Source of the DNA: Segetibacter koreensis DSM 18137
GTDB taxonomy: Bacteria > Bacteroidota > Bacteroidia > Chitinophagales > Chitinophagaceae
Direction of reading: 5' to 3'
Length of the DNA stretch: 64,000 nt
NCBI RefSeq assembly: GCF_000374045.1
Contig: NZ_KB893328.1
Span: 1-64,000, forward strand
Part shown: one piece after another, positions 1 to 64,000 of the stretch
Position numbering within the stretch: position 1 is the stretch's first letter
How the letters are laid out: each line of letters starts with the position of its first letter
Notes under the pieces: model-generated
Databases searched by the model: none
Told to the model about the DNA's origin: nothing
What the model saw: only the letters and a program-made list of their open reading frames with translations
Made by a program: the position numbers and the translations under genes

Positions 1-240
1 AAATATGTTGAGATTAAACCTAATGAGTTTTTAAAGTACACAGATAAATTTGATGACCCTAACCTTCCAGGTGAAATGACTACTTCAGTTTGGCTGCAGA
101 AAGTTTCGGTGGGTACGGAAATAAAAATTTTGCAGGAGAATATTCCTTCCATGATACCTGTAGAAATGTGTTATTTAGGTTGGCAAGAATCTCTGGAGAA
201 GTTGGCGAAATTGGTTGAGCCGGAAATTCCAGATATGTAA
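1..240 (+). CDS. AHSA1/SRPBCC-family protein, C-terminal part
   Basis: Open from the first base of the window to a TAA at 238-240, so the N-terminus lies outside. The 79 visible residues end in a pattern typical of activator-of-Hsp90-ATPase-1 / SRPBCC proteins: a beta strand with TSVWLQK, a short EIKILQENIP stretch, and a closing amphipathic helix CYLGWQESLEKLAKLVEP. Members are small ligand-binding START-like folds of mostly unknown substrate in bacteria. No partner gene is visible upstream. The family call is fairly firm; the specific function is unknown. Confidence 0.7.
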   Translation, partial: KYVEIKPNEFLKYTDKFDDPNLPGEMTTSVWLQKVSVGTEIKILQENIPSMIPVEMCYLGWQESLEKLAKLVEPEIPDM

Positions 241-603
241 TTTATTTTGCAAGCCTTTCTTAAAATACTTTTAAACAAATTGCCCAGCACTTCAACAGGT
301 TTTGAACAAATAAGACTTTCCAAATGTGTCTGGCAAACACGAGGATCGCCATTTGTTTGTAGTTTTTCTGCTTCGGCTTGTGCCTCAGTCCGTTATTTAT
401 TTAAATCCTTCCTCTTACTTTCCGCGCATGATCCCGTCTTGTTCCCCAAAAAATGCTTCATATCTTTTTAAGCATTTTAATATTAAAAGTCAGTAAAGTC
501 ACAAATAAAAATTTGGATGGAAAAGATCCTGCATGTAGTTTTGTCTACTAATTTGGTAGACTATTAATATTATAACGACAGGTAATCTTGAAAATTATTT
601 TTT
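241..603. other. Intergenic region carrying an operator
   Basis: No convincing gene. The minus strand between about 241 and 410 has an open, start-less stretch of roughly 55 codons that reads like protein (rich in Glu/Ala, then a Leu-rich helix) but is closed by a stop just upstream; it may be a decayed gene fragment. The right half holds the palindromic operator and probable promoter of the cysteine desulfurase. Confidence 0.4.
543..561. promoter_or_regulatory. Palindromic operator upstream of cysteine desulfurase
   Basis: The 19 bp GTCTACTAATTTGGTAGAC has perfect 6 bp inverted arms (GTCTAC/GTAGAC). The inner 17 bp matches 14 of 17 positions of a second palindrome at 1794-1810 in front of the SusC/SusD leader. 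It lies about 40 bp before the desulfurase ATG, where a repressor would overlap the promoter. The short dyad with an AT core resembles sites bound by Rrf2-family (IscR/CymR-type) regulators; that assignment is inference. Confidence 0.65.
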
Positions 604-1743
604 ATGAATGTTTATTTTGATAATGCGGCAACTACACCTTTAGATGAAAAAGTGTTTGAATCGATGCTTCCTTATTTGATGAATCACTTTGGAAATCCGT
701 CATCCAGCCATAAACATGGGAGACAGGTGCGTATTGCAATCGAGGATGCAAGGAAAACAATAGCAGACTTGTTAAATGCTTCACCAAATGAAATATTTTT
801 TACATCGGGAGGTACCGAAGCTGATAATACTGCCATTCTTTCTGCTATTCGTGGGATGGGAATAAAGCACGCGATCACAACGAAACTGGAGCATCATGCA
901 GTTTTAAATACATTGAAGTCTTTAGAAAAAAATGGTGAGATAAGTTTGAATTACGTATCGCACGACCGGTATGGAAATCTTAATTTACAGCATTTGGAAA
1001 GTCTGTTGCAGAAAAATGAAAAAACCTTTGTCTCCATCATGCATGGAAATAACGAGATTGGGAATATTAATGATATTGAATTGATAGGTGAAATTTGCAA
1101 AGAATACAATGCAATATTTCATAGCGATACAGTTCAAACAATGGGACATTATCGTTTGGATGTTAAAAAACTGAATGTCCATTTTTTAGTTGGCTCAGCT
1201 CATAAATTTCATGGTCCGAAAGGTGTTGGGTTTCTTTATGTAAAAGATTCTGTTCAGGCAAAACCACTGATACAGGGAGGTTCGCAAGAGAGGCATGTAA
1301 GAGCCGGAACGGAAAATGTTGCAGGAATAATCGGTTTAGCAAGAGCACTTGAAATTGCATACGCTAACCTCGACGAACATCGGCATCATATAGAAAGTGT
1401 AAAACAATCTTGTATCGAACGTTTACAAAACGGAATTCCCAGAATTGAATTTAACGCTAATTCGGCTTTAACTAATAAAAGTTTGTACACCATCTTGAGT
1501 GTCAGTATACCTGCTACAGAAACTGACTTTCTTATCAATCTTGATTTTAACGGTATTTCGGCCTCAGGTGGAAGTGCGTGCAATAGCTCAAATCATGGTG
1601 CTTCTCATGTATTAACTGCTTTAGGCGCTAACGTAAAAAGACAAACAATTCGCTTCTCATTCAGCAAATACAATACGTTAGATGAGGTAGATTTTCTTGT
1701 GGAGAATTTGGTAAATATGCATAAAGAAGTTGCGGCCGCGTGA
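604..1743 (+). CDS. Cysteine desulfurase (NifS/IscS-like, class V aminotransferase)
   Basis: PLP enzyme that removes sulfur from L-cysteine as an enzyme-bound persulfide, giving alanine, to feed Fe-S cluster or other thio-cofactor synthesis. At 379 residues it has the family's length. The PLP lysine is K201 in GSAHKFHGPKG, the GGTEADN cofactor loop is at 69-75, and the catalytic cysteine is C326 in GGSACNSSN on a mobile loop. The loop is short and the gene stands alone, without iscU, sufU or ferredoxin neighbours, so it may serve a specialised sulfur-donor role. It has its own palindromic operator, which is shared with the next transcription unit, and this suggests sulfur- or Fe-S-responsive control. 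Confidence 0.9.
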   Translation: MNVYFDNAATTPLDEKVFESMLPYLMNHFGNPSSSHKHGRQVRIAIEDARKTIADLLNASPNEIFFTSGGTEADNTAILSAIRGMGIKHAITTKLEHHAVLNTLKSLEKNGEISLNYVSHDRYGNLNLQHLESLLQKNEKTFVSIMHGNNEIGNINDIELIGEICKEYNAIFHSDTVQTMGHYRLDVKKLNVHFLVGSAHKFHGPKGVGFLYVKDSVQAKPLIQGGSQERHVRAGTENVAGIIGLARALEIAYANLDEHRHHIESVKQSCIERLQNGIPRIEFNANSALTNKSLYTILSVSIPATETDFLINLDFNGISASGGSACNSSNHGASHVLTALGANVKRQTIRFSFSKYNTLDEVDFLVENLVNMHKEVAAA

Positions 1744-1793
1744 TAGTATTACTAGTTAGAATGAGGAAAGAATGTAAGGAAGAATAAATTTAT

Positions 1794-1810
1794 TCTACTG
1801 GTTTAGTAGA
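1794..1810. promoter_or_regulatory. Palindromic operator upstream of Cys-rich leader/susC
   Basis: TCTACTGGTTTAGTAGA has perfect 6 bp arms (TCTACT/AGTAGA) and closely matches the operator at 544-560. It ends six bases before the TATATTTG -7 element, so a bound protein would cover the spacer between the two promoter elements, as a repressor does. I found no third copy in the window. Confidence 0.65.
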
Positions 1811-1816
1811 CTGCAG

Positions 1817-1824
1817 TATATTTG
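1817..1824 (+). promoter_or_regulatory. Bacteroidota -7 promoter element TATATTTG
   Basis: Exact match to TAnnTTTG, the sigma-ABfr -7 consensus. A clear TTG -33 box is not visible at the expected distance. Predicted transcription starts about 7 bases downstream and would include the Cys-rich ORF. Confidence 0.55.
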
Positions 1825-1892
1825 CAAACTGAAAATAAAAAATAGAAAAATTATTAATACGGCTAGAAATAATCAGCATTAAAATCAGAACA

Positions 1893-2009
1893 ATGAAAAA
1901 CGGAACAGGCCTTAACAGAAAGGCTTTAGGTGGCACAAAAAGAGCTTTAATTTTACAATTCTTCTCTTCTTTTCAATGTTGTTGTATGCACTCGTCTTGC
2001 ATATGTTGA
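1893..2009 (+). CDS. Cys-rich 38-aa leader peptide ahead of susC
   Basis: ATG at 1893, stop TGA at 2007. The peptide has a basic, Leu-rich N-terminal half (RKALGGTKRALILQFF) and ends FQCCCMHSSCIC, with three consecutive TGT codons at 1977-1985 and two more cysteines near the end. A run of cysteine codons 150 bp ahead of a transporter gene fits a translation-attenuation leader whose ribosome stalls when cysteinyl-tRNA is short. It lies directly downstream of the operator and -7 element. No terminator/antiterminator pair is obvious by eye, so the mechanism is inference. It could also be a chance ORF, but five Cys in ten residues at this position makes that less likely. Confidence 0.55.
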   Translation: MKNGTGLNRKALGGTKRALILQFFSSFQCCCMHSSCIC

Positions 2010-2158
2010 TATCTCAACCTTTTCCCTAACGACTTGCTTTCCCGGTTTTTGAAACAATTATCAAGTACTTGAATCTGTACTTGTAGCTACTCCTTGTTCT
2101 TATTATAAAGAATGTAGCAGATCAAGTTCTTATATCATCACTATTAATTATAACAATT

Positions 2159-5100
2159 ATGTTTAAGCATTACAAACTGCTTACAGGATTATTAGCATTT
2201 CTCTTTTACAACAGTATTTATGCACAAAATGTAACCGTGAACGGTTCCGTCGTTTCAAAGAGCGACAACAAGCTGTTGGCTGGAGTCTCCGTTCTTGTTG
2301 AAGGCAGCAGCAAGGGAACAAAAACTGATAACGATGGCCACTTCACTTTAACCTCACCTGTCAATAGCGTAGCCACCTTTTCATTTATTGGTTATCAAGC
2401 GCAAAAGGTTACTCTCAATTCTTCAACAACAACCTTGAATATTGCATTGGAAAATGCAGAAAATTCATTAAATGAAGTCGTTGTGACGGCCCTTGGAATT
2501 ACAAAGCAAAAAAAATCTTTAGGTTATGCGGTACAGGAACTGAAGTCGAAAGATTTTTCTGAAGCAAAAGAACCAAACCTGGTAAATGCTTTGGAAGGCA
2601 AAATTGCCGGAGTAAGAATTACCAATAGCCAGGGCGATATGGGTTCATCGAGAATAGTTATCCGCGGCGAAACTTCCATATCCGGAAATAACCAGCCGCT
2701 ATTTGTAGTTGATGGTGTACCGGTAGACAATTCGCAGTTAGGCGCTGGCGGATCGAGAGATTATGCAAACGCCATTTCTGACTTGAGTGCAGAAGATATT
2801 GAAACCATCAGCGTATTGAAAGGTCCGAACGCAGCGGCGCTGTACGGTTCACGGGCAGCTCATGGTGTGGTATTGATTAAGACAAAAACGGGAAAACGAC
2901 AAAAAGGTCTCGGAATTACGCTTAATTCAAATACGACCTTTTCTAATCTACTTATTTTGCCTAAGTATCAAAACGTATTCGGACAAGGTGCAAACGGGCA
3001 GTTTAGTTATGTAGACGGAAAAGGTGGTGGAGTGAACGATGGCGTTGACGAAAGCTGGGGCCCAAAGCTGGATGGAACTTTGATACCTCAATTTAATTCA
3101 AATGGTCAGCCGGTGCCTTTTATCGCTCATCCCAATAATGTAAAGGATTATTTCAGAACTGGCGTAACACTTAATAATGGTGTGGCTATAGCAAATGCAG
3201 GAGATAAATTTGATTACCGCGTTTCTTATAATAATTCTAACCAAAAAGGTGTTATTCCAAACAGTGAACTAAATAAACATTCAGTTTCGCTCAATACAAC
3301 CTTTAAAGTTGACCCTAAACTCACTTTGACCGCTGCCGCAAATTATTTTATAGATGATGCACCAAACTTGCCTGGTTCTGGTGGTAAACGGGCAACCAGT
3401 ACTATGCTGCAGTTTACGTGGTTTGGACGCCAGGTCGACATGAATCAGTTAAGAAACTACCGTGATGCGAATGGCAACACATTCAACTGGAACAACAGCT
3501 ACTACAGCAATCCATTTTTTGTAGCTTATGAAAATACAGTGCAACAACGTAGGGATAGAATTATAGGAAACTTAGGTTTAAACTATAAAATAACAGATGA
3601 CCTAACGGCAAACTTTAGAAGTGGAAGTGATTATTATACTGACCGTCGTAAGTTAAAAGTTGCCTATGGTACAAGTGGTACGCCTTTCGGCTCTTACGAA
3701 GAGGATGCTTACACTGTAAATGAAAATAATACAGAAGGTACATTAAGTTATAATAAAAAAGTAAGCAGTGATTTTAGTGTGGATGTTTTGGCAGGTGGAA
3801 ATATTCGTACCAAAACTTATTCTGAAAATATTCAACAAGCGCCAAGACTTGCAGTAGCAGGAGTTTATACTTTATCCAACTCACGCGACCCGCTGGTTTC
3901 GTCAAATTACTTCAGCAAGTTGAAACAGTACAGTTTGTTCTCATCTGCACAGGTTGGGTTTAGGAATTATGCTTTCTTAAACCTTACTGCACGTAATGAT
4001 TGGTCTTCTACTTTACCTATTGAAAACTTATCTTATTTCTATCCTTCAATAAATGGAAGCCTGGTGCTTACAGATGCTTTTGATATAAAAAGCAATGTTT
4101 TAAGCTTCGCTAAAATAAGAGGTGGATGGTCAAAAGTGGGTAGCGACGCTGACCCTTACCAGCTTGTAAACACTTACAATTTTAATGCACCGTTTAACTC
4201 AAATCCACAGTTAACTGCTACCGGTAAAGACCTAAATCCTAACCTTAAATCAGAATCTACCACCTCAACTGAAATCGGAGCCGAAGCTGCTTTTTTCAAC
4301 AATCGTGCTCGTCTCGATGTAAGTTTATACAACACAAACAGCTATAACCAAATTCTTTTTGTTGATGTGAGCGCTACAACGGGTTATACATCAAAATTGT
4401 TGAATGCAGGTAAAATAAATAACAAAGGAATAGAAGTGCAGTTAGGTGTTACCCCCGTAAAAACAAACGCATTTTCATGGGATGTAAATGTAAACTACGG
4501 GTCTAACAGAAGTAAAGTTATAGAGTTGGATAAAGAAGGCCGTTTGCAGAATTATGTTTTAGGATCTTACAGAAATATACAAGTGTTGGCAGCAGTTGGT
4601 CAACCTTATGGAACTCTTTATGGCAATGCTTTTCTTCGCGACGCATCTGGCAACATCATTGTAAATGCTGACGGTTTACCTGCCACTGACCCTAACAAAA
4701 AAGTGTTAGGTAAATACACACCTGATTGGACTGGAGGGATCACAAACAGTTTTTCTTATAAAGGCATCACGGCGAGTGTTTTAATAGACGCAAGCTATGG
4801 TGGTTCTATTTTCGCCGGAACAAATTCAACTGGGAGCTATACAGGAGTATTGGAATCTACTTTACCGGGCAGAGATGCTGCGCACGGTGGATTACTTTAT
4901 TACTATCCGGGTAATGATAAAGCAAATGGAACAGTTCAATTAACAAATGGAACCGCAGCTCCTGCAGGTGAAACAGTGTATGACGACGGAATGATTTACA
5001 AAGGTGTAACTGCTGATGGAAAAGCAAACAGCAAGATTATTCCTGCTTCTTCTTACTATAAATCAACAAGAAATATCGAAGAAGCTTATGTATACAATGC

Positions 5101-5341
5101 TTCCTTCGTGAAGCTAAGAGAAGTGAGACTGAGTTATGCATTGCCTTCAAGATGGATTAGCCGCATTGGTTTCGCAGGCGCTTCTGTCTCGCTTGTTGGC
5201 CGCAATCTTTTGTTCATTCATAAAAATGTTCCAAACATCGACCCCGAAACAGCTTTCAACAATGGTAATGCACAAGGCCTCGAAGACCTGACCCTGCCAA
5301 CAACAAGAAGCTACGGTTTTAATATCAACCTTAAATTTTAA
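2159..5341 (+). CDS. SusC/RagA-family TonB-dependent outer-membrane transporter
   Basis: Large outer-membrane channel that works with the SusD-like lipoprotein encoded next. The 1060 residues show a signal peptide (1-22, ending IYAQ), a carboxypeptidase-regulatory-like domain (about 27-105), the plug domain (about 120-240, with SLGYAVQEL, LFVVDGVPVDN and LKGPNAAALYGSRAAHGVVLIKTK) and a long beta-barrel ending in aromatic F at the C-terminus (NINLKF). Substrate cannot be read from the sequence; no glycoside hydrolase is adjacent. The shared operator with a cysteine desulfurase and the Cys-rich leader suggest a sulfur-containing ligand or sulfur-regulated expression. susD starts 10 bp after the stop. 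Confidence 0.95.
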   Translation: MFKHYKLLTGLLAFLFYNSIYAQNVTVNGSVVSKSDNKLLAGVSVLVEGSSKGTKTDNDGHFTLTSPVNSVATFSFIGYQAQKVTLNSSTTTLNIALENAENSLNEVVVTALGITKQKKSLGYAVQELKSKDFSEAKEPNLVNALEGKIAGVRITNSQGDMGSSRIVIRGETSISGNNQPLFVVDGVPVDNSQLGAGGSRDYANAISDLSAEDIETISVLKGPNAAALYGSRAAHGVVLIKTKTGKRQKGLGITLNSNTTFSNLLILPKYQNVFGQGANGQFSYVDGKGGGVNDGVDESWGPKLDGTLIPQFNSNGQPVPFIAHPNNVKDYFRTGVTLNNGVAIANAGDKFDYRVSYNNSNQKGVIPNSELNKHSVSLNTTFKVDPKLTLTAAANYFIDDAPNLPGSGGKRATSTMLQFTWFGRQVDMNQLRNYRDANGNTFNWNNSYYSNPFFVAYENTVQQRRDRIIGNLGLNYKITDDLTANFRSGSDYYTDRRKLKVAYGTSGTPFGSYEEDAYTVNENNTEGTLSYNKKVSSDFSVDVLAGGNIRTKTYSENIQQAPRLAVAGVYTLSNSRDPLVSSNYFSKLKQYSLFSSAQVGFRNYAFLNLTARNDWSSTLPIENLSYFYPSINGSLVLTDAFDIKSNVLSFAKIRGGWSKVGSDADPYQLVNTYNFNAPFNSNPQLTATGKDLNPNLKSESTTSTEIGAEAAFFNNRARLDVSLYNTNSYNQILFVDVSATTGYTSKLLNAGKINNKGIEVQLGVTPVKTNAFSWDVNVNYGSNRSKVIELDKEGRLQNYVLGSYRNIQVLAAVGQPYGTLYGNAFLRDASGNIIVNADGLPATDPNKKVLGKYTPDWTGGITNSFSYKGITASVLIDASYGGSIFAGTNSTGSYTGVLESTLPGRDAAHGGLLYYYPGNDKANGTVQLTNGTAAPAGETVYDDGMIYKGVTADGKANSKIIPASSYYKSTRNIEEAYVYNASFVKLREVRLSYALPSRWISRIGFAGASVSLVGRNLLFIHKNVPNIDPETAFNNGNAQGLEDLTLPTTRSYGFNINLKF

Positions 5342-5351
5342 TGCTCCATTT

Positions 5352-6791
5352 ATGAAATTCGGATATTTCAATATAATTGCTTTTTCTTTCGTTTTGTTTG
5401 CAGCAACCTCTTGCAAAAAAGAGCTTGCTAAAACCAATATTAATCCCAATACAGCCCAAACAGCACAGCCTGATTACCTGTTAACTGCAGCTTCAAAAAT
5501 TACAGCCGATGCTTATTGGGGTGCTGACAACAATTTCAATTCAAGTCTATTAATCGTTCAGCATTGGGCTAAGATTCAATATACAGAACCTGACCGTTAT
5601 ATTTTTTCAAACAGCAGTTTCATTTCTCTCTGGAACACCCTCTATTCACAAAGTCTTACTGACCTCAATACTATAATTGCACAAGCCTATGCACAAGGCA
5701 ATTCTAATTACAAAGGAGTGGCACTTGTTTTAAGGTCTTGGGTATTCCAATTATTAACAGACCAATATGGTGACATTCCGTACAAGCAAGCGGGCGCTAT
5801 AGATGAACATCTTACACCAGTTTATGACGCACAGAAAGACGTGTATTTTGGATTATTAGATGATTTAAAATCAGCGCAGGCAGCGCTTGACCCTGCAGGC
5901 AAACCAATAGCAGGTGACGTCATCTATGGAGGAAAAATCGATTTATGGAAAAAGTTTGCAAATTCTTTAAGACTGCGTATTGCACTTCGCATAGCAGACC
6001 GCGAACCTGAAAAATCAAAACAAGTATTGGCAGACATCACAGCAGAAGGTGGAACTTATATTAGTGATAATACCGAAATTGCTCAGTTGCTGTACTATGA
6101 TTCCCCCAACCAAAATCCTGTAAGCGCCTGGTTCGACACTCGCGATGATTACCGCATCAGTAAATCTATGACGGATAAATTGTTCCAGTTAAATGACCCA
6201 CGTCTGCCTGTTTATGCAAGTAAAACACAAACACCTACGCCGACTAATTATGTTGGTATTCCAAATGGGTTAACTACCGGCGACGCCAACAATCTTGGTT
6301 TTGCAAAAACTTCAAGACCGGGTGCTTATTTTACTGCACCTCACGCTCCCGCTGTAATTATCAGCTACGCGGAAGTATTGTTTGACCGGGCAGAAGCAGC
6401 AGCACGAGGATTTACTTCTGAAAACGCCGCCGATTTATATGCCCAGGCTATCCAGGCATCTTTAAGACAATATGGAATTGCTGATAATGATATTAACAAT
6501 TATCTCACTCAGCCTTCCGTTGCCTTCAATGCTGCTAATTATAAGCAATCTATTGGTGACCAAAAGTGGATTGCTCTTTTTGGAAACGGTCTCGAAGCAT
6601 TTGCTGAATGGCGCCGTCTGGATTACCCACAACTTGCTCCGGCGGTTGCAGGCGTCCTAAATGGTCAAATACCTGTTCGCTTTATTTATCCCGGAACCGA
6701 GCAATCACTTAATAAAGAAAATTATAAAACAGCAGTATCGAACCAAGGCGTAGATGTATTAACTACCAAGCTGTGGTTTGATGTGAATTAA
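5352..6791 (+). CDS. SusD/RagB-family outer-membrane lipoprotein
   Basis: Surface lipoprotein lid of the SusC channel encoded just upstream. It has a short signal peptide with lipobox AATSC (Cys21), then the tetratricopeptide-rich alpha-helical SusD fold. The SusD-like PF12771 type is suggested by the WSNNFNSSLL/QHWAKIQYTEPDRY opening, ALVLRSWVFQLLTDQYGDIPYKQA and the final region QKWIALFGNGLEAFAEWRRLDYP. Length of 479 residues is normal. The 10 bp spacing from susC implies one mRNA. Confidence 0.93.
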   Translation: MKFGYFNIIAFSFVLFAATSCKKELAKTNINPNTAQTAQPDYLLTAASKITADAYWGADNNFNSSLLIVQHWAKIQYTEPDRYIFSNSSFISLWNTLYSQSLTDLNTIIAQAYAQGNSNYKGVALVLRSWVFQLLTDQYGDIPYKQAGAIDEHLTPVYDAQKDVYFGLLDDLKSAQAALDPAGKPIAGDVIYGGKIDLWKKFANSLRLRIALRIADREPEKSKQVLADITAEGGTYISDNTEIAQLLYYDSPNQNPVSAWFDTRDDYRISKSMTDKLFQLNDPRLPVYASKTQTPTPTNYVGIPNGLTTGDANNLGFAKTSRPGAYFTAPHAPAVIISYAEVLFDRAEAAARGFTSENAADLYAQAIQASLRQYGIADNDINNYLTQPSVAFNAANYKQSIGDQKWIALFGNGLEAFAEWRRLDYPQLAPAVAGVLNGQIPVRFIYPGTEQSLNKENYKTAVSNQGVDVLTTKLWFDVN

Positions 6792-7110
6792 TACGGAAGG
6801 GCAGATAAATCAAAAAGTGAGAAAATTTGCAAAAGAAGCTTGAAAAAATACACGGAAATTACTTTTCGTCATTGCGAGGAACGAAGCAATCTGCTTTGAC
6901 TAATTGAACAAGTCTTCAATATTTATCAGATTGCTTCGTCGTTCCTCCTTGCAATGACGAACATAATAATAACTGATACGAGGAACTTTTACAGGTCATT
7001 TTTCCAAAGAAGGGCTAAAGCAGATGCCTGATTATTATATAATCTATGAGCCTGGGCTGGTAGCAACTTTACACACACGCACAAATGGTTGTATAATTAA
7101 AAAACCAAAA
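6792..7110. other. Intergenic region with REP-like inverted repeat
   Basis: No gene seen. It separates the susCD operon from the TlpA-like gene and holds the inverted repeat at 6867-6959. An in-frame upstream extension of the TlpA-like ORF to 7024 crosses this region but lacks a signal-peptide-like start, so I left it out. Confidence 0.5.
6867..6959. repeat. REP/MITE-like inverted repeat with 27- and 33-bp arms
   Basis: Left arm 6867-6893 begins CGTCATTGCGAGGAACGAAG; the right arm 6927-6959 is its reverse complement apart from a 6 bp extra segment and a G/A change. The arms flank a 33 bp loop. The motif CGTCATTGCGAGGA..GAAGCAATCTG is a repeat I recognise from intergenic DNA of many unrelated bacteria, so this is a mobile palindromic element rather than a gene-specific operator. 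As RNA it would fold into a long hairpin downstream of susD. Confidence 0.8.
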
Positions 7111-8370
7111 ATGAAAAAGCGTCACATTATATTTCTCAGGCATTATCCGTACCTGTTCGCTTTACTACTGGTTCTGCTTGTAAGTTGGACAGATAAAAAG
7201 CCCATTTTTAGAAATGGGATATACCGCTCCGTCGTGACAAGGCCTGATGGAAAGGATATTGTTTTCAATTTTCAGTCAAAAGATAGTGCAGGCAAGAAGA
7301 TTTTGTATGTATTAAATGCAGATGAGAAATTATTGGTTGATAACGTAGCCGAAAAAGATGATTCTGTTTTTATACAAATGCCATTTTTTGAATCAGGATT
7401 TAGAGCAGCAATTGATGCGCAAGGCAATCTGCAGGGACAATGGATAAAGCGATTTGCAGACAGGGAGCAAATATTACCCTTTACAGCAAAATACAATGAG
7501 AAACAAAGATTTGTTGCAACTGCAAAGCCGGCTTTCAATGTTAGTGGAAGATGGGACGCAACTTTTATAGGAAAGAAAAACGATACAACAAAAGCTATTG
7601 GAGAATTTTCTCAAACAGGGGCTAAGATCACAGGAACATTTCTTACATCGACAGGCGACTACAGGTATCTGGAAGGAGTTGTAAGCAGAGATAGTTTAGT
7701 ACTATCAGGCTTCGATGGCGGACATGCGTTTTTATTCACTGCGAAAATCGATGATGCTAATAATCTTTCCGGAGGAAATTTTTATTCAGGTGCTACAAGT
7801 GTTGAAAGTTGGGTGGCCAAAAAAGATGAGAAAATAGAATTGCCCGATGGATACCAGCAGACAAAACTGCACGAAGGCGAGTCGAAATTAAATTTTTATT
7901 TTAAAAGCCTTGATGGAGAAGATGTATCGATAAACGACAACCGCTTCAAAAACAAAGTAGTTGTAGTGCAGATATTAGGTTCGTGGTGCCCGAATTGTAT
8001 GGACGAAACCAATTTCTTAAGCGATTACTATAATCGAAATAAGCAAAAAGGTGTAGAAATTGTTGGTTTGGCTTACGAAAGAACAACCGATTTCGAAAGG
8101 TCTAAAAGTTCGCTCCAAAGATTTGTAAAAAGATTTAATGTTCAATACCCGGTATTGATAACAGGCGTAACAGTATCAGATCTGCAACGAACAGAAAAAA
8201 CGCTACCTCAATTGACAGAAATCAAAGGTTTTCCAACTTCCATTTTTATTGATAAAAAAGGTAATGTAAGAAAAGTATACACCGGTTTTAACGGACCGGG
8301 AACTGGAGAACACTATAAAGAATTTCAAAAGGAATTTGATGAAACGATCAATGGGCTATTGAATGAATAA
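7111..8370 (+). CDS. TlpA-like thiol-disulfide oxidoreductase, envelope-anchored
   Basis: I start at ATG 7111 (MKKRHIIFLRHYPYLFALLLVLLVSW), which gives a basic N-terminus followed by a membrane segment; an upstream in-frame start at 7024 adds 29 residues with no such logic. The 419-residue protein has a beta-rich N-terminal domain (about 35-265; two similar halves around GRW and GDYRYLEG motifs) and a C-terminal thioredoxin/AhpC-TSA-like domain with the redox pair W292-CPNC. Such proteins keep extracytoplasmic cysteines reduced or act in cytochrome c maturation. It follows the susCD operon by 320 bp, so common transcription is possible but not shown. Confidence 0.85.
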   Translation: MKKRHIIFLRHYPYLFALLLVLLVSWTDKKPIFRNGIYRSVVTRPDGKDIVFNFQSKDSAGKKILYVLNADEKLLVDNVAEKDDSVFIQMPFFESGFRAAIDAQGNLQGQWIKRFADREQILPFTAKYNEKQRFVATAKPAFNVSGRWDATFIGKKNDTTKAIGEFSQTGAKITGTFLTSTGDYRYLEGVVSRDSLVLSGFDGGHAFLFTAKIDDANNLSGGNFYSGATSVESWVAKKDEKIELPDGYQQTKLHEGESKLNFYFKSLDGEDVSINDNRFKNKVVVVQILGSWCPNCMDETNFLSDYYNRNKQKGVEIVGLAYERTTDFERSKSSLQRFVKRFNVQYPVLITGVTVSDLQRTEKTLPQLTEIKGFPTSIFIDKKGNVRKVYTGFNGPGTGEHYKEFQKEFDETINGLLNE

Positions 8371-8474
8371 CTGCTATTATCTTAGTATGGCTTGAAATAT
8401 TCCATAACGCTTTTCTGTTGCTAACTGAAAAATTTATATTAACGTTACGGAAAGTTTTAAATTGACTTCATGCC

Positions 8475-9350
8475 ATGAGAAGCGAAACTGAAATTAAAAA
8501 TCTCATACTTGAGTTTTCCAAACAAGATGAAAGGATTAGAGCAGTTTTGCTAAATGGTTCAAGAGCAAATCAAAATATTAAACCTGACAAACTTCAAGAC
8601 TTTGATATTGTTTTCGTTGTTGATAACTTGGAAAGCTTTACGATTAACCACTCCTGGACAAACATTTTTGGTGAGCGAATCCTTTTTCAGCTTCCAGATG
8701 AAATGACTTTTGGAAATAAAGACCGCTATGAGGAAAATATAAGTTTTGCTTATCTAATGTTATTTAAAGATGGAAATCGGATAGACCTCACACTATTTCC
8801 TAAACAGAAACTTACATCAGACTTTAAACGAGATAGTCTAACAATTTTGTGGCTCGACAAAGACAATCTATTTACACATCTTCCTCAAGCGAGCGATAAA
8901 GATTATCATATTCAAAAACCTACAGAAAAAGAGTTTTTAGATACTTGTAATGAATTTTGGTGGGTAAGCACCTATGTGGGCAAGGGACTTTTAAGGGATA
9001 AAATAATTTACGCAAAAGAAATGTTGGAAACAGTTGTAAGACCGATGTTTATGAAAGTTATTGAATGGAAAGTCGGAATTGAAAACAACTTTGACGTATC
9101 AATTGGCAAATCGGGTAGTTTTCTAAGAACATTTGTTCCTGGCGACTTCCATAACAAAGTTTTATTGACCTACTCAAATTTTGAGACCGAAGAAAATTGG
9201 AAGGCGTTATTTTTAATGACTGAAATTTTTCAACAAACATCAGATTTTATCGCAGACAAAATGGGATTTGCGATAAACAGAGAAGAACAGCAAAACACAC
9301 TCGCTTATCTGAAAAAACTGCACGATAAGGTTGATAATTTCGAGCTGTAA
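8475..9350 (+). CDS. ANT(6)-like aminoglycoside 6-adenylyltransferase family protein
   Basis: Nucleotidyltransferase of the AadE/AadK family, which adenylylate streptomycin at the 6-position in characterised members. Length (291 residues) matches. The catalytic fold is visible as LLNGSRAN (25-32), the Asp pair D42/D44 in QDFDIVFVV and a third Asp, D104, in GNRIDLTLFP. The C-terminal helical domain contains the FWWVSTYVGKGLLRDKIIYAKEM stretch typical of the family. Many environmental Bacteroidota carry such chromosomal homologues and resistance is not guaranteed. The neighbouring hydrolase ORF overlaps its last codons, which marks a possible insertion junction. Confidence 0.88.
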   Translation: MRSETEIKNLILEFSKQDERIRAVLLNGSRANQNIKPDKLQDFDIVFVVDNLESFTINHSWTNIFGERILFQLPDEMTFGNKDRYEENISFAYLMLFKDGNRIDLTLFPKQKLTSDFKRDSLTILWLDKDNLFTHLPQASDKDYHIQKPTEKEFLDTCNEFWWVSTYVGKGLLRDKIIYAKEMLETVVRPMFMKVIEWKVGIENNFDVSIGKSGSFLRTFVPGDFHNKVLLTYSNFETEENWKALFLMTEIFQQTSDFIADKMGFAINREEQQNTLAYLKKLHDKVDNFEL

Positions 9351-10188
9351 TAATTCAAACAACCAGACAATGAATTCCCAAATAGCAAAAGGCTACGAAA
9401 CAAAAAATGATAGCACAAGCGGCTATGCTTCCGTGAACGGACTTACAATGTATTACGAAATTCACGGAGCGGGTGCGCCGCTTGTTCTGATTCATGGCGG
9501 CGGCTCTACCATTCAGACAACTTTTGGAAGAGTGTTACAAGACTTTGCAAAAACTCGTTCAATAATAGCGGTTGAGATGCAGGCACATGGACACACAGCA
9601 GACATTGACCGACCTTTAAGTTTTCAGCAAGATGCAGATGACATTGCAGAACTGTTAAAGCAACTAAACATAGGCAAAGCTGACATTTTTGGTTTCAGTA
9701 ATGGAGCAAGTACCACACTTCAGTTTGCTATTCGACATCCTGAAATGGCTAATAAGATAATTGTAGCTTCTACTTTCTATAAAAAGTCCGGTGCTCCCGA
9801 CTGGTTTTGGAATATGATGTCTAGTCCGACTTTTGAAGGTATGCCCCAACCATACAAGGATGAATATTTAAAAATAAATCCTGACACAAATGCTCTTTAC
9901 CGAATGTATGAAAGAGATGTAACAAGAATGCAGTCCTTTCCCGACATTTCTGAAGAACAAATATTATCTATCAAAGCACCTGCATTTATTATCATTGGGG
10001 ACAATGATGTTGCAACTCCTGAACATGCTGCTGAAATGCATCGTTTAATGTCAAACTCACGACTTGCAATTATTCCTGGGGGACATGGAGATTATATTGG
10101 GGAAATGACAACACCGCAAGACAGCATTTTAATTGCAGCTACAGTTTCATTGATTAATAAGTTTCTAGACGAGCCGGTAACGAAATAG
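9331..10188 (+). CDS. Alpha/beta hydrolase with clipped lipoprotein-like leader
   Basis: Serine hydrolase fold of about 285 residues. Visible are LIHGGGS (53-59), the nucleophile elbow GFSNGAS with S123, the acid D224/D226 in IIGDNDVAT and H252 in PGGHGDY. The substrate is unknown. The best start is uncertain: TTG 9331 gives IISSCNNSNN, which reads like the last part of a lipobox plus Asn/Ser linker, but the frame is closed upstream by TGA at 9310. ATG 9370 gives a clean cytoplasmic form. The TTG start overlaps the nucleotidyltransferase gene by 20 bp. Confidence 0.8.
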   Translation: MIISSCNNSNNQTMNSQIAKGYETKNDSTSGYASVNGLTMYYEIHGAGAPLVLIHGGGSTIQTTFGRVLQDFAKTRSIIAVEMQAHGHTADIDRPLSFQQDADDIAELLKQLNIGKADIFGFSNGASTTLQFAIRHPEMANKIIVASTFYKKSGAPDWFWNMMSSPTFEGMPQPYKDEYLKINPDTNALYRMYERDVTRMQSFPDISEEQILSIKAPAFIIIGDNDVATPEHAAEMHRLMSNSRLAIIPGGHGDYIGEMTTPQDSILIAATVSLINKFLDEPVTK

Positions 10189-10622
10189 AACTTTGAACAA
10201 GATAAATTGTAAGTATAAAACAACCCCGCGTAGATTCTATCCTCTGGGCCAAGGTGCAAATCACATATGCAGTAGTGGCTTTAGAAAAACTTCATCTTCG
10301 GTTTGAATAATACATTAACGGGCGAATTTGGTTGCTTTGTGATGCTCGATTTTTTAAGACTTGACTATTAAAAAGGCGCAATGCTTTGCATCTGCGCCTG
10401 TATTATAAGCCCTTACAGTCGAGAGTTGTAGGCTGAAAAATTACAAGTAGCTCTTATGTTTCGTTATATAATTAACGCTAATATTTACAGGATTTTTGCA
10501 TGTTTTAAAAAGCCCCATCCTGTTTTAAGATGAGGCTTTTTAAAATTTATTGCTTTTATTCTATTCTTTGCTGGAAGAAAAAAAGTTGCCGAGGCTTTAA
10601 AAGCAGCAAAAATACTTACTAT
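10189..10622. other. Intergenic region with two hairpins
   Basis: No ORF supported. Contains a strong GC-rich hairpin at 10374-10399 (arms AGGCGCA/TGCGCCT) without a U-tract and a bidirectional terminator at 10507-10541. The rest is featureless AT-rich DNA between a plus-strand gene and a minus-strand small gene. Confidence 0.5.
10507..10541. terminator. Bidirectional Rho-independent terminator
   Basis: Stem AAAAAGCCcCATC / GATGaGGCTTTTT around an 8-9 nt loop. A-tract on one side and T-tract on the other make it usable from both strands, fitting the converging hydrolase and small basic-protein genes. Confidence 0.75.
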
Positions 10623-10775
10623 CTAGCTTCCTCTGTTTGCTCCTGTTGACCTTACTTTTTTAGTGATTGCTGCGGGCTTTGCCGAACCTTTTATAAACTT
10701 TGAACCTTTTCCAACATCTTTTTGATTTTTATTTACCTGGTTTTCACCTTTCTTGTTATTAGTGGGTAGAGACAT
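10623..10775 (-). CDS. Small basic protein, 50 aa, unknown
   Basis: Start at ATG 10775 (MSLPTNNKKGENQVNKN); the frame is open 20 codons further upstream but those residues look non-native. The peptide is Lys/Gly-rich and ends FIKGSAKPAAITKKVRSTGANRGS, a polar, likely disordered tail of the kind found in small Bacteroidota proteins that accompany nucleic acids. Function unknown; protein reality is moderately supported by composition and the terminator placed just past its stop. Confidence 0.5.
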   Translation of the reverse strand: MSLPTNNKKGENQVNKNQKDVGKGSKFIKGSAKPAAITKKVRSTGANRGS

Positions 10776-10879
10776 GGTTAATATTTTAGTATTACAAATG
10801 TAAGTGGTTCTGCAAACAACTGCAACAGTATACATTTAATTAACAGGATGTAAATGCGTAACAAATGGACTGTAAATAA

Positions 10880-11074
10880 TTAATGAATACTGTCGCCCGA
10901 AATCTTACTGCCTGATGTATCCATGTGCATGGTGTCCATTTCCATAGTATTTGAACCCGGTGAGTTTCCTTTTGCAGAATCTATGTTTGCACCATCAGAA
11001 CTTTGGCTGGTATTTCCGCCTGAATTGCATGACATTGCAATAAATAATAAGCCCAGGTAAAATATTTTTTTCAT
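10880..11074 (-). CDS. Small lipoprotein, 64 aa, unknown
   Basis: Signal peptide MKKIFYLGLLFIAMSC has a clear lipobox (IAMSC, Cys16). The mature part is short, Ser/Gly/Asp-rich and contains a Met/His-rich segment MEMDTMHMDTSG, which could bind soft metal ions such as copper; that is inference from composition. No partner genes are adjacent in operon. Probably a real envelope protein. Confidence 0.65.
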   Translation of the reverse strand: MKKIFYLGLLFIAMSCNSGGNTSQSSDGANIDSAKGNSPGSNTMEMDTMHMDTSGSKISGDSIH

Positions 11075-11216
11075 GATTTGCTTTTGTAATAAAAGTAATA
11101 CGGTTATTTGCTTTAGATAGATATAATCTTGCTTTTAATTAAACGCTTATCGTTTCAATTTTCTTGCCAGGCAACTATGATCTAACTGCAAGTCCTAATT
11201 ATTTTTAAAACTTAAT

Positions 11217-12155
11217 ATGAGCGCCGACGAAATAACCAACAGCCCTGCAAATAACTTCTGGAAAAGACGAGAGTTTGTAAGTACATTAATGACTGTGGCA
11301 GGAGTTTCTACATTTTTGACTAGTCCTGTCGCCGGTATTGCACAAAAATTCCAGAAACAAATTCAGGAACTCACAGTGCAACAGGTAATTGATCTTATTC
11401 TTAAAAGTATCCCCAATGCTCCCTTTGAAAAAACGGTGGATACTATAAAATCAGGTGATCCCGATCAAAAGGTGACAGGCATAGTTACTACAATGTTTGC
11501 CACAGATGAGGTTATTGAAAAAACTGCAAAACTTGGGGCCAATTTTATTATTGCACATGAGCCTACTTTTTATAGTCACACAGATGACACAGGGTGGCTT
11601 GAAAACGATGATGTGTACAGGCACAAACGTGAACTTCTTCAAAAACATAACATCGCTGTTTGGCGGTTCCATGATTATATACATGCACATAGGCCTGACG
11701 GTGTGCTGGCAGGTGTGTTAACAGAATTGGGTTGGGAAAAATATTCTAATGCAGATAATCCTTTCTCAATTACTATTCCGCCCACATCTTTTGCAGCTAT
11801 TATAGAGCTTTTAAAAACTAAACTTGGTATTCCTCATCTAAAGGTTATAGGAAACAAGGCGCAGTCATGCAGCCGAATAATACTTGCGCCGGGGGCGGCT
11901 GGAGGAACCCGGCAGATTGAAGCAATACAAAAATACAAACCAGACGTTTTTATTTGTGGTGAGCTAAATGAGTGGGAAACGAGTGAGTACATAAGAGACA
12001 TGCGTTATATGGGTTCAAAAACTTCTCTTATTGTGTTAGGACACATAGTTAGTGAAGAACCCGGACTTGAATGGCTGGTAAAATGGCTACAACCTCAAAT
12101 ACCTGGAATTCATATTACACATATTCCTTCTAATGATGCGTTTACATGGGCCTAA
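11217..12155 (+). CDS. Tat-exported NIF3-like dinuclear-metal protein
   Basis: Belongs to the NIF3/DUF34 (GTP cyclohydrolase I type 2-like) family, whose members form toroidal hexamers with two-metal sites and whose reaction is unsettled. Seen here: a twin-arginine motif (W-K-R17-R18-E-F) with a following hydrophobic stretch, which is unusual because NIF3 proteins are normally cytoplasmic; AHEP at 113-116 in place of the usual HHP; FHD at 151-153 and GHIVSEE at 275-281 as likely metal ligands. Length is 312 residues including the signal. Export to the periplasm suggests a function separate from the cytosolic paralogue. Confidence 0.8.
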   Translation: MSADEITNSPANNFWKRREFVSTLMTVAGVSTFLTSPVAGIAQKFQKQIQELTVQQVIDLILKSIPNAPFEKTVDTIKSGDPDQKVTGIVTTMFATDEVIEKTAKLGANFIIAHEPTFYSHTDDTGWLENDDVYRHKRELLQKHNIAVWRFHDYIHAHRPDGVLAGVLTELGWEKYSNADNPFSITIPPTSFAAIIELLKTKLGIPHLKVIGNKAQSCSRIILAPGAAGGTRQIEAIQKYKPDVFICGELNEWETSEYIRDMRYMGSKTSLIVLGHIVSEEPGLEWLVKWLQPQIPGIHITHIPSNDAFTWA

Positions 12156-12263
12156 GCTCACAGCATCTTTCGACTTTTTTAAATGAAATTTATAAGATTA
12201 ACCACTGTTCTTATTCTTAATAGCTAAAAACCAAAAACGGAAATAAACTCTACTTTGTAAATA

Positions 12264-13364
12264 ATGAACCAAACTTTTTCATATAAGCAATTATTCAACT
12301 TTACTTACCAGGTATTTTTAAAAATGGGATGTAATGAAGAACATGCAATTTTAGCAACACGGGTTTTATTGTCAGCAGATATGCGTGGAGTGGATAGTCA
12401 CGGAGTAGCGAGATTGAGCGGCTATGTAAGACTATGGGAAGCCAAAAGAATTAATGCAAGGCCAAACATAAAAATAGTTCATGAAACACCTTCTACCGCT
12501 ACAGTAGATGGTGATGCAGGATTGGGATTGGTAGTCGCGCCTTTTGCAATGCAAGTAGCTATCGAAAAGGCTGAGAAAGCTGGTACAGGCTGGGTCGCCG
12601 TTAAAAACAGCAATCATTTTGGTATTGCGGGCTATCATGCAATGATGGCCTTAGAGCATAATATGATTGGTATTGCTATGACTAATGCGAGTGCAATTGT
12701 AGCACCAACGTTTTCAGTTGAGAGAATGCTGGGAACAAATCCAATTGCAGTAGCCATACCAGCTCATGACGAACCACCTTTTGTTGCTGATTTTGCCACC
12801 ACAACTGCATCTAATGGGAAGCTTGAGATTTTGCAAAGAAAAAATGAAGATGCTCCTGATGGTTGGGTGCAGAATTTAAATGGCGAATCTACGACAAATG
12901 CAAATGCGTTGAAAGAAGGTGGGGCATTGTTGCCATTAGGAGGCGATAAGGAACATGGAAGCCATAAAGGGTATGCTTTGGGAAGTATTGTTGATATTTT
13001 TTCTGCTGTTTTAGGCGGAGCAAGTTATGGCCCGTGGACGCCTCCTTTTCCTGCTTATGTTCCTGTTCCTGAGAATATGCCTGGTGCAGGTCTTGGACAT
13101 TTTTTTGGAGCCATGCGAGTCGATGCATTCAGACCATTGGAAGAGTTTGAGGAACACATGGATAACTGGATAAAAAGATTTCGTTCAGCAAAACCTGCCC
13201 CAGGATACGATAAGGTTTTAATTCCCGGAGATGTTGAAAGGGAAATGGAGACTATAAGAAGTAAAGATGGTATTCCGTTATTTGATTCTGTAGTTAAAGA
13301 ATTGAATGGAGTGGGGGAAAAGATGGGAGTAGGTTTATTAAGTAACGAGGCCGATAAAATCTAA
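12264..13364 (+). CDS. Ldh-family (malate/L-lactate/ureidoglycolate) NAD(P)-dependent dehydrogenase
   Basis: A 366-residue member of the LDH2/MDH2 oxidoreductase family, which reduces 2-oxo acids with NAD(P)H and is structurally unrelated to classical lactate dehydrogenases. Family marks are the RGVDSHG segment with catalytic His (about 37-43), KNSNHFGIAGYHAMMA (113-128), the cofactor region LGTNPIAVAIPA and GGDKEHGSHKGYALGSIVDI. Substrate (malate, lactate, ureidoglycolate, or sulfolactate) cannot be assigned from sequence. Stands alone with about 100 bp upstream. Confidence 0.85.
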   Translation: MNQTFSYKQLFNFTYQVFLKMGCNEEHAILATRVLLSADMRGVDSHGVARLSGYVRLWEAKRINARPNIKIVHETPSTATVDGDAGLGLVVAPFAMQVAIEKAEKAGTGWVAVKNSNHFGIAGYHAMMALEHNMIGIAMTNASAIVAPTFSVERMLGTNPIAVAIPAHDEPPFVADFATTTASNGKLEILQRKNEDAPDGWVQNLNGESTTNANALKEGGALLPLGGDKEHGSHKGYALGSIVDIFSAVLGGASYGPWTPPFPAYVPVPENMPGAGLGHFFGAMRVDAFRPLEEFEEHMDNWIKRFRSAKPAPGYDKVLIPGDVEREMETIRSKDGIPLFDSVVKELNGVGEKMGVGLLSNEADKI

Positions 13365-13490
13365 GGCAGACACTTTAATTATATTGATTCAAGTTATTAA
13401 TTTTAAAGTTTATTGTTTCCAAACTTTAAAATTATTCTGAAAAACATTTAATGTGGTTGTTGTTGCAAATCAATTTCGTCTGTATTACAT

Positions 13491-13498
13491 TACCTTTG
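13491..13498 (+). promoter_or_regulatory. -7 element TACCTTTG of the oxoamine synthase gene
   Basis: Exact TAnnTTTG match about 125 bp before the ATG. The nearest upstream TTG lies 25 bp away, longer than usual. It would place the dispersed repeat at 13550 inside the 5' untranslated region. Confidence 0.4.
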
Positions 13499-13549
13499 CA
13501 CCACTTTTAGTAATCTACATTTTATTTATTTTGTTGCAGTATTCGCTTT

Positions 13550-13574
13550 AGTACAAGTGAGTGACACAACGATG
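13550..13574. repeat. Dispersed intergenic repeat, copy A
   Basis: Contains AAGTGAGTGACACAA, identical over 15 bases to the inverted copy at 20517-20543, preceded by AGTACAAG as in the copy at 44110. One of four related intergenic sequences in the window. Confidence 0.5.
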
Positions 13575-13623
13575 TTTAATAGAATTTCAAATGCTTGTTA
13601 CCAAATAAAAAAATTGTATTGAA

Positions 13624-14880
13624 ATGGCAGACGTTTTTGCAAAGCTTATAAAAGATGGTGGGCCGTTAGGCCAGCATATGGACAGGGCACATGGTTATTT
13701 TGCTTTTCCAAAGCTGGAAGGAGAGTTGGGGCCCAGAATGACTTTTCGTGGAAAGGAAATGATTGTATGGAGCTTAAATAATTACCTTGGACTTGTAAAT
13801 CACCCGGAAGTTAGAAGAGTGGATGCGGAAGCTGCTGCGAAATATGGAATGGGTAACCCGATGGGAGCCCGCATGATGAGTGGAAATACTGCAAAGCACG
13901 ATCAACTTGAAAAAGTAATAAGTGAATTTGTCGGTCGGGAAGACACAATGCTTTTAAATTTTGGGTACCAGGGAATAATGAGTTGCATAGATGCTCTTGT
14001 TAACCGTCGAGATGTGATTGTTTATGACGCCGAAGCGCATGCATGTATAATTGATGGGCTCAGACTGCATATGGGGTATAGGTATGCGTTTAAACATAAT
14101 AATGCAGAAGATTGTGAAAAGCAATTGCAACGTGCTACTGAAATGGCAAATAAAAACGGCGGCGGAATTCTTGTAATTACGGAAGGTGTTTTTGGTATGG
14201 ATGGAGAGCAGGGTATACTGAAAGAGATTGTGGAACTGAAGAAAAATTATGAGTTTAGAATACTGATAGATGATGCGCATGGTTTCGGGTACATGGGTCC
14301 AAATGGTGCGGGTGCTGATTCTGCACAAGGCTGTGAGGATGGAATTGACTTGTACTTTTCAACCTTTGTAAAAAGTATGGGAAGCATTGGTGCTTTTATC
14401 AGTGGTCCTAAAGATGTGCTTAAGTATTTACGCTATAACACCAGAAGCCAGATTTTCGCAAAAAGTCTGCCTCTTGTTGTTGTAGAAGGTATGCTGGCAA
14501 GAATGGAAATGGTGAAAACAATGCCGGAATTGAGAGAAAAGCTCTGGTACAATGTAAACCGCCTGCAGGAAGGATTAAAGGCAAGAGGTTTTGATATTGG
14601 TAGTACAAATTCGCCTGTTACGCCTGTTTTTATGAAAGGTGATGTACCTGAAGCCACATCAATGGTGATGGACTTGAGAGAAAATTATCACATATTTTGT
14701 TCTATTGTGGTTTACCCGGTTATACCAAAAGGAGATATTATATATAGAATTATACCAACTGCCGCTCATAGTGATGAGGATATTGACCTGACTTTAAAAG
14801 CGTTTGAAGAAACTAAAAAGAAGCTAGATAGAGGCGAATATAAAGTTGCTGAAATACCAGCAATGGCTGAGGCAATGTAA
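13624..14880 (+). CDS. Alpha-oxoamine synthase (serine palmitoyltransferase-like)
   Basis: PLP enzyme of the fold-type I family that condenses an amino acid with an acyl-CoA or acyl-ACP. The 418 residues include the PLP lysine K250 in STFVKSMGSIGAF, the IDDAHGFG motif (D216/H219) and TEGVFGMDGE (186-195). Homologues in Bacteroidota are serine palmitoyltransferases for sphingolipids, cysteate acyltransferases (CapA/SulA-type) for sulfonolipids, and glycine-using 2-amino-3-oxobutyrate ligases; I cannot separate these by eye. Sphingolipids and sulfonolipids are characteristic of this phylum. A terminator follows the stop. Confidence 0.85.
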   Translation: MADVFAKLIKDGGPLGQHMDRAHGYFAFPKLEGELGPRMTFRGKEMIVWSLNNYLGLVNHPEVRRVDAEAAAKYGMGNPMGARMMSGNTAKHDQLEKVISEFVGREDTMLLNFGYQGIMSCIDALVNRRDVIVYDAEAHACIIDGLRLHMGYRYAFKHNNAEDCEKQLQRATEMANKNGGGILVITEGVFGMDGEQGILKEIVELKKNYEFRILIDDAHGFGYMGPNGAGADSAQGCEDGIDLYFSTFVKSMGSIGAFISGPKDVLKYLRYNTRSQIFAKSLPLVVVEGMLARMEMVKTMPELREKLWYNVNRLQEGLKARGFDIGSTNSPVTPVFMKGDVPEATSMVMDLRENYHIFCSIVVYPVIPKGDIIYRIIPTAAHSDEDIDLTLKAFEETKKKLDRGEYKVAEIPAMAEAM

Positions 14881-14916
14881 GCTGGTTTTATATCACTGGT
14901 TAAATACATAAAATAT

Positions 14917-14941
14917 AACCTTCCTGTGGGAAGGTTTTTTA
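14917..14941 (+). terminator. Rho-independent terminator after oxoamine synthase
   Basis: Perfect 8 bp stem AACCTTCC/GGAAGGTT with a 4 nt loop followed by TTTTT, starting 37 bases after the stop codon at 14880. Confidence 0.8.
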
Positions 14942-15063
14942 TTGGCGATTTTTTAAATTGTTTTACAGGTCTTTGAAGAAATCTTCATCAACCTTGTATT
15001 GCTTTTGCTCCAAAACTTTATTGAGCTTATTTATTGTATATCCTGCTCTTTGTAATTTTAGAC

Positions 15064-15327
15064 ATGTTAAAGAAATGGTTTAGGAGAACAAGCCCATTCG
15101 TAATACTTTCTGTTATTCTATTACTAGTTACGTTATATCTATTATTTGCAGAAAGAAAAACCGAAGGATTTCAATTTTCATTATTTTCCAAAACAATTAT
15201 TTCTTTAATTGTAATAGTTGTAATTGATGTGGTTCTCAAATACCTGATAACCACAAAAAACTACTTAATCTGGATAATCGAGCTTTTTTTATGCTTAAGC
15301 TTTCTCTATTATTGGATTGTTACTTAA
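15064..15327 (+). CDS. Small integral membrane protein, 87 aa, unknown
   Basis: Start chosen at ATG 15064 (MLKKWFRRTSPF) since the basic residues then precede the first membrane segment; an in-frame codon at 15034 adds ten hydrophobic residues. Three hydrophobic segments are visible (about 12-32, 42-60 and 66-86) with a short polar loop after the first, AERKTEGFQ. No motif. Its 3' end overlaps the APC permease gene on the opposite strand by 33 bp, a convergent overlap. Function unknown. Confidence 0.55.
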   Translation: MLKKWFRRTSPFVILSVILLLVTLYLLFAERKTEGFQFSLFSKTIISLIVIVVIDVVLKYLITTKNYLIWIIELFLCLSFLYYWIVT

Positions 15328-16665
15328 GGTTTGTGCAAAAGGCCATTCTTTGGTCAATCGCGCTTTTATAAAAAATACTATTGTTCCCAGGGAGATAACT
15401 ATTAAACCATAAGCGACCATTTTTATTCCTGTCGAGTATAAAATGAATAACCAAATAGCTATTGCCAGGAAAACAGGCGCGGGATACAAAGGCATTTTAT
15501 AAGGAAAATCTTTTTTATTTCTTTTCTTTCTTAATATCAACAAACCTATTGCCTGGCCTATAAACTGTATTAAAATTCGCATAGCCAAAATAGCGCTTAT
15601 AACCTCACTCAGTCTGAACAGTAGACTAAAAACAAAAGCAACTGCGCCCAGAAACAACAATGAGATATAAGGAAAATGTTTGGTAGGATGCAATTTGGCA
15701 AAAACTTTGAAAAAAGCTCCATCGGCCGCCGCGGCATATGGAATGCGGCTATACCCTAAAGTTGCTGAAAAGACCGAAGCGAATGCTACCCATAAAATAA
15801 GACAGGTAATTATTTTTGCAGCAGAATTTCCTGCAAGTTCTCTCATATAAATACTCAAAACAAATTCACTCTCTTTTGCCTCTTGCCACGGTATTACGCT
15901 AACCACGCTCACATTCATAAACAGGTATAAAATACTGATACCTGCAATAGACAAAAACATACTTCGCGGAATGTTTTTAGAAGGATTGATGATTTCTCCT
16001 CCAAGATGGCAAATATTATAATAACCAAGGTAACTATATACAGACTTTACACTTGCAAAACCAATGGCAGTTACAAAGGCATAGTTTATAGTAAGACCGT
16101 CATTAATATGTTTTATCGGAGACATAAAATTTCCATGTGCAATTCCACTTCCAATAATCCAAAATAGGGTAATGATAACGCCTGCCCAGAGAAGCACGCT
16201 TATTTTTCCAATCGTTCCTATTTTTCGATATAACAATATTACAATTAAGATAACGACACTACCGCTTACTACTTTCGAGGTGAAAGGTGTTAAGGGCAAC
16301 AGGTACGAAAAGTAAGAAGCAAAGCCGATAGCTGCAGAAGCAATTACAAGGGGTGCTTGTATCATCGTTTGCCAAACAAATAAAAAACTCATAAATCTTC
16401 CTGCACCATTAGTTCCATATGCTTCCTTTAAAAAATTATAGCTTCCTCCTGCTCTTGGAAAAGCTGTTCCTAATTCGCTCCATATCATCGCATCTATAAA
16501 CGATAATAAAGCGCCTGCTACCCATGCATACAAGAACCAGGGACCATTCATCATGCCTATTACCATTGGCAGGGTGATGAAGGGACCAATGCCTACCATA
16601 TCAATCATGTTTATGGCAGTAGCTTGTGCAAGGCCAAGACGTCTTTCTAGTACAGGTGCAGGCAT
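15295..16665 (-). CDS. APC-family amino acid permease
   Basis: About 456 residues with roughly 12 hydrophobic segments. The first contains the family glycine motif NMIDMVGIGPFITLP, where the substrate alpha-amino and carboxyl groups bind, and the following loop has SELGTAFPRAGGSYNFLKEAYG. No extended C-terminal domain. Amino-acid specificity is not readable. The gene is monocistronic, converging on a small membrane-protein gene and divergent from the DUF92 gene with about 150 bp between starts. Confidence 0.9.
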   Translation of the reverse strand: MPAPVLERRLGLAQATAINMIDMVGIGPFITLPMVIGMMNGPWFLYAWVAGALLSFIDAMIWSELGTAFPRAGGSYNFLKEAYGTNGAGRFMSFLFVWQTMIQAPLVIASAAIGFASYFSYLLPLTPFTSKVVSGSVVILIVILLYRKIGTIGKISVLLWAGVIITLFWIIGSGIAHGNFMSPIKHINDGLTINYAFVTAIGFASVKSVYSYLGYYNICHLGGEIINPSKNIPRSMFLSIAGISILYLFMNVSVVSVIPWQEAKESEFVLSIYMRELAGNSAAKIITCLILWVAFASVFSATLGYSRIPYAAAADGAFFKVFAKLHPTKHFPYISLLFLGAVAFVFSLLFRLSEVISAILAMRILIQFIGQAIGLLILRKKRNKKDFPYKMPLYPAPVFLAIAIWLFILYSTGIKMVAYGLIVISLGTIVFFIKARLTKEWPFAQTLSNNPIIEKA

Positions 16666-16819
16666 TAGTTATGTTGGTTTGCTTTTGAGGTTGCAAAGGT
16701 GCAAAGAAGAATTGATGAATAAATCATCGCTTCGGAGCAAATTGTCGTTCTTTTGTTTAAAAGCCTTTAGAGTTAAACTTTTTATTTTCAAATATCCCAC
16801 GGTTCATTACTTTACATTA

Positions 16820-17527
16820 ATGCTTACCGATTATTGGCTGATTGTTGTTATTCTTACCATTGTAGCGTTTATTAGCATCAAGGCTAAAAAACTTACATTG
16901 GCGGCAGGAGTCACCGGATGGTTAACAGGTTTGTTGGTCTTTGCAGGTACAGGTTACATAGGAGTAGGCCTGATAGCCACATTTTTTGTATTAGGTACAG
17001 CTGCTACTTCTTGGGGAATGAATGTAAAACAAAAGCTAGGTTTAGCAGAGAAAGATAAAGGCAGAAGGACAGCAGGACAGGTTCTGGCAAATGCAGGCGT
17101 TGCAGGAATACTTGGATTGACTTCAATATTTTGCCCGGCACAAAGAGCGTTATTTACAATCATGATAGCTGCATCTATTGCCTCTGCTACCGCAGATACT
17201 TTGTCTTCTGAACTGGGAAATATTTATGGCAAAAACTTTTATAACATTATTTCCTTCAAAAAAGATATTAGGGGATTGGATGGTGTTATAAGCCTCGAAG
17301 GAACATTAATTGGTGTTGCAGGTAGTGCTATCATAGCAGCCGTGTATGCAATAGCTTTTGGGTTTCACATACATTTTTTGTGGATCACTGTTGCCGGCAC
17401 TCTTGGAAATCTTTCAGACTCTGTCTTAGGTGCTACTGCAGAACGTAGAGGTTATTTGCGCAATAATGAAGTGAATTTTTTAAATACTTCAATTGCAGCG
17501 TTGTTAGTTATGGCGTTATTTAATTAA
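16820..17527 (+). CDS. DUF92 / phytyl-phosphate-kinase-like membrane protein
   Basis: Start at ATG 16820 (MLTDYWLIVVI); upstream in-frame codons overlap the permease gene on the other strand and are not protein-like. The 235-residue membrane protein matches the DUF92/TIGR00297 family, which includes plant VTE6 that phosphorylates phytyl phosphate. Seen are GVTGWLTG, GTAATSWGMNVKQKLG, a loop KDKGRRTAGQVLANAG, ATADTLSSELG and LGNLSDSVLGATAERRGYL. In Bacteroidota the substrate, perhaps an isoprenoid phosphate, is unknown. A terminator follows. Confidence 0.8.
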   Translation: MLTDYWLIVVILTIVAFISIKAKKLTLAAGVTGWLTGLLVFAGTGYIGVGLIATFFVLGTAATSWGMNVKQKLGLAEKDKGRRTAGQVLANAGVAGILGLTSIFCPAQRALFTIMIAASIASATADTLSSELGNIYGKNFYNIISFKKDIRGLDGVISLEGTLIGVAGSAIIAAVYAIAFGFHIHFLWITVAGTLGNLSDSVLGATAERRGYLRNNEVNFLNTSIAALLVMALFN

Positions 17528-17580
17528 TTATTCTACGGCAAAAGTAGCCAGCACCAACTTTTATTACTCCTTAAAATTAA

Positions 17581-17613
17581 AAAGCCTCCAAAACAAGAGG
17601 CTTTACAATTTTT
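17581..17613. terminator. Rho-independent terminator
   Basis: Stem AAAGCCTC/GAGGCTTT with an 8 nt loop and a downstream T-tract. It separates the DUF92 gene from the minus-strand 32-aa ORF and may act for both strands. Confidence 0.75.
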
Positions 17614-17634
17614 ATTATAAAATTAATTTTATTA

Positions 17635-17733
17635 CTATTTTCTCTGCTGATCATTATTTACAGGAACGGGTATAGGGATCAATTCTGGTTTTTTATCATC
17701 AAACAAAATAGAAAGCAATTCACTCAGACTCAT
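17635..17733 (-). CDS. Very small ORF, 32 aa, unknown
   Basis: ATG at 17733, stop TAG at 17635. The peptide MSLSELLSILFDDKKPELIP continues with an IPVPVNN segment and ends QQRK. A short amphipathic helix followed by a Pro/Val strand and a polar tail is protein-like, and the ORF is closed by the bidirectional terminator immediately downstream. No Shine-Dalgarno is needed in this phylum, so that gives no help. Probably a real small protein, function unknown. Confidence 0.45.
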   Translation of the reverse strand: MSLSELLSILFDDKKPELIPIPVPVNNDQQRK

Positions 17734-17931
17734 ATTAAATATTTTAAAGTTAAAAACGTAATTATCACTTTTTTATTTTACTAAAATTGATACTATCAAC
17801 ACCTAAATTACACACAAATACTATACTCAAGTGTTAAAAAATTAAAATTATCTTTAATCTTTTTTTAATCTGTTATTTTTTTCGCTTTTGTCTGACTTTT
17901 AAATAACTTTTGTTTAATATAAAGCCGGCCA

Positions 17932-19137
17932 ATGTTCTTAATTGGATTGATAAGAGAAGGAAAAATACCCGCTGACAACCGTGTTGCCTTAACTCCTAAA
18001 CAATGCAGGTGGATACAAGAAAATATGCCTGACATAAAAGTTGTGGTACAGCCTTGCTCTAACCGTTGTTTTTCTGATAAAGAATACAGATCTGCAGGCA
18101 TTGAATTAAGGGAAGATTTACGTGAATGTGACCTTTTGTTAGGAATAAAAGAAGTACCGGTTGATTTTTTAGTCGAAAAAAAAACATATATGTTCTTTTC
18201 GCATACAAAAAAAGCACAACCGCATAATAGAAGGATGTTACAGGCAATTATTGAAAAGAAAATTACTTTAATAGATTTTGAGTGTCTTGAGCACGAAGAC
18301 GGTCAGCGGATTTTAGGATTTGGATTTTTTGCAGGTATTGTTGGAGCTCATAACGGCATGTGGGCTTACGGCAGAAGAACAGGAACCTATAACTTATGCC
18401 GTGTGGGTGAATGCAAGGATTATAAACACCTTATTAATACTTATTTTGGTTTAAAATTACCTGCCATAAAAGTTGCAGTTACCGGCAGCGGCAGGGTAGC
18501 CAGCGGGGTGTTGGAAATTATGAATTTAATGGACATAATTGAGGTTGAACCTGCGGAGTTTCTGCAAAGAGAATTTTCTTATCCTGTATACGTGCACTTA
18601 AAAGGACGGGATTTATATGAACACAAACTTACAGGCCACTACAACCGTGAAGATTTTCATGCTAGTCCGCAAAATTACAGCAGTAAGTTTAAGCCTTATA
18701 TCTATCAAACAGATATACTGATGAACGGAACTTATTGGGAAAAAAATATTCCCCGTCTTTTTAATTGGGAGGATATGCTGAATGAGCGTTTTCGTATACA
18801 AACGATAGCAGATATAAGTGATGATAAAGAAGGATCGATACCTTGTAATTTAGGTAATAGTACAATCGAATTCCCGGTCTACGGCGTTGATCCTGTAAGC
18901 CGCAGAGTTATTGACCCTTTTCAAAAAGGGGGAGTGGATATAATGGCTGTGAGTAATCTTCCCAACGAATTACCAAGAGATGCCAGCAGCTACTTTGGTG
19001 ATCAGCTAATAAAATATGTATTAGATGAGATAAGGAAAGATGATTCACCGGTAATTGAACGTGCAACGATAGTGAAAAAAGGACACTTAACTTCTTATTA
19101 TGCTTATTTGAAAGAATATGCGGCAACAAAAGTTTAG
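17932..19137 (+). CDS. Saccharopine-dehydrogenase-like / AlaDH-PNT family oxidoreductase
   Basis: The N-terminal half carries the alanine dehydrogenase/pyridine nucleotide transhydrogenase fold (GLIREGKIPADNRVALTPKQC, 5-25), and a Rossmann segment KVAVTGSGRVASGVLEIM lies near the middle. The 401-residue length and layout fit the NAD+-dependent, lysine-forming saccharopine dehydrogenase (LYS1-like) group, annotated in Bacteroidota simply as NAD(P)-dependent oxidoreductases. The pathway is uncertain: Bacteroidota make lysine by the diaminopimelate route, so a catabolic or other imino-acid role is possible. Monocistronic. Confidence 0.75.
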   Translation: MFLIGLIREGKIPADNRVALTPKQCRWIQENMPDIKVVVQPCSNRCFSDKEYRSAGIELREDLRECDLLLGIKEVPVDFLVEKKTYMFFSHTKKAQPHNRRMLQAIIEKKITLIDFECLEHEDGQRILGFGFFAGIVGAHNGMWAYGRRTGTYNLCRVGECKDYKHLINTYFGLKLPAIKVAVTGSGRVASGVLEIMNLMDIIEVEPAEFLQREFSYPVYVHLKGRDLYEHKLTGHYNREDFHASPQNYSSKFKPYIYQTDILMNGTYWEKNIPRLFNWEDMLNERFRIQTIADISDDKEGSIPCNLGNSTIEFPVYGVDPVSRRVIDPFQKGGVDIMAVSNLPNELPRDASSYFGDQLIKYVLDEIRKDDSPVIERATIVKKGHLTSYYAYLKEYAATKV

Positions 19138-19171
19138 TTATAGTAATTACAATAAACCATTTTTAGTTTTC

Positions 19172-19900
19172 TTACAAATACAGGTAATAGTCCTTCAGAA
19201 GCTCTATAAAACTTTCTGTATATGCGTCATTTTTATCTTTTATGGAAATTGAATGTTCCGTTACTGCTTCCGGAGTTGCTACATTGGTAAAAACGCCAAT
19301 TGTTCTAAAATAGTTTGAAAGGGTGTGTTGCCGTATGTTCACCTTTTCAAACAGTTTAAGTTTATTTTCAAGAGCTATTTTTTCAAAAGCAATAAATTCT
19401 TCAAAAGGCAAAAGAATATAAAATTTTCCTTTTTCAGCAAGGTGGCTACATGCAATGGATGCAAGCGCGGTATAGGGTAGCGTGGTGGTATGCTTCGCCA
19501 GGTTTTTTTTGAGGTCGTCGCTTTTTAATGATTTTTGAAAAAAAGGAGGATTTGAAACAATAATATCATACTTTTTCAAGATCGACAATTGTGTTATATC
19601 TGCATGAATTGCAGTTAACCTTTTTTGCCACGGGCTGATTTCAAAATTTTCATTTGCTTGTTCAAAAGCGCTGTCATCTATTTCAACTGCTTCAATATTT
19701 CCATTAACTCTTTGTGCAATCATAAGGGATAGCAGGCCGCTGCCGGTGCCAATATCCAATATATTCGTTTCCTCATTGCTACAAGCCTTTTCTTTTAATG
19801 AAACATATGCACCAAATACACAAGCATCAGTACACACTTTCATAGCCGATTTTGCCTGGTGAACAGTGAATTGTTTAAACCTAAAGTAAGAATTGGCCAT
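19172..19900 (-). CDS. trmN6: tRNA1(Val) (adenine-37-N6)-methyltransferase
   Basis: SAM-dependent methyltransferase that makes m6A37 in tRNA1(Val). At 242 residues it has the TrmN6/YfiC length. The SAM motif is LDIGTGSGLLSLM (48-60), the acidic residue at the end of strand 2 is in AVEIDD (71-76), and the N6-adenine motif NPPF is at 117-120. The N-terminus FRFKQFTVHQAKSAMKVCTDACVFGAY is characteristic. The start ATG overlaps by one base the stop of the VOC gene upstream, so the two are co-transcribed. Confidence 0.9.
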   Translation of the reverse strand: MANSYFRFKQFTVHQAKSAMKVCTDACVFGAYVSLKEKACSNEETNILDIGTGSGLLSLMIAQRVNGNIEAVEIDDSAFEQANENFEISPWQKRLTAIHADITQLSILKKYDIIVSNPPFFQKSLKSDDLKKNLAKHTTTLPYTALASIACSHLAEKGKFYILLPFEEFIAFEKIALENKLKLFEKVNIRQHTLSNYFRTIGVFTNVATPEAVTEHSISIKDKNDAYTESFIELLKDYYLYL

Positions 19901-20388
19901 TAATTCTTTAATTCGCTTAAGAGTGATTCCATATCTAAAGCCTCCGTTATCATCTGTAAGTTACCTGACCCATCAAAAGGCCATTGCTCTCTCGGTTTGT
20001 CCCAATATAACTCTACACCGTTGCCATCCGGGTCATTTAAATAAAGCGCTTCAGACACGCCGTGATCGGCAGCGCCGGTAAGCGGATATTTTGCTTCTGC
20101 AAGTCTCTTTAAAATGACTGCCAAATCTCTTCTTTCAGGATAAACAATTGCAGTATGATACAGTCCACAGGAATTAACGGGTGCAGGAGGAGCATTTTTG
20201 CTATGCCAGGTATTTAGCCCGATATGATGATGATAACCCCCTGCAGAAACAAAAACTGCAGAAGGACCATATCGTTGCATAATTTCAAAACCTAGTAGTT
20301 CATGATAAAATGCAAGTGCCCTGTCAATATCAGATACTTTTAAGTGAATATGGCCTATTCTTGTATTGGCGGGAACGGTATAAGACAT
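19900..20388 (-). CDS. VOC-family (glyoxalase/extradiol dioxygenase-like) protein
   Basis: A 162-residue vicinal-oxygen-chelate protein with two beta-alpha-beta-beta-beta modules. Likely metal ligands are H13/H15 in IGHIHLKV, H78 in SCGLYHTAIVYP and E126 in GNGVELYWDKP. It resembles Bacillus CatE/YfiE-type catechol 2,3-dioxygenases but is shorter than the two-domain enzymes, so activity is uncertain. First gene of a two-gene operon with trmN6 (one-base overlap). Confidence 0.8.
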   Translation of the reverse strand: MSYTVPANTRIGHIHLKVSDIDRALAFYHELLGFEIMQRYGPSAVFVSAGGYHHHIGLNTWHSKNAPPAPVNSCGLYHTAIVYPERRDLAVILKRLAEAKYPLTGAADHGVSEALYLNDPDGNGVELYWDKPREQWPFDGSGNLQMITEALDMESLLSELKN

Positions 20389-20796
20389 ATTTAGAAGTTA
20401 AAATAAAAAGTGTTTTTCTATAAAATAGTTGCTAAAATTAAAGAATTAGCGCGTTAAATGATTTGAAGGTTTATAAATAAGAATTTTAGTGGAACGAACA
20501 GAATAACTTTTATCAACATCCTTGTGTCACTCACTTCGACCGTAACTTTTTAATCATCTATTATGCTGATTATTTGCGTTACGAGCTTTATCCTAGCAAA
20601 TTTGTACAGTCCTTTTTCAGCTAGCGCGCGACCATTCCTTTAGTTTATGCCCCCAGTGAAAATATTTTACTTTATCGTAATACTAAAATACTTGTTCCTG
20701 TTAACCTTAAATAACTTTATTTTTCGTACCTTTATACACACATTTATATACAAGAAGTGCCTACTTTCAGGTACATGTATCATCTAAAACAAAACA
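20389..20796. other. Intergenic region with repeat copy B
   Basis: Lies between divergent starts of the VOC and cold-shock-domain genes. No gene seen. Contains repeat copy B (20517-20543). The 120 bp before the cold-shock gene are AT-rich; a long 5' leader typical of cold-shock mRNAs is possible but I see no defined box. Confidence 0.4.
20517..20543. repeat. Dispersed intergenic repeat, copy B (inverted)
   Basis: The minus strand reads GAAGTGAGTGACACAAGGAT. It shares 15 identical bases with copy A at 13550. Confidence 0.5.
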
Positions 20797-21252
20797 ATGG
20801 GTAAATCACAGGAAACTTTCAGTAAAAAAGAAAAAGAGAAACAAAGATTAAAGAAGAGACAGGATAAACAGGAGAAGAAGGAAGAGCGCCAGGCACACGC
20901 CCGGAACGGTAACAATTTGGAAAGTATGCTCGCCTATATTGACGAGAACGGAAATATTTCTTCAACACCACCTGATCCTCGTAAGAAAATAACTACGAAT
21001 GTAGAAGACATACGTATAGGTGTCGCAAAAAGGGAACCGGTGGATGAGTCTGAATTAATAAGAACAGGAGTTGTTACCATGTTCAACGAATCTAAGGGGT
21101 ATGGTTTTATAAAAGACAGTAAAACACAGGAAAGCGTTTTTGTTCACATCAATTCTTTGCTTGATCGTATTAAAGAGCACGACAAAGTGACTTTTGAAGT
21201 GGAAATGGGTGTTAAAGGAAAAAATGCTGTAGGCGTTAAGAAGTCTGTTTAA
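20797..21252 (+). CDS. Cold-shock-domain RNA-binding protein with Lys-rich N-terminus
   Basis: The C-terminal 65 residues are a cold-shock domain with both RNA-binding motifs, KGYGFI (RNP1) and VFVHI (RNP2). The N-terminal 45 residues are a Lys/Glu-rich, probably helical charged tail (KKEKEKQRLKKRQDKQEKKEERQAH), followed by a linker ending SELIRTGVV. This layout, with an extra basic extension, is common in Bacteroidota and probably makes an RNA chaperone. Stand-alone gene with its own terminator. Confidence 0.88.
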   Translation: MGKSQETFSKKEKEKQRLKKRQDKQEKKEERQAHARNGNNLESMLAYIDENGNISSTPPDPRKKITTNVEDIRIGVAKREPVDESELIRTGVVTMFNESKGYGFIKDSKTQESVFVHINSLLDRIKEHDKVTFEVEMGVKGKNAVGVKKSV

Positions 21253-21285
21253 GAACTTCAAAATCTTTTGTTCATACTATCTGCG

Positions 21286-21325
21286 GTGAGTTCTCACAAA
21301 AGGGAACTTACTTTTTTGTTTTTTT
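21286..21325 (+). terminator. Probable Rho-independent terminator after the cold-shock gene
   Basis: Imperfect stem GTGAGTTC/GAACTTAC (one G-U pair) with a 10-nt loop followed by a long T-rich tract. Confidence 0.6.
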
Positions 21326-21389
21326 TACGTACTACCTACCAAGGCAATAAAACTTTGTGATAGATAAAAAGGAAATTTTGGAAATAGTT

Positions 21390-21644
21390 TTATTGCATTA
21401 CTTCTGCGAGTTCTTTTTCTATTCGTTTACACGATAGGAGAAATGGCTTTTTTATGATTGCTAACGATAACGCTTGTCCTGAAACCGCGAAAGAACCGTG
21501 AATTGATCCTAAAGGCGTTTTAGCTTGAAAACTAGCCTGCGTAAAATCTCCACTAAATGCTCCGCCCGCTTTTTCTATTTCTTGCTTTGCTCTTTTCATC
21601 AGACTTTCAGAGTCTCCCTCAAAGGGTATACTAAACTGACACAT
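21390..21644 (-). CDS. Conserved small protein, 84 aa, unknown
   Basis: Reads MCQFSIPFEGDSESLMKRAK, then a Gly-rich strand region (GGAFSGDFTQASFQAKTPLGSIHGSFAVSGQ) and a C-terminal helix ending ELAEVMQ. The alternating-strand pattern with an N-terminal helix resembles small polyhydroxyalkanoate-granule-type proteins, but that is a weak visual match. No membrane segment or signal peptide. Monocistronic. Function unknown. Confidence 0.55.
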   Translation of the reverse strand: MCQFSIPFEGDSESLMKRAKQEIEKAGGAFSGDFTQASFQAKTPLGSIHGSFAVSGQALSLAIIKKPFLLSCKRIEKELAEVMQ

Positions 21645-21961
21645 AATAATAGTTTAAGAAACTTGAATGAGTTGTTTCGGCCATTGTGTTTCTTTCAATA
21701 ATTCAGCCAATATTTCAATTGCGTTTTGAAAAAGAAAAGGAAAAAAGCCAGAAAATAAATTCGTTGCCAAAAAGTACGTGCAAATTGAGTTAAGCTGGCC
21801 GATATTGCAGCGGAAAAATCAGGTGGACCTATGGTTTATATGCTTGAAATGTAGAATAACTTTAGGATGATTTTGTAATGCATTCCTGTGTTAATTTATT
21901 ATTCCTTATGTTAAACAATGAAATAATCCCGAACTTTATCCTTTAACAAAATAGGGATGAT
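21645..21961. other. Intergenic region, nothing identified
   Basis: AT-rich, between divergently oriented genes. No ORF with coding character in any frame; the minus strand has an open stretch whose translation is mostly Phe and not protein-like. It should hold promoters of both flanking genes, but no TAnnTTTG match was seen. Confidence 0.35.
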
Positions 21962-22765
21962 GTGAATAAAGTTTTAAGCAGAAATAATGTAAAGGTTTTT
22001 GGCGAAGGGCAGGCAATGTTATTTGCGCACGGCTTCGGGTGCGACCAGAATATGTGGCGTTTTATAACTCCGGCATTTGAAAAACAATACAAAATTGTTT
22101 TATTTGATTATGTAGGATCTGGTAATTCTGATATCTCAGCTTATAACCGCGAAAAATATAGCGACCTGAATGGATACGCGAATGATGTACTTGATATTAT
22201 AAATACTTTGGATTTACAAGATATTATTTTCGTAGGTCATTCGGTAAGCAGCATGATTGGTTTATTAGCCGCCATCAAACAGCCTGATCGTTTTGATAAA
22301 TTGATTTTTGTAGGTCCTTCCGCTCGATATATCAATGAAGCTCCCTCGTATACGGGAGGTTTTGAAAAGAAAGATATCCTGGAGCTACTTGAAACGATGG
22401 AGAAGAATTATATCGGGTGGGCCAATTTTCTTGCACCGGCAATCATGAAAAATCCGGAAAGACCCGAATTAGGGAAGGAGTTAACGGAGAGCTTTTGTTC
22501 TACAGACCCTGTTATTGCGAGGCAGTTTGCAGAAGTTACCTTTTTATCAGATAATAGGCAGGACCTTTCTAAATTGAAAACTTCAACGCTCATATTGCAA
22601 TGTTCTGATGACCTGATAGCACCGTTGGAAGTCGGACATTATGTGCACGAGCGAATAGCTGGTAGCACTCTGAGAATAATGAAAGCTACGGGCCACTGTC
22701 CACACATGAGTGCGCCCCAGGAGACGATCGATTTAATGAAAGAATACCTTCTAAACGCCAATTAG
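21962..22765 (+). CDS. RsbQ-family alpha/beta hydrolase (energy-stress signalling)
   Basis: Very close to Bacillus RsbQ over its whole 267 residues: the opening LSRNNVKVFGEG, FAHGFGCDQN, FDYVGSGNSD, GHSVSSMIG, MEKNYIGWANF, FCSTDPVIARQFA and ATGHCPHMS all recall it. Catalytic residues line up as S94, D217 and H245. RsbQ is homologous to the plant strigolactone/karrikin receptors D14/KAI2 and binds an unknown small hydrophobic ligand that activates a PAS-bearing partner. Start is GTG 21962 after GGGATGAT; no in-frame ATG fits. Its stop is 5 bp before the PAS-kinase gene, so the two are one operon. Confidence 0.9.
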   Translation: MNKVLSRNNVKVFGEGQAMLFAHGFGCDQNMWRFITPAFEKQYKIVLFDYVGSGNSDISAYNREKYSDLNGYANDVLDIINTLDLQDIIFVGHSVSSMIGLLAAIKQPDRFDKLIFVGPSARYINEAPSYTGGFEKKDILELLETMEKNYIGWANFLAPAIMKNPERPELGKELTESFCSTDPVIARQFAEVTFLSDNRQDLSKLKTSTLILQCSDDLIAPLEVGHYVHERIAGSTLRIMKATGHCPHMSAPQETIDLMKEYLLNAN

Positions 22766-22770
22766 CTGAA

Positions 22771-23970
22771 ATGTCAGGTGTACATGAAAATCTATTAATT
22801 CACGCCCCATGTGGGATTTTTTCGTTTACAGAAGATGGTGTGATAACAATGGCAAATGCTTATTGCTGCAAATTGCTAGAATATGAGGAAGGTGAACTAA
22901 CAGGAAGAAATTTTTCAGAATTACTTACGGTTTCTGGCAAAGTATTTTACCAAACCCATTTTTACCCACTTGTAAAGCTACTGGGACATACAGAAGAAAT
23001 TTTTATGAACCTGCAGGCGAAATCTAAAAACGACGTGCCTGTGGTTGTAAATGCTATAATCGCGAAAGCAAATGGCAAATCAGAAATTCTTTGTTCTTTT
23101 ATTCCAATACTTAACAGGGTGAAATATGAGGAAGAAATTCTTTTGGCAAAAAAAAATGCTGAGGAAGCCTTACGTAAAAATGAAGTGTTAGAAAAAGTTA
23201 AGCTCGAATTAGAACAACAGCAAAAAGTATTAGATAAACAAATCACTTTACTTACATTTCAGAATAAAGAGCTCCTGCAACTAAGTGATATAATTACCCA
23301 TGACTTGCAGGAGCCTGTACGAAAGCTCATCCTCTTTTCGACCGAGTTGCAGCAAAAAGAAATGCAGGCAACTTTTGATGGTCATGCTTTGTCAGTAATA
23401 AAAAAGTCATCTCAAAAAATAAAGACCCTTTTGCTAAACCTGCAAAACTATTTAGCTCTTACCGCAGTAACTGCAACAAAAGAACAAGTTAATCTTTCTC
23501 ACGTCGTTCAATACGAATTAGGGCAATTGCAAAACGCGTATCCTCAAATAAATGTACATGCAGAAGTAGAGCCTTTACCAACTATTACGGGTAATAAAAA
23601 CCAGCTTAATTGGATGTTTCACCACTTATTAAAAAATGCTTTTGACCATGGCTGCGTTGACAATAGGCTTATGCTTACGATACAGTCAGTTGTGGTAAAA
23701 GAAAACCTATACAACCATCTTGAGGATAAGTATAAATATATCGACTATGTAAAAATTACAATTTCCGATGAGGGGCCGGGCTTCGAATCTGAGTTTAATG
23801 ATTATATTTTCGGTGTTTTGAAAAAATTGAACGTAGCGGGAGAAACTGTAGGTTTCGGGCTTGCTTTTTGCAAAAGAATTGTTGAGAATCATTTTGGAAA
23901 TATAAGGGCAGAGGGCTTAGCCGGTAAAGGCGCTGCTTTCACTGTTATGTTACCAATTGATAATGTTTAA
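22771..23970 (+). CDS. Histidine kinase with RsbP-type PAS domain
   Basis: N-terminal PAS domain (about 1-115), with HAPCGIFSFTEDG, LLEYEEGELTGRN, FYQTHFYPLVKL and EEIFMNL, is like that of RsbP, the Bacillus PAS-phosphatase partner of RsbQ. A coiled coil (about 118-168) leads to a HisKA domain with the phospho-acceptor H177 in IITHDLQEPVRK, then a HATPase with N289 (LLKNAFDHG), the SDEGPGF box and GFGLAFCKRIVE. No membrane segment, so it is cytoplasmic. Here the RsbP-type sensor is fused to a kinase rather than a PP2C phosphatase. It sits between the RsbQ gene and a response regulator (9 bp gap). Confidence 0.9.
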   Translation: MSGVHENLLIHAPCGIFSFTEDGVITMANAYCCKLLEYEEGELTGRNFSELLTVSGKVFYQTHFYPLVKLLGHTEEIFMNLQAKSKNDVPVVVNAIIAKANGKSEILCSFIPILNRVKYEEEILLAKKNAEEALRKNEVLEKVKLELEQQQKVLDKQITLLTFQNKELLQLSDIITHDLQEPVRKLILFSTELQQKEMQATFDGHALSVIKKSSQKIKTLLLNLQNYLALTAVTATKEQVNLSHVVQYELGQLQNAYPQINVHAEVEPLPTITGNKNQLNWMFHHLLKNAFDHGCVDNRLMLTIQSVVVKENLYNHLEDKYKYIDYVKITISDEGPGFESEFNDYIFGVLKKLNVAGETVGFGLAFCKRIVENHFGNIRAEGLAGKGAAFTVMLPIDNV

Positions 23971-23979
23971 AGTTCTATT

Positions 23980-24378
23980 ATGAATATACCTTGTAAAATA
24001 TTGTTAGTAGATGATGACCGGGACGATCAGATGATTTTTAGGCATGCGATAAATGAAATTAATACCCAAATTGAATGTAATTGCTATGACAATGCCGAGC
24101 AGGGATTAAGGGCATTAAAAACAGATAATCAACATAAACCTGATTTTATCTTTTTAGATTTAAACCTGCCTTTTATGCACGGCTTTGAATTTTTGCAGCT
24201 TCTCAAAACTTCTGAAGACTTAAATGATATTCCCGTTATCATTTATTCAACTTCTTCGCGTGACTCAGATAAAATAAAAGCAAGAGAGTTAGGCGCCCTC
24301 AATTATTTAAGCAAACCAACTTCTTTTAATGAACTGAAGGTGAAAATAACTAATCTTTTAAATGAAGTGTATAACTGA
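23980..24378 (+). CDS. Single-domain response regulator (CheY/Rcp1-like)
   Basis: A 132-residue receiver with no output domain. Acidic pocket D11-D13 in VDDDRDD, phosphoacceptor D60 in FIFLDLNLP, and K112 in LSKPTSF. The PHGFEFLQLLK-type segment and length resemble Rcp1-like receivers paired with histidine kinases. Nine bases separate it from the PAS kinase stop, making it the cognate output. Its downstream target, by protein-protein contact or phosphorelay, is unknown. Confidence 0.92.
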   Translation: MNIPCKILLVDDDRDDQMIFRHAINEINTQIECNCYDNAEQGLRALKTDNQHKPDFIFLDLNLPFMHGFEFLQLLKTSEDLNDIPVIIYSTSSRDSDKIKARELGALNYLSKPTSFNELKVKITNLLNEVYN

Positions 24379-24550
24379 AAAAAGGACTTTTCTACCTTTA
24401 TTTGATTGTTAATAATACGGAGGTTTTAAAACCTACATTTATACGCTTTCATTTTGACTTTTCAGTTGCATTATTTCATTCATTGCCGCTTGCAATTGTA
24501 GCCGCGAGGAGGGTATAATTTTAGTAGCTATCGTCGAAATAATTATTCTT

Positions 24551-25450
24551 TTGGCCTTTTCAAACTCAAAACAATACACCTGGATAGTTGCAGGAATATT
24601 ATTTGCCATATTATGGGCATCTGCATCAGCTGCAACAAAAATTGGTTTGGCAGATGCCCAGCCTTTGGTAATAGCGCAGGTAAGGTTTATGATTGCCGCC
24701 GTGGTGATGTTAGTTTTTTCTCATCTCATTAAAAGATATGCCCTGCCAACCGGTAAAGAGTGGAAATATCTAACTGTGTATGGCTTACTGAATATTACTG
24801 TTTATTTAGGATGTTATGTTGTGGCAATGCAACATGTTACTGCCGGCATAGGTTCATTGGCTGTAGCGACTAATCCGTTATTTATTAGTCTTATATCGGT
24901 TTTCTTTTTAAGGAAGAGGTTACAGCCAGCAACGGTGATCGCTATCATTTTAGGTACAGCCGGAGTCATGATCGCGTCGTGGCCTTTATTTAAACAGGCA
25001 ACGGTGACAACAGCTGGATTACTGCTTTTATTATTTAGCATGTTGTCCTATTCTGCCGGCGCAATTTATTTTTCTACTAAAGAGTGGAATGGTTTGCATC
25101 TTTTTACTATTAATGGATGGCAAACATTAATAGGAGGAATGTTATTATTGCCGGTAACTCTAATTACGTATCACAATACTAATAATCATTTCACCCCGGG
25201 TTTTTGGCTAAGTGTGTTATGGTTAGCTGTGCCGGTATCTATTTTTGCTGTGCAAATATGGTTATGGCTATTGAGCACAAATGCAGTAAAAGCTGGATTG
25301 TGGCTTTTTCTATGCCCTGTCTTTGGCTTTGCTATCGCGGCCTGGTTAACACATGATGTTATCAGTAGCTATACAATTGCTGGTGTCGCTCTTGTATTGG
25401 CCGGGCTATTTTTGGCACAAAAAAGTTCAAAACAAAGTGCCGGTTCCTGA
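24551..25450 (+). CDS. EamA/DMT-family transporter
   Basis: 299 residues, about ten hydrophobic segments in two EamA repeats; the first begins YTWIVAGILFAILWASASAATK and the second repeat begins AGLLLLLFSMLSYSAGAIYF. Such proteins export metabolites or amino acids; specificity is unknown. The likely start is TTG 24551, as no ATG precedes the first membrane segment. A terminator is located after the stop. Confidence 0.85.
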   Translation: MAFSNSKQYTWIVAGILFAILWASASAATKIGLADAQPLVIAQVRFMIAAVVMLVFSHLIKRYALPTGKEWKYLTVYGLLNITVYLGCYVVAMQHVTAGIGSLAVATNPLFISLISVFFLRKRLQPATVIAIILGTAGVMIASWPLFKQATVTTAGLLLLLFSMLSYSAGAIYFSTKEWNGLHLFTINGWQTLIGGMLLLPVTLITYHNTNNHFTPGFWLSVLWLAVPVSIFAVQIWLWLLSTNAVKAGLWLFLCPVFGFAIAAWLTHDVISSYTIAGVALVLAGLFLAQKSSKQSAGS

Positions 25451-25475
25451 TATCGAAAAAATATTTTTGCCTTCC

Positions 25476-25514
25476 GCAAGCGCTTTATTATTTAAAAAAA
25501 AGCTTGCTTTTTTT
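25476..25514 (+). terminator. Rho-independent terminator between EamA and GH43 genes
   Basis: Stem GCAAGC/GCTTGC with an AT-rich 20 nt loop, followed by seven T residues on the plus strand. It runs into the stop codon of the converging GH43 gene. Confidence 0.65.
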
Positions 25515-26595
25515 AAGGATGTATCATTTCAATACTTCCATCTGAATTATGTTTCAACTCCGTCACTTTTATATTTCTCAAGTAAGTTTTACCGGATAGT
25601 TCTGTATCATGATAGAAGATATACCATTTCCCTTTAAATTCAACTATAGAATGATGTGTTGTCCAGCCTTCTACAGGAGTCATGAAAACACCCTGGTAAG
25701 TAAACGGACCATAAGGGCTATCGCCAATTGCATATGCAAGAAAATGAGTGTTGCCGGTAGAATAAGAGAAGTAATACTTCCCATTGTATTTATGCATCCA
25801 TCCACCTTCAAAAAATCTTTTGTCGTGGTCTTTCGTTAGTAGTGGTTTGCCATCTTTATCAACTATTGTCACATCCCTTACCGGCTCTGAAAAATGTAAC
25901 ATGTCTTTGCTCATTTTAACTACTTTGGCGCTTAATGCCGGTTCGTTATCCTTTCCATTATCAGTTTTAGAACCATTGGCATCGTATTTACCGGTACTCC
26001 ATCTTTGCAGTTGGCCTCCCCAAATACCACCAAAATACATATACGAGTTGCCATCGGTATCTGTAAAAACTGCGGGGTCAATACTAAAGCTGCCCTCTAT
26101 CGGTTTTGGCTGCGATTTAAAAGGGCCGGTTGGCGAAGAACTGGTAGCTACACCAATCCGGAATATGTCATTTTTATCTTTGACAGGAAAATACAAATAA
26201 TAAGTACCGTTTTTATAAGCAGCATCGGGAGCCCACAATTGCCTTCCCGCCCATGAAATATCTTTAACGCTTAGCGCAACTCCGTGGTCTTTAACTTTTC
26301 CATTTATACTATCCATCGAAAGTATGTGATAATCCTTCATGTCAAAATGGTCCCCGTTATCATTTTCCTTTATACCTGATTCAATATCGTGCGACGGATA
26401 GATGTAAATTTTTCCGTTAAAAACATGAGCAGAAGGATCAGCGGTATAAATATGTGTTACTAACGGTTTTGATAAGTATTTTTTGGCGGTAGATTTATTA
26501 TTTTGAGCTATTACCTTCGTTGTACCTGAGAAAACTGATACCAAAACAGTAGCAGATAAAATAATGAAAAACTTACTATATACAGATCTCGTCAT
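25513..26595 (-). CDS. Glycoside hydrolase family 43 enzyme, secreted
   Basis: Exported protein (signal peptide through about residue 30, VIAQ) with a five-blade beta-propeller GH43 fold. The three acidic active-site positions are visible: D53 (ADPSAHVF, catalytic base), D173 (SIDPAVF, pKa modulator) and E263 (FFEGGWMHK, acid). Family members are arabinofuranosidases, xylosidases or arabinanases; which one is not readable. It stands alone, outside a SusC/D locus, so the substrate context is lacking. Length 360 is normal. Confidence 0.88.
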   Translation of the reverse strand: MTRSVYSKFFIILSATVLVSVFSGTTKVIAQNNKSTAKKYLSKPLVTHIYTADPSAHVFNGKIYIYPSHDIESGIKENDNGDHFDMKDYHILSMDSINGKVKDHGVALSVKDISWAGRQLWAPDAAYKNGTYYLYFPVKDKNDIFRIGVATSSSPTGPFKSQPKPIEGSFSIDPAVFTDTDGNSYMYFGGIWGGQLQRWSTGKYDANGSKTDNGKDNEPALSAKVVKMSKDMLHFSEPVRDVTIVDKDGKPLLTKDHDKRFFEGGWMHKYNGKYYFSYSTGNTHFLAYAIGDSPYGPFTYQGVFMTPVEGWTTHHSIVEFKGKWYIFYHDTELSGKTYLRNIKVTELKHNSDGSIEMIHP

Positions 26596-27229
26596 TGTTT
26601 GTTATTTGAATTTATTCAGTCTTTTTTGTCTTTTTTACGCTAAAAATCTTTTCGGCTTTTTATACTTGTTTTACTTTTTATTTAAAGTAAAGTTGTTATT
26701 ATCTCTTATAAATGCCTTTAAATTTCCAATATTAATTTTTTTTGAATAAACTCTGTCTTTTTTTTATAATTATTGACAAAAAAGATCTTAACTAGATGTA
26801 TCTATTTTAAGGAATCTATTCGCGACAAAATATTTTATGACGGTAAGTGGTTTGCTAGTTATAAAAGGTTAAGGGTTGTAGCAGTAAAGGAATGAAGAGA
26901 AAATGTGTTTTTATAAATACTTCTTATTATTAACAATAACTCACTCCCGCTATGAATACGAAATCATAATAATCATAATTGAGATTAAAATATTTAGGTG
27001 CAACAATATCGGCCATTGTTAGCAAAAGAAAAAGCTTTTGTTTTATGTCATTAAAAGATTAAGCAACAAGCTGCATCGTTATGGTGAAGGAAATAGCCGC
27101 TTTTAATCTAGCTTCCCGAAAACGTGCAATTAAAAGCCTGCTGCAGCTAATAAAAAAAATTGCTTCAGAAAACCTATATACGGAGCATCAGGAGTTGGGG
27201 AAAAGAATACCTCACGACAGTTTAGTTAT
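26596..27229. other. AT-rich intergenic region, nothing identified
   Basis: Over 600 bp of strongly AT-rich DNA. It should contain the GH43 promoter on the minus strand. A plus-strand open frame from 27081 runs into the antisense of the hemerythrin gene, and its translation does not look like a protein I can support. Confidence 0.4.
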
Positions 27230-27757
27230 TTATGCGGCATTAGCCATCTGCATTCCTTTTTTCCGTCGCTGGCCCTTCGTGCCTGGTTTGGCAATCATCT
27301 CGCTTTCTATTTGTTTAATAAATACATCATTGTAATAGCGCCAAAGAATTTCGTTCAGCACTGCTTCTTCATCGTCCATGTGGTTGTAGTTAAGAAGCAT
27401 GAATTCATTAAAGTTTTCACTTATTAATTCCATCACCGCTAATTTATTTTCTGCCCCCTGCATTTTATAAAACGATTTTATAAGGCTTTCAAGACTGAGA
27501 GACAGGTTGGCTATTTTATGGTGTTCACTGGTATAGCTATTCCACACCGATGGCTCATATTCAAAAATAAAAGGCAAAATATTAACAGTCTCATATTTTA
27601 CCTGTTCATCACAAAGCTCAAGTACTTCCTCTACTTTGTATATCGCTTCCACTGCTGTTGCTATATTCCAGTCGCCATTTCTACTTAAGTAAATACAGGT
27701 CGATAACAAACACTCTTTTAGTGGCCTGTGTACCTGGTTAAAAATATTGTAACGCAT
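27230..27757 (-). CDS. Hemerythrin-like helical protein
   Basis: A 175-residue all-helical protein. The spacing of His and acidic residues (HRPLKECL, KVEEVLELCDEQVKYE, TSEHHKIANLS, LNYNHMDDEEAVLNEILWRYYND) fits a four-helix bundle of the hemerythrin-cation-binding type with a di-iron centre. Its C-terminus has an extra basic tail (KPGTKGQRRKKGMQMANAA). Role could be oxygen, NO or iron handling; no partner is adjacent. Call is by pattern, not by a full match. Confidence 0.6.
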   Translation of the reverse strand: MRYNIFNQVHRPLKECLLSTCIYLSRNGDWNIATAVEAIYKVEEVLELCDEQVKYETVNILPFIFEYEPSVWNSYTSEHHKIANLSLSLESLIKSFYKMQGAENKLAVMELISENFNEFMLLNYNHMDDEEAVLNEILWRYYNDVFIKQIESEMIAKPGTKGQRRKKGMQMANAA

Positions 27758-28012
27758 GATTTGACATTTTAAAATTTAGAAGATCTGTTTTGGCTTTCCT
27801 TAACAAAAGAACAATACAAATATTCTTATCCCAATAGCACAAATATGTGGTTGGTACAAACGGCAGAATCAAGCCATAATGTTCACCTTTTGTAAGGAAG
27901 AATGGCGATGAATATTTTACATGTCTACAACAGATTGCTGCACTATTTTCACGCGGCGGTCGATAGAAAAAGCAGGTTTTTAAAACTTTTTTGAAACATA
28001 GCAATTTTCGGG

Positions 28013-28043
28013 TTGATACCTGCTATAGACATTTTTATTTTTG
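28013..28043 (+). promoter_or_regulatory. Promoter of the alkylation-repair island
   Basis: -33 TTG at 28013-28015 and -7 TATTTTTG at 28036-28043, spaced 20 bp, a good Bacteroidota match. It decides that the first repair gene starts at ATG 28068 and not at an upstream codon, which would lie inside the promoter. Confidence 0.7.
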
Positions 28044-28067
28044 TATAGTCAAATTAAAAATCATAAA

Positions 28068-28926
28068 ATGAAAGCGCAGGACGAAACTAACTTTAGCCGT
28101 ATTGCAGTAGCGATTGAGTATATAAAAAGCAATTTCAAAACACAACCCGGTCTCGAAGAAGTAGCTGAAAAAATAAATGTAAGCCCGTTTCACTTTCAAA
28201 GAATGTTTACAGACTGGGCAGGTGTCAGTCCTAAAAAGTTTTTGCAATACATCACGGTGGAGCACGCAAAAAAGATGCTGAAAGAAAACAACGCTACCTT
28301 GTTTGATACAGCGTTCCAAACCGGGCTTTCCGGTACGGGTCGCCTTCACGACTTATTTATAAACATAGAAGGAATGACACCGGGTGAATATAAAAATGGT
28401 GGTGAGAACCTTTCCATCAATTATAGTTTTGCCGAAAGTCCTTTTGGAAATATTTTGGTAGCATCTACCAGCAAAGGTATTTGTCATATGGCTTTTGCAA
28501 CTGGTGAAAAGGATGCATTACAGGAGTTAAAGACAAAATTTCCCAATGCGGTGTACAACCAAATAGTTGACCTGGCACAACAAAAATATATTATACATTT
28601 TTACGCACGATTGGAGCGAGCTTAACCAGGTTAAGTTACATTTAAAAGGGACAGAATTTCAATTAAAAGTTTGGGAAGCACTTTTAAAAATTCCAATGGG
28701 GCACTTAACTACATATGGAAACATTGCAAGGCAAATAGACCTGCCCAATGCTTCAAGAGCTGTAGGCACCGCGGTAGGTGATAACCCGGTAGCATTTTTA
28801 ATTCCTTGTCACCGCGTCATTCAGTCAACTGGTGTCTTTGGTCAATATCATTGGGGAAGCATTCGTAAGGCAGCTATGATTGGGTGGGAAGCTGCTCATG
28901 CAGATGCTATTTCTAAAGTAAATTAA
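28068..28926 (+). pseudogene. ada-like AraC regulator + O6-methylguanine methyltransferase, frameshifted
   Basis: N-terminal AraC HTH (EEVAEKINVSPFHFQRMF, then GLSGTGRLHDLFINIEGMTPGEYKNGG) and C-terminal MGMT domain with active-site PCHRVIQSTG. An N-terminal Ada zinc domain is absent. The reading frame shifts: the first part runs into TAA at 28623, the second continues in the next frame from about 28587. Removing one A from the A5 run at 28582-28586 joins them as QQNILYIFTHDWSEL. It is therefore either a real frameshift or a base-calling error in a homopolymer. Function would be to sense and repair alkylated DNA; AlkB and a zinc-domain protein follow. Confidence 0.8.
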
Positions 28927-28964
28927 AATTATGGACCAAGCTTTATTACTACTATGAAACCGCG

Positions 28965-28990
28965 GTTGCGTCGCACTCTTGTGCTTTCTG
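28965..28990. repeat. Dispersed intergenic repeat, copy C (inverted)
   Basis: The minus strand contains ACAAGAGTGCGACGCAAC, identical over 18 bases to the copy at 44110-44136. Lies between the ada-like and oxygenase genes. Confidence 0.55.
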
Positions 28991-29089
28991 TTCACCACTC
29001 AGCTTTAAAAAGCTATGAACACAAATGACAGCTTTTTCCATTTTTCTTAAAAACACTTCCTCAAAATCTATATCGAACGCTTTAAAACA

Positions 29090-29800
29090 ATGAAAAATAT
29101 AAAAGAAAAAATTTCTTCGATTAATTGGGAAAGTGTATCAGAAAATATGCATGAAAAAGGCTTTGCCGTAGTGCCTGAATTATTATTCTGAAAGTTGTAA
29201 AATGCTTATAGATAATTATAATGATCCTGATTTTTATCGCAAAAAATCATTATGGAACGTTATCGGTTTGGACTAGGTGAATATAAATATTTCGATTATC
29301 CATTACCAGGTTTAATACAAACAATCAAAGAAGAAATATATCCTAAACTTGCACCAATTGCAAATAAATGGATGAATGTTTTGCATATAGAAAAAGAATT
29401 TCCGTGTAAATTTGAAGAGTTGCAAAGGCTTTGTCACAACAATAATCAAACAAAGCCAACTGTGCTCATTTTAAAATATGGCAAGGGCGGGCATAACACT
29501 CTGCACCAGGATTTATACGGAGATATATTTTTCCCGATTCAAATGGTTTTATTTTTAAATGAACCTGCTGAAGATTATTTAGGCGGTGAATTTGTATTAA
29601 TACAACAAACGCCGAGAGCGCAATCTAAAGCGATTGTTTTACAACCGCGAAAAGGAGATATGCTAATTTTTACAACAAATTTCAGACCTGTAAAAGGTAG
29701 CAAAGGATACTATCGGGCAAATATGAAACACGGGGTAAGTGAGGTACACGAAGGAGAACGTCATACCCTTGGAATTATTTTTCATGATGCCTTAAAGTAA
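29090..29800 (+). pseudogene. 2OG-Fe(II) oxygenase (PF09859 type) with two compensating indels
   Basis: Most of the protein (from 29252: MERYRFGLGEYKYFDYPLP, LKYGKGGHNTLHQDLYGD, GGEFVLIQQ, GDMLIFTTN, MKHGVSEVHEGERHTLGIIFHDA) is intact and shows the HxD...H iron facial-triad logic. The N-terminal part begins at ATG 29090 (MKNIKEKISSINWESVSENM) in the same frame but hits TGA at 29189. A single-base insertion at the TT near 29186 and a one-base loss in the A6 run at 29241 would restore one 236-residue protein. Substrate unknown; position within an alkylation-repair island suggests alkylated nucleic acid. Confidence 0.75.
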
Positions 29801-29803
29801 TAC

Positions 29804-30049
29804 ATGATCCATCATAATAACATTAGTAACACTGAATTGCGAAAACAAATTAGACAAAATTTTATTCGTTTTGGTGGAAACATGAAGCTTAAAATTTATG
29901 GCAAACTAAATTGCATATCCGGAAAAAGAATGCTGAAGCAAAACCGGGTCTTTTTCTGCACAGAAGCAGAAGCAATAAAGAATGGCTTTCGCCCATGTGG
30001 ACATTGCATGAGGAGCGATTATAAAAAATGGAAAAATGGACTTGTTTAA
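29804..30049 (+). CDS. Stand-alone Ada zinc-domain (methylphosphotriester-type) protein
   Basis: An 81-residue protein resembling only the N-terminal zinc domain of Ada (PF02805): KLNCISGKRM, a Phe-rich strand, then GFRPCGHCMRSDYKKW. In Ada four cysteines bind zinc; here the second of the first pair is replaced by Lys (C-I-S-G-K), leaving three canonical positions plus one extra Cys (VFFC). It is 3 bp after the oxygenase stop and overlaps the AlkB start by 14 bp, so translation is coupled. It may supply in trans the sensor domain the upstream Ada-like regulator lacks; this is inference. Confidence 0.75.
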   Translation: MIHHNNISNTELRKQIRQNFIRFGGNMKLKIYGKLNCISGKRMLKQNRVFFCTEAEAIKNGFRPCGHCMRSDYKKWKNGLV

Positions 30050-30638
30050 TACAGAGAGGATAACAAACTTATTACCGTATGACGGCGTAGTAAATTATTA
30101 TGGAAAAGTGCTCGGTCAAAAAGAGGCGGATGATTACTTGGACTGCCTGTTACACACCATAAAGTGGAAAAATGATGAAGCCATTATCTTTGGAAAACAC
30201 ATTATTACCAAAAGAAAAGTGGCCTGGTATGGCGATACAGGTTATTCATATACTTACTCTAACACCACAAAACAGGCATTGGAATGGACTAGAGAATTGT
30301 TAGAACTCAAACAAATGGCAGAGGAACTTACGGAAAGCAAATTCAATTCATGCCTGCTTAATTTGTATCATAATGGAGATGAAGGTGTAGCATGGCACAG
30401 TGATGATGAAAAATCATTAGCAAGAAATGGGGCCATTGCTTCATTTAGTTTTGGCGCTGAAAGAAAATTTTCTTTCAGACATAAAAAGACAAAGGAACCC
30501 GTATCAGTTATTTTAGAACATGGAAGTCTGCTGGTAATGAAAGATGCAACACAAATAAACTGGCTGCACTGTTTGCCAAAATCGAAAAAAATAATGCTAC
30601 CAAGAGTAAATCTCACTTTTAGAACAATGGTGACCTAG
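30036..30638 (+). CDS. AlkB-like alpha-ketoglutarate-dependent DNA/RNA demethylase
   Basis: A 200-residue 2OG-Fe(II) dioxygenase that oxidatively removes methyl groups from N1-methyladenine and N3-methylcytosine in family members. The AlkB signature is visible: Y111-H-N113, W120-H121-S-D123, the distal iron ligand H178 and the 2OG-binding R190/R196 in RVNLTFR. Last gene of the alkylation-repair island; its stop is 2 bp from the converging GSDH gene. Confidence 0.9.
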   Translation: MDLFNTERITNLLPYDGVVNYYGKVLGQKEADDYLDCLLHTIKWKNDEAIIFGKHIITKRKVAWYGDTGYSYTYSNTTKQALEWTRELLELKQMAEELTESKFNSCLLNLYHNGDEGVAWHSDDEKSLARNGAIASFSFGAERKFSFRHKKTKEPVSVILEHGSLLVMKDATQINWLHCLPKSKKIMLPRVNLTFRTMVT

Positions 30639-30640
30639 GT

Positions 30641-33418
30641 TTATTTTTCTACTACTATTTCTTTTGTTATTGATTTTTTTCCATTTCTGACAGTCAATAA
30701 ATACACACCATTTTTCAAATCTCCTGCATTTATCTGTTCCATTTTATTATTGGTAATCGCAATGTTTCTTATTAGCCTGCCATTAATATCAGACAATGTA
30801 ATTACATCGGAATTGAAATTATTTTTCACTAATACATAAAAAATATTTTTTGCCGGGTTGGGATAAATTGAAAACATCAACTCTTTATTAGGCCTCTCCT
30901 TTAAAACTATCTGTGTGTTATTTTGTTGTTTACTGGCAGTTGAAAAATAATTTACCACTAGCTGCGGTCTATTAGCTTCTGCTTCTCTTGAATTAAATTC
31001 AACGCGACTTACTGTTATATCACGATTGATAAGTTTAATCGTGACAAAATTCGCTCCTGCCTTTTTAAAGATTTTTATATACTTTGTAATATCCCAATCA
31101 TAATATCTGAATGTAGTTCCGGCAACCGATGTAGTGGCAACAGTTGAAGTATCTTCAAGTGGATTGTTATTGCGTGTTATCGTAGTTTCAACCCAGTTAT
31201 TGTCTGATACATTATGAACATCAATAGCTACAGAATCATCTTCTGTACTATTTAATGCTCCATATAAACGAAGTGTCGCAGAAGAAGCGTCAGGAGGAAA
31301 AGATGAAATATCGAACCTTAGATATATTTCCCGTTCGTAATAAGCTACATGGGATTTCTTTGAATATAAAACGGGACTGGAACCAAAATTTGTATTTGCA
31401 AATGTGCCTGCTCGTACAAAAGCATCAGCTACAGGTGTCAGTATTTCTTGTGTTGTTTTCGAAAAATTAGCTGTGTAAGCAACATCATTAACAGGAGTAG
31501 CAAATGTTTGTATTGTATCCCCTCCATTGTTCCAACCGCTAAATGTATAATCTCCCTGGTGCGTTATTACTCCAATTGTTCGTACCATTCCTTCAACACT
31601 GATAACAGTTACAGGTGCCGTAAAGGGTTGGCCATCCAATGTAACCAGCAAATTTTCAGGATTGGTTTGAATTGTTATAGTAGATTTTCTTGGCAGTATG
31701 TCGGTGAATGAAGTATCTGATGCGCCTTTTGAATCTGTCACTACTAAATATAAACGGTAAAAAACATTTGCCGAAGTTTCACCAATGTCAGGAATAGTGA
31801 ATGAACCACGGGTTATTCCGGCTGGGATGGTCGGGCCAGGATGGGTATGAGCATCGTGGTAAAATAAGACGAACCATTTAAAATCAGAAGCTGGCAAAGA
31901 ACCATCTTCCGGGTCTGTTCCGGCTCCTGAAAAACTTATTTTATTTCCCCCTGCGTATGTGGCTCCTTGTTTAGGTGTTTCTATCGTAGCCGTTGGCGTT
32001 TGATTAGAATCTGTAACTGTAAGTGTGGCATTGCTGCTTGTGTCTCTTCCTGCACGATTGCTAACGATAACAGAGTAAGTGCCAGCATCAGAGTAAGTTA
32101 CAGATGAAATTTTATAAGAAGGGTTTGTAGCTCCTTTGATACTTACGCCATTTTTTCTCCATTGATAGAATAAAGAGTCAGCGCTACTAGCTTTTACATA
32201 AAAAACTGCGGTTTTTCCTTTTGATACGGTAATGCTTACAGGCTGTTCATCAATAACAGGTGCGTCGGAATTAGTGTATGTAATTTTATAAACAGCACTG
32301 GTGGTACGGCTAAGAAAATACAAATTTCCGTCATTACCTGTTGTAATACAGACAGCACTGCCTGGTATGGATGAAGCAAAATTTTCACGTTTTACAGTAT
32401 TATTCTTAATGGAGATCGAATTGATCCACCTGCTGCAATAATCCAGGAAAAAATATTTTCCTACATAAGAAGATGGATAATTGGTTTTCGATGGATTGAA
32501 AAAAGTTCCTCCCGTTATCGCACACCCTACTTCACTTCCACTGCCATGAGCATAAGTGTACACCGGATTTGTATAATGTAAAGTAGAATCTTTTCCTTCT
32601 GCTAAAGGCCATCCATAATTTAATCCTCCTGTAGTACAATTATTTATCTCTTCCCACATATTTTGGCCAACATCATTTACAAATATTTTACCTGTCAGAG
32701 GCTGCACCGATAAGGTGAACGGATTTCTCAACCCATACGACCAAATTCTCCTGCGTTCTTCACTACCGGTTTTAAAAGGATTGCCGTCAGGAACAGTGCC
32801 ATCAGCATTGATCCTAAGAATTTTACCGAGATAAGTGTCAAGGTTTTGTGCATTTGCGGAATTTGCATTATCCCCAATTCCTACATATAATTTCCCATCT
32901 TTTCCAAACTGTATACTTCCGCCGTTATGATTTGTTGCATTGCTTAAGGGACTAAGATTTAAAATTACAACTTCACTTCCCGGTACCACAACATCGCCAT
33001 TTGCTGTAAAACGACTAATGCGATTATTGGCAGCAGAAGAAAGTGTATAATATAAGTATATATATTTATTGGTGTTAAAATCTGGATCAAAAGCAATCCC
33101 TAACAGACCACGTTCGCCCTTTGAGTTTACCTGTAAAGTAATAAAAGGTTTAGAGAGCAAACCGCCATTTTTAATAATTCTTAGTGCTCCGGTTTGTTCT
33201 GCAACAAAAAGGCGACCATCGGGGGCAAAAGCCATTACTGTAGGATTACTGATACCACTTGCAACCAGAATTTGGTTAAATCCTTTTGGTAGTTGTTGAC
33301 TTATCGCAGGCAAGACTAGTATCAAAAAGAAAATAAATATTGAAATAGATATTTTAGCGAATGTTATAAAAAGCGTTTGATAAAATTTTTGCAAGAACTG
33401 TTGGAAAAGTATTAGCAT
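30641..33418 (-). CDS. T9SS-secreted glucose/sorbosone dehydrogenase-like multidomain protein
   Basis: 925 residues. After a long hydrophobic signal region (about 20-42) come a GSDH/soluble-quinoprotein-type propeller (about 45-385, with GLRNPFTLSVQPLTGKIFVNDVGQNMWEEIN), an Ig-like domain (about 390-470), a PKD-like segment, a DNRLRE-like domain (about 660-830) and a C-terminal type IX secretion sorting domain (YPNPAKNIFYV to VEK). It is thus exported to the surface or medium. Many such proteins are PQQ-type sugar oxidases, but cofactor residues cannot be checked here. Converges with the repair island with 2 bp between stops. Confidence 0.88.
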   Translation of the reverse strand: MLILFQQFLQKFYQTLFITFAKISISIFIFFLILVLPAISQQLPKGFNQILVASGISNPTVMAFAPDGRLFVAEQTGALRIIKNGGLLSKPFITLQVNSKGERGLLGIAFDPDFNTNKYIYLYYTLSSAANNRISRFTANGDVVVPGSEVVILNLSPLSNATNHNGGSIQFGKDGKLYVGIGDNANSANAQNLDTYLGKILRINADGTVPDGNPFKTGSEERRRIWSYGLRNPFTLSVQPLTGKIFVNDVGQNMWEEINNCTTGGLNYGWPLAEGKDSTLHYTNPVYTYAHGSGSEVGCAITGGTFFNPSKTNYPSSYVGKYFFLDYCSRWINSISIKNNTVKRENFASSIPGSAVCITTGNDGNLYFLSRTTSAVYKITYTNSDAPVIDEQPVSITVSKGKTAVFYVKASSADSLFYQWRKNGVSIKGATNPSYKISSVTYSDAGTYSVIVSNRAGRDTSSNATLTVTDSNQTPTATIETPKQGATYAGGNKISFSGAGTDPEDGSLPASDFKWFVLFYHDAHTHPGPTIPAGITRGSFTIPDIGETSANVFYRLYLVVTDSKGASDTSFTDILPRKSTITIQTNPENLLVTLDGQPFTAPVTVISVEGMVRTIGVITHQGDYTFSGWNNGGDTIQTFATPVNDVAYTANFSKTTQEILTPVADAFVRAGTFANTNFGSSPVLYSKKSHVAYYEREIYLRFDISSFPPDASSATLRLYGALNSTEDDSVAIDVHNVSDNNWVETTITRNNNPLEDTSTVATTSVAGTTFRYYDWDITKYIKIFKKAGANFVTIKLINRDITVSRVEFNSREAEANRPQLVVNYFSTASKQQNNTQIVLKERPNKELMFSIYPNPAKNIFYVLVKNNFNSDVITLSDINGRLIRNIAITNNKMEQINAGDLKNGVYLLTVRNGKKSITKEIVVEK

Positions 33419-34047
33419 ATAGCTTTTTTTATTGAGATGTGATGCTTATTTAGTGGAAACAAAATCAAAGTTTGATGTGTCTATTTCCTCTTGCTCCTTT
33501 CACTTTCACAAAAGATGACATCTAAAAAATACTTTAAAAAATTACTTAAGAACATTCAACTTTAGACCAGCTGGAGTTTTATGTAGGTTAGTATTGTAAA
33601 GAAATTAAGCTTTTAAAAAGTTTCTCCCCGCCGAGCGCAACTACGCCTGATTATAACGACATCTATCTTAGCTAAAGTTAAATCAAATATTAGAAAAGTT
33701 ATAATATTAATGTTTTTAATCCGGTATAATAAGCATAGGAACATGACCAGCTCATGTTTGTATTTCTTAATGTTGCAATGCGAAAGCTCATAGACTATGT
33801 TCTTTCTGCAGACTAACTTAAAACCTGCAATCAGCCTTTTCTGCAATTATTGATATTTTATAAACTCACTTGTTTAAACTCCGTCAGATGCCTGAAACTC
33901 GTTAAACTCATAATTCTATTGTAAGTACTTATGATTGTTTTGTAGCTTATCTTTATTATGTATGTTGAAAAAAATAGTGGAGGCCAAACTGGTATTATTT
34001 TTTTCAACTTCTTATGCAAGTAAAAACTGCACAAATCTTCTTAAAAC
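33419..34047. other. AT-rich intergenic region, nothing identified
   Basis: About 630 bp upstream of both the GSDH gene (minus) and rpiA (plus). A minus-strand open frame at 33613-33846 has an unlikely composition and I do not support it. No repeat or promoter consensus noted. Confidence 0.4.
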
Positions 34048-34731
34048 ATGATGAACCATTTAGAAAAAGAAAAGCAACTGGCGGCAAAAGAAGCTGTTAA
34101 GCTTATAAGCAATAATCAAATTGTAGGATTAGGAACCGGGTCTACCGCAATATATGCCGTGCAAGAAATAGGAAACCTGGTAAAACAGGGCTTTAATATT
34201 AAAGGCGTTGCCACATCAAATAAAACAAAAGAACTCGCTAAATCCCTGAATATACCGTTAATGGATATCAATGACGTAAATTTTATTGATATAACGATAG
34301 ACGGAGCTGATGAATTTAACAGCGATCTGGTTTTGATAAAAGGAGGTGGGGGAGCTCTTTTGAAGGAAAAAATAGTTGCGTCTATGACTAATGTTGAAGT
34401 AATTATTGCTGACTCCTCAAAAAAAGTAGATACGTTAGGCTCATTTCCGCTCCCTATTGAAGTTGTACCGTTTGCTGCTAATTATGTTATCCGCGAACTG
34501 TTCCACATGAGCGGTTTTGGTAAAATAAGGATATCAAATAATCAACCTTTTATAACCGATGCCGGAAACTTCATTATAGATACTGATTTCGGCACCATTG
34601 CAGATCCTGTTTATATATCAGAAACCTTAAATAATATAGTAGGAATTGTTGCCCATGGATTGTTTATTAAGCTCGCAAATAAAGTAATAATGGGTGTTGG
34701 TGAAAGCAATACAACAGTTGTTTATCAATAA
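34048..34731 (+). CDS. rpiA: Ribose-5-phosphate isomerase A
   Basis: Interconverts ribose 5-phosphate and ribulose 5-phosphate in the pentose phosphate pathway. At 227 residues it matches RpiA. Signature segments are the nucleotide/phosphate loop GLGTGSTA, the catalytic Asp and Lys region DGADEFNSDLVLIKGGGGALLKEKIVA, and the C-terminal GVVAHGLFIKLANKVIMGV-like end. Convergent with the acidic-repeat protein with 3 bp between stops. Confidence 0.95.
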   Translation: MMNHLEKEKQLAAKEAVKLISNNQIVGLGTGSTAIYAVQEIGNLVKQGFNIKGVATSNKTKELAKSLNIPLMDINDVNFIDITIDGADEFNSDLVLIKGGGGALLKEKIVASMTNVEVIIADSSKKVDTLGSFPLPIEVVPFAANYVIRELFHMSGFGKIRISNNQPFITDAGNFIIDTDFGTIADPVYISETLNNIVGIVAHGLFIKLANKVIMGVGESNTTVVYQ

Positions 34732-34734
34732 TTA

Positions 34735-35193
34735 TTAATCCTCGTCAGAAGATTCATTCGTTGTTCTTTCCTGATCATTTTTAAGAAAATTAATATGCTT
34801 TTGCGTGTTAGCATCTTGAGGAGATTGAAGTGAAGGATCGATGTCATCTGTTTTGTGTTTCATTTTCTCCTCCCTCATTTCTCTCCATTGTCGTTGGGTT
34901 GGGCTTTCTTCGTTCTCTGTGGCAGATGTACTGTCTCTGGTTTCTTCCTCTTCAGTATCAAGAAAATTGACATGCTTTTGCGTATTTGCATCTTGAGGAG
35001 ACTGAAGTGAAAGATCTATATCGTCTTTTTTGTTTTTTATTCTCTCCTCCCTCATTTCTTTCCACTGTTGCTTTGCAGAGTTTTCTTCATCGCCCGCCGA
35101 TGGATGACCGGTTTCTTTAGTATCAGGGAATTTAAGAGGTTTTCCTGTATTCTCATTTTCAGATGAAGGAACTGAGGGGTCTTGAATATTCAT
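34735..35193 (-). CDS. Hydrophilic acidic protein with internal tandem repeat
   Basis: 152 residues, rich in Glu, Asp, Lys, Gln and Ser with no hydrophobic segment. Two roughly 45-residue repeats (about 42-84 and 99-140) share the run QSPQDANTQKH and the pattern WKEMREERI / WREMREEKM followed by DDID. Likely disordered or partly helical. Function unknown; comparable in style to the other small charged protein at 46495. Repeat units make this locus a candidate for length variation. Confidence 0.65.
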   Translation of the reverse strand: MNIQDPSVPSSENENTGKPLKFPDTKETGHPSAGDEENSAKQQWKEMREERIKNKKDDIDLSLQSPQDANTQKHVNFLDTEEEETRDSTSATENEESPTQRQWREMREEKMKHKTDDIDPSLQSPQDANTQKHINFLKNDQERTTNESSDED

Positions 35194-35313
35194 AACAAAG
35201 AGTTTATGCTAATACTTTTAATCCTACGATAGTAAAGTTAGAATGTCATGTAATTTAGTAAAACTTATTAAAAGGGTGAACAACTAATGTTTTTATTAGC
35301 GGGAAATTTTATC

Positions 35314-36873
35314 TTATGAACTGCAACTTAACATTGAGCATCCAGCCTTTTCAGCTGCCCATGATGGTCTTTTTGCATAAAATTGATCAAACTTAACTGA
35401 ATAAGGTTCCTTTATAGCTTCCTGTAGTTTTACAAACAGCGTATTATCACCCTTTTCTACATCTTCAATAGCCTGGTGAAGCAAATAATTCCGTAAAACA
35501 AAACGTGGATTATTTTCCCGCATCCGTTTTATTGATTCCTTCCTGCTGATTGTATTTGATTGAATTCTTTCTGAATATGTTTTCATCAAATCAAAAAGTT
35601 TTTCAACTTCCCCATCAGATGGGGTTTCATAAAAACTTTCTTCAAAATGTTCAATTACAGCTTGTTCATTTTCTATTTCCCCGGGTAGGTCTATAAGCAG
35701 TTGGTAGAAAATTGTCATATCTGGCTTTATAACGCTAAGCACTTTTTCAAACTGCTCAACAAACTTCATGTCCTTTTCGCTTACTGCATCCAGTCCTAGT
35801 TTGTTTGCCATCATGGTATTATACCTGCTCCAGTAAAAATCATCGTATGACTCTAAACTTGCTATTAGTTTGTCGTTATCCTCTACAATCGGAGCAATAG
35901 CACCGGCAAGACACGCCAGGTTCCATTTGGCAACGGCGGCCTGTCTTCCAAAAGCATATCTTCTGCCTGGCAGGTCTGTAGTATTAGGAGTAAAGTTAGG
36001 ATCATAATCATCAACAAATGAGTAAGGGCCATAATCAATCGTAAGACCAAGAATGGACATGTTGTCGGTATTCATAACACCATGAACAAAACCAACCCTT
36101 AACCACTCCACCATTAAACTTGCAGTGCGTTCAACTACTTCTGTAAACCAGGCCAAAATTTTATTATCGCCATTAATATGAGGATAGTATCTTTCAATCG
36201 TCCAGTCGATAAGCTTTCTTAAATTATTTATCTCACTTCTGGCAGCGGGCATTTCAAAATTGCCAAAACGCAAAAAGCTGGGGGCTACACGCATTACAAT
36301 TGCTCCGGGTTCATACGCAGCGTTTCCATTGTAAAACATGTCACGCATTACCCGTTCTCCTGTACTTACCAGGCTTAGCGCCCTTGTGGTTGGAACCCGC
36401 AGGTAATGCATTGCCTCACTCATAAGATATTCTCTTAAAGAAGATCTTAAAACTGCTCTTCCATCAGCATTTCGGCTATAAGCAGTTCGTCCGGCGCCTT
36501 TTAACTGCAGTTCCCAAACTTTGCCCGTAGATGTTTGTAATTCTCCAAGTGTTATTGCTCTTCCATCGCCTAATTGGCCTGCCCAGTTTCCAAACTGGTG
36601 GCCCGCATAACATGCAGCGTACGGACGCATCGAAGGCGTCACCATCTTTCCGCCCAAAATATCTATGTCCGCTTGGTTTATTGGTCTCTGTATTTCCAGT
36701 TCTTTTGCCAGCTCATCACTCCACGCGATAAGTGTAACATCTTTTACCACTGTCGGTACAGCCCTGCTATAAAATACACCAGGAGTTTGTCGCGGAGTTA
36801 TATTTCCACTTTCATCTCCATTAAAACCGTTGACAAAGTCATTCCTAAAATCAATTGAGCTTATGTTCTTCAT
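35314..36873 (-). CDS. selO: Protein adenylyltransferase SelO (YdiU)
   Basis: Pseudokinase-fold enzyme that AMPylates protein Ser/Thr/Tyr, linked to redox stress. 519 residues, in family range. Seen are RPYAACYAGHQFGNWAGQLGDGRAITLGE, a LKGAGRTAYSRNADGRAVLRSSLREYLMSEAMHYLRVPTTRALSLV core with the nucleotide-binding lysine and Glu, MNTDNMSILGLTIDYGPY and the catalytic aspartate DYGP. The C-terminus ends CSS, where the Cys occupies the selenocysteine site of eukaryotic SelO. Monocistronic. Confidence 0.93.
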   Translation of the reverse strand: MKNISSIDFRNDFVNGFNGDESGNITPRQTPGVFYSRAVPTVVKDVTLIAWSDELAKELEIQRPINQADIDILGGKMVTPSMRPYAACYAGHQFGNWAGQLGDGRAITLGELQTSTGKVWELQLKGAGRTAYSRNADGRAVLRSSLREYLMSEAMHYLRVPTTRALSLVSTGERVMRDMFYNGNAAYEPGAIVMRVAPSFLRFGNFEMPAARSEINNLRKLIDWTIERYYPHINGDNKILAWFTEVVERTASLMVEWLRVGFVHGVMNTDNMSILGLTIDYGPYSFVDDYDPNFTPNTTDLPGRRYAFGRQAAVAKWNLACLAGAIAPIVEDNDKLIASLESYDDFYWSRYNTMMANKLGLDAVSEKDMKFVEQFEKVLSVIKPDMTIFYQLLIDLPGEIENEQAVIEHFEESFYETPSDGEVEKLFDLMKTYSERIQSNTISRKESIKRMRENNPRFVLRNYLLHQAIEDVEKGDNTLFVKLQEAIKEPYSVKFDQFYAKRPSWAAEKAGCSMLSCSS

Positions 36874-37194
36874 AAATACTGGCTTAAATAGTTCCGTTCA
36901 AAGAAAATCTTGTAATCTAATTTATCGCAATTTCTTTGCCCATTTTATTTTAGCGATTTTAATTATTACAATTGACAACATTGACATGTTTTCCATACAT
37001 CTTTTATAACTTATTGTTAAGACCCTCCTCTTTACTAATACGATACTACACAAAATCTACCTCTTTTGCCATTTGCAAATTTTACTTGTGCAACACGTTT
37101 TTCTTTTTTTATTTGGAACAGTTTTTTAATGACTATCAAGATACCTTTGCAGGGTCAATTATTGTTAACAGAAAAAACGCGTAAAAAATTAGTT
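36874..37194. other. Intergenic region, nothing identified
   Basis: Between divergent selO and response-regulator starts. AT-rich. The upstream in-frame extension of the response regulator (to 37066) is Phe/Cys-rich and does not look like protein. Confidence 0.4.
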
Positions 37195-37578
37195 ATGTCA
37201 AACAGGACAATAAATAGCAAGAAAATAAAAAAGACATTGATTATTGAAGATGAAAGTGACATGTGCTTACTGTTGAACATTATGCTGAATGGTAAAGATG
37301 TGGAACTGGATCATGTAAAGAGCCTTGCCGCTGCAAAGGAGTATCTGGCAAAAGAAGATGCATCAGTTATTATTCTCGATAACAAACTTCCTGACGGATA
37401 CGGCATTGATTTTATAAGTTATATCAAAAGTAATTATCCGGCTATAAAGATTATTATGATCTCTGGTTATGATGCTTCTGTGGAGGATGTGGCCCTTGAT
37501 AATGGCGCCGATATCTTTTTGCAGAAACCTTTTACCAAAGACAAACTTTACCAGTCTATGATGGGATTGTTGAATTAG
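37195..37578 (+). CDS. Single-domain response regulator
   Basis: Start ATG 37195 (MSNRTINSKK) since upstream residues look non-coding. A 127-residue receiver with acidic pocket E18/D19, phosphoacceptor D62 in ILDNKLPDG and K111 in LQKPFTK. No output domain and no kinase nearby, so it is an orphan regulator that may act by contact. A terminator follows. Confidence 0.85.
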   Translation: MSNRTINSKKIKKTLIIEDESDMCLLLNIMLNGKDVELDHVKSLAAAKEYLAKEDASVIILDNKLPDGYGIDFISYIKSNYPAIKIIMISGYDASVEDVALDNGADIFLQKPFTKDKLYQSMMGLLN

Positions 37579-37604
37579 CAGCACAAGTAGCGCCAGGACA
37601 AATA

Positions 37605-37637
37605 AAAAAAGCCGCCAATGAGGTGGCTTTTTTTATT
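37605..37637 (+). terminator. Rho-independent terminator after response regulator
   Basis: Stem GCCGCC/GGTGGC (one G-U pair) with a 5 nt loop, preceded by an A-tract and followed by a T-tract. Confidence 0.75.
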
Positions 37638-37752
37638 TAGCACCATATAAGCTATATTGAGCAAAGTAAACAAGCGATTGTAAAATTCATGTTCGCATTA
37701 TTAAAAAAACTGGCTGTTTTATTGCTATCTCAAAGTTGTTGATTTGCAATAA

Positions 37753-39147
<1,395 letters not shown>

Positions 39148-39504
39148 TCTGTAATTTCTACTTACAAAAAACTTTTGTAATTTATTGAAATAATTAAATA
39201 GCCCGTTCTTTTCTACCTGATGAGAACGGGCATTATTATATCAAAAGGATAATGCAATCAATCGCATTTTAACACCCTGTTTCGCCGGAGGAGAGCCTCT
39301 CTTAATATTTGCAATAGTATTAAGAATTATAGGTTAAAAATAATAGGAATGTCAAAAGGTTACCTGCTAAACCTCAACTTGTAGCTACAAAAAATTCTTA
39401 ATTCATTTTTTATTTATACGAATTTTATAGGTTTCTGGTGGTACAATTTTTTATATCTTTTCCACTTACAAATACTCATTAAATTTTAAATTATTTTCTT
39501 GCTT
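39148..39504. other. Intergenic region, terminator only
   Basis: Contains the metY terminator at 39201-39240 and otherwise AT-rich DNA. The stretch before the carbamoyltransferase ATG shows no clear promoter match. Confidence 0.4.
39201..39240 (+). terminator. Terminator-like hairpin after metY
   Basis: Perfect 9 bp stem GCCCGTTCT/AGAACGGGC with a 13 nt loop. The following tract is ATTATTAT rather than pure T, so termination may be weak. Confidence 0.65.
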
Positions 39505-41184
39505 ATGAACGCACCTTCTATCCTGGGGATTAACAGAACACAAGACGGAACTATATCAATATTTGAGGGCGGTAAACATGTAATGTCTATACATAAAGAG
39601 CGGTTAACTAAAAGAAAGCATCATTGGGGAAGGTTGGGCGATATGAAGCTGTATAAAGAACGAATTCCGGCGGTTGACCGACCCTACGATCTTGTGGTCG
39701 AATGCTGGAGTGCAGATACGGAACGCGAAAAAAAGGAGCAGTATCACGAGGAGCTTAGAACTGTTTTAAACCTTAAACCTAATGCCCGCATCGTTGAGAT
39801 TTCACACCATCTTTCTCACTTATATAGTTGTTACCCGCCAAGTGGTTTTGACACTTGTGCTGTTATGATTATTGATAGTGTTGGCAGTCCCGTAGAGCAT
39901 ATTAAGTACGACTACCCCGGTAAGGAAGGTAAGGAGAATTTATTTGAAGTTGCCTCCTATTATTATTGTCAAAATGGTGAGATAAAATGTATAAAAAAGC
40001 AATTACACGACCGCGATCCTGAGAACCCTCACGGGCTTGGCAATTTTTATTATAAGCTCACTGAATGTTTGTTTAAAGGTGAGGGTAATGAAGGTAAGGT
40101 AATGGGTCTTGCTGCTTACGGTAACTTAGATGCATTAGACTTACCGGATTTAATAGTGAAAGAAGGCGAAGTTTTCATACCCGAGGAATGGCAGGAAATG
40201 TTTAAGTGTACGGATTATAATTATAAAGACCAGAAAAAGACCTTTCAGGAAAAAGCAGATTTTGCAGCAAAAGGACAGGATGTTTTTGAGAAAGCATTGA
40301 TAGAGATAGCAGCATGGCTGGCTGAAACAACAGGCACAAAAAATATAGCTTATGCAGGTGGCTGCGCCCTTAATTGTGTAGCTAATACAAAAGTTCTTGA
40401 GCAAGGTTATGATTTATTCATTCCACCGGCTCCGCATGACGGAGGTACTTCCGTGGGCTGTGCTATTTATGGTGCTGTAGAGTGTTTTAAAATTAAAAAT
40501 GAATATCAATGGCGGTTTGATTATCTCGGCCCGGATGTAGATATACAGGAAGTGACGAAGCTCATTGATAATTATCCTGATTTGAAAATTGAAAAACCAG
40601 AAAATCTTATTGAGCTCTGTTCTGATCATCTGCGCTGGGGTAAGATATTGTGTGTTTTTCAAAGTAATAGTGAGTTTGGCCCCAGGGCATTGGGTAACCG
40701 CAGCATTGTTGCTGATACGAGGTATGCCGTAAATAAGTTCTGGATTAATGCATTTATTAAAGGTCGTGAATGGTTCCGTCCCATTGCACCATTTGTTTTA
40801 GAAGAAGATGTAAGTGAATATTTTAATTTTAAAGGAAGAACACCGTTTATGCTGTTCACTGCATTTTTACATGATAAGTATAAAGATAAGTTTCCTACGA
40901 TAGAACATGTTGATCATAGTGCGAGAATACAAACCGTTAGTAAAGAAGATAATGAATTTATCTATGATCTTATAAAAAACTTCAAAGAAAAAACAGGCGT
41001 GGGCATTATTGCCAACACATCTTTCAACGGTAAAAATGAGACAATGGTAGAGACATTGACTGATGCAATAAATTGTTTCGTAAATAACGCAATTCATTAC
41101 CTGGTGGTGCCGCCATATATTATTTCAAAAAAGAACGAGGTGAGTAATCCATTGCAATTGTCGAATGCAAAGGTTGCGGGGTAA
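39505..41184 (+). CDS. Carbamoyltransferase (NodU/TobZ-type)
   Basis: Start ATG 39505 (MNAPSILGINRT); an upstream in-frame TTG at 39499 adds only two residues. The 559-residue protein shows the N-terminal Kae1-like fold (ISHHLSHLYSCYPPSGFDTCAVMIIDSVG, NEGKVMGLAAYG, YAGGCALNC) and C-terminal YrdC-like part with FGPRALGNRSI. Such enzymes make carbamoyl-AMP from carbamoyl phosphate and transfer carbamoyl to a hydroxyl of sugars or natural products. The next gene is a PIG-L deacetylase 125 bp away on the same strand; no glycosyltransferase or NRPS genes are near. Confidence 0.9.
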   Translation: MNAPSILGINRTQDGTISIFEGGKHVMSIHKERLTKRKHHWGRLGDMKLYKERIPAVDRPYDLVVECWSADTEREKKEQYHEELRTVLNLKPNARIVEISHHLSHLYSCYPPSGFDTCAVMIIDSVGSPVEHIKYDYPGKEGKENLFEVASYYYCQNGEIKCIKKQLHDRDPENPHGLGNFYYKLTECLFKGEGNEGKVMGLAAYGNLDALDLPDLIVKEGEVFIPEEWQEMFKCTDYNYKDQKKTFQEKADFAAKGQDVFEKALIEIAAWLAETTGTKNIAYAGGCALNCVANTKVLEQGYDLFIPPAPHDGGTSVGCAIYGAVECFKIKNEYQWRFDYLGPDVDIQEVTKLIDNYPDLKIEKPENLIELCSDHLRWGKILCVFQSNSEFGPRALGNRSIVADTRYAVNKFWINAFIKGREWFRPIAPFVLEEDVSEYFNFKGRTPFMLFTAFLHDKYKDKFPTIEHVDHSARIQTVSKEDNEFIYDLIKNFKEKTGVGIIANTSFNGKNETMVETLTDAINCFVNNAIHYLVVPPYIISKKNEVSNPLQLSNAKVAG

Positions 41185-41207
41185 TTTTATTGAATTATAA
41201 AAAGTCT

Positions 41208-41264
41208 AAAGACACAAAGCTTCGCGGGGTAAATGTTTTTCCCTTAGCGTGACTTTGTGTCTTT
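41208..41264. repeat. Fossil inverted repeat between tailoring genes
   Basis: Perfect 12 bp arms AAAGACACAAAG/CTTTGTGTCTTT plus imperfect inner pairing around a T-rich loop. Looks like a REP-type palindrome; such CACAAAG palindromes recur in Bacteroidota intergenic DNA. Confidence 0.65.
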
Positions 41265-41309
41265 AAGTGTTAATAGTAAAATTTGTAACAAGATCAGTTT
41301 TAACCAGAA

Positions 41310-42053
41310 ATGAATAATCCTCCTAAAATATATATTCTTTCGCCTCATTTTGATGATGCTGCATACGGCCTTACAATTACAATTTCAAAACTGCTTAACC
41401 GTAAAGTACCTGTTACTCTTATTAATTGTTTTACGATTACAAAATGGACAGCACTTCCCGTTACTGATAAGGATGTAAAATCGGTCAGCCTGCTGCGGGC
41501 CATGGAAGATGTTGAATATAATAAACTTTTTAATTCTGCTATCAAAATCATTAATCTCGACCTGCTTGATGCACCTTTAAGAAATGGATATATTTTCCAG
41601 AATCAGCCATTTCAACAAAATGAACTGCAACTGGTAGACGAATTAGGGAAATTGTTGGAACAACATGTTGTTGGTGGAATATTACTTTGCCCGCTTGCTA
41701 TTGGCAATCATATTGACCATGCTATCTGCCGCGAAGCGGTGATCAAACTGTACAAGAAGTTTAGTGTTATTTTTTTTGAAGACTTGCCCTATGCGCAAAG
41801 AATCGGTGAAGACCAGGTACGCCGGCACATTAAAGACCTGGAAGAAAAATTAGATGTAAAACTGAAAAGTTATACATGTGGTCTGCAAAACTGTACGATA
41901 GATAAAGGACACGCAATCAAGGTATATAAAAGCCAATTGAATGAGGAAATTCATTCGGAGATTCTTTCACGCATGAACGCAATGGAAGGTGAAAGGTTGT
42001 GGAGTGAAGATCTTGAGATCGAGAGGTGGGCAACGTTGTTAGAAAACGACTAG
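41310..42053 (+). CDS. PIG-L/LmbE-family deacetylase
   Basis: Zinc-dependent hydrolase of the N-acetylglucosaminyl deacetylase family. The metal motif is SPHFDDA (H13, D15, D16), varied from the common HPDD, with the second ligand segment GNHIDH (H134, D136, H137). 247 residues. Sits after the carbamoyltransferase on the same strand; the two activities often occur in sugar or antibiotic tailoring, so a shared substrate is possible. A 125 bp gap with a fossil repeat lies between them, so co-transcription is not proven. Confidence 0.85.
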   Translation: MNNPPKIYILSPHFDDAAYGLTITISKLLNRKVPVTLINCFTITKWTALPVTDKDVKSVSLLRAMEDVEYNKLFNSAIKIINLDLLDAPLRNGYIFQNQPFQQNELQLVDELGKLLEQHVVGGILLCPLAIGNHIDHAICREAVIKLYKKFSVIFFEDLPYAQRIGEDQVRRHIKDLEEKLDVKLKSYTCGLQNCTIDKGHAIKVYKSQLNEEIHSEILSRMNAMEGERLWSEDLEIERWATLLEND

Positions 42054-42243
42054 AGGCAGATTTGTTAATAATGATTATGGAATGAGTGGGAGAGGAGAGG
42101 CTACCAGATGACGATACGGTAATAGAGGAAATTCAAAAAGTATTTTGTAAATTTAAAGTGAAGGGAACTTAAGGTGTTACTATTTGTTGGAGTTGGATAT
42201 TGATTTATATTGACTATAAGCCTTTCCTCTTTATCGTTAATAA

Positions 42244-43026
42244 ATGCAGCAACAAGTTATATCATACCAAATAGCTGATAATATTGACGTAAAAACATTT
42301 AAAAATGTTTTTAAAGCTGAATTATATCATAGCGACCCAAGTGAGCTTTTTTATAAAATAGATACAGATCAATACGTTTATGTATTTAAGTATGGCGTGG
42401 TGTGCTTCTTGAATTGTGACCCTATTAAGATATCTGAATTTTTACTGCTGGTTTCAAATTATTGCAAAAACCCTTTTAGTGACAGCCTATCCGAAGAGTA
42501 CCAAATTAAAACCAATGGAAATGAGAACAAAATCGCTTATAAGTATATAGAGATTATAGGCTCAGATATAGAAGTTTTACGTTTGATCATGTTGAATGTT
42601 TCCCAATCGGTGGCCCTCGATTATTATTCCGAAGAAACGACCAAGCTTTTGGAAGAAACCAATTTTCATACTCAGATATTAGCCACAAAGGGCAGGTTGG
42701 GCATAAGAGGATTGCGTCTGAAAAAATACATCGGAACATCGCTGTTGTTGAAGAACCGCATTGCTGAGAACTTGTACATATTCGACTCGCCTCCCGAGAC
42801 ATGGGAGGACGAAAATCTGAACAAAATTGATCTTGACCTGAAGCGCATGTTTGACTTGCAGGAACGGTCAAGAAACATTCATGATGGATTAAATATTATA
42901 AAAGACAACCTGGAACTTTTCAGGGCGCTTTTGCAATCCCGCCATAGCAACATTCTTGAGTGGATTGTTATTATTTTAATACTTGTAGAGGTACTGAATT
43001 TATTTGTTGAAAAATTATTGCATTAA
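42244..43026 (+). CDS. RMD1/YagE (DUF155) family protein
   Basis: 260 residues ending in a C-terminal membrane segment (ILEWIVIILILVEVLNLF). The conserved stretch DSPPETWEDENLNKIDLDLKRMFDLQERSRNIHDGLNIIKDNLELFRALLQSRHSNILEW is typical of the DUF155 family, found in yeast Rmd1 and many bacteria, function unresolved. The N-terminal half is soluble. Monocistronic. Confidence 0.85.
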   Translation: MQQQVISYQIADNIDVKTFKNVFKAELYHSDPSELFYKIDTDQYVYVFKYGVVCFLNCDPIKISEFLLLVSNYCKNPFSDSLSEEYQIKTNGNENKIAYKYIEIIGSDIEVLRLIMLNVSQSVALDYYSEETTKLLEETNFHTQILATKGRLGIRGLRLKKYIGTSLLLKNRIAENLYIFDSPPETWEDENLNKIDLDLKRMFDLQERSRNIHDGLNIIKDNLELFRALLQSRHSNILEWIVIILILVEVLNLFVEKLLH

Positions 43027-43074
43027 ACTTTACCGGTGATAGCATAAATAAAAACAGCAGCAAAAACAATTGCC

Positions 43075-43908
43075 CTACAGGTTAAGTGCAGTTCGAAATG
43101 TATTGCAATGAGCCTCCAGTATATGTCTTATATCAGTCGAATATCCTCCGCCCATACACACTACACAGGGTATGGAATGTTTTTTAATGAGAGAAAGCAC
43201 TATTTCATCTCTTTGTTTGCAACCTTGTATAGTTACTTTCAGTTTTCCAAATTTGTCTGTTTCAAGAATATCAACACCTGATTGAAAAAAACAAAAATCA
43301 GGCTTTACGTGTCCAAAAAGTTTAGATAAAGTGTCTGATAAAATACTGAGGTAAGCGGCATCATTAATTCCATCAGCGAGCGGAATGTCAAGGTCAGATT
43401 TTTCTTTGTGAAAGGGATAATTGTGCCGGCCGTGCATGCTGAAAGTAAAAACGCCAGGTTCATTTTCAAAAAGCTTTGCAGTGCCATTTCCCTGGTGCAC
43501 ATCAAGGTCAACTACTATTATCTTTTTAGCAAGTTTTTTACGCAAAAGATAATTTGCCGCTACTGCCTGGTCATTCAGCAAACAAAATCCCTCTCCGCGG
43601 TCAGCAAAAGCATGGTGAGTGCCACCTGCCACATTTAAAGCTATACCGCTTTCAAATGCCCAATGACAACAATCGATTGTTCCCTGCGTAATAATTAGCT
43701 CCCTTAAAGTGAGCCCGGGAGATTGCGGAAAGCCAATTTTTCTTTGCTCAGATGCAGAAAGTGTTTGATGTAATAATTTGTCCAGGTATCCTTTTTCATG
43801 AGTCCATAATATAATCTCCTCGGTACAAGTCTGTGGAGTTATGAGATTTTCATTAGTAATGGTTCCTTCATGAAGTAACTGTTCCGGAATTAGTTCGTAT
43901 TTAAGCAT
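43075..43908 (-). CDS. HDAC-like (class II) deacetylase, start codon uncertain
   Basis: Arginase/deacetylase-fold zinc enzyme of the AcuC/HDAC family, 277 residues from ATG 43908. Active-site features: H98-H99 in GGTHHAF, zinc ligands D134 and H138 in VDLDVHQG, and GGGY near the end. Family members usually start about 20 residues earlier; the same frame continues upstream as IAYSPIYAHPLPEGHRFP to residue -20, all characteristic of the family, but there is no ATG there. The codon at 43969-43971 where Met is expected is TCA, at a 15 bp tandem duplication. The true start may be ATT at 43978. Substrates may be acetylated polyamines or metabolites. Confidence 0.85.
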   Translation of the reverse strand: MLKYELIPEQLLHEGTITNENLITPQTCTEEIILWTHEKGYLDKLLHQTLSASEQRKIGFPQSPGLTLRELIITQGTIDCCHWAFESGIALNVAGGTHHAFADRGEGFCLLNDQAVAANYLLRKKLAKKIIVVDLDVHQGNGTAKLFENEPGVFTFSMHGRHNYPFHKEKSDLDIPLADGINDAAYLSILSDTLSKLFGHVKPDFCFFQSGVDILETDKFGKLKVTIQGCKQRDEIVLSLIKKHSIPCVVCMGGGYSTDIRHILEAHCNTFRTALNL

Positions 43909-43964
43909 AGGAAACCGGTGCCCCTCAGGTAAAGGGTGAGCATATATTGGTGAGTAAGCTATTT

Positions 43965-43994
43965 TTATTGAACTGTTAATTATTGAACTGTTAA
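43965..43994. repeat. Perfect 15-bp tandem duplication
   Basis: TTATTGAACTGTTAA occurs twice in direct succession (43965-43979 and 43980-43994). It covers the place where the HDAC start codon should be. Confidence 0.9.
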
Positions 43995-44109
43995 AAGGTT
44001 ATTGAATGGATTATTAGATTTTCGTCGTTTTTTGTTTATTAGCAATTGATTGTAAAGAGTTGTTTAATGATTTTATTGTTAATAAAGGATCTGCTCCATT
44101 AAGTTCTGA

Positions 44110-44136
44110 CAGTACAAGAGTGCGACGCAACAGAAG
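44110..44136. repeat. Dispersed intergenic repeat, copy D
   Basis: Contains ACAAGAGTGCGACGCAAC, which is identical over 18 bases to the reverse complement of copy C at 28965; AGTACAAG precedes it as in copy A. Confidence 0.55.
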
Positions 44137-44213
44137 CATAACAGATGATTCTCTGCTGGCTAACCAAATCCTCCTCCTGTCTTCTTCAAATATCGATGAT
44201 ATAAATAATTGCT

Positions 44214-44897
44214 CTATATTTTAATAACAGCTGCGTTCTGGCTTTTTAATGGATTTGCTGGTATAATTGCAAAAACATTATCAGATGATTTTGGTTCAAT
44301 GGATGCTCCGCCGGTAAACTTCGAAAATGCAGGAAGAACCGCGAAACTGTCAGTAAAATAATAACAGGGCAAAGAAAGACTTTGTTTTGCAAGGCCTTTG
44401 AGCAACACGCAGGGATGTATGTGACCGCTAAAGTAATAATTGATTTGAGGAGAAGGGGTACATGCATCGCTGATATCGTGAACAAAACAGAAGTTGGCAA
44501 CATGTAAATGATTATCTGAAACTGAAATGTTTGCTTCGGAATACCATTCATTTTTTAAAATATCATGATTGCCCTTAACAAGTTGTATGTGAAGATGGCT
44601 GAAGTCGTTGCGCCATTTTTTAAAAAAGTCAAGTTCTTTGTTGACAACGCTATGAAAAAGGTCGCCGACAACAATTAATTGTTGTGGTTTGTACAACTGC
44701 AACTGATTTACCAGCCGCTGCATATCTTCTTTGTAAACGCTTTGAGGAACAGCAATCCCTGATTTACGAAAATGACCCGTTTTTCCAAAATGAAGATCTG
44801 AAATAATGAGTGATTTTTGCTCCTCCCAATATATACAACGGTCAGCAGAAAGCCACAATGTTTGCTGATTTAAAATAAACCTCTCAAATGCCTGCAA
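44214..44897 (-). CDS. pdeM: Ligase-associated DNA-damage-response endonuclease PdeM
   Basis: Calcineurin-like metallophosphoesterase, 227 residues. All motifs visible: D34-L-H36 in SDLHFGKTGHFRKSG, G-D79 in VVGDLFHS, GNHD (109-112), H140 and SGHIHP (H159, H161). The SDLHFGKTGHFRKSGIAVP segment is diagnostic of PdeM, normally clustered with an ATP-dependent ligase, exonuclease and helicase. None of those partners is in this window, so the gene is detached or its partners lie elsewhere. Confidence 0.88.
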   Translation of the reverse strand: MQAFERFILNQQTLWLSADRCIYWEEQKSLIISDLHFGKTGHFRKSGIAVPQSVYKEDMQRLVNQLQLYKPQQLIVVGDLFHSVVNKELDFFKKWRNDFSHLHIQLVKGNHDILKNEWYSEANISVSDNHLHVANFCFVHDISDACTPSPQINYYFSGHIHPCVLLKGLAKQSLSLPCYYFTDSFAVLPAFSKFTGGASIEPKSSDNVFAIIPANPLKSQNAAVIKI

Positions 44898-45079
44898 TTA
44901 TTTTCAATTTAAAGAACGGCAAAGATAGGGTAGGAATCAAGGTTATCAGGGGCAGAAAAATTTGATTTTTTTTAAAGGAAGAACTAGCTAACATACGACA
45001 ATCGCGCAGAAAAGCGTAAATTTTATTCCGTCTATATGCTTATCTGTTTCAGTTACAAGCGGGCAGCTTAATTTTGAAT

Positions 45080-46459
45080 ATGAACTGGGAGACAATTTTT
45101 ACAACACAAAGGGTAGGACAGGAAAAAGAATCAGCAGGTCCGCGCTCAGGTTTTCAGCGCGATTTTGACAGGTTAATATTTTCTTCTTCTTTCAGAAGGC
45201 TTCAAAATAAAACACAGGTATTTCCGCTGCCGGGCAGCACTTTTGTACATAACCGGCTTACTCACTCTCTTGAAGTAGCAAGCGTAGGCCGATCGCTCGG
45301 TAGCATGGCAGGCGAAAAGATCAGCCGTGAGATTGGCGATAAAAATGGAGACAGTTATGAGTTTTATAAGTATGAATTGGCAAATGTGATAGCGGCTGGC
45401 TGTCTGGCCCATGATATCGGGAATCCGGCATTCGGTCATTCGGGCGAAAAAGCCATTTCAGCATATTTTAATGATAATGCTCACGCTACTATTGACGGCA
45501 CGGAACTTCAGTCCTTTTTTAATGAAAAGGAGTGGGCAGATATCTCGAATTTTGAAGGTAATGCCAATGCAATACGCATTCTTACACATACTTTTAAAGG
45601 CAGACTTGTGGGTGGATTAGGGTTAACATATACAACTATTGCCTCCATTTTAAAATATCCATGTGAAGCAACAGCTATTGATAAAAAGTTTAAGCATCGA
45701 AAAAAGTATGGTTTTTTTCAATCTGAGATAAATGCTGTTCACGCAATAGCCGGAAAGTTGGGTATGCAGCGAGAGGATTCTGACACAGTAATTTATCAAA
45801 GACATCCGTTTGTGTATCTTGTAGAAGCAGCAGATGATATTTGTTACAGCATAATTGATATGGAAGATGCAAACAGGCTTGGCATACTTTCTCACGAGGT
45901 AGTGAAGGATTCTTTTATGCATGTTATTAAATGTCTTGATGCAAGCAAGAAAGAAGAAAACCGCACGTTGGAAATCTATAAGAAAATAGGTGATATGAAT
46001 GAGAAGATAAGTTATCTACGTGCAAAAGCGATTAACCTGTTGACAATGCGGGCAGCAGAAGTATTTTGTGATAACAGGCAAAAAATATTAGAAGGAACTT
46101 TTAATGACACTTTGGTTGATAACATTGAAGGCAGTTGTGGGGCCTTATCGGAGTTAATGAAAATATCGAACGAAAAGATCTATAATCATGATACTGTTCT
46201 TGAAATTGAAATAGCAGGTTACAACGTTATGGGGGAACTTCTCAGCCTTTTTGTGCCTGCATTACTTAGGAAGAGGCCCGGTCATAAAGACGAGAAAATT
46301 TTGAAGTTATTTCCGCTGCAGTTTACCGAATTTAGGGAAGCAGAATCGGCTTATAAAAAAGTTCTCAACGCTTTTGACCTGATATCTGGTATGACGGATT
46401 TGTATGCCACGGAAATGTACAGAAAGCTAAAAGGTGTTGAAATACCTCAACACCGGTAA
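45080..46459 (+). CDS. dgt: Deoxyguanosinetriphosphate triphosphohydrolase-like protein
   Basis: HD-domain enzyme that hydrolyses dGTP to deoxyguanosine and triphosphate. Start ATG 45080 (MNWETIFTTQR); a TTG two codons upstream is possible. 459 residues. Metal motif pieces are HNRLTHSLEVASVGR and GCLAHDIGNPAFGHSGE, the HD pair in LAHDIGN. Controls dNTP pools and affects mutation and phage defence in family members. Monocistronic. Confidence 0.9.
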   Translation: MNWETIFTTQRVGQEKESAGPRSGFQRDFDRLIFSSSFRRLQNKTQVFPLPGSTFVHNRLTHSLEVASVGRSLGSMAGEKISREIGDKNGDSYEFYKYELANVIAAGCLAHDIGNPAFGHSGEKAISAYFNDNAHATIDGTELQSFFNEKEWADISNFEGNANAIRILTHTFKGRLVGGLGLTYTTIASILKYPCEATAIDKKFKHRKKYGFFQSEINAVHAIAGKLGMQREDSDTVIYQRHPFVYLVEAADDICYSIIDMEDANRLGILSHEVVKDSFMHVIKCLDASKKEENRTLEIYKKIGDMNEKISYLRAKAINLLTMRAAEVFCDNRQKILEGTFNDTLVDNIEGSCGALSELMKISNEKIYNHDTVLEIEIAGYNVMGELLSLFVPALLRKRPGHKDEKILKLFPLQFTEFREAESAYKKVLNAFDLISGMTDLYATEMYRKLKGVEIPQHR

Positions 46460-46494
46460 CGATTTTCGTAACTTAAACAATAGAAATTGTAAAA

Positions 46495-46785
46495 CTATTC
46501 ACCTCTCAGTTTTGCTTCTTCCGGATCGGGCAGGCTTCCGTTATGGCTTTCCTTTGCTCGTACATGCACAAGATCATCGAGGTCTTGTTCTTCATCTTGC
46601 TTATAGGCGGTACTCATATTGATTTTTGAAGATTCGTCTTCCTCCGGAGTTTTTAATGTGCCCTCCGCCGCTGTGCTTTTGTTTACGTTTTCCTCATTAA
46701 CCGGTTTGTTTTGTTCCAGGTTTTTCTGCTGCATGTCTTTTTCAAGGTCGTTATTGCTCATTTCTGCCGGATTGTTATTGTCCAT
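46495..46785 (-). CDS. Small disordered acidic protein, 96 aa, unknown
   Basis: Hydrophilic, low complexity, rich in Asn, Glu, Lys and Asp (AEMSNNDLEKDMQQKNLEQN), no signal or membrane segment. Convergent with the dgt gene with 35 bp between stops. Such stress-type small disordered proteins occur in Bacteroidota; function unknown. Moderate support from a complete ORF with a normal start. Confidence 0.5.
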   Translation of the reverse strand: MDNNNPAEMSNNDLEKDMQQKNLEQNKPVNEENVNKSTAAEGTLKTPEEDESSKINMSTAYKQDEEQDLDDLVHVRAKESHNGSLPDPEEAKLRGE

Positions 46786-46846
46786 CTTTATAATTTTAAA
46801 ATGTATTTATTGTAGATAAAGGCTAAATAATTATGCCGCCGTGTTG

Positions 46847-48031
46847 CTACTCAGGAATATTTAGAATCGTCTTCGCTAAATGTATCATTTTTTCATCTCC
46901 CGTGTATTTCCCTTTTTCATCAGATAACTTTACTACCGGTATCCATTCATCTCCTTCCGGAAAAGCCTCAACCATTTTTATTACAATATTCATAGGTTGC
47001 AGCCCGACATCATTTGTAAGATTAGTACCTATGCCAAAAGACATACCTATTTTGCCACGGCAATAATCTGCAATACGTGCTACCTTATCATAGTTAAGAG
47101 CATCTGAAAAAATAATTGTTTTTGACAATGGATCGATTCCCAGTTTCTGGTAATGTTTTATTGTTTGTTCAGCAAATTCAATAGCATCTCCACTATCGTG
47201 TCTTACACCATCAAATAATTTTGCAAACTTTTTATCAAACTGCTTGTAAAATACTTTGGTGGTGTAAGTGTCTGTCAAGGCAATTCCAAGGTCACCTTCA
47301 TATACTTCGGTCCAGTGCTCAAGACCAAGCGAGTTAGCCATTTTAAAACCATATTGTGCAGCATGAAACATAAACCACTCGTGTGCATGAGTGCCAATAG
47401 GTTTAACATCATTCGTCATGGCGAGATGTACATTACTTGAGCCTACAAACGAATTTTCTCCGTATTCTTTTAAAGCTTGCACAACCAGTTGATGCACTTT
47501 GTAGGAATGTCTTCTTCGGGTTCCAAACTCTGCTACTGTGACACCCAGTTCAGCATACTTTTTTATCTTTTCTTTTGTAATCTGTATAACCTCTTTATCA
47601 TTGTTTCGCAATTGCCCCTTCATCCCGTAAAACAGTTCTGACACAAGTGATAAAAGTGGAATTTCCCACAAAATTGTTCTGTACCAATAGCCTTCTATCG
47701 AAATGCTTAACCGTTCTCCATCCTGCTCAATGCTTACTTCATCGGGGTTGTAGCAGTAACCCTGTAAAAAATCAAGATAAGTTGGCGCAAGATAAGGGCA
47801 TGTTATTCTAAGGTATTCCTTTTCTTCGATGGTCAATTTCAACTTACACATTGCCTCGACAGATTGTCGCAGCGCTTCTGCAAACCCAGGTGGAAACGCG
47901 TCTTTTCCACGGTTAATAAATTTATAACGTGCTTTTGCTTTAGGAAATAAACGTATTACAGCATGCTGCATTGTAAACTTGTAAAAATCATTATCGAGCA
48001 GCGAAGAAAATTGCACAAAGCCTTTATCCAT
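46847..48031 (-). CDS. pncB: Nicotinate phosphoribosyltransferase
   Basis: Makes nicotinate mononucleotide from nicotinate and PRPP, first step of the Preiss-Handler NAD salvage route. 394 residues; characteristic segments are LLDNDFYKFTMQHAVIRLFPKAKARYKF, EFGTRRRHS with the active-site His region and a SSNVHLAMTNDVKPIGTHAHEW stretch, and FSDALNYDK. Monocistronic with respect to neighbours on the same strand. Confidence 0.93.
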   Translation of the reverse strand: MDKGFVQFSSLLDNDFYKFTMQHAVIRLFPKAKARYKFINRGKDAFPPGFAEALRQSVEAMCKLKLTIEEKEYLRITCPYLAPTYLDFLQGYCYNPDEVSIEQDGERLSISIEGYWYRTILWEIPLLSLVSELFYGMKGQLRNNDKEVIQITKEKIKKYAELGVTVAEFGTRRRHSYKVHQLVVQALKEYGENSFVGSSNVHLAMTNDVKPIGTHAHEWFMFHAAQYGFKMANSLGLEHWTEVYEGDLGIALTDTYTTKVFYKQFDKKFAKLFDGVRHDSGDAIEFAEQTIKHYQKLGIDPLSKTIIFSDALNYDKVARIADYCRGKIGMSFGIGTNLTNDVGLQPMNIVIKMVEAFPEGDEWIPVVKLSDEKGKYTGDEKMIHLAKTILNIPE

Positions 48032-48291
48032 ATTATTATTTCAATGTTGCTATGCAATTTATATGCTATCATTTTAATTCGGCGATAAATAGAATTGTCT
48101 TTTTAAAAACGATAAGTATCAGTAACGATTTTTTTATATGAATTTAAAAAACAAACGTTTCGTGCTTCTAACTTAATTGTAGAAGCTAATTGGACAAAGT
48201 TGAAGAGCCTTAAAGATTTTGAATAAAAAACTAAATAATATCTTTTTATTGTTTAAATACTTTCAATAGAAGCCGGTATTGGCAGATATGT

Positions 48292-48651
48292 TTATTTAAT
48301 AAGTCTTATATTAAAGGGGTATTTATACAATTTTCCTTCACTCGCCTTTATTGTAGCAATTATAACCAAAACAAGCGCTGCAATACCAACTATCCATGCT
48401 ACCAACATTCCTATAATGGTAATTAAAAGTCCAATTACAATTATCATGACAGTAATCTGGAAATTTAGAGACTCTTTTGCATGAAATGTTACAAATTTTG
48501 ATTCGTCTTTTTTTAGAAGATAAATGATCAATGGTGCAAGTATTGGCGCTACTAGTGTTAAGATGTGGGACAATATGGCTAATGTTTTTTCATCACTTGT
48601 AGGTATATAATCCGGTTGAATACCTTCCCCCAGGTAAGTATCATTTTCCAT
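48292..48651 (-). CDS. DUF4870/Tic20-like membrane protein
   Basis: 119 residues with three hydrophobic segments and the family motif HILTLVAPILAPLIIYLLKKDESKFVTFHAKESLNFQ. Function unknown in bacteria; the motif is shared with Tic20-related membrane proteins. A few hundred bases of AT-rich DNA flank it. Confidence 0.8.
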   Translation of the reverse strand: MENDTYLGEGIQPDYIPTSDEKTLAILSHILTLVAPILAPLIIYLLKKDESKFVTFHAKESLNFQITVMIIVIGLLITIIGMLVAWIVGIAALVLVIIATIKASEGKLYKYPFNIRLIK

Positions 48652-48928
48652 AAAGATTATTTTATTCTTTAAAGTAACTCAATACTTTTTATATTTCATA
48701 ACTTTTGAGACGCTATTAATATAAAAGCGCTCTTTTTATATACATTTTATTTAATACACGTGTTCCTGGCAGTATTTTGTAATAAAATCATTCACTACAT
48801 GTTCATTTTCGAACACTTTCTATTCAATACTTTTAAGTAACTAATTGGTAATCAGCAATAAAAGGAATTGGCATCATTATACATTATATCTTCTAAATAG
48901 AACGAATAAAACTAAAAAATAGAAAATC

Positions 48929-49369
48929 ATGAAAAAGTTAGTAACCTCTGCCGTGCTTACTTTGTTAATTGCTGCATCTTCATTTGCCGCTGGTGAGAAC
49001 AAAGTAAATTCTAAAGCTGCAAGCAATTTCTTGCTCGAATTTAAAGATGCAAAAAATGTAAACTGGAAATCCACAGAAAATTATGTAAAAGTTTCTTTTA
49101 TTTTAAATGATAAGAACATGGATGCCTTTTATGACCTTGATGGGAACAAGATAGCGACCAGTAGCAATATTGCAATGGATAAGCTGCCCACCAGTGCAAA
49201 AAGGGCATTTGCAAAAAAGTTTGCAGATTATACCTTTAAAGAAGCAATTCAATTCGATGGGGTAGAAGATACTGCTTATTATATATCGGCGGAAAATGAA
49301 GCACAATCACTACTTTTAAAAGTATCAGCCGAAGGTTTTGTTTCAGTTTTAAAAAATGTAAGAAAGTAA
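48929..49369 (+). CDS. Secreted PepSY/BLIP-like small protein
   Basis: Signal peptide MKKLVTSAVLTLLIAASSFA, cleaved near residue 21. The 125-residue mature protein has a repeated pattern of a helix and beta strands (FKDAKNVNWKSTENYVKVSFILNDKNMDAFYDLDGNKIA) typical of Bacteroidota periplasmic proteins with a PepSY-like fold. Function unknown. A terminator follows the stop. Confidence 0.75.
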   Translation: MKKLVTSAVLTLLIAASSFAAGENKVNSKAASNFLLEFKDAKNVNWKSTENYVKVSFILNDKNMDAFYDLDGNKIATSSNIAMDKLPTSAKRAFAKKFADYTFKEAIQFDGVEDTAYYISAENEAQSLLLKVSAEGFVSVLKNVRK

Positions 49370-49383
49370 ACAAATTCATATTG

Positions 49384-49415
49384 AAAAGGCTGTTCGTTTA
49401 TGAGCAGCCTTTTTA
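49384..49415 (+). terminator. Rho-independent terminator after PepSY-like gene
   Basis: Imperfect stem based on AAGGCTG/CAGCCTT with an AT-rich loop and TTTTT after it. Confidence 0.65.
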
Positions 49416-49495
49416 ACTAAACAAATGAGGCTCCTGACAATAGAAGTTTACTTCGTTTCCGGGTGATTTGTAAGTGATCTGGAGCTCAACTATCA

Positions 49496-50725
49496 CTAAT
49501 CCAACACAAATTGTCCTTCTTGATAAATCACTTTTTGAGTATTGTCACACAGCGTGGCAGTAACAGTTCTATTACTGGTGCTTATAATGTCTGTATGCAC
49601 TTTTGGGCAACTGTTATAACCCATACTGGCCCACTGATCATCAGTTACAGAGGACATATCTCCGGTAAAAGTATCTTTATAGGCATTACCTAGTGCTATA
49701 TGAGTGTTCCCGTATGCACCACCCATATTTTCATCGAATAGGGTAGTAGCCATAAATTTTGTAATGCGTGAATGACGTTTGTCTGTCAACGAAAATTCTC
49801 CGACCTTGTCGGCATTCTCCTGGGCTATCATCTCTTTTAATGCATCCTCGTTCTCTGTTGCAGAGGATGTTACTACGATCCCGTTCTCAAATTGTAGTGA
49901 CACCCCCGATATACGTTTGCCCGAATAATACAACGGCTGGTTGAAATGGATAGAGCCATTCGTGCCCCTCCAGTCAGGGGATGTAAAAATCTCAAAGCTA
50001 GGGATATTCTTTCCTCCTCCACTAAGCCACTTTCGGTGCTGACCTATCTGCACTTCCAAGTCAACATCTTCACACTTGATGTGTAGCTTTTCAATTTTTA
50101 AAGCATCCAGCTTATCTTTTATGTCCTCGATCTCTTTTTGTACAGTCTTCCATTTCATCACGGGGTCATCTTCCTGCAAGTAACAAGCTTCTATAATTTG
50201 CTCCCAGTATTCCTCCAAGGTTAGTCCTGCTTCATCAGCCATCGATTGAGTGCCATAAAGGCAAAGTGACCATGATAACTTTCCAGCCTGCTCCTTTTCC
50301 TCCCGCATTTTCATATACGGAGCTCTTGCACTGTTCATCATGCTGATCTTTGATGAGGGCAATCCTTCCAAATAGTGAATGTCGGGCTCCGAAATAATAA
50401 AGAGTAAATGATCTGACGAATCTACTATCCCCTGCCAGTAAGGTTTAGCAAAAAAAGAAATTTGCTCATCGGCACCATTTTGTAGCAGAAAGCGGGGAAG
50501 ACTGTTATCCCTGGTATTGTTGGGTAAATAGTTAGTAATAACGTTTCCGCCTGCTGTATATATCTCTTTTGCAATAGCCGTAAATAAGTCCCTGGTACAT
50601 TCTTGCCCAACCAAAAAAACGGTATCGCCCTTATTAATACCATGACCGTTATTTAACGCATATCGTACCATAACCTGGGCATATTTTTTCAGTAAAGTTT
50701 CATCAAGCTTCATGATAGTGATCAT
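49496..50725 (-). CDS. M29-family aminopeptidase
   Basis: Metal-dependent aminopeptidase of the thermophilic-AmpS/PepS group, 409 residues. Family marks are GGGKNIPSFEIFTSPDWRG with a metal-ligand Glu, MGGAYGNTHIALGNAYKDT with His, and KVHTD with His and Asp. Cleaves N-terminal residues from short peptides in relatives. Start at 50725 gives MITIM; Met5 (50713) is a possible alternative. Confidence 0.85.
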   Translation of the reverse strand: MITIMKLDETLLKKYAQVMVRYALNNGHGINKGDTVFLVGQECTRDLFTAIAKEIYTAGGNVITNYLPNNTRDNSLPRFLLQNGADEQISFFAKPYWQGIVDSSDHLLFIISEPDIHYLEGLPSSKISMMNSARAPYMKMREEKEQAGKLSWSLCLYGTQSMADEAGLTLEEYWEQIIEACYLQEDDPVMKWKTVQKEIEDIKDKLDALKIEKLHIKCEDVDLEVQIGQHRKWLSGGGKNIPSFEIFTSPDWRGTNGSIHFNQPLYYSGKRISGVSLQFENGIVVTSSATENEDALKEMIAQENADKVGEFSLTDKRHSRITKFMATTLFDENMGGAYGNTHIALGNAYKDTFTGDMSSVTDDQWASMGYNSCPKVHTDIISTSNRTVTATLCDNTQKVIYQEGQFVLD

Positions 50726-51402
50726 CGTTTAAGGGGAACGAAGTTATGGAGGATTGGTTAAAGGGAAAGTGGTAACTAATGCCGCGCTTTCACCATGTTT
50801 TTTTATGTCATTCATAAAAGAGTTGAATGAGGTGCTACAAACGCATTTAACGAAAATTTTGTAGTACTCTTTGTGGGTGTTTCTTGCCTACTAAAAAAAT
50901 CAATCACTTGCTGTATAAGGTGCCCGTTTGAACCTGCAATTTCTTTTAACCGGATTACCCACAGATCTCTAACTCATATCTACTGACTAATTTTTGTCAT
51001 TTTATATCTACTACAAGTAAAAAGAATTGGCTTGGAAGAATAAAATGTCCAGGTTATTGCGCATCGCGTCAACGAACCAATTGTCCTAATCATTTTTTAT
51101 TCTTCTTTTTCATTAATATGAATTGATTGTTGATAGATGGAAATAAAGCAACCAGTATTAGCAATGTAGAATGCTTTATTTTCCCGACTTTTACCAATTT
51201 GAAATTGGTGAAAACCGTTCTAATTTAATGGAGTGTATTCAAGATTTACAAAAACTTTCAAAAAGTTCTAATAACCTATAGCAACAACTTATAACTTGTG
51301 AATAAATTCTGCCAGCATTTGCTGCTAAACGTAAAAATAATTCTCTCGAATTAAATAAAGCGGTCCTAAAGATGCTTAATTAAACCAATCAAAATACTTT
51401 TA
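50726..51402. other. Long intergenic region with a palindrome
   Basis: No gene or RNA seen. A palindrome ACCAATTTGAAATTGGT (51193-51209) with perfect 8 bp arms and a one-base centre could be an operator or hairpin. No terminator with T-tract is obvious for the minus-strand SusC/D operon ending at 51403. Confidence 0.45.
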
Positions 51403-53586
51403 TCACTCAATTACTTTCAAATACCTTGACATCCAATAGGGTAAGAGGTATTCATCCCCCGCCAATTCGCTCGTTCCGCCTTCACCTCCATCAAGCTCAA
51501 AAGCATTTGCGTTGTGGCGGTGTATGGGTGTTTCATCGGGAGGCAATAGGTCTTTCGTTAACTGGTTGCGAAAATTGGGTGGAAGCAGAACAATATCTTT
51601 CCGGTGGGAGTTTTTTACATCCCATCGCATCAAATCCATCGGAAATTCTCTCAGATGCCACAATGTCGACTCTTTATCAATAGTGCCTGTTGTTCCAAAA
51701 GTGATCACGTTCCAAAGTGCATTTCTTTCTGGTTTTTCAATCTCCCAGTGATCAATAATAACCTGCTTGTATTGCTGCTGCAATTCCTTATTGAAAGCAT
51801 ATTTGTACAATACCCAGTACGTTAAGAAAGCCATCTCATCATCTGAATGATTCCAATTTCCACTGCCTATATCGACTCCTAAATGAATTACACCTGCCGT
51901 AGGTTTGATATTCTTATAAGAAACAAGAATATTTTTCAGATAGCCATGCTCATTCATCAGCCGTAATGCTTCTGTTTTATAAATTTCTTTGCCTGTAAGT
52001 GCATACCCCAACTGTAAACCTGCTATTATAGTAGTGCTTCCAAGCTTTCTGTCACTTACTGTCGATGGAATCGAATTAATGTACTCGGGGTTCCACCGTC
52101 CCCAAAGAGTTGGCTTACCATCTGCATCAATAAACTGGTAGTTGTTTCGGATAATGTGCCCCAGTATTTTATCAATAAAATCAGCAACTCTTTTTTTCTC
52201 CGTTGCAGTTTCTGCTGTTAACTCATGCAGCACAGCGGCTGCGAAAATATATCCTACAAATTCATCACTGCTCGTTGTCCCTTTCCATTCCCATTCTGTA
52301 TCCTGCGAAGGATGCCACCGTTCAGGATCGGAATGCTTGAAACCTCGCCGTTCAAAAGTTCTCGCAGGAAATCCTTTAAGCGGATTAACAGACAGTATTC
52401 TTTCAAACGCTTCAAAAGTTTCCCAGGCATACCGCTTTGCTGTTTTATCTCTTGTTACCCCATATCTGAAAGCCTGGCTGCCCAGATAAAACGCACTCCA
52501 TAAACCGTCATTGTCTGTGTCAGTCATTTTCGCCGTTGCGATATCTCCCCGCTTTGTAAAAGTTACATTTGATATAAACCCATACCTGATATGCCGCTGT
52601 CGTATTTTCTCCTCGAAGTATGTTGCCTTCTGCAACAATGTTTGCGAATGAAATTCAATCTTATTTAAACCGGTAGGAGTTAACAAGTAAACATTTTTTT
52701 TCGAGTCTGATGCTATACATGTAACCTTATTTTCATCTAGCCATCTTTTTGAAGCGTAATACCGGTATTTTCCTGTTGGCTCCTGCATGTAAGCACCGTC
52801 ATTTGTTGCAGCCCATATATTGTCATCTATTGTTTTTAAATAATCAATGTCTTCTACAGGCACTTTCGTTTGAAGTGAAAAAGTAGAATCACCATTTAGC
52901 ATGCTAATGCCATAGAAGCCTTTAGCTGTTGCAAGTATTATTTCATCTTTTCTGAAACTAATAGTTTTAAGGCCTAATCCTTTGTGCAACATTATAAAAC
53001 GACCAGCTTTTAGCTGATATACAGCTTCACCGGTTAAAGCATAAAAGGTGCCCTTATAAACATAAAGTGAAAGCAGTTTACCAGGTGGCTTAGGAATATG
53101 AGCGAGGCTTTCATTTTTGCATAGACTTACTACGCTATCTCCTGCTAAAAGCACACTCCCATCTCCAGCTACCGCCAACATTGCATATTTTTTTTCAGGA
53201 AGTATTTTATAAAAAGCACCAGCCTGCGCGTTTGTAAGCACTTTGTCTTTATACAAATAATATAAATTACCCTCGCCTTCCTGAACCGCCACATCTACCG
53301 GTATTTTCTCAGCGAGGGGAGTATAACGTACGTCTCTCACCAAATCTTTATCATTCACCCGGTACAAGCCCTTGTCTGTAAGTATATAAATAATATCATT
53401 ATAATCAACCACTACTTTTTTTAGTGCACTTCCTTTTAGTAACTCAGGCAGATTATACTTAACAGAAATAGCTTGTTTGAAAGAAGTGTCGGGTTCAAAA
53501 ATTTCCGCCTTACAATTACTTGCACATAAACAAAACAAGGCACTAAAAATGAAAAAAAGTTTAGCCGTTGATGTCGTTTGATTCAT
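51403..53586 (-). CDS. Secreted propeller-plus-alpha/alpha-toroid protein, unknown
   Basis: 727 residues. Signal peptide (ends near FCLCASNCKAE, with a Cys pair). The N-terminal 330 residues repeat short strand motifs (VVVDYNDIIYILTDKGLYRV, KGTFYALTGEAVYQLKAGRF, IAATNDGAYM) and look like a beta-propeller of regulator-propeller type. The remaining 400 residues are helical with aromatic/acidic residues (DTDNDGLWSAFYLGSQAFRYG, TEWEWKGTTSSDEFVGYIFAA, DDEMAFLTYWVLYKYA, NALWNVITFGTTG) like alpha/alpha-toroid enzymes. No known family certain. Third gene of the second SusC/D operon (33 bp after susD), so it probably acts on the imported substrate. Confidence 0.75.
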   Translation of the reverse strand: MNQTTSTAKLFFIFSALFCLCASNCKAEIFEPDTSFKQAISVKYNLPELLKGSALKKVVVDYNDIIYILTDKGLYRVNDKDLVRDVRYTPLAEKIPVDVAVQEGEGNLYYLYKDKVLTNAQAGAFYKILPEKKYAMLAVAGDGSVLLAGDSVVSLCKNESLAHIPKPPGKLLSLYVYKGTFYALTGEAVYQLKAGRFIMLHKGLGLKTISFRKDEIILATAKGFYGISMLNGDSTFSLQTKVPVEDIDYLKTIDDNIWAATNDGAYMQEPTGKYRYYASKRWLDENKVTCIASDSKKNVYLLTPTGLNKIEFHSQTLLQKATYFEEKIRQRHIRYGFISNVTFTKRGDIATAKMTDTDNDGLWSAFYLGSQAFRYGVTRDKTAKRYAWETFEAFERILSVNPLKGFPARTFERRGFKHSDPERWHPSQDTEWEWKGTTSSDEFVGYIFAAAVLHELTAETATEKKRVADFIDKILGHIIRNNYQFIDADGKPTLWGRWNPEYINSIPSTVSDRKLGSTTIIAGLQLGYALTGKEIYKTEALRLMNEHGYLKNILVSYKNIKPTAGVIHLGVDIGSGNWNHSDDEMAFLTYWVLYKYAFNKELQQQYKQVIIDHWEIEKPERNALWNVITFGTTGTIDKESTLWHLREFPMDLMRWDVKNSHRKDIVLLPPNFRNQLTKDLLPPDETPIHRHNANAFELDGGEGGTSELAGDEYLLPYWMSRYLKVIE

Positions 53587-53619
53587 AGGTAAATACTTAA
53601 TTAATGTCCGTCAATTAAT

Positions 53620-55272
53620 TTACTGCAATAACCACATCTTTGAAAACTCATCGTCAACTGCAGGAGCCAGGGCGGCAACACCGGCATCATACGCATCTTT
53701 GTTTTGTCCAAGTTCGGCACCCGGATAACGGTAACGCAACGGAAATTGATAAGTGCTTAAGTTTCCATTTTTAAAAATCTCAGGCAAACGGGTACGGCGT
53801 AGATCAAGATATGCTTCGTCGGAAACAAGAAATAAACCGAGCCATTTTTGATCGGCAATCTTTACGAGCTTGCCGGTATTGTCTGACGGCAAAGTAATAG
53901 TTGGTTGAGCAAGATAAGTTGCTATAGCACCATCTGGAATGCCCCAGCGCTGCATTGATAAAGTTATTCCTTTCCGGTAATATGCATCCGCATCGCCGGT
54001 AATCAAACCTCTTGCTGCAGCTTCTGCAAGAATAAACTGAACTTCATCACTGTTCATGATCATCGCCTTCAATAAGGGATGACTGTTTTGCCTAAACAAT
54101 TGAGAAAATTTAGACACTTTAAAATTGCCAACAACACCGCCAGCTTCTGTATTGTAATGTCCATTACCATTTTTCCAGTCGCCCGGCATGCCGGCAATAA
54201 AGCCTGCATAAAGTTTGTTTGAGTCGAGAATGTTTATAGACTGGGCTGCAATATCGGGATTGGAATGATCGATATACTCCCATGTGGAAGTGTAAGAAAA
54301 TCCATTAGGATCAGTTGTAGAAACTTCAACCCCATTTGAAGCAGGATCACTTGTCCAAGGTTTTTCAACCGGCGCAATCCATATTCGCAAACGCGGATCA
54401 TTGTAAGCAGTTAGTTTGTCAACCAAAGTTTTGCAAGGCCGTCTTTTATCAAACTCCTCATTATCGCTCCAGTATAACGTGCCGCCGTGCCATGAGTTAT
54501 CTGCAGTCGTTCCAATATATGAGATGGAAGCATTATCAGTTGTTTCTGAAAAGATTGGCGTTGCAGACGGATTGCTTACAATAGCCTGCATTTTTGCTCC
54601 TGCATCTGCCAATTTATTAGAAGCCCGCATTAATAATCGCAAGCGCAAAGAGTTTGCAAATTTCTGCCACTGGGTTTTATCACCACCAAACATGATGTCA
54701 TAAGAGGAGGAGATAGATTCTGAACCTTGTGCAATAAGGGTATTAGCTTGTTCAAGTTCATTTAGGATACCTGCATAAATATCTTCCTGCTTATCATATT
54801 TGGGGTACAAAATCCCTTCGCGGCCTTTAAGGGCCTGGCTGTAATATACATTTCCATAAAAGTCTGTGACAAATGAAAAAAGCAGGGCTCTGAAAATTGT
54901 AAAGATTCCTTTGTGAGTCAGAGAACCTCTTTTATCTGTAAGTGCGATTGCATTATCAATCAGTTTAAGAATATTCATCGCGGCATACATATCATCTGAA
55001 GGCGTTTTAAAACCGGAATAGTAGTTGTCGCCGCCCTGGAAATTTCTTTGCATGTACTGTACCGCGCAAGGAAGCCTGCTGTTTTCATAACCCATATTCT
55101 GATAAAAAAGGGCTGTCTGTTTAATTACGGAAGACAGAAGAAACGGGTCGTTGACAGATTCAGTGGCATTTAGCTGGTGCAGGATGTCATTACTGCGCAA
55201 TGCATCCTTACTGCACGAACTAAATGCGACAAATAAAATGACTCCAAATATTTTAATAATAAATGATTTCAT
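53620..55272 (-). CDS. SusD/RagB-family lipoprotein (second pair)
   Basis: 550 residues, signal with lipobox AFSSC (Cys20), then the SusD-like (PF12771) fold: FRALLFSFVTDFYGNVYYSQALKGREG, KFANSLRLRLLMRASNKLADAG and DQKWLGLFLVSDEAYLDLRRTRLP. Partner of the SusC channel 30 bp upstream and of the propeller/toroid protein downstream. Substrate unknown. Confidence 0.93.
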   Translation of the reverse strand: MKSFIIKIFGVILFVAFSSCSKDALRSNDILHQLNATESVNDPFLLSSVIKQTALFYQNMGYENSRLPCAVQYMQRNFQGGDNYYSGFKTPSDDMYAAMNILKLIDNAIALTDKRGSLTHKGIFTIFRALLFSFVTDFYGNVYYSQALKGREGILYPKYDKQEDIYAGILNELEQANTLIAQGSESISSSYDIMFGGDKTQWQKFANSLRLRLLMRASNKLADAGAKMQAIVSNPSATPIFSETTDNASISYIGTTADNSWHGGTLYWSDNEEFDKRRPCKTLVDKLTAYNDPRLRIWIAPVEKPWTSDPASNGVEVSTTDPNGFSYTSTWEYIDHSNPDIAAQSINILDSNKLYAGFIAGMPGDWKNGNGHYNTEAGGVVGNFKVSKFSQLFRQNSHPLLKAMIMNSDEVQFILAEAAARGLITGDADAYYRKGITLSMQRWGIPDGAIATYLAQPTITLPSDNTGKLVKIADQKWLGLFLVSDEAYLDLRRTRLPEIFKNGNLSTYQFPLRYRYPGAELGQNKDAYDAGVAALAPAVDDEFSKMWLLQ

Positions 55273-55302
55273 ACTTTATTTTTAAAAAGGGTTAGTCTGA
55301 AA

Positions 55303-58300
55303 TTAAAATTCGACGCCAAGCTTTACTCCGTATGAACGAATGCTTGGTAATGTTGCTCTTAAAATGCCCTGGTTTGCACCAACACCTGTAAATGCCGATT
55401 CAGGGTCTTCATGCCTCCCTGACTTATTCCATTGAAATACATTTCGGCTAATGAGAGAAAGCGTTAGATTATTTATTTTATACCTGCCGGTTACTTTATT
55501 GGGCAAAGTATAAGAAAGAGAAATTTCTCTCATTTTAAAATTAGTGGCATCAAAAGTTCTTGTTGAAGCAAAATCCCAGATGACATCTCCATAACTGTTG
55601 TAAGGAATCTGGTAAAAAGTATTATTGGGGTCTTCTCCGTTAACGATGTAATCTTTATCAGAAGGAGTCGCACCTGTAAAATCAGGATTTATAAAAACAC
55701 CTTTTGCATAGCTGGCATCATTCCAGTCGCTGCGCTGACCATCGTTGTTATTATTGATAGCCTCGTACTTGCTGGAGCCGGCAGCGGGCCAGGGCAGGCC
55801 TCCATGTTCGGGGTCGCGCCCCCCTTTCCACCATGGGTTGTTTGGTCCTGAACCTAATGTAGTGTTTACTCTTCCGTTAGATTCCAAATACTGCTGGTTG
55901 ACTGAAACATATTTTCCACCTTTACGAAAACTACCAACAAGATTTAGAGAGAACTGCTTGTATCGCAACGTTGTGTTTAGTCCGAGGATATAATCAGGAT
56001 TAAAATTGCCCAGCTTTTCACGGTCTCTTTCATCTCCTGAAATTTGAAATTCTCCCCCCTCGCTGTTTAATAAATATTGCCCGGCATACTTTCCGGATTT
56101 CACCTTCAGTATGGGATTTTGTTCATAAATATTTCCAATTTCCTCGCCAACAGCAATTTTTACTCTTGTCTTTCCATCATAGTTGGCAAATACGTAACCG
56201 TTGGGCGCAAACTTATCCGATAATCTCGTGATGGTTGCCCTGTAATGTGTAAAGCTTGCTGAGACATCCCAGTTCCAGCTTCTTGTTTTTAATGGGCTTA
56301 TAGTTAAACCCCATTCATAACCCTTGTTTCTAACGTCACCAATATTGGTTAATACTCCTGTGTATCCGGTTCCCGGTACGGTAGGAATATTGTCAATCTG
56401 ATTTTTCTGATCTTTTATAAAATAGGTAAAATCAAATCGAAGGCGGTTATCGAGCATTGAAACATCAATACCACCTTCTTTTGTAACCGAATGTTGCGGT
56501 TTAATATTGGGATCAACTAACGAAGCATGTAAGCTTACAGTTTTTATCGCTCCCCAGTTGCTTGCATCGTAAGAATAAGTGTCTACAGATCTCCTCCTGG
56601 TTAAACCATTGCCGACATCAGCGACAGCCAAACGGGCTTTAACCAGGTTAAAAACTTTAGGAAGTTTGAAAGTTTCTGAAGTGATCCAACTCAGGGAAGC
56701 AGAAGGGTAGAAATAATGAATTTTTTCTTCACTTAAAATTCCCTTCCAATCATTTCGTCCGGTAACATCAAGATAAAGCTGGTTATTATAACCAAGGGTT
56801 GCAGTACCATAAGTGCTATAAGATTGTCCTGTTCCCCACCCTGATGCTGACACATATAACTGACCGGGCATAGCGTTTTCCAAAGTAAAGATCGAAGGTG
56901 CAGAAAGTTTGCCTGCAGTATTTTCTAAACTGCTATTGTTAGAATAAGTATAGTTAGCTCCGGCAGCGGCTGTCAAAGAAAACTTACCAAAATTGTTATT
57001 ATAGGTAATAATAGCGTCAGAGTTTGCCAACAGACTGCTGTTTGTACCTGCAGCAAACTGCCCATCTCCATTGGCAGCCTTATCACTCATACTTGTTTTA
57101 CCCCACGATTGCCTAAATTCATAATTTTCTTTTACATTCTCCATACCTGTTCTTAGCAAAAACGAAAACCTGTTTGAGAATTGCCAATCGAGCTGAAGTT
57201 TTCCAAAATAGCTGTCTCGGGTGAAACGATGCACTTTCTCATATGTGGTCCACCAGGGATTATCGGTATCAACATCAACGCCATTATCTTTCATAATAGC
57301 ACCGTTTTGCTGAATGCCTTCATATCCTTTCAACCAGTAATTTTTCATGGCAGCAAGTGGTTGAAGGTTTGATGGGAAATTAAAAAGCAGGTTATTTAAT
57401 ATACTGTTTGAGCCGGTGATGTTTGCCTTGTTAGGCGAATAAGTACGGATATAGCTCGAACTGACTGAAACCCTTACTTTACTGTTAAGCCTGTAGTCGG
57501 TATTTAGCGTTACAGAAGTTTGGTTTGTTTTGGTGTTTAGCATTACTCCTTTATTGTCCATATTTGACATTGATAAACGGAAAGAACCCTTATCATAATT
57601 ACCGGTAACACTAATGGTATTGGTAAATGTATTGCCGGTTTGCAGGTACGCTTTTACCCGGTCTTCGTGTGAAGAAAGCATTGGACCATTTTTCCATTCC
57701 TGCGCCGCCACGTCCCAATACTGTGCGGTAAATTTTCCGTCAAGCTTGGGACCCCAGGTGTCTGTATTATCGTACTGCCATTCAAAAGCGCGTTCACCCT
57801 GGCCGTATTCCATTTGCTCCTGGATAAACTGGTACGCCTTATCCCAAACGGCAGAAGAAGTGTAGGAAACACCAAGACCTTTTCTGCCACCTTTGCCGGA
57901 TTTTGTCGTAATCATTACCACCCCGTTTCCTCCTTCCGCGCCATATAAAGCTCCGGCACTTCCGCCTTTTAAGATTGTTACACTTTCAATATCTTCAGGG
58001 TTTAACTGGGAAAGGATGTTGCCGAAATCGACACCATCTTTAGGAGTAAAAGTTTGTGCACCTACGGGTATTCCATCTATCACGTATAATGGCTGCGATC
58101 TTACCGAAACATCTGCACCGCTACTGAGTGAAGGCATCATAGTTGTGCCGCGAATGTTTACCAATACTGAAGATGTGGGGTCACTACTAAGGTTCGTTAA
58201 GTTTACCCCGCTTACTTTCCCATCTAATGATTTTAAAAGATTGGGGTTTGAAGCTTTCACGAGGTCTTCTGACTTTACTTCAGCTACCGAATAGGCAAGA

Positions 58301-58698
58301 GACCTTTTACTTCTTGTAATGCCTAAAGCTGTTACAACTACATTAGCCAGTTCCCCCGCAGTTGGCTCCAATACTATATCTAATTCGGAACGACCTGCTA
58401 TTTTTACTTCTGACGTTTTGTAGCCGACAAAACTAAATACAAGAGTTGCATTTGGTTTTGAGACATTTAAAGAAAATCTTCCGTCTTCTTTTGTCAAAGT
58501 CGAATTCTGCGTTCCTTTTTCTGAAACTGAACTTCCTGCTAAAGGTCCATTCTTATCTCTTACGATTCCTTTCACAGTAATTCCTGATGCATTGCCCGAC
58601 TGAGAACTTTGGGCGCATATCACTGTTGATAAAAGCAGCGCAATGAATAAGTGCACCGGCCGCCTAAGTAAACATTTAAATAGAAATTTTTTTTCCAT
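55303..58698 (-). CDS. SusC/RagA-family TonB-dependent transporter (second pair)
   Basis: 1131 residues. Signal peptide MEKKFLFKCLLRRPVHLFIALLLSTVICAQ, carboxypeptidase-regulatory-like domain (about 40-118), plug (about 125-270, with LYVIDGIPVG and VTILKGGSAGALYGAEGGNGVVMITTKSGK) and barrel ending GVKLGVEF. Operon of three genes running leftwards to 51403. No CAZyme except the novel third gene, so it may be for a non-glycan or an unusual glycan. Confidence 0.94.
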   Translation of the reverse strand: MEKKFLFKCLLRRPVHLFIALLLSTVICAQSSQSGNASGITVKGIVRDKNGPLAGSSVSEKGTQNSTLTKEDGRFSLNVSKPNATLVFSFVGYKTSEVKIAGRSELDIVLEPTAGELANVVVTALGITRSKRSLAYSVAEVKSEDLVKASNPNLLKSLDGKVSGVNLTNLSSDPTSSVLVNIRGTTMMPSLSSGADVSVRSQPLYVIDGIPVGAQTFTPKDGVDFGNILSQLNPEDIESVTILKGGSAGALYGAEGGNGVVMITTKSGKGGRKGLGVSYTSSAVWDKAYQFIQEQMEYGQGERAFEWQYDNTDTWGPKLDGKFTAQYWDVAAQEWKNGPMLSSHEDRVKAYLQTGNTFTNTISVTGNYDKGSFRLSMSNMDNKGVMLNTKTNQTSVTLNTDYRLNSKVRVSVSSSYIRTYSPNKANITGSNSILNNLLFNFPSNLQPLAAMKNYWLKGYEGIQQNGAIMKDNGVDVDTDNPWWTTYEKVHRFTRDSYFGKLQLDWQFSNRFSFLLRTGMENVKENYEFRQSWGKTSMSDKAANGDGQFAAGTNSSLLANSDAIITYNNNFGKFSLTAAAGANYTYSNNSSLENTAGKLSAPSIFTLENAMPGQLYVSASGWGTGQSYSTYGTATLGYNNQLYLDVTGRNDWKGILSEEKIHYFYPSASLSWITSETFKLPKVFNLVKARLAVADVGNGLTRRRSVDTYSYDASNWGAIKTVSLHASLVDPNIKPQHSVTKEGGIDVSMLDNRLRFDFTYFIKDQKNQIDNIPTVPGTGYTGVLTNIGDVRNKGYEWGLTISPLKTRSWNWDVSASFTHYRATITRLSDKFAPNGYVFANYDGKTRVKIAVGEEIGNIYEQNPILKVKSGKYAGQYLLNSEGGEFQISGDERDREKLGNFNPDYILGLNTTLRYKQFSLNLVGSFRKGGKYVSVNQQYLESNGRVNTTLGSGPNNPWWKGGRDPEHGGLPWPAAGSSKYEAINNNNDGQRSDWNDASYAKGVFINPDFTGATPSDKDYIVNGEDPNNTFYQIPYNSYGDVIWDFASTRTFDATNFKMREISLSYTLPNKVTGRYKINNLTLSLISRNVFQWNKSGRHEDPESAFTGVGANQGILRATLPSIRSYGVKLGVEF

Positions 58699-59486
58699 AG
58701 ATCGAAAGTTTTGGTATTGTATACTGACTCAAATTCTTTAGAATTATTCATTTTTAAAATAAGCAGTTACCGGAAAAATTGTCTAAGCAAAAAAAGAAGG
58801 GGGATATTATTACAATTTAAAAAAAATCTTTTGTTATTACTATTTTTAAAAGAAATATTTTTGATTTAAAACCTCTCATCTACCTTGTCTTGCCCACGTT
58901 TTGTCCCATTTGCAGAACTACTTAAGATAGGACTAAATTAGAAAGATGTTTAAAGGAGATCGGTTTCCGAAGGCGGTGGTTCTACAAGCCGCATATTTTA
59001 AATTAAGGTTTCATCTAAGTTGTCGAAAATGTGGAAGCGCTATTATCCACCGGAGGAGTAAAAGTGGATCCTGCTACCATACAAAGATGGGTATATAAAT
59101 TTTCTCCACTAATCGAAGCTGCGTTTGCGTACAGCAAGACCAACAAAAATTGTTTGTTCGTTGAAGTTAGCTGTAACTTTATTTATGGCGTTTACAATTA
59201 GTTGTAACCAAAGATTGTTACTTGTAGTCAAACTTAAATTTGATCTGCTCCGGTCTAAATGCCTCTTTTTAGGGCAAAAGCAGGGTGGCCGAAAAGCAAT
59301 CGGCAACAAGTCGCTGATCGGCTCCAATTATTTGCTGCTGGTTTTTCAATCAGCTTCAAAATTAACAATGACCATTCTACTTTAATCTGCATTCGTTTAG
59401 CCTGGCGAATAACAACTGCCTGCTTTCGCCAGTATTTTTACGCTGTGGGTAATCTTAGATGTAATTTTCGAAATAAATGAATTGAT
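58699..59486. other. Intergenic region with decayed insertion sequence
   Basis: Between the divergent susC and epoxide-hydrolase-like genes. Contains the IS6-like remnant at 58946-59172. The remainder to 59486 has several short open frames without coding character, probably the rest of the same decayed element. Confidence 0.55.
58946..59172 (+). pseudogene. IS6-family transposase N-terminal remnant
   Basis: From ATG 58946 one frame reads MFKGDRFPKAVVLQAAYFKL..RFHLS, like the opening of IS6/IS26-type transposases (MFKGRHFPKEIILQ..). After a frameshift near 59015 another frame continues VEALLSTGGVKVDPATIQRW and VYKFSPLIEAAFAYSKTNKN, again the expected HTH region. Stops and loss of the DDE catalytic domain show it is dead. 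No terminal repeats were identified with confidence. Confidence 0.8.
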
Positions 59487-60380
59487 ATGGGAACATCGAA
59501 ACAAGTTAATGCAGGAGACCTTTGCATTACTTATGAAGAAAGTGGAAACGTTGATGGAACGGCTGTTATACTTCTTCATGGTTTTCCATACGACGTACGA
59601 GCTTACGATGAAGTAGCAATACATCTGATGGTTGAAAACTGTCGCATTATCGTTCCATACTTACGTGGGTTCGGACCGACAAAATTTTTATCTCCAGATA
59701 CCATCCGTTCTGGCCAGCAAGCTGCATTAGCCAATGACTTAATTGCATTAATGGACGCTCTATCTATACAAAAAGCAATTGTGGGCGGGTATGATTGGGG
59801 TGGACGAGCTTGTTGCATTGCTTCTGCACTTTTTCCAACACGTATTATCGGACTTGTATCAATGGCAGGATATAACATTCAAAACATAGCAAAATATTCG
59901 GAGCCTGTTGCGCCGGAAATTGAAATGCTAAACTGGTATCAATTCTACTTCCATTCTGAACGTGGACGTATGGGATTAACAAAATACAGAAACGAACTGT
60001 GCAGGCTATTATGGAGCAACTGGTCTCCGACATGGAATTTTGATGACAGCACTTTTGAAGCAACAGCAGTTTCATTCAACAATCCCGATTTTGTAGAAGT
60101 AGTAGTGCATTCATATAGACATCGATATGGATTAGCGACTGGCGACCCTAAATTTGAAAGTATAGAACAGTCGCTGCAAAAGCAACCAACAATAAAAGTA
60201 CCTGCGATAATAATAGATGCAGAAGCCGACGGTGTTGAACCATTTTCGGGAACAGGTAAAGATGTTAATTATTTCGAAGGCGGTTATGAAAGAAGAGTTG
60301 TTAAAGGAGTAGGACACAATCTGCCGCAAGAGGCGCCTGCAGAATTTGCGAAGGCGATTTTGAAATTTATGAGGTTATGA
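59487..60380 (+). CDS. Epoxide-hydrolase-like alpha/beta hydrolase
   Basis: 297 residues. Hydrolase fold with HGFPYD (31-36) and an Asp nucleophile D103 in GGYDWGGRA, as in epoxide hydrolases and haloalkane dehalogenases rather than Ser esterases. His H277 in GVGHNLPQEAP completes the catalysis. Substrate unknown. The start follows the IS remnant; acquisition with the element cannot be judged from sequence alone. Confidence 0.85.
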   Translation: MGTSKQVNAGDLCITYEESGNVDGTAVILLHGFPYDVRAYDEVAIHLMVENCRIIVPYLRGFGPTKFLSPDTIRSGQQAALANDLIALMDALSIQKAIVGGYDWGGRACCIASALFPTRIIGLVSMAGYNIQNIAKYSEPVAPEIEMLNWYQFYFHSERGRMGLTKYRNELCRLLWSNWSPTWNFDDSTFEATAVSFNNPDFVEVVVHSYRHRYGLATGDPKFESIEQSLQKQPTIKVPAIIIDAEADGVEPFSGTGKDVNYFEGGYERRVVKGVGHNLPQEAPAEFAKAILKFMRL

Positions 60381-60474
60381 AAGACTGATGACAACAGAAA
60401 AAGCATGATAACTGAGCCTAACAGAACGTTTGTTAAATACGGCTGAAGTGCTAAATTGAACAACAGAACAAAAA

Positions 60475-61869
60475 TTAGTATCCGATGACTTTTTTAAACA
60501 ACTTTAGTTTTCCTTTAAACGGTGGGTATTTGATGTCGGGGTCAATCCAGGTGGGCGTTTTCATTACTGCTTTTTGATGACTGAAGACATCGAATGAATA
60601 TTTTCCATGGTAAGCCCCTATTCCGCTGTTGCCGCGGCCACCAAATGGAAGGTTGAGGTTGGTGAAATGCCAGGCGGTATTGTTTACACAGCCCCCTCCA
60701 AACCTGACTTCCGACAACCATTTTTCTTCCTTTTTCCTGCTACTAGTAAACACGTAAAAAGCTAATGGATTTTCGTTGCGGGCAATCATTGCTTTTGCTT
60801 CCTCATATGTTTCAAATGTAAGTATGGGTAACACGGGCCCAAAGATTTCTTCGCCCATTACCGTCGAATTTACATTCACAATCTCGATAAGTGTCGGTTC
60901 AATGTAATAAGCAGCAGCATTGAATTTTCCACCAAACAAAATGGTACCCTGCTGCAGGTAAGCTGTCAGTCGGTTGAAGGCTCTGTCATTGACAATTTTT
61001 CCATAATCATCGCTGCGGGACGGGTCGTCTGAAAAAAAGGAGCGAATAGAAGTTTGCAGCGATTGGACAAAATCATTTTTTATACTTCGATGAACAAGCA
61101 CATAATCGGGTGCTACGCACATTTGCCCGACATTGGAAAACTTCGCAATCGCAATTCGTCGTGCCGCTACTTTTATGTTTGCATCGCTTTCCACCACACA
61201 AGGACTTTTGCCACCCAACTCTAATGTAACGGGCACAAGTTGCTTCGCCGCCATTTCGTAGATTGCTTTTCCCACATGGGTGCTGCCTGTGTAAAAAACA
61301 TGGTCAAAACGGAAATTATTCATCATCTGTGGCACCACTTCCGCACCATCGCCTTCCGTAAACAAGATGTATTCTTTTGGAAAAATTTCTTCTATAATCT
61401 TTTTCATTACGCCAGATGAAGCTGGCGCAAACTCACTTGCCTTTAACACCGCACAGTTCCCGGCAGCTATTGCACCGATCAACGGTGCAAACAACAATTG
61501 CAAAGGATAATTCCACGGTGCGATAATGAGCACGACGCCCAATGGCTCTTTATAGACAAAGCTTTTGCTCGGCAGGTTCAAGAGGTTCGTACCTACCTTC
61601 TCTGGTTTCATCCAACCACGCAAATGCTTTAATGCATGACTTATTTCAGAAAGCAAAAAACCTATTTCAGTGACCCAGCTTTCTTCCCTGCTCTTTTTCA
61701 AATCAGCATAAAGAGCTGGATACAAAGCTTCCTCATGATTTTGAATGGCACCCTTAAGCTTTTGTAAATTTTCTTTTCGAAAGGAATATGGCAATGTGAC
61801 TCCGCTGTTATAATAGTTCTTCAGCAGCTTTAGTGTGTCCTCTAGTTTTTCGGTACTCATTATCTGCAT
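60475..61869 (-). CDS. Aldehyde dehydrogenase, class 3 (ALDH3-like)
   Basis: 464 residues, NAD(P)-dependent oxidation of aldehydes to acids. The short ALDH3-type layout shows N120 in IIAPWNYPLQ, general base E217 in TLELGGKSP and nucleophile C251 in FSNVGQMCVAPDY. Start could be Met4 (61860) as MSTEK. Convergent with the epoxide-hydrolase-like gene with about 95 bp between stops. Could serve fatty-aldehyde detoxification. Confidence 0.9.
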   Translation of the reverse strand: MQIMSTEKLEDTLKLLKNYYNSGVTLPYSFRKENLQKLKGAIQNHEEALYPALYADLKKSREESWVTEIGFLLSEISHALKHLRGWMKPEKVGTNLLNLPSKSFVYKEPLGVVLIIAPWNYPLQLLFAPLIGAIAAGNCAVLKASEFAPASSGVMKKIIEEIFPKEYILFTEGDGAEVVPQMMNNFRFDHVFYTGSTHVGKAIYEMAAKQLVPVTLELGGKSPCVVESDANIKVAARRIAIAKFSNVGQMCVAPDYVLVHRSIKNDFVQSLQTSIRSFFSDDPSRSDDYGKIVNDRAFNRLTAYLQQGTILFGGKFNAAAYYIEPTLIEIVNVNSTVMGEEIFGPVLPILTFETYEEAKAMIARNENPLAFYVFTSSRKKEEKWLSEVRFGGGCVNNTAWHFTNLNLPFGGRGNSGIGAYHGKYSFDVFSHQKAVMKTPTWIDPDIKYPPFKGKLKLFKKVIGY

Positions 61870-62076
61870 TTTACCTTCATTAATGCAATATCCTTAAAAT
61901 TCATCCCATTACACAAAATAACAAATATCTAAAAATCCTTTGCTTTTTTTTGTTTGGAAAATAAGGAATTGGTTGAGAGTTGCAGATTGGGGTTACTTCA
62001 TTTTGAATTAAGCTTTTTTCTTATTATTTCCCGGCAGGACTTTTTCAACTAGGTCTTATTCACCAGTGCCTGACAA

Positions 62077-62379
62077 ATGGCTCAGATTTCTTACTCGCCC
62101 AAAGCGGATATAATTTCTGAGGATTACTTCAACGACATATTAGGACGTTATTTCATTAATATCCTTTCAGAGGAAAAAACAACCGACTATTCTTGCGGTC
62201 GTATTACAAGGGAGTTTCTATCACGGCATATTGGCAGTATAAATCAGAAGTTCTATAAAATATCAGTGTTGATTGCTTTAGGAATACCAACGTTTTATAC
62301 CTGCATTCATCACTTTAACCAGGTAGTACACTTTAGCACAGAAAGGCAAGACCTATATGTTCGACTTTATTCAATTTAA
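62077..62379 (+). CDS. Hypothetical 100-aa protein, weakly supported
   Basis: ATG 62077 begins MAQISYSPKADIISEDYFND; the rest is mixed polar/aromatic with one hydrophobic stretch ISVLIALGIPTFYTC. No family recognised, no neighbours in operon, AT-rich surroundings. It could be chance or a fragment of an older gene. Confidence 0.3.
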   Translation: MAQISYSPKADIISEDYFNDILGRYFINILSEEKTTDYSCGRITREFLSRHIGSINQKFYKISVLIALGIPTFYTCIHHFNQVVHFSTERQDLYVRLYSI

Positions 62380-62681
62380 ACTGTAAGTAACATCAATAAG
62401 CAGAGTTTACAAAGGTGCAGCGGAACATGGAGAAAAGCAGTTGTGCCAGACGCTTTGAATCGAATTTTAATGAGAAATTTTTGCAACTATTTTCTTTGTA
62501 ACCTTTTAACATCTCGTTACTCTATTATAAAGGAACCTGGATTACACTTGACTTAATTGTTCCAGATATCCTGCAAAAGCATAACAAGGGTGAAACAATT
62601 TATCACAGTATAATTATTCCTGTTACTGCATGTTTCAGCTCTTCATAAACAATACTAATTCTTAATAATAAATACCTACTT
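62380..62681. other. Intergenic region, nothing identified
   Basis: AT-rich stretch before the cytochrome gene. No ORF with coding character, no hairpin with T-tract and no exact TAnnTTTG promoter found. Confidence 0.35.
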
Positions 62682-63974
62682 ATGCGATATAAAAACCAAA
62701 CATTGGTAGTGCTGTCAATGATAACGATTGTAGCCCTTGCACAATGTAGAAAGAATGACCACAACCCGGCTAACGATAACCCTGCTACAATTAATGATGG
62801 TAAGCAAATTTTTCGTTTTGATACTTATGGTGATGAAGATTTCTGGAGCGGTTTGCTTCATCTTGAAAAAGCTATTGAAGGTTCAAACAACGGAGGTTTT
62901 GGACCTGGTGTAAGCCCAAAAACAGCTTTAGCAGTTGGTTTGAAAGTAGATGCCGATGCGTTACCGCCAGATGTAGTAGCAGGAATACAATCAGGAGCAA
63001 TACGTCTTGACAATCCTGCAAGCACACTGGCACTTTTAAAGTTAAACGCAGTAGTTGGAGTAAAAGGAAACTTTGATGCGAAGGGAACTCTAAATTCTAT
63101 AGGCATTACCTGCGCTTCGTGCCATTCGACTGTTGACAATTCATTTGCCCCTGGTATTGGTAAACGTCTTGACGGGTGGCCAAACAGGGATCTCAATGTA
63201 GGGGCAATCATTTCATTAACTGATAATGCGCAGCCAATAGCAAATATGTTGCATGTTAACGAGCCAACCTTAAGGACTGTACTTGCTGCATGGGGGCCGG
63301 GAAAGTTTCCAGCCATTTTATTTATGGATGGAAAAGCATTTCGCCCTGATGGTAAAATTGCGGCCAATTTAATTCCTGCCGCCTTTGGCTTGAAAGGAGT
63401 AAAACTGACAACCTATACCGGGTGGGGTGATATCAGCTACTGGAATTCCTTTGTAGCCAACCTCGAAATGCATGGAAAGGGGAATTTTTCAGATGCCCGT
63501 TTAAATGATCCGGTAAAATATCCAATAGCAGTAGAAAATAGTTTTTACAATGTTACTCACACCCCTGATTTAATATCTTCTAAGTTGCCCGCTTTAAGAG
63601 CTTATCAGCATTCAATTTCTGCACCAAAACCTCCTGCAAATAGTTTTGATCCCGCTGGAGCAAGTAGGGGAAGGGCGATCTTTTTTACGAAAGCAAAATG
63701 TGCAGGTTGTCACGCTTATCCTTTGTTAACGGATAATTATTTGCATACCGGAGCAGAAATTGGAATTGATGATTTTGAAGCCATGCGGTCGCCAACCGGA
63801 AAATACAGGACAACACCATTAGGGGGATTGTTTACCAAAACAAAGGGAGGCTTTTATCATGATGGCAGGTTTGCAACTTTGAATGATGTAGTGAACCATT
63901 ATAATAATCATCTCTCTTTAAATTTATCTTCTTCAGAGAAACAGGATTTAGTGGAATATCTAAAATCATTATAA
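62682..63974 (+). CDS. Di-heme cytochrome c peroxidase/MauG-like lipoprotein
   Basis: 430 residues; lipobox ALAQC (Cys22) anchors it in the envelope. Two c-type heme sites are visible: C144-A-S-C147-H148 and C340-A-G-C343-H344. The second domain's TTPLGGLFTKTKGGFYHDGRFATLNDVVNHYN stretch is typical of the bacterial cytochrome c peroxidase/MauG superfamily. Role may be peroxide reduction or oxidative modification of a substrate at the periplasmic face. Ends 26 bp before the window end, no operon partner seen. Confidence 0.88.
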   Translation: MRYKNQTLVVLSMITIVALAQCRKNDHNPANDNPATINDGKQIFRFDTYGDEDFWSGLLHLEKAIEGSNNGGFGPGVSPKTALAVGLKVDADALPPDVVAGIQSGAIRLDNPASTLALLKLNAVVGVKGNFDAKGTLNSIGITCASCHSTVDNSFAPGIGKRLDGWPNRDLNVGAIISLTDNAQPIANMLHVNEPTLRTVLAAWGPGKFPAILFMDGKAFRPDGKIAANLIPAAFGLKGVKLTTYTGWGDISYWNSFVANLEMHGKGNFSDARLNDPVKYPIAVENSFYNVTHTPDLISSKLPALRAYQHSISAPKPPANSFDPAGASRGRAIFFTKAKCAGCHAYPLLTDNYLHTGAEIGIDDFEAMRSPTGKYRTTPLGGLFTKTKGGFYHDGRFATLNDVVNHYNNHLSLNLSSSEKQDLVEYLKSL

Positions 63975-64000
63975 TACAGATAATAGACATTGTATGCAGT

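Follow-up and report, generated by a model that had tools for sequence, protein, structure and literature searches.

SusC/SusD systems are mostly interpreted as glycan importers. What controls a SusC/SusD pair that lies downstream of a cysteine-desulfurase-like gene, and what might the pair import? We analyzed a stretch of 64,000 nucleotides from Segetibacter koreensis DSM 18137 (contig NZ_KB893328.1, positions 1-64,000, forward strand; GCF_000374045.1), referred to here as the window. An aminotransferase class V gene resembling cysteine desulfurases (604-1743, + strand, 379 aa; Pfam Aminotran_5, E 5e-79; NifS and IscS models match below their cut-offs) is followed on the same strand by a short leader ORF, a SusC/RagA-type TonB-dependent outer-membrane transporter gene (2159-5341, 1060 aa; TIGR04056, E 1e-189), a SusD-like lipoprotein gene (SusD-like_2; 5352-6791, 479 aa; PF12771, E 5e-112) and a gene for a TlpA/ResA-like thiol-disulfide oxidoreductase (7024-8370; Redoxin, AhpC-TSA and Thioredoxin_8 matches, ResA-like below cut-off; the start is that of the ORF list, and the true start may be internal). 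A preliminary description had read this gene order from the sequence, and the Pfam and TIGR matches bear it out. Our main reading, to which we assign a probability of about 0.72, is that the importer is under layered sulfur control through an Rrf2 operator and a Cys-rich leader, joined in relatives by a SAM-I riboswitch.

Near-identical palindromes had been claimed upstream of the desulfurase and of the leader and SusC, and both are present. The first, TCTACTAATTTGGTAGA at 544-560, lies 43 bases from the desulfurase start, and the second, TCTACTGGTTTAGTAGA at 1794-1810, precedes the promoter of the leader and SusC. Both match TCTACTNNTTTNGTAGA exactly, and neither was assigned a strand. This pattern has three exact matches in the whole 6.1 Mb genome, compared with one for the reversed pattern. 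The third match begins 66 bases upstream of cysH and the cysteine-pathway genes that follow it, which together form a sulfate-assimilation/cysteine operon. The proposed sharing of the operator by both window promoters thus stands, but the site is not local to this locus: it is the mark of a sulfur regulon that extends beyond SusC. A looser pattern, YCTAYNNNNTTAGTAGA, matched only the two window sites in the S. koreensis genome (one match for its control pattern) and left the cysH site unmatched. Among the one-mismatch sites of this genome, one (L004) had no sulfur neighbour and two (L005 and L007) fell within ORFs.

The operator is also found in related bacteria. Exact matches occurred at 62 sites in 35 of 147 genomes of the family, against 17 sites in 15 genomes for the reversed pattern. 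Only 8 of 64 counted operator sites (the 62 distinct sites, with the two window sites entered twice) were inside ORFs, compared with 15 of 17 control sites. Flanking genes, named by eye or BLAST except where a Pfam or NCBIfam match is given, include cysH and genes for a 1-Cys peroxiredoxin, a Cys/Met PLP enzyme, a tetrapyrrole methylase, and SusC-like and TlpA-like proteins. With up to two mismatches allowed, the operator was present upstream of SusC at 41 of 81 loci; the maximum among shuffles, which ignore kinship among the loci, was 4. Its placement in these promoters is regular. In the window, operator 2 is followed after 6 bases by TATATTTG (1817-1824, + strand), a candidate for TAnnTTTG, which we take to be the −7 promoter consensus of Bacteroidota. 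We examined 81 SusC promoters, of which 66 contained both elements; in 49 of these, operator and −7 box were 7, 8 or 17 bases apart. The same distances were found in 7 of the 47 shuffled sequences that had both elements (1620 shuffles). In a genus labelled g108, which is probably Flavobacterium, the operator begins 1 base past the −7 box in 23 of 27 cases.

The leader ORF (1893-2009, + strand) has 38 codons, starts with ATG and ends in FQCCCMHSSCIC. Its Cys codons fall between 1977 and 2006, immediately before the stop at 2007-2009. A strict rule (ATG-started ORF, at least three Cys among the final eight residues) identified such leaders at 38 of 81 SusC loci, whereas shuffles gave a mean of 0.78 and a maximum of 5. 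The Cys-rich leader noted earlier is thus one of a conserved class. The remaining 43 loci had no leader under this rule, and in Pedobacter the Cys count of some leaders is only one or two. Both Cys codons are in use (TGT 100, TGC 81) across 42 leaders collected under a looser first rule, a few of whose starts (L031, L061 and others) were placed manually at a downstream ATG. Leader bodies evolve rapidly, with 24 non-synonymous and 4 synonymous codon changes between the window and the Segetibacter aerophilus locus, but gaps were multiples of three in all 14 leader pairs compared, which were hand-picked and overlap. Conservation in close relatives, on which the preliminary description had staked its proposal, is seen in S. 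aerophilus: it keeps the leader, an operator-like site at −47 of the desulfurase (one of 12 scored bases off, as at the window's site) and, before SusC, a diverged operator with three mismatches. The next closest SusC of the S. koreensis genome had no Cys leader within 450 bases.

These observations bear on a reading in which the palindromes are RNA hairpins or terminators rather than protein sites, and the leader is a chance frame. A hairpin at 543-561 was indeed flagged as terminator-like. However, the palindrome keeps a fixed spacing to the −7 box, lies upstream of any transcript start at most loci and precedes many unrelated genes, while the leader is conserved beyond shuffles and its gaps preserve the frame. 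We consider this reading highly improbable. The leader combines a conserved short ORF with Cys codons by the stop, and the operator it shares marks sulfur genes, which makes it a candidate member of the cysteine-leader class. From this arrangement we infer that expression of the downstream SusC would be cysteine-responsive and that SusC may itself be a sulfur gene.

How might the leader act? The preliminary description proposed transcription attenuation. The untranslated spacer between the leader stop and the SusC start (2010-2158, + strand) is predicted to fold into a more stable RNA than shuffles (z = −1.85), but it contains no good terminator. Across 40 loci (L024 and L088 were left out; L024, with a truncated SusC, was also left out of the tree) the mean z was −1.25, and terminator-like hairpins past the leader were no more frequent than in shuffles (2/40 versus 6/200). 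An Rfam search of window positions 1-2400 gave no match up to E 1. Two other candidates were rejected. The consensus fold of 15 Mucilaginibacter leaders had only 9 pairs, 1 of them changed on both sides, so we do not propose a covarying structure there. A specific C-rich Rho site directly past the leader was also dropped: C exceeded G in 27 of 38 cases, compared with 26 of 38 before the leader and 34 of 38 before SusC.

A different arrangement is found in g108, and its minimal leaders and conserved hairpin had gone unremarked in the preliminary description. Leaders in this genus have shrunk to 7-8 codons, for the most part MKKRMCCR, within a range of micro-ORFs of 5-10 codons that includes MCFCC and MKTMQTCCCK; 16 of 27 contain CC, 10 have a single Cys and the last lacks Cys altogether. 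The micro-leaders are followed by a hairpin, CATTTCTG-N6-CAGAAATG. A hairpin just 5' of SusC in this genus has 6 of 12 pairs with changes on both sides. RNAalifold itself yielded the first g108 hairpin only, and a second was drawn by hand from one row (L230). In a pattern search of five genomes, with a lax micro-ORF criterion (4-20 codons with one Cys, no more than 320 bases away), the hairpin that follows the micro-leaders was limited to SusC-like genes and a sulfatase gene of genome G346; the sulfatase gene also has the operator motif. Compared with Rfam, the g108 hairpin gave nothing but one chance snoRNA match at E 0.35.

Some of these features would suit an attenuator with an intrinsic terminator: the Cys codons near the leader stop, the extra stability of the downstream RNA (mean z −2.56 in g108), the g108 hairpin just before SusC, with its two-sided changes, and a T-rich stretch past it. 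That stretch is interrupted by A, however, and terminator-like hairpins in g108 are only slightly above shuffles (3/27 versus 1/81). A classical attenuator would have an intrinsic terminator and an alternative antiterminator past the leader, and this combination was not found. Because terminators are not in excess, classical attenuation is unsupported; we regard it as unlikely, and translational or Rho-type control through stalled ribosomes is likelier.

Many relatives have an additional sulfur sensor. Using our own model, which was built from 10 of the 62 positive loci, we found a SAM-I riboswitch upstream on the + strand at 62 of 80 homologous SusC loci; a match on the opposite strand at L054 was not counted. 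All 10 loci submitted to Rfam exceeded the RF00162 gathering score. These riboswitches had been overlooked in the preliminary description. Operator, SAM-I and Cys leader are stacked on one importer at 14 of 81 loci. SAM-I (RF00162) was not found in window positions 1-2400 or in the S. koreensis genome (E 0.001; 150 of 344 candidates scored). Since operator and leader are kept in relatives and a riboswitch is often added, real control by sulfur supply looks likely for the elements ahead of SusC.

Which protein binds the operator? The earlier suggestion of an Rrf2-type regulator fits by genome context a four-cysteine protein encoded at C24:28518-28940. It belongs to the Rrf2 superfamily (TIGR00738, 110.4 bits against a cut-off of 73.3; PF02082 above cut-off) and falls under the curated cut-offs for CymR (64.1 of 195 bits) and IscR (65.7 of 207.55). 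Its four cysteines (C-x8-C-x2-C-x4/5-C) do not vary in any of the 40 sequences aligned, and in 7 of 9 other genomes examined an ortholog directly precedes the cys operon. At the genome level the Rrf2 gene and the operator are associated (32/92 versus 3/55), a trend shown in part by the control pattern as well (13/92 versus 2/55). We considered autoregulation and rejected it: the operator, at up to two mismatches and within 250 bases, preceded 1 of 30 orthologs, and L105 is a second case. This protein is the likely repressor. The operator could instead belong to one of two Rrf2 paralogs on C13, which bring the Rrf2 genes of S. koreensis to three, or to an unrelated sulfur regulator, with the rest of the model unchanged. 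That possibility draws on the scarcity of operators before Rrf2 orthologs and on the position of the candidate gene, which does not adjoin cys genes in S. koreensis, G400 or G330. The cys-operon context in the other genomes argues against it, as does the Pedobacter operator form TCGACTAAATTAGTCGA, which is similar to what we take to be the IscR type 1 core, GACT-N5-AGTC. We judge a different regulator rather unlikely, and retain the C24 protein as the best candidate.

The importer's substrate is perhaps cystine or peptides containing sulfur amino acids. The nearest solved chain to SusC is BT_2264 (5fq6), followed by SusC homologs and RagA; BT_2263-2264 and RagAB are peptide importers, and BT_2264 is mentioned as peptide-bound (PMC7782687). 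TlpA-like clusters occur inside the retrieved sequence at 49 of 81 loci, and 48 of these 49 proteins carry WCxxC. A rival reading is that this is a conventional SusCD pair for glycans, linked to sulfur through sulfated glycans. The G346 sulfatase is consistent with this, and several glycan-binding entries are among the best solved matches of SusD, ranking after one that has no stated substrate. Yet among solved SusCs BT_2264 is by far the closest to this one, and sulfur amino acids are a better match for SAM and Cys sensing. We consider glycan import unlikely and favor a sulfur amino acid source.

Under our model, the SusC/SusD/TlpA-like set would be an outer-membrane importer of a sulfur-bearing nutrient, made during sulfur shortage. 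The Rrf2 repressor would bind TCTACT-N5-AGTAGA at the promoters that drive the desulfurase gene, the leader with SusC, and the operon for sulfate assimilation and cysteine; it would be released when sulfur runs short. The leader ORF would sense charged tRNA-Cys. At low cysteine, a ribosome stalled at the Cys codons by the stop would alter how the spacer folds or how accessible it is and allow SusC to be made; with ample cysteine the leader would be completed and SusC would stay low, through translational or Rho-type control and not an intrinsic terminator. Relatives would add methionine/SAM sensing through a SAM-I riboswitch placed before the leader. More tentatively, and with somewhat less than an even chance, these elements may define a conserved sulfur-starvation regulon of Bacteroidota, in which one importer combines three independent signals within one promoter-leader, from Rrf2 (cysteine/Fe-S), SAM-I (methionine/SAM) and Cys-codon stalling, and the g108 element is a new translation-acting RNA. 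If true, a cysteine- and SAM-sensing SusCD branch would point to a way in which these bacteria may acquire organic sulfur, the phylum would gain a candidate for a master regulator of sulfur whose operator can be read, and sensors of three kinds for the same nutrient (protein, riboswitch and ribosome) would be stacked on one gene and exchanged among lineages. In the literature searched, from which subscription papers were mostly missing, neither Cys leaders nor SAM riboswitches were described ahead of SusC in Bacteroidota, and no such master regulator turned up for this phylum.

Several known systems resemble parts of this arrangement. The candidate regulator shares with CymR and IscR the Rrf2 superfamily, a dyad operator and sulfur genes, but it scores below both cut-offs and has its own cysteine motif. 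The SAM-I elements reach the gathering score of their family, already reported from Bacteroidetes/Chlorobi DNA (PMC2211319); here they precede a SusC-type transporter and are stacked on a Cys leader. For cobalamin, a riboswitch is already known to precede a TonB-dependent transporter, and Flavobacterium psychrophilum is reported to have leader-peptide clues ahead of amino-acid operons (both PMC9723704). Short leader ORFs are described for Bacteroides (PMC7366714). The uORFC-8-2 motif, which precedes cysS in Rhodobacterales (PMC8632094), likewise sets the tandem Cys codons of an upstream ORF within a structured RNA; unlike the SusC leader, it has a likely intrinsic terminator at its end and a tRNA synthetase gene downstream. 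Also related are the polycysteine leader ORFs of mycobacterial and other actinobacterial cys operons (PMC1262725; Canestrari 2020 as cited in PMC13236596). They too are short ORFs with Cys runs by the stop, associated with sulfur genes and with no obvious terminator, whereas the leaders described here are found in Bacteroidota, have SusC/SusD downstream and an operator at the promoter, and are joined in relatives by SAM-I.

The window starts with a desulfurase-like gene (604-1743), and a 415-base gap separates it from susC (2159-5341), which is followed by susD (5352-6791) and a gene for a TlpA/ResA-like protein (7024-8370). The preliminary description placed near-identical palindromes at 544-560 and 1794-1810 and a Cys-rich leader ORF upstream of SusC/SusD; a check of the sequence showed these placements to be exactly right, the ORF having 38 codons and spanning 1893-2009. 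The SusC of Segetibacter aerophilus, the nearest named relative found, is 88% identical to the window's SusC. Between susD and the TlpA-like gene lies an imperfect inverted repeat (6866-6960; CGTCATTGCGAGGAACGAAGCAATCTG and its complement), and this gene may be transcribed from a promoter of its own. Further along, a gene at 8475-9350 matches streptomycin adenylyltransferase (PF04439, E 1e-105) and overlaps an alpha/beta hydrolase ORF listed at 9331-10188.

The palindrome is an operator that marks a regulon. The 6.1 Mb genome contains three copies of TCTACTNNTTTNGTAGA, against one of the reversed pattern used as a control. The third copy starts 66 bases upstream of cysH (identified by NCBIfam), which heads a run of genes that we named by eye from their sequences: cysD, cysN, serine acetyltransferase-like, cysteine synthase-like and tetrapyrrole methylase-like genes come next, and a flavoprotein gene, a sulfite-reductase-like gene and then a siroheme/TauE-like gene come later. 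A scan of 147 family genomes for the exact motif gave 62 sites, spread over 35 genomes; the reversed motif gave 17, spread over 15. Only 8 of 64 counted motif sites (62 distinct, as the two window sites were entered twice) lie inside ORFs, compared to 15 of 17 control sites; a separate script placed 6 of 60 motif loci within long ORFs. Genes starting towards the site at these 60 loci include 15 SusC-like proteins, which form one BLAST-linked group and were named by eye, several aligning to the window's SusC at 27-34%. The others include five peroxiredoxins, four PhyH-like-looking proteins (one group), three cysH-like genes, two Cys/Met PLP enzymes and two tetrapyrrole methylases; Pfam checks covered one protein each from the peroxiredoxins, PLP enzymes and methylases. 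At many other sites, the neighbors have no obvious link to sulfur.

A looser form of the operator, YCTAYNNNNTTAGTAGA, is found in the genus g108, which we take to be Flavobacterium. Four g108 genomes contain 22 sites, two of them inside ORFs, and the control gives 2. The sites lie upstream of the SusC ortholog in 3/4 genomes, the cys operon in 3/4 and a PhyH-like gene in 4/4 (one Pfam-checked), and also precede a sulfatase gene and second SusC-like genes, among others. Proteins resembling PhyH (phytanoyl-CoA dioxygenase family) accompany the sulfur operator at loci L287 (assigned by Pfam), L292, L297, L302, L094 and L133 (all five by eye), spanning two different families of bacteria.

We examined operator placement at 81 SusC loci, comprising 80 homologs and the window. 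At 66 of them, a TAnnTTTG box lies downstream of an operator-like site that departs from the motif at no more than 4 of 12 scored bases; the same procedure on shuffled regions succeeded in 47 of 1620 cases, 7 of those 47 at the preferred distances. The operator-to-box distance is 7-8 bases at 31 loci and 17 at 18 loci, many of the latter being one Pedobacter group, and the two distances differ by about one helical turn. At 23/27 g108 loci, the operator begins 1 base past the box. Because all of these positions overlap the expected RNA polymerase site, we favor a model in which the operator acts through a repressor.

The genome encodes three Rrf2 genes, of which one (contig C24, 28518-28940) is the best candidate for this repressor. 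Orthologs (E < 1e-41) occur in 92/147 family genomes, and 9 of 10 more distant genomes searched contain a match. In seven of these nine, the gene lies just upstream of a sulfate-assimilation operon on the same strand: two orthologs directly precede a cysI-like gene (at 24-26% to that of the window genome), and in five g108 genomes one oppositely directed TauE-like gene intervenes. Four cysteines are invariant in 40/40 aligned sequences, among which the window genome's own is present twice. The protein is an Rrf2 member yet scores under the CymR and IscR cut-offs. At one other locus (L105), an operator site lies 79 bases upstream of an Rrf2 gene. Two results count against the C24 protein as the regulator: the operator precedes only 1 of 30 of its orthologs, and the tendency of gene and operator to be present or absent together is seen in part for the control pattern too.

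The Cys-rich leader is also widespread. An ATG-initiated ORF (6-60 codons) whose last eight residues include at least three Cys, located no more than 420 bases from SusC, is present at 38 of the 81 loci (dinucleotide shuffles: mean 0.78, maximum 5). Leader bodies vary freely while the Cys-rich end is kept, with 100 TGT and 81 TGC codons in 42 leaders. Alignment gap lengths are divisible by three in the 14 pairs chosen for comparison, and third positions carry 132 changes versus 97 and 89 at the other two, though more of the codon changes alter the amino acid than are silent. Pedobacter leaders frequently retain R-M-C or R-M-R with a reduced number of Cys. In the A1 set of Mucilaginibacter leaders, a recurring MQSM before the Cys run coincides with a small predicted hairpin (AUGC-AAA-GCAU), so the role of its Met codons may lie in RNA folding and not in the sensing of methionine.

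In our reading, ribosome position in the leader controls either translation or Rho access. The RNA between the leader stop and SusC folds more stably than its shuffled versions (mean z -1.25, 40 loci). Terminator-like hairpins after the leader show no excess at these loci (2/40 vs 6/200 shuffles), and g108 gives 3/27 vs 1/81. Rho has been suggested for actinobacterial cys leaders (PMC1262725), and translation attenuation is cited for the M. smegmatis cys leader (in PMC13236596).

Leaders in g108 are only 7-8 codons long at 27/27 loci. Sixteen contain CC, ten have one Cys and one has none, indicating a looser Cys requirement that weighs against a simple reading of the leader. Two hairpins follow. 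The first is nearly invariant and the sole one predicted by RNAalifold; the second was drawn by hand from one row, and a count over 27 rows shows both sides altered in six of its pairs. Together the helices show 19 double-change cells; shuffling gives 5.0, and sliding gives 7 at most. Further pair types are no more numerous than in shuffles, 149/500 of which reach the same number. The first hairpin had no match of note in Rfam. A search of five g108 genomes with its pattern, allowing one mismatch, gave 11 places (control 0), ten upstream of SusC-like genes and one upstream of a sulfatase, each preceded by a Cys-bearing micro-ORF such as MCFCC, MKTMQTCCCK or MKKRMCSK. The hairpin of the main SusC in genome G310 differs and is missed by the pattern. 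At seven g108 loci (L310, L312, L313, L314, L315, L316 and L319), an ORF of five codons (MCFCC, MCSCC or MCMCC) precedes the conserved hairpin by 208-251 bases. A second, longer micro-leader lies downstream at six of them, possibly forming two leaders in series.

A third signal, the SAM-I riboswitch, lies upstream on the same strand at 62/80 homologous loci by our own model, built from 10 of the 62; those same 10, given to Rfam, all passed its gathering score. At many Mucilaginibacter loci the riboswitch is about 1.1 kb upstream, before a same-direction TlpA-like gene, and often has an operator-like palindrome immediately before it. The window's genome gave no match at E 0.001 among the 150 of 344 candidates scored, and five g108 loci submitted to Rfam gave none at gathering score. 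Among the 81 loci, 14 have all three of operator, leader and SAM-I, 37 have two, 25 have one and 5 have none; the 19 loci lacking SAM-I include nine with the operator and seven with the leader. On the SusC tree (85 rows), SAM-I requires a minimum of 9 changes, the leader 13 and the operator 19.

The solved chain nearest to SusC is BT_2264 (E 3.5e-127), mentioned as a peptide complex in PMC7782687. A TlpA-like protein is encoded in the fetched stretch at 49/81 loci, with WCxxC in 48 of the 49, and a desulfurase-like protein at 7/81. The importer most likely takes up cystine, glutathione or sulfur-amino-acid peptides, which would then undergo periplasmic reduction. Five Mucilaginibacter loci (L019, L020, L022, L025 and L027) encode a PIG-L/LmbE-type protein in the fetched stretch, that of L019 matching bacillithiol BshB2 under the cut-off. 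In the literature searched, we found no description of the micro-leader with its hairpin, or of these sensors stacked on a SusCD importer in Bacteroidota. Taken singly, Cys leaders, SAM-I riboswitches and Rrf2 sulfur regulators each belong to an already known kind.
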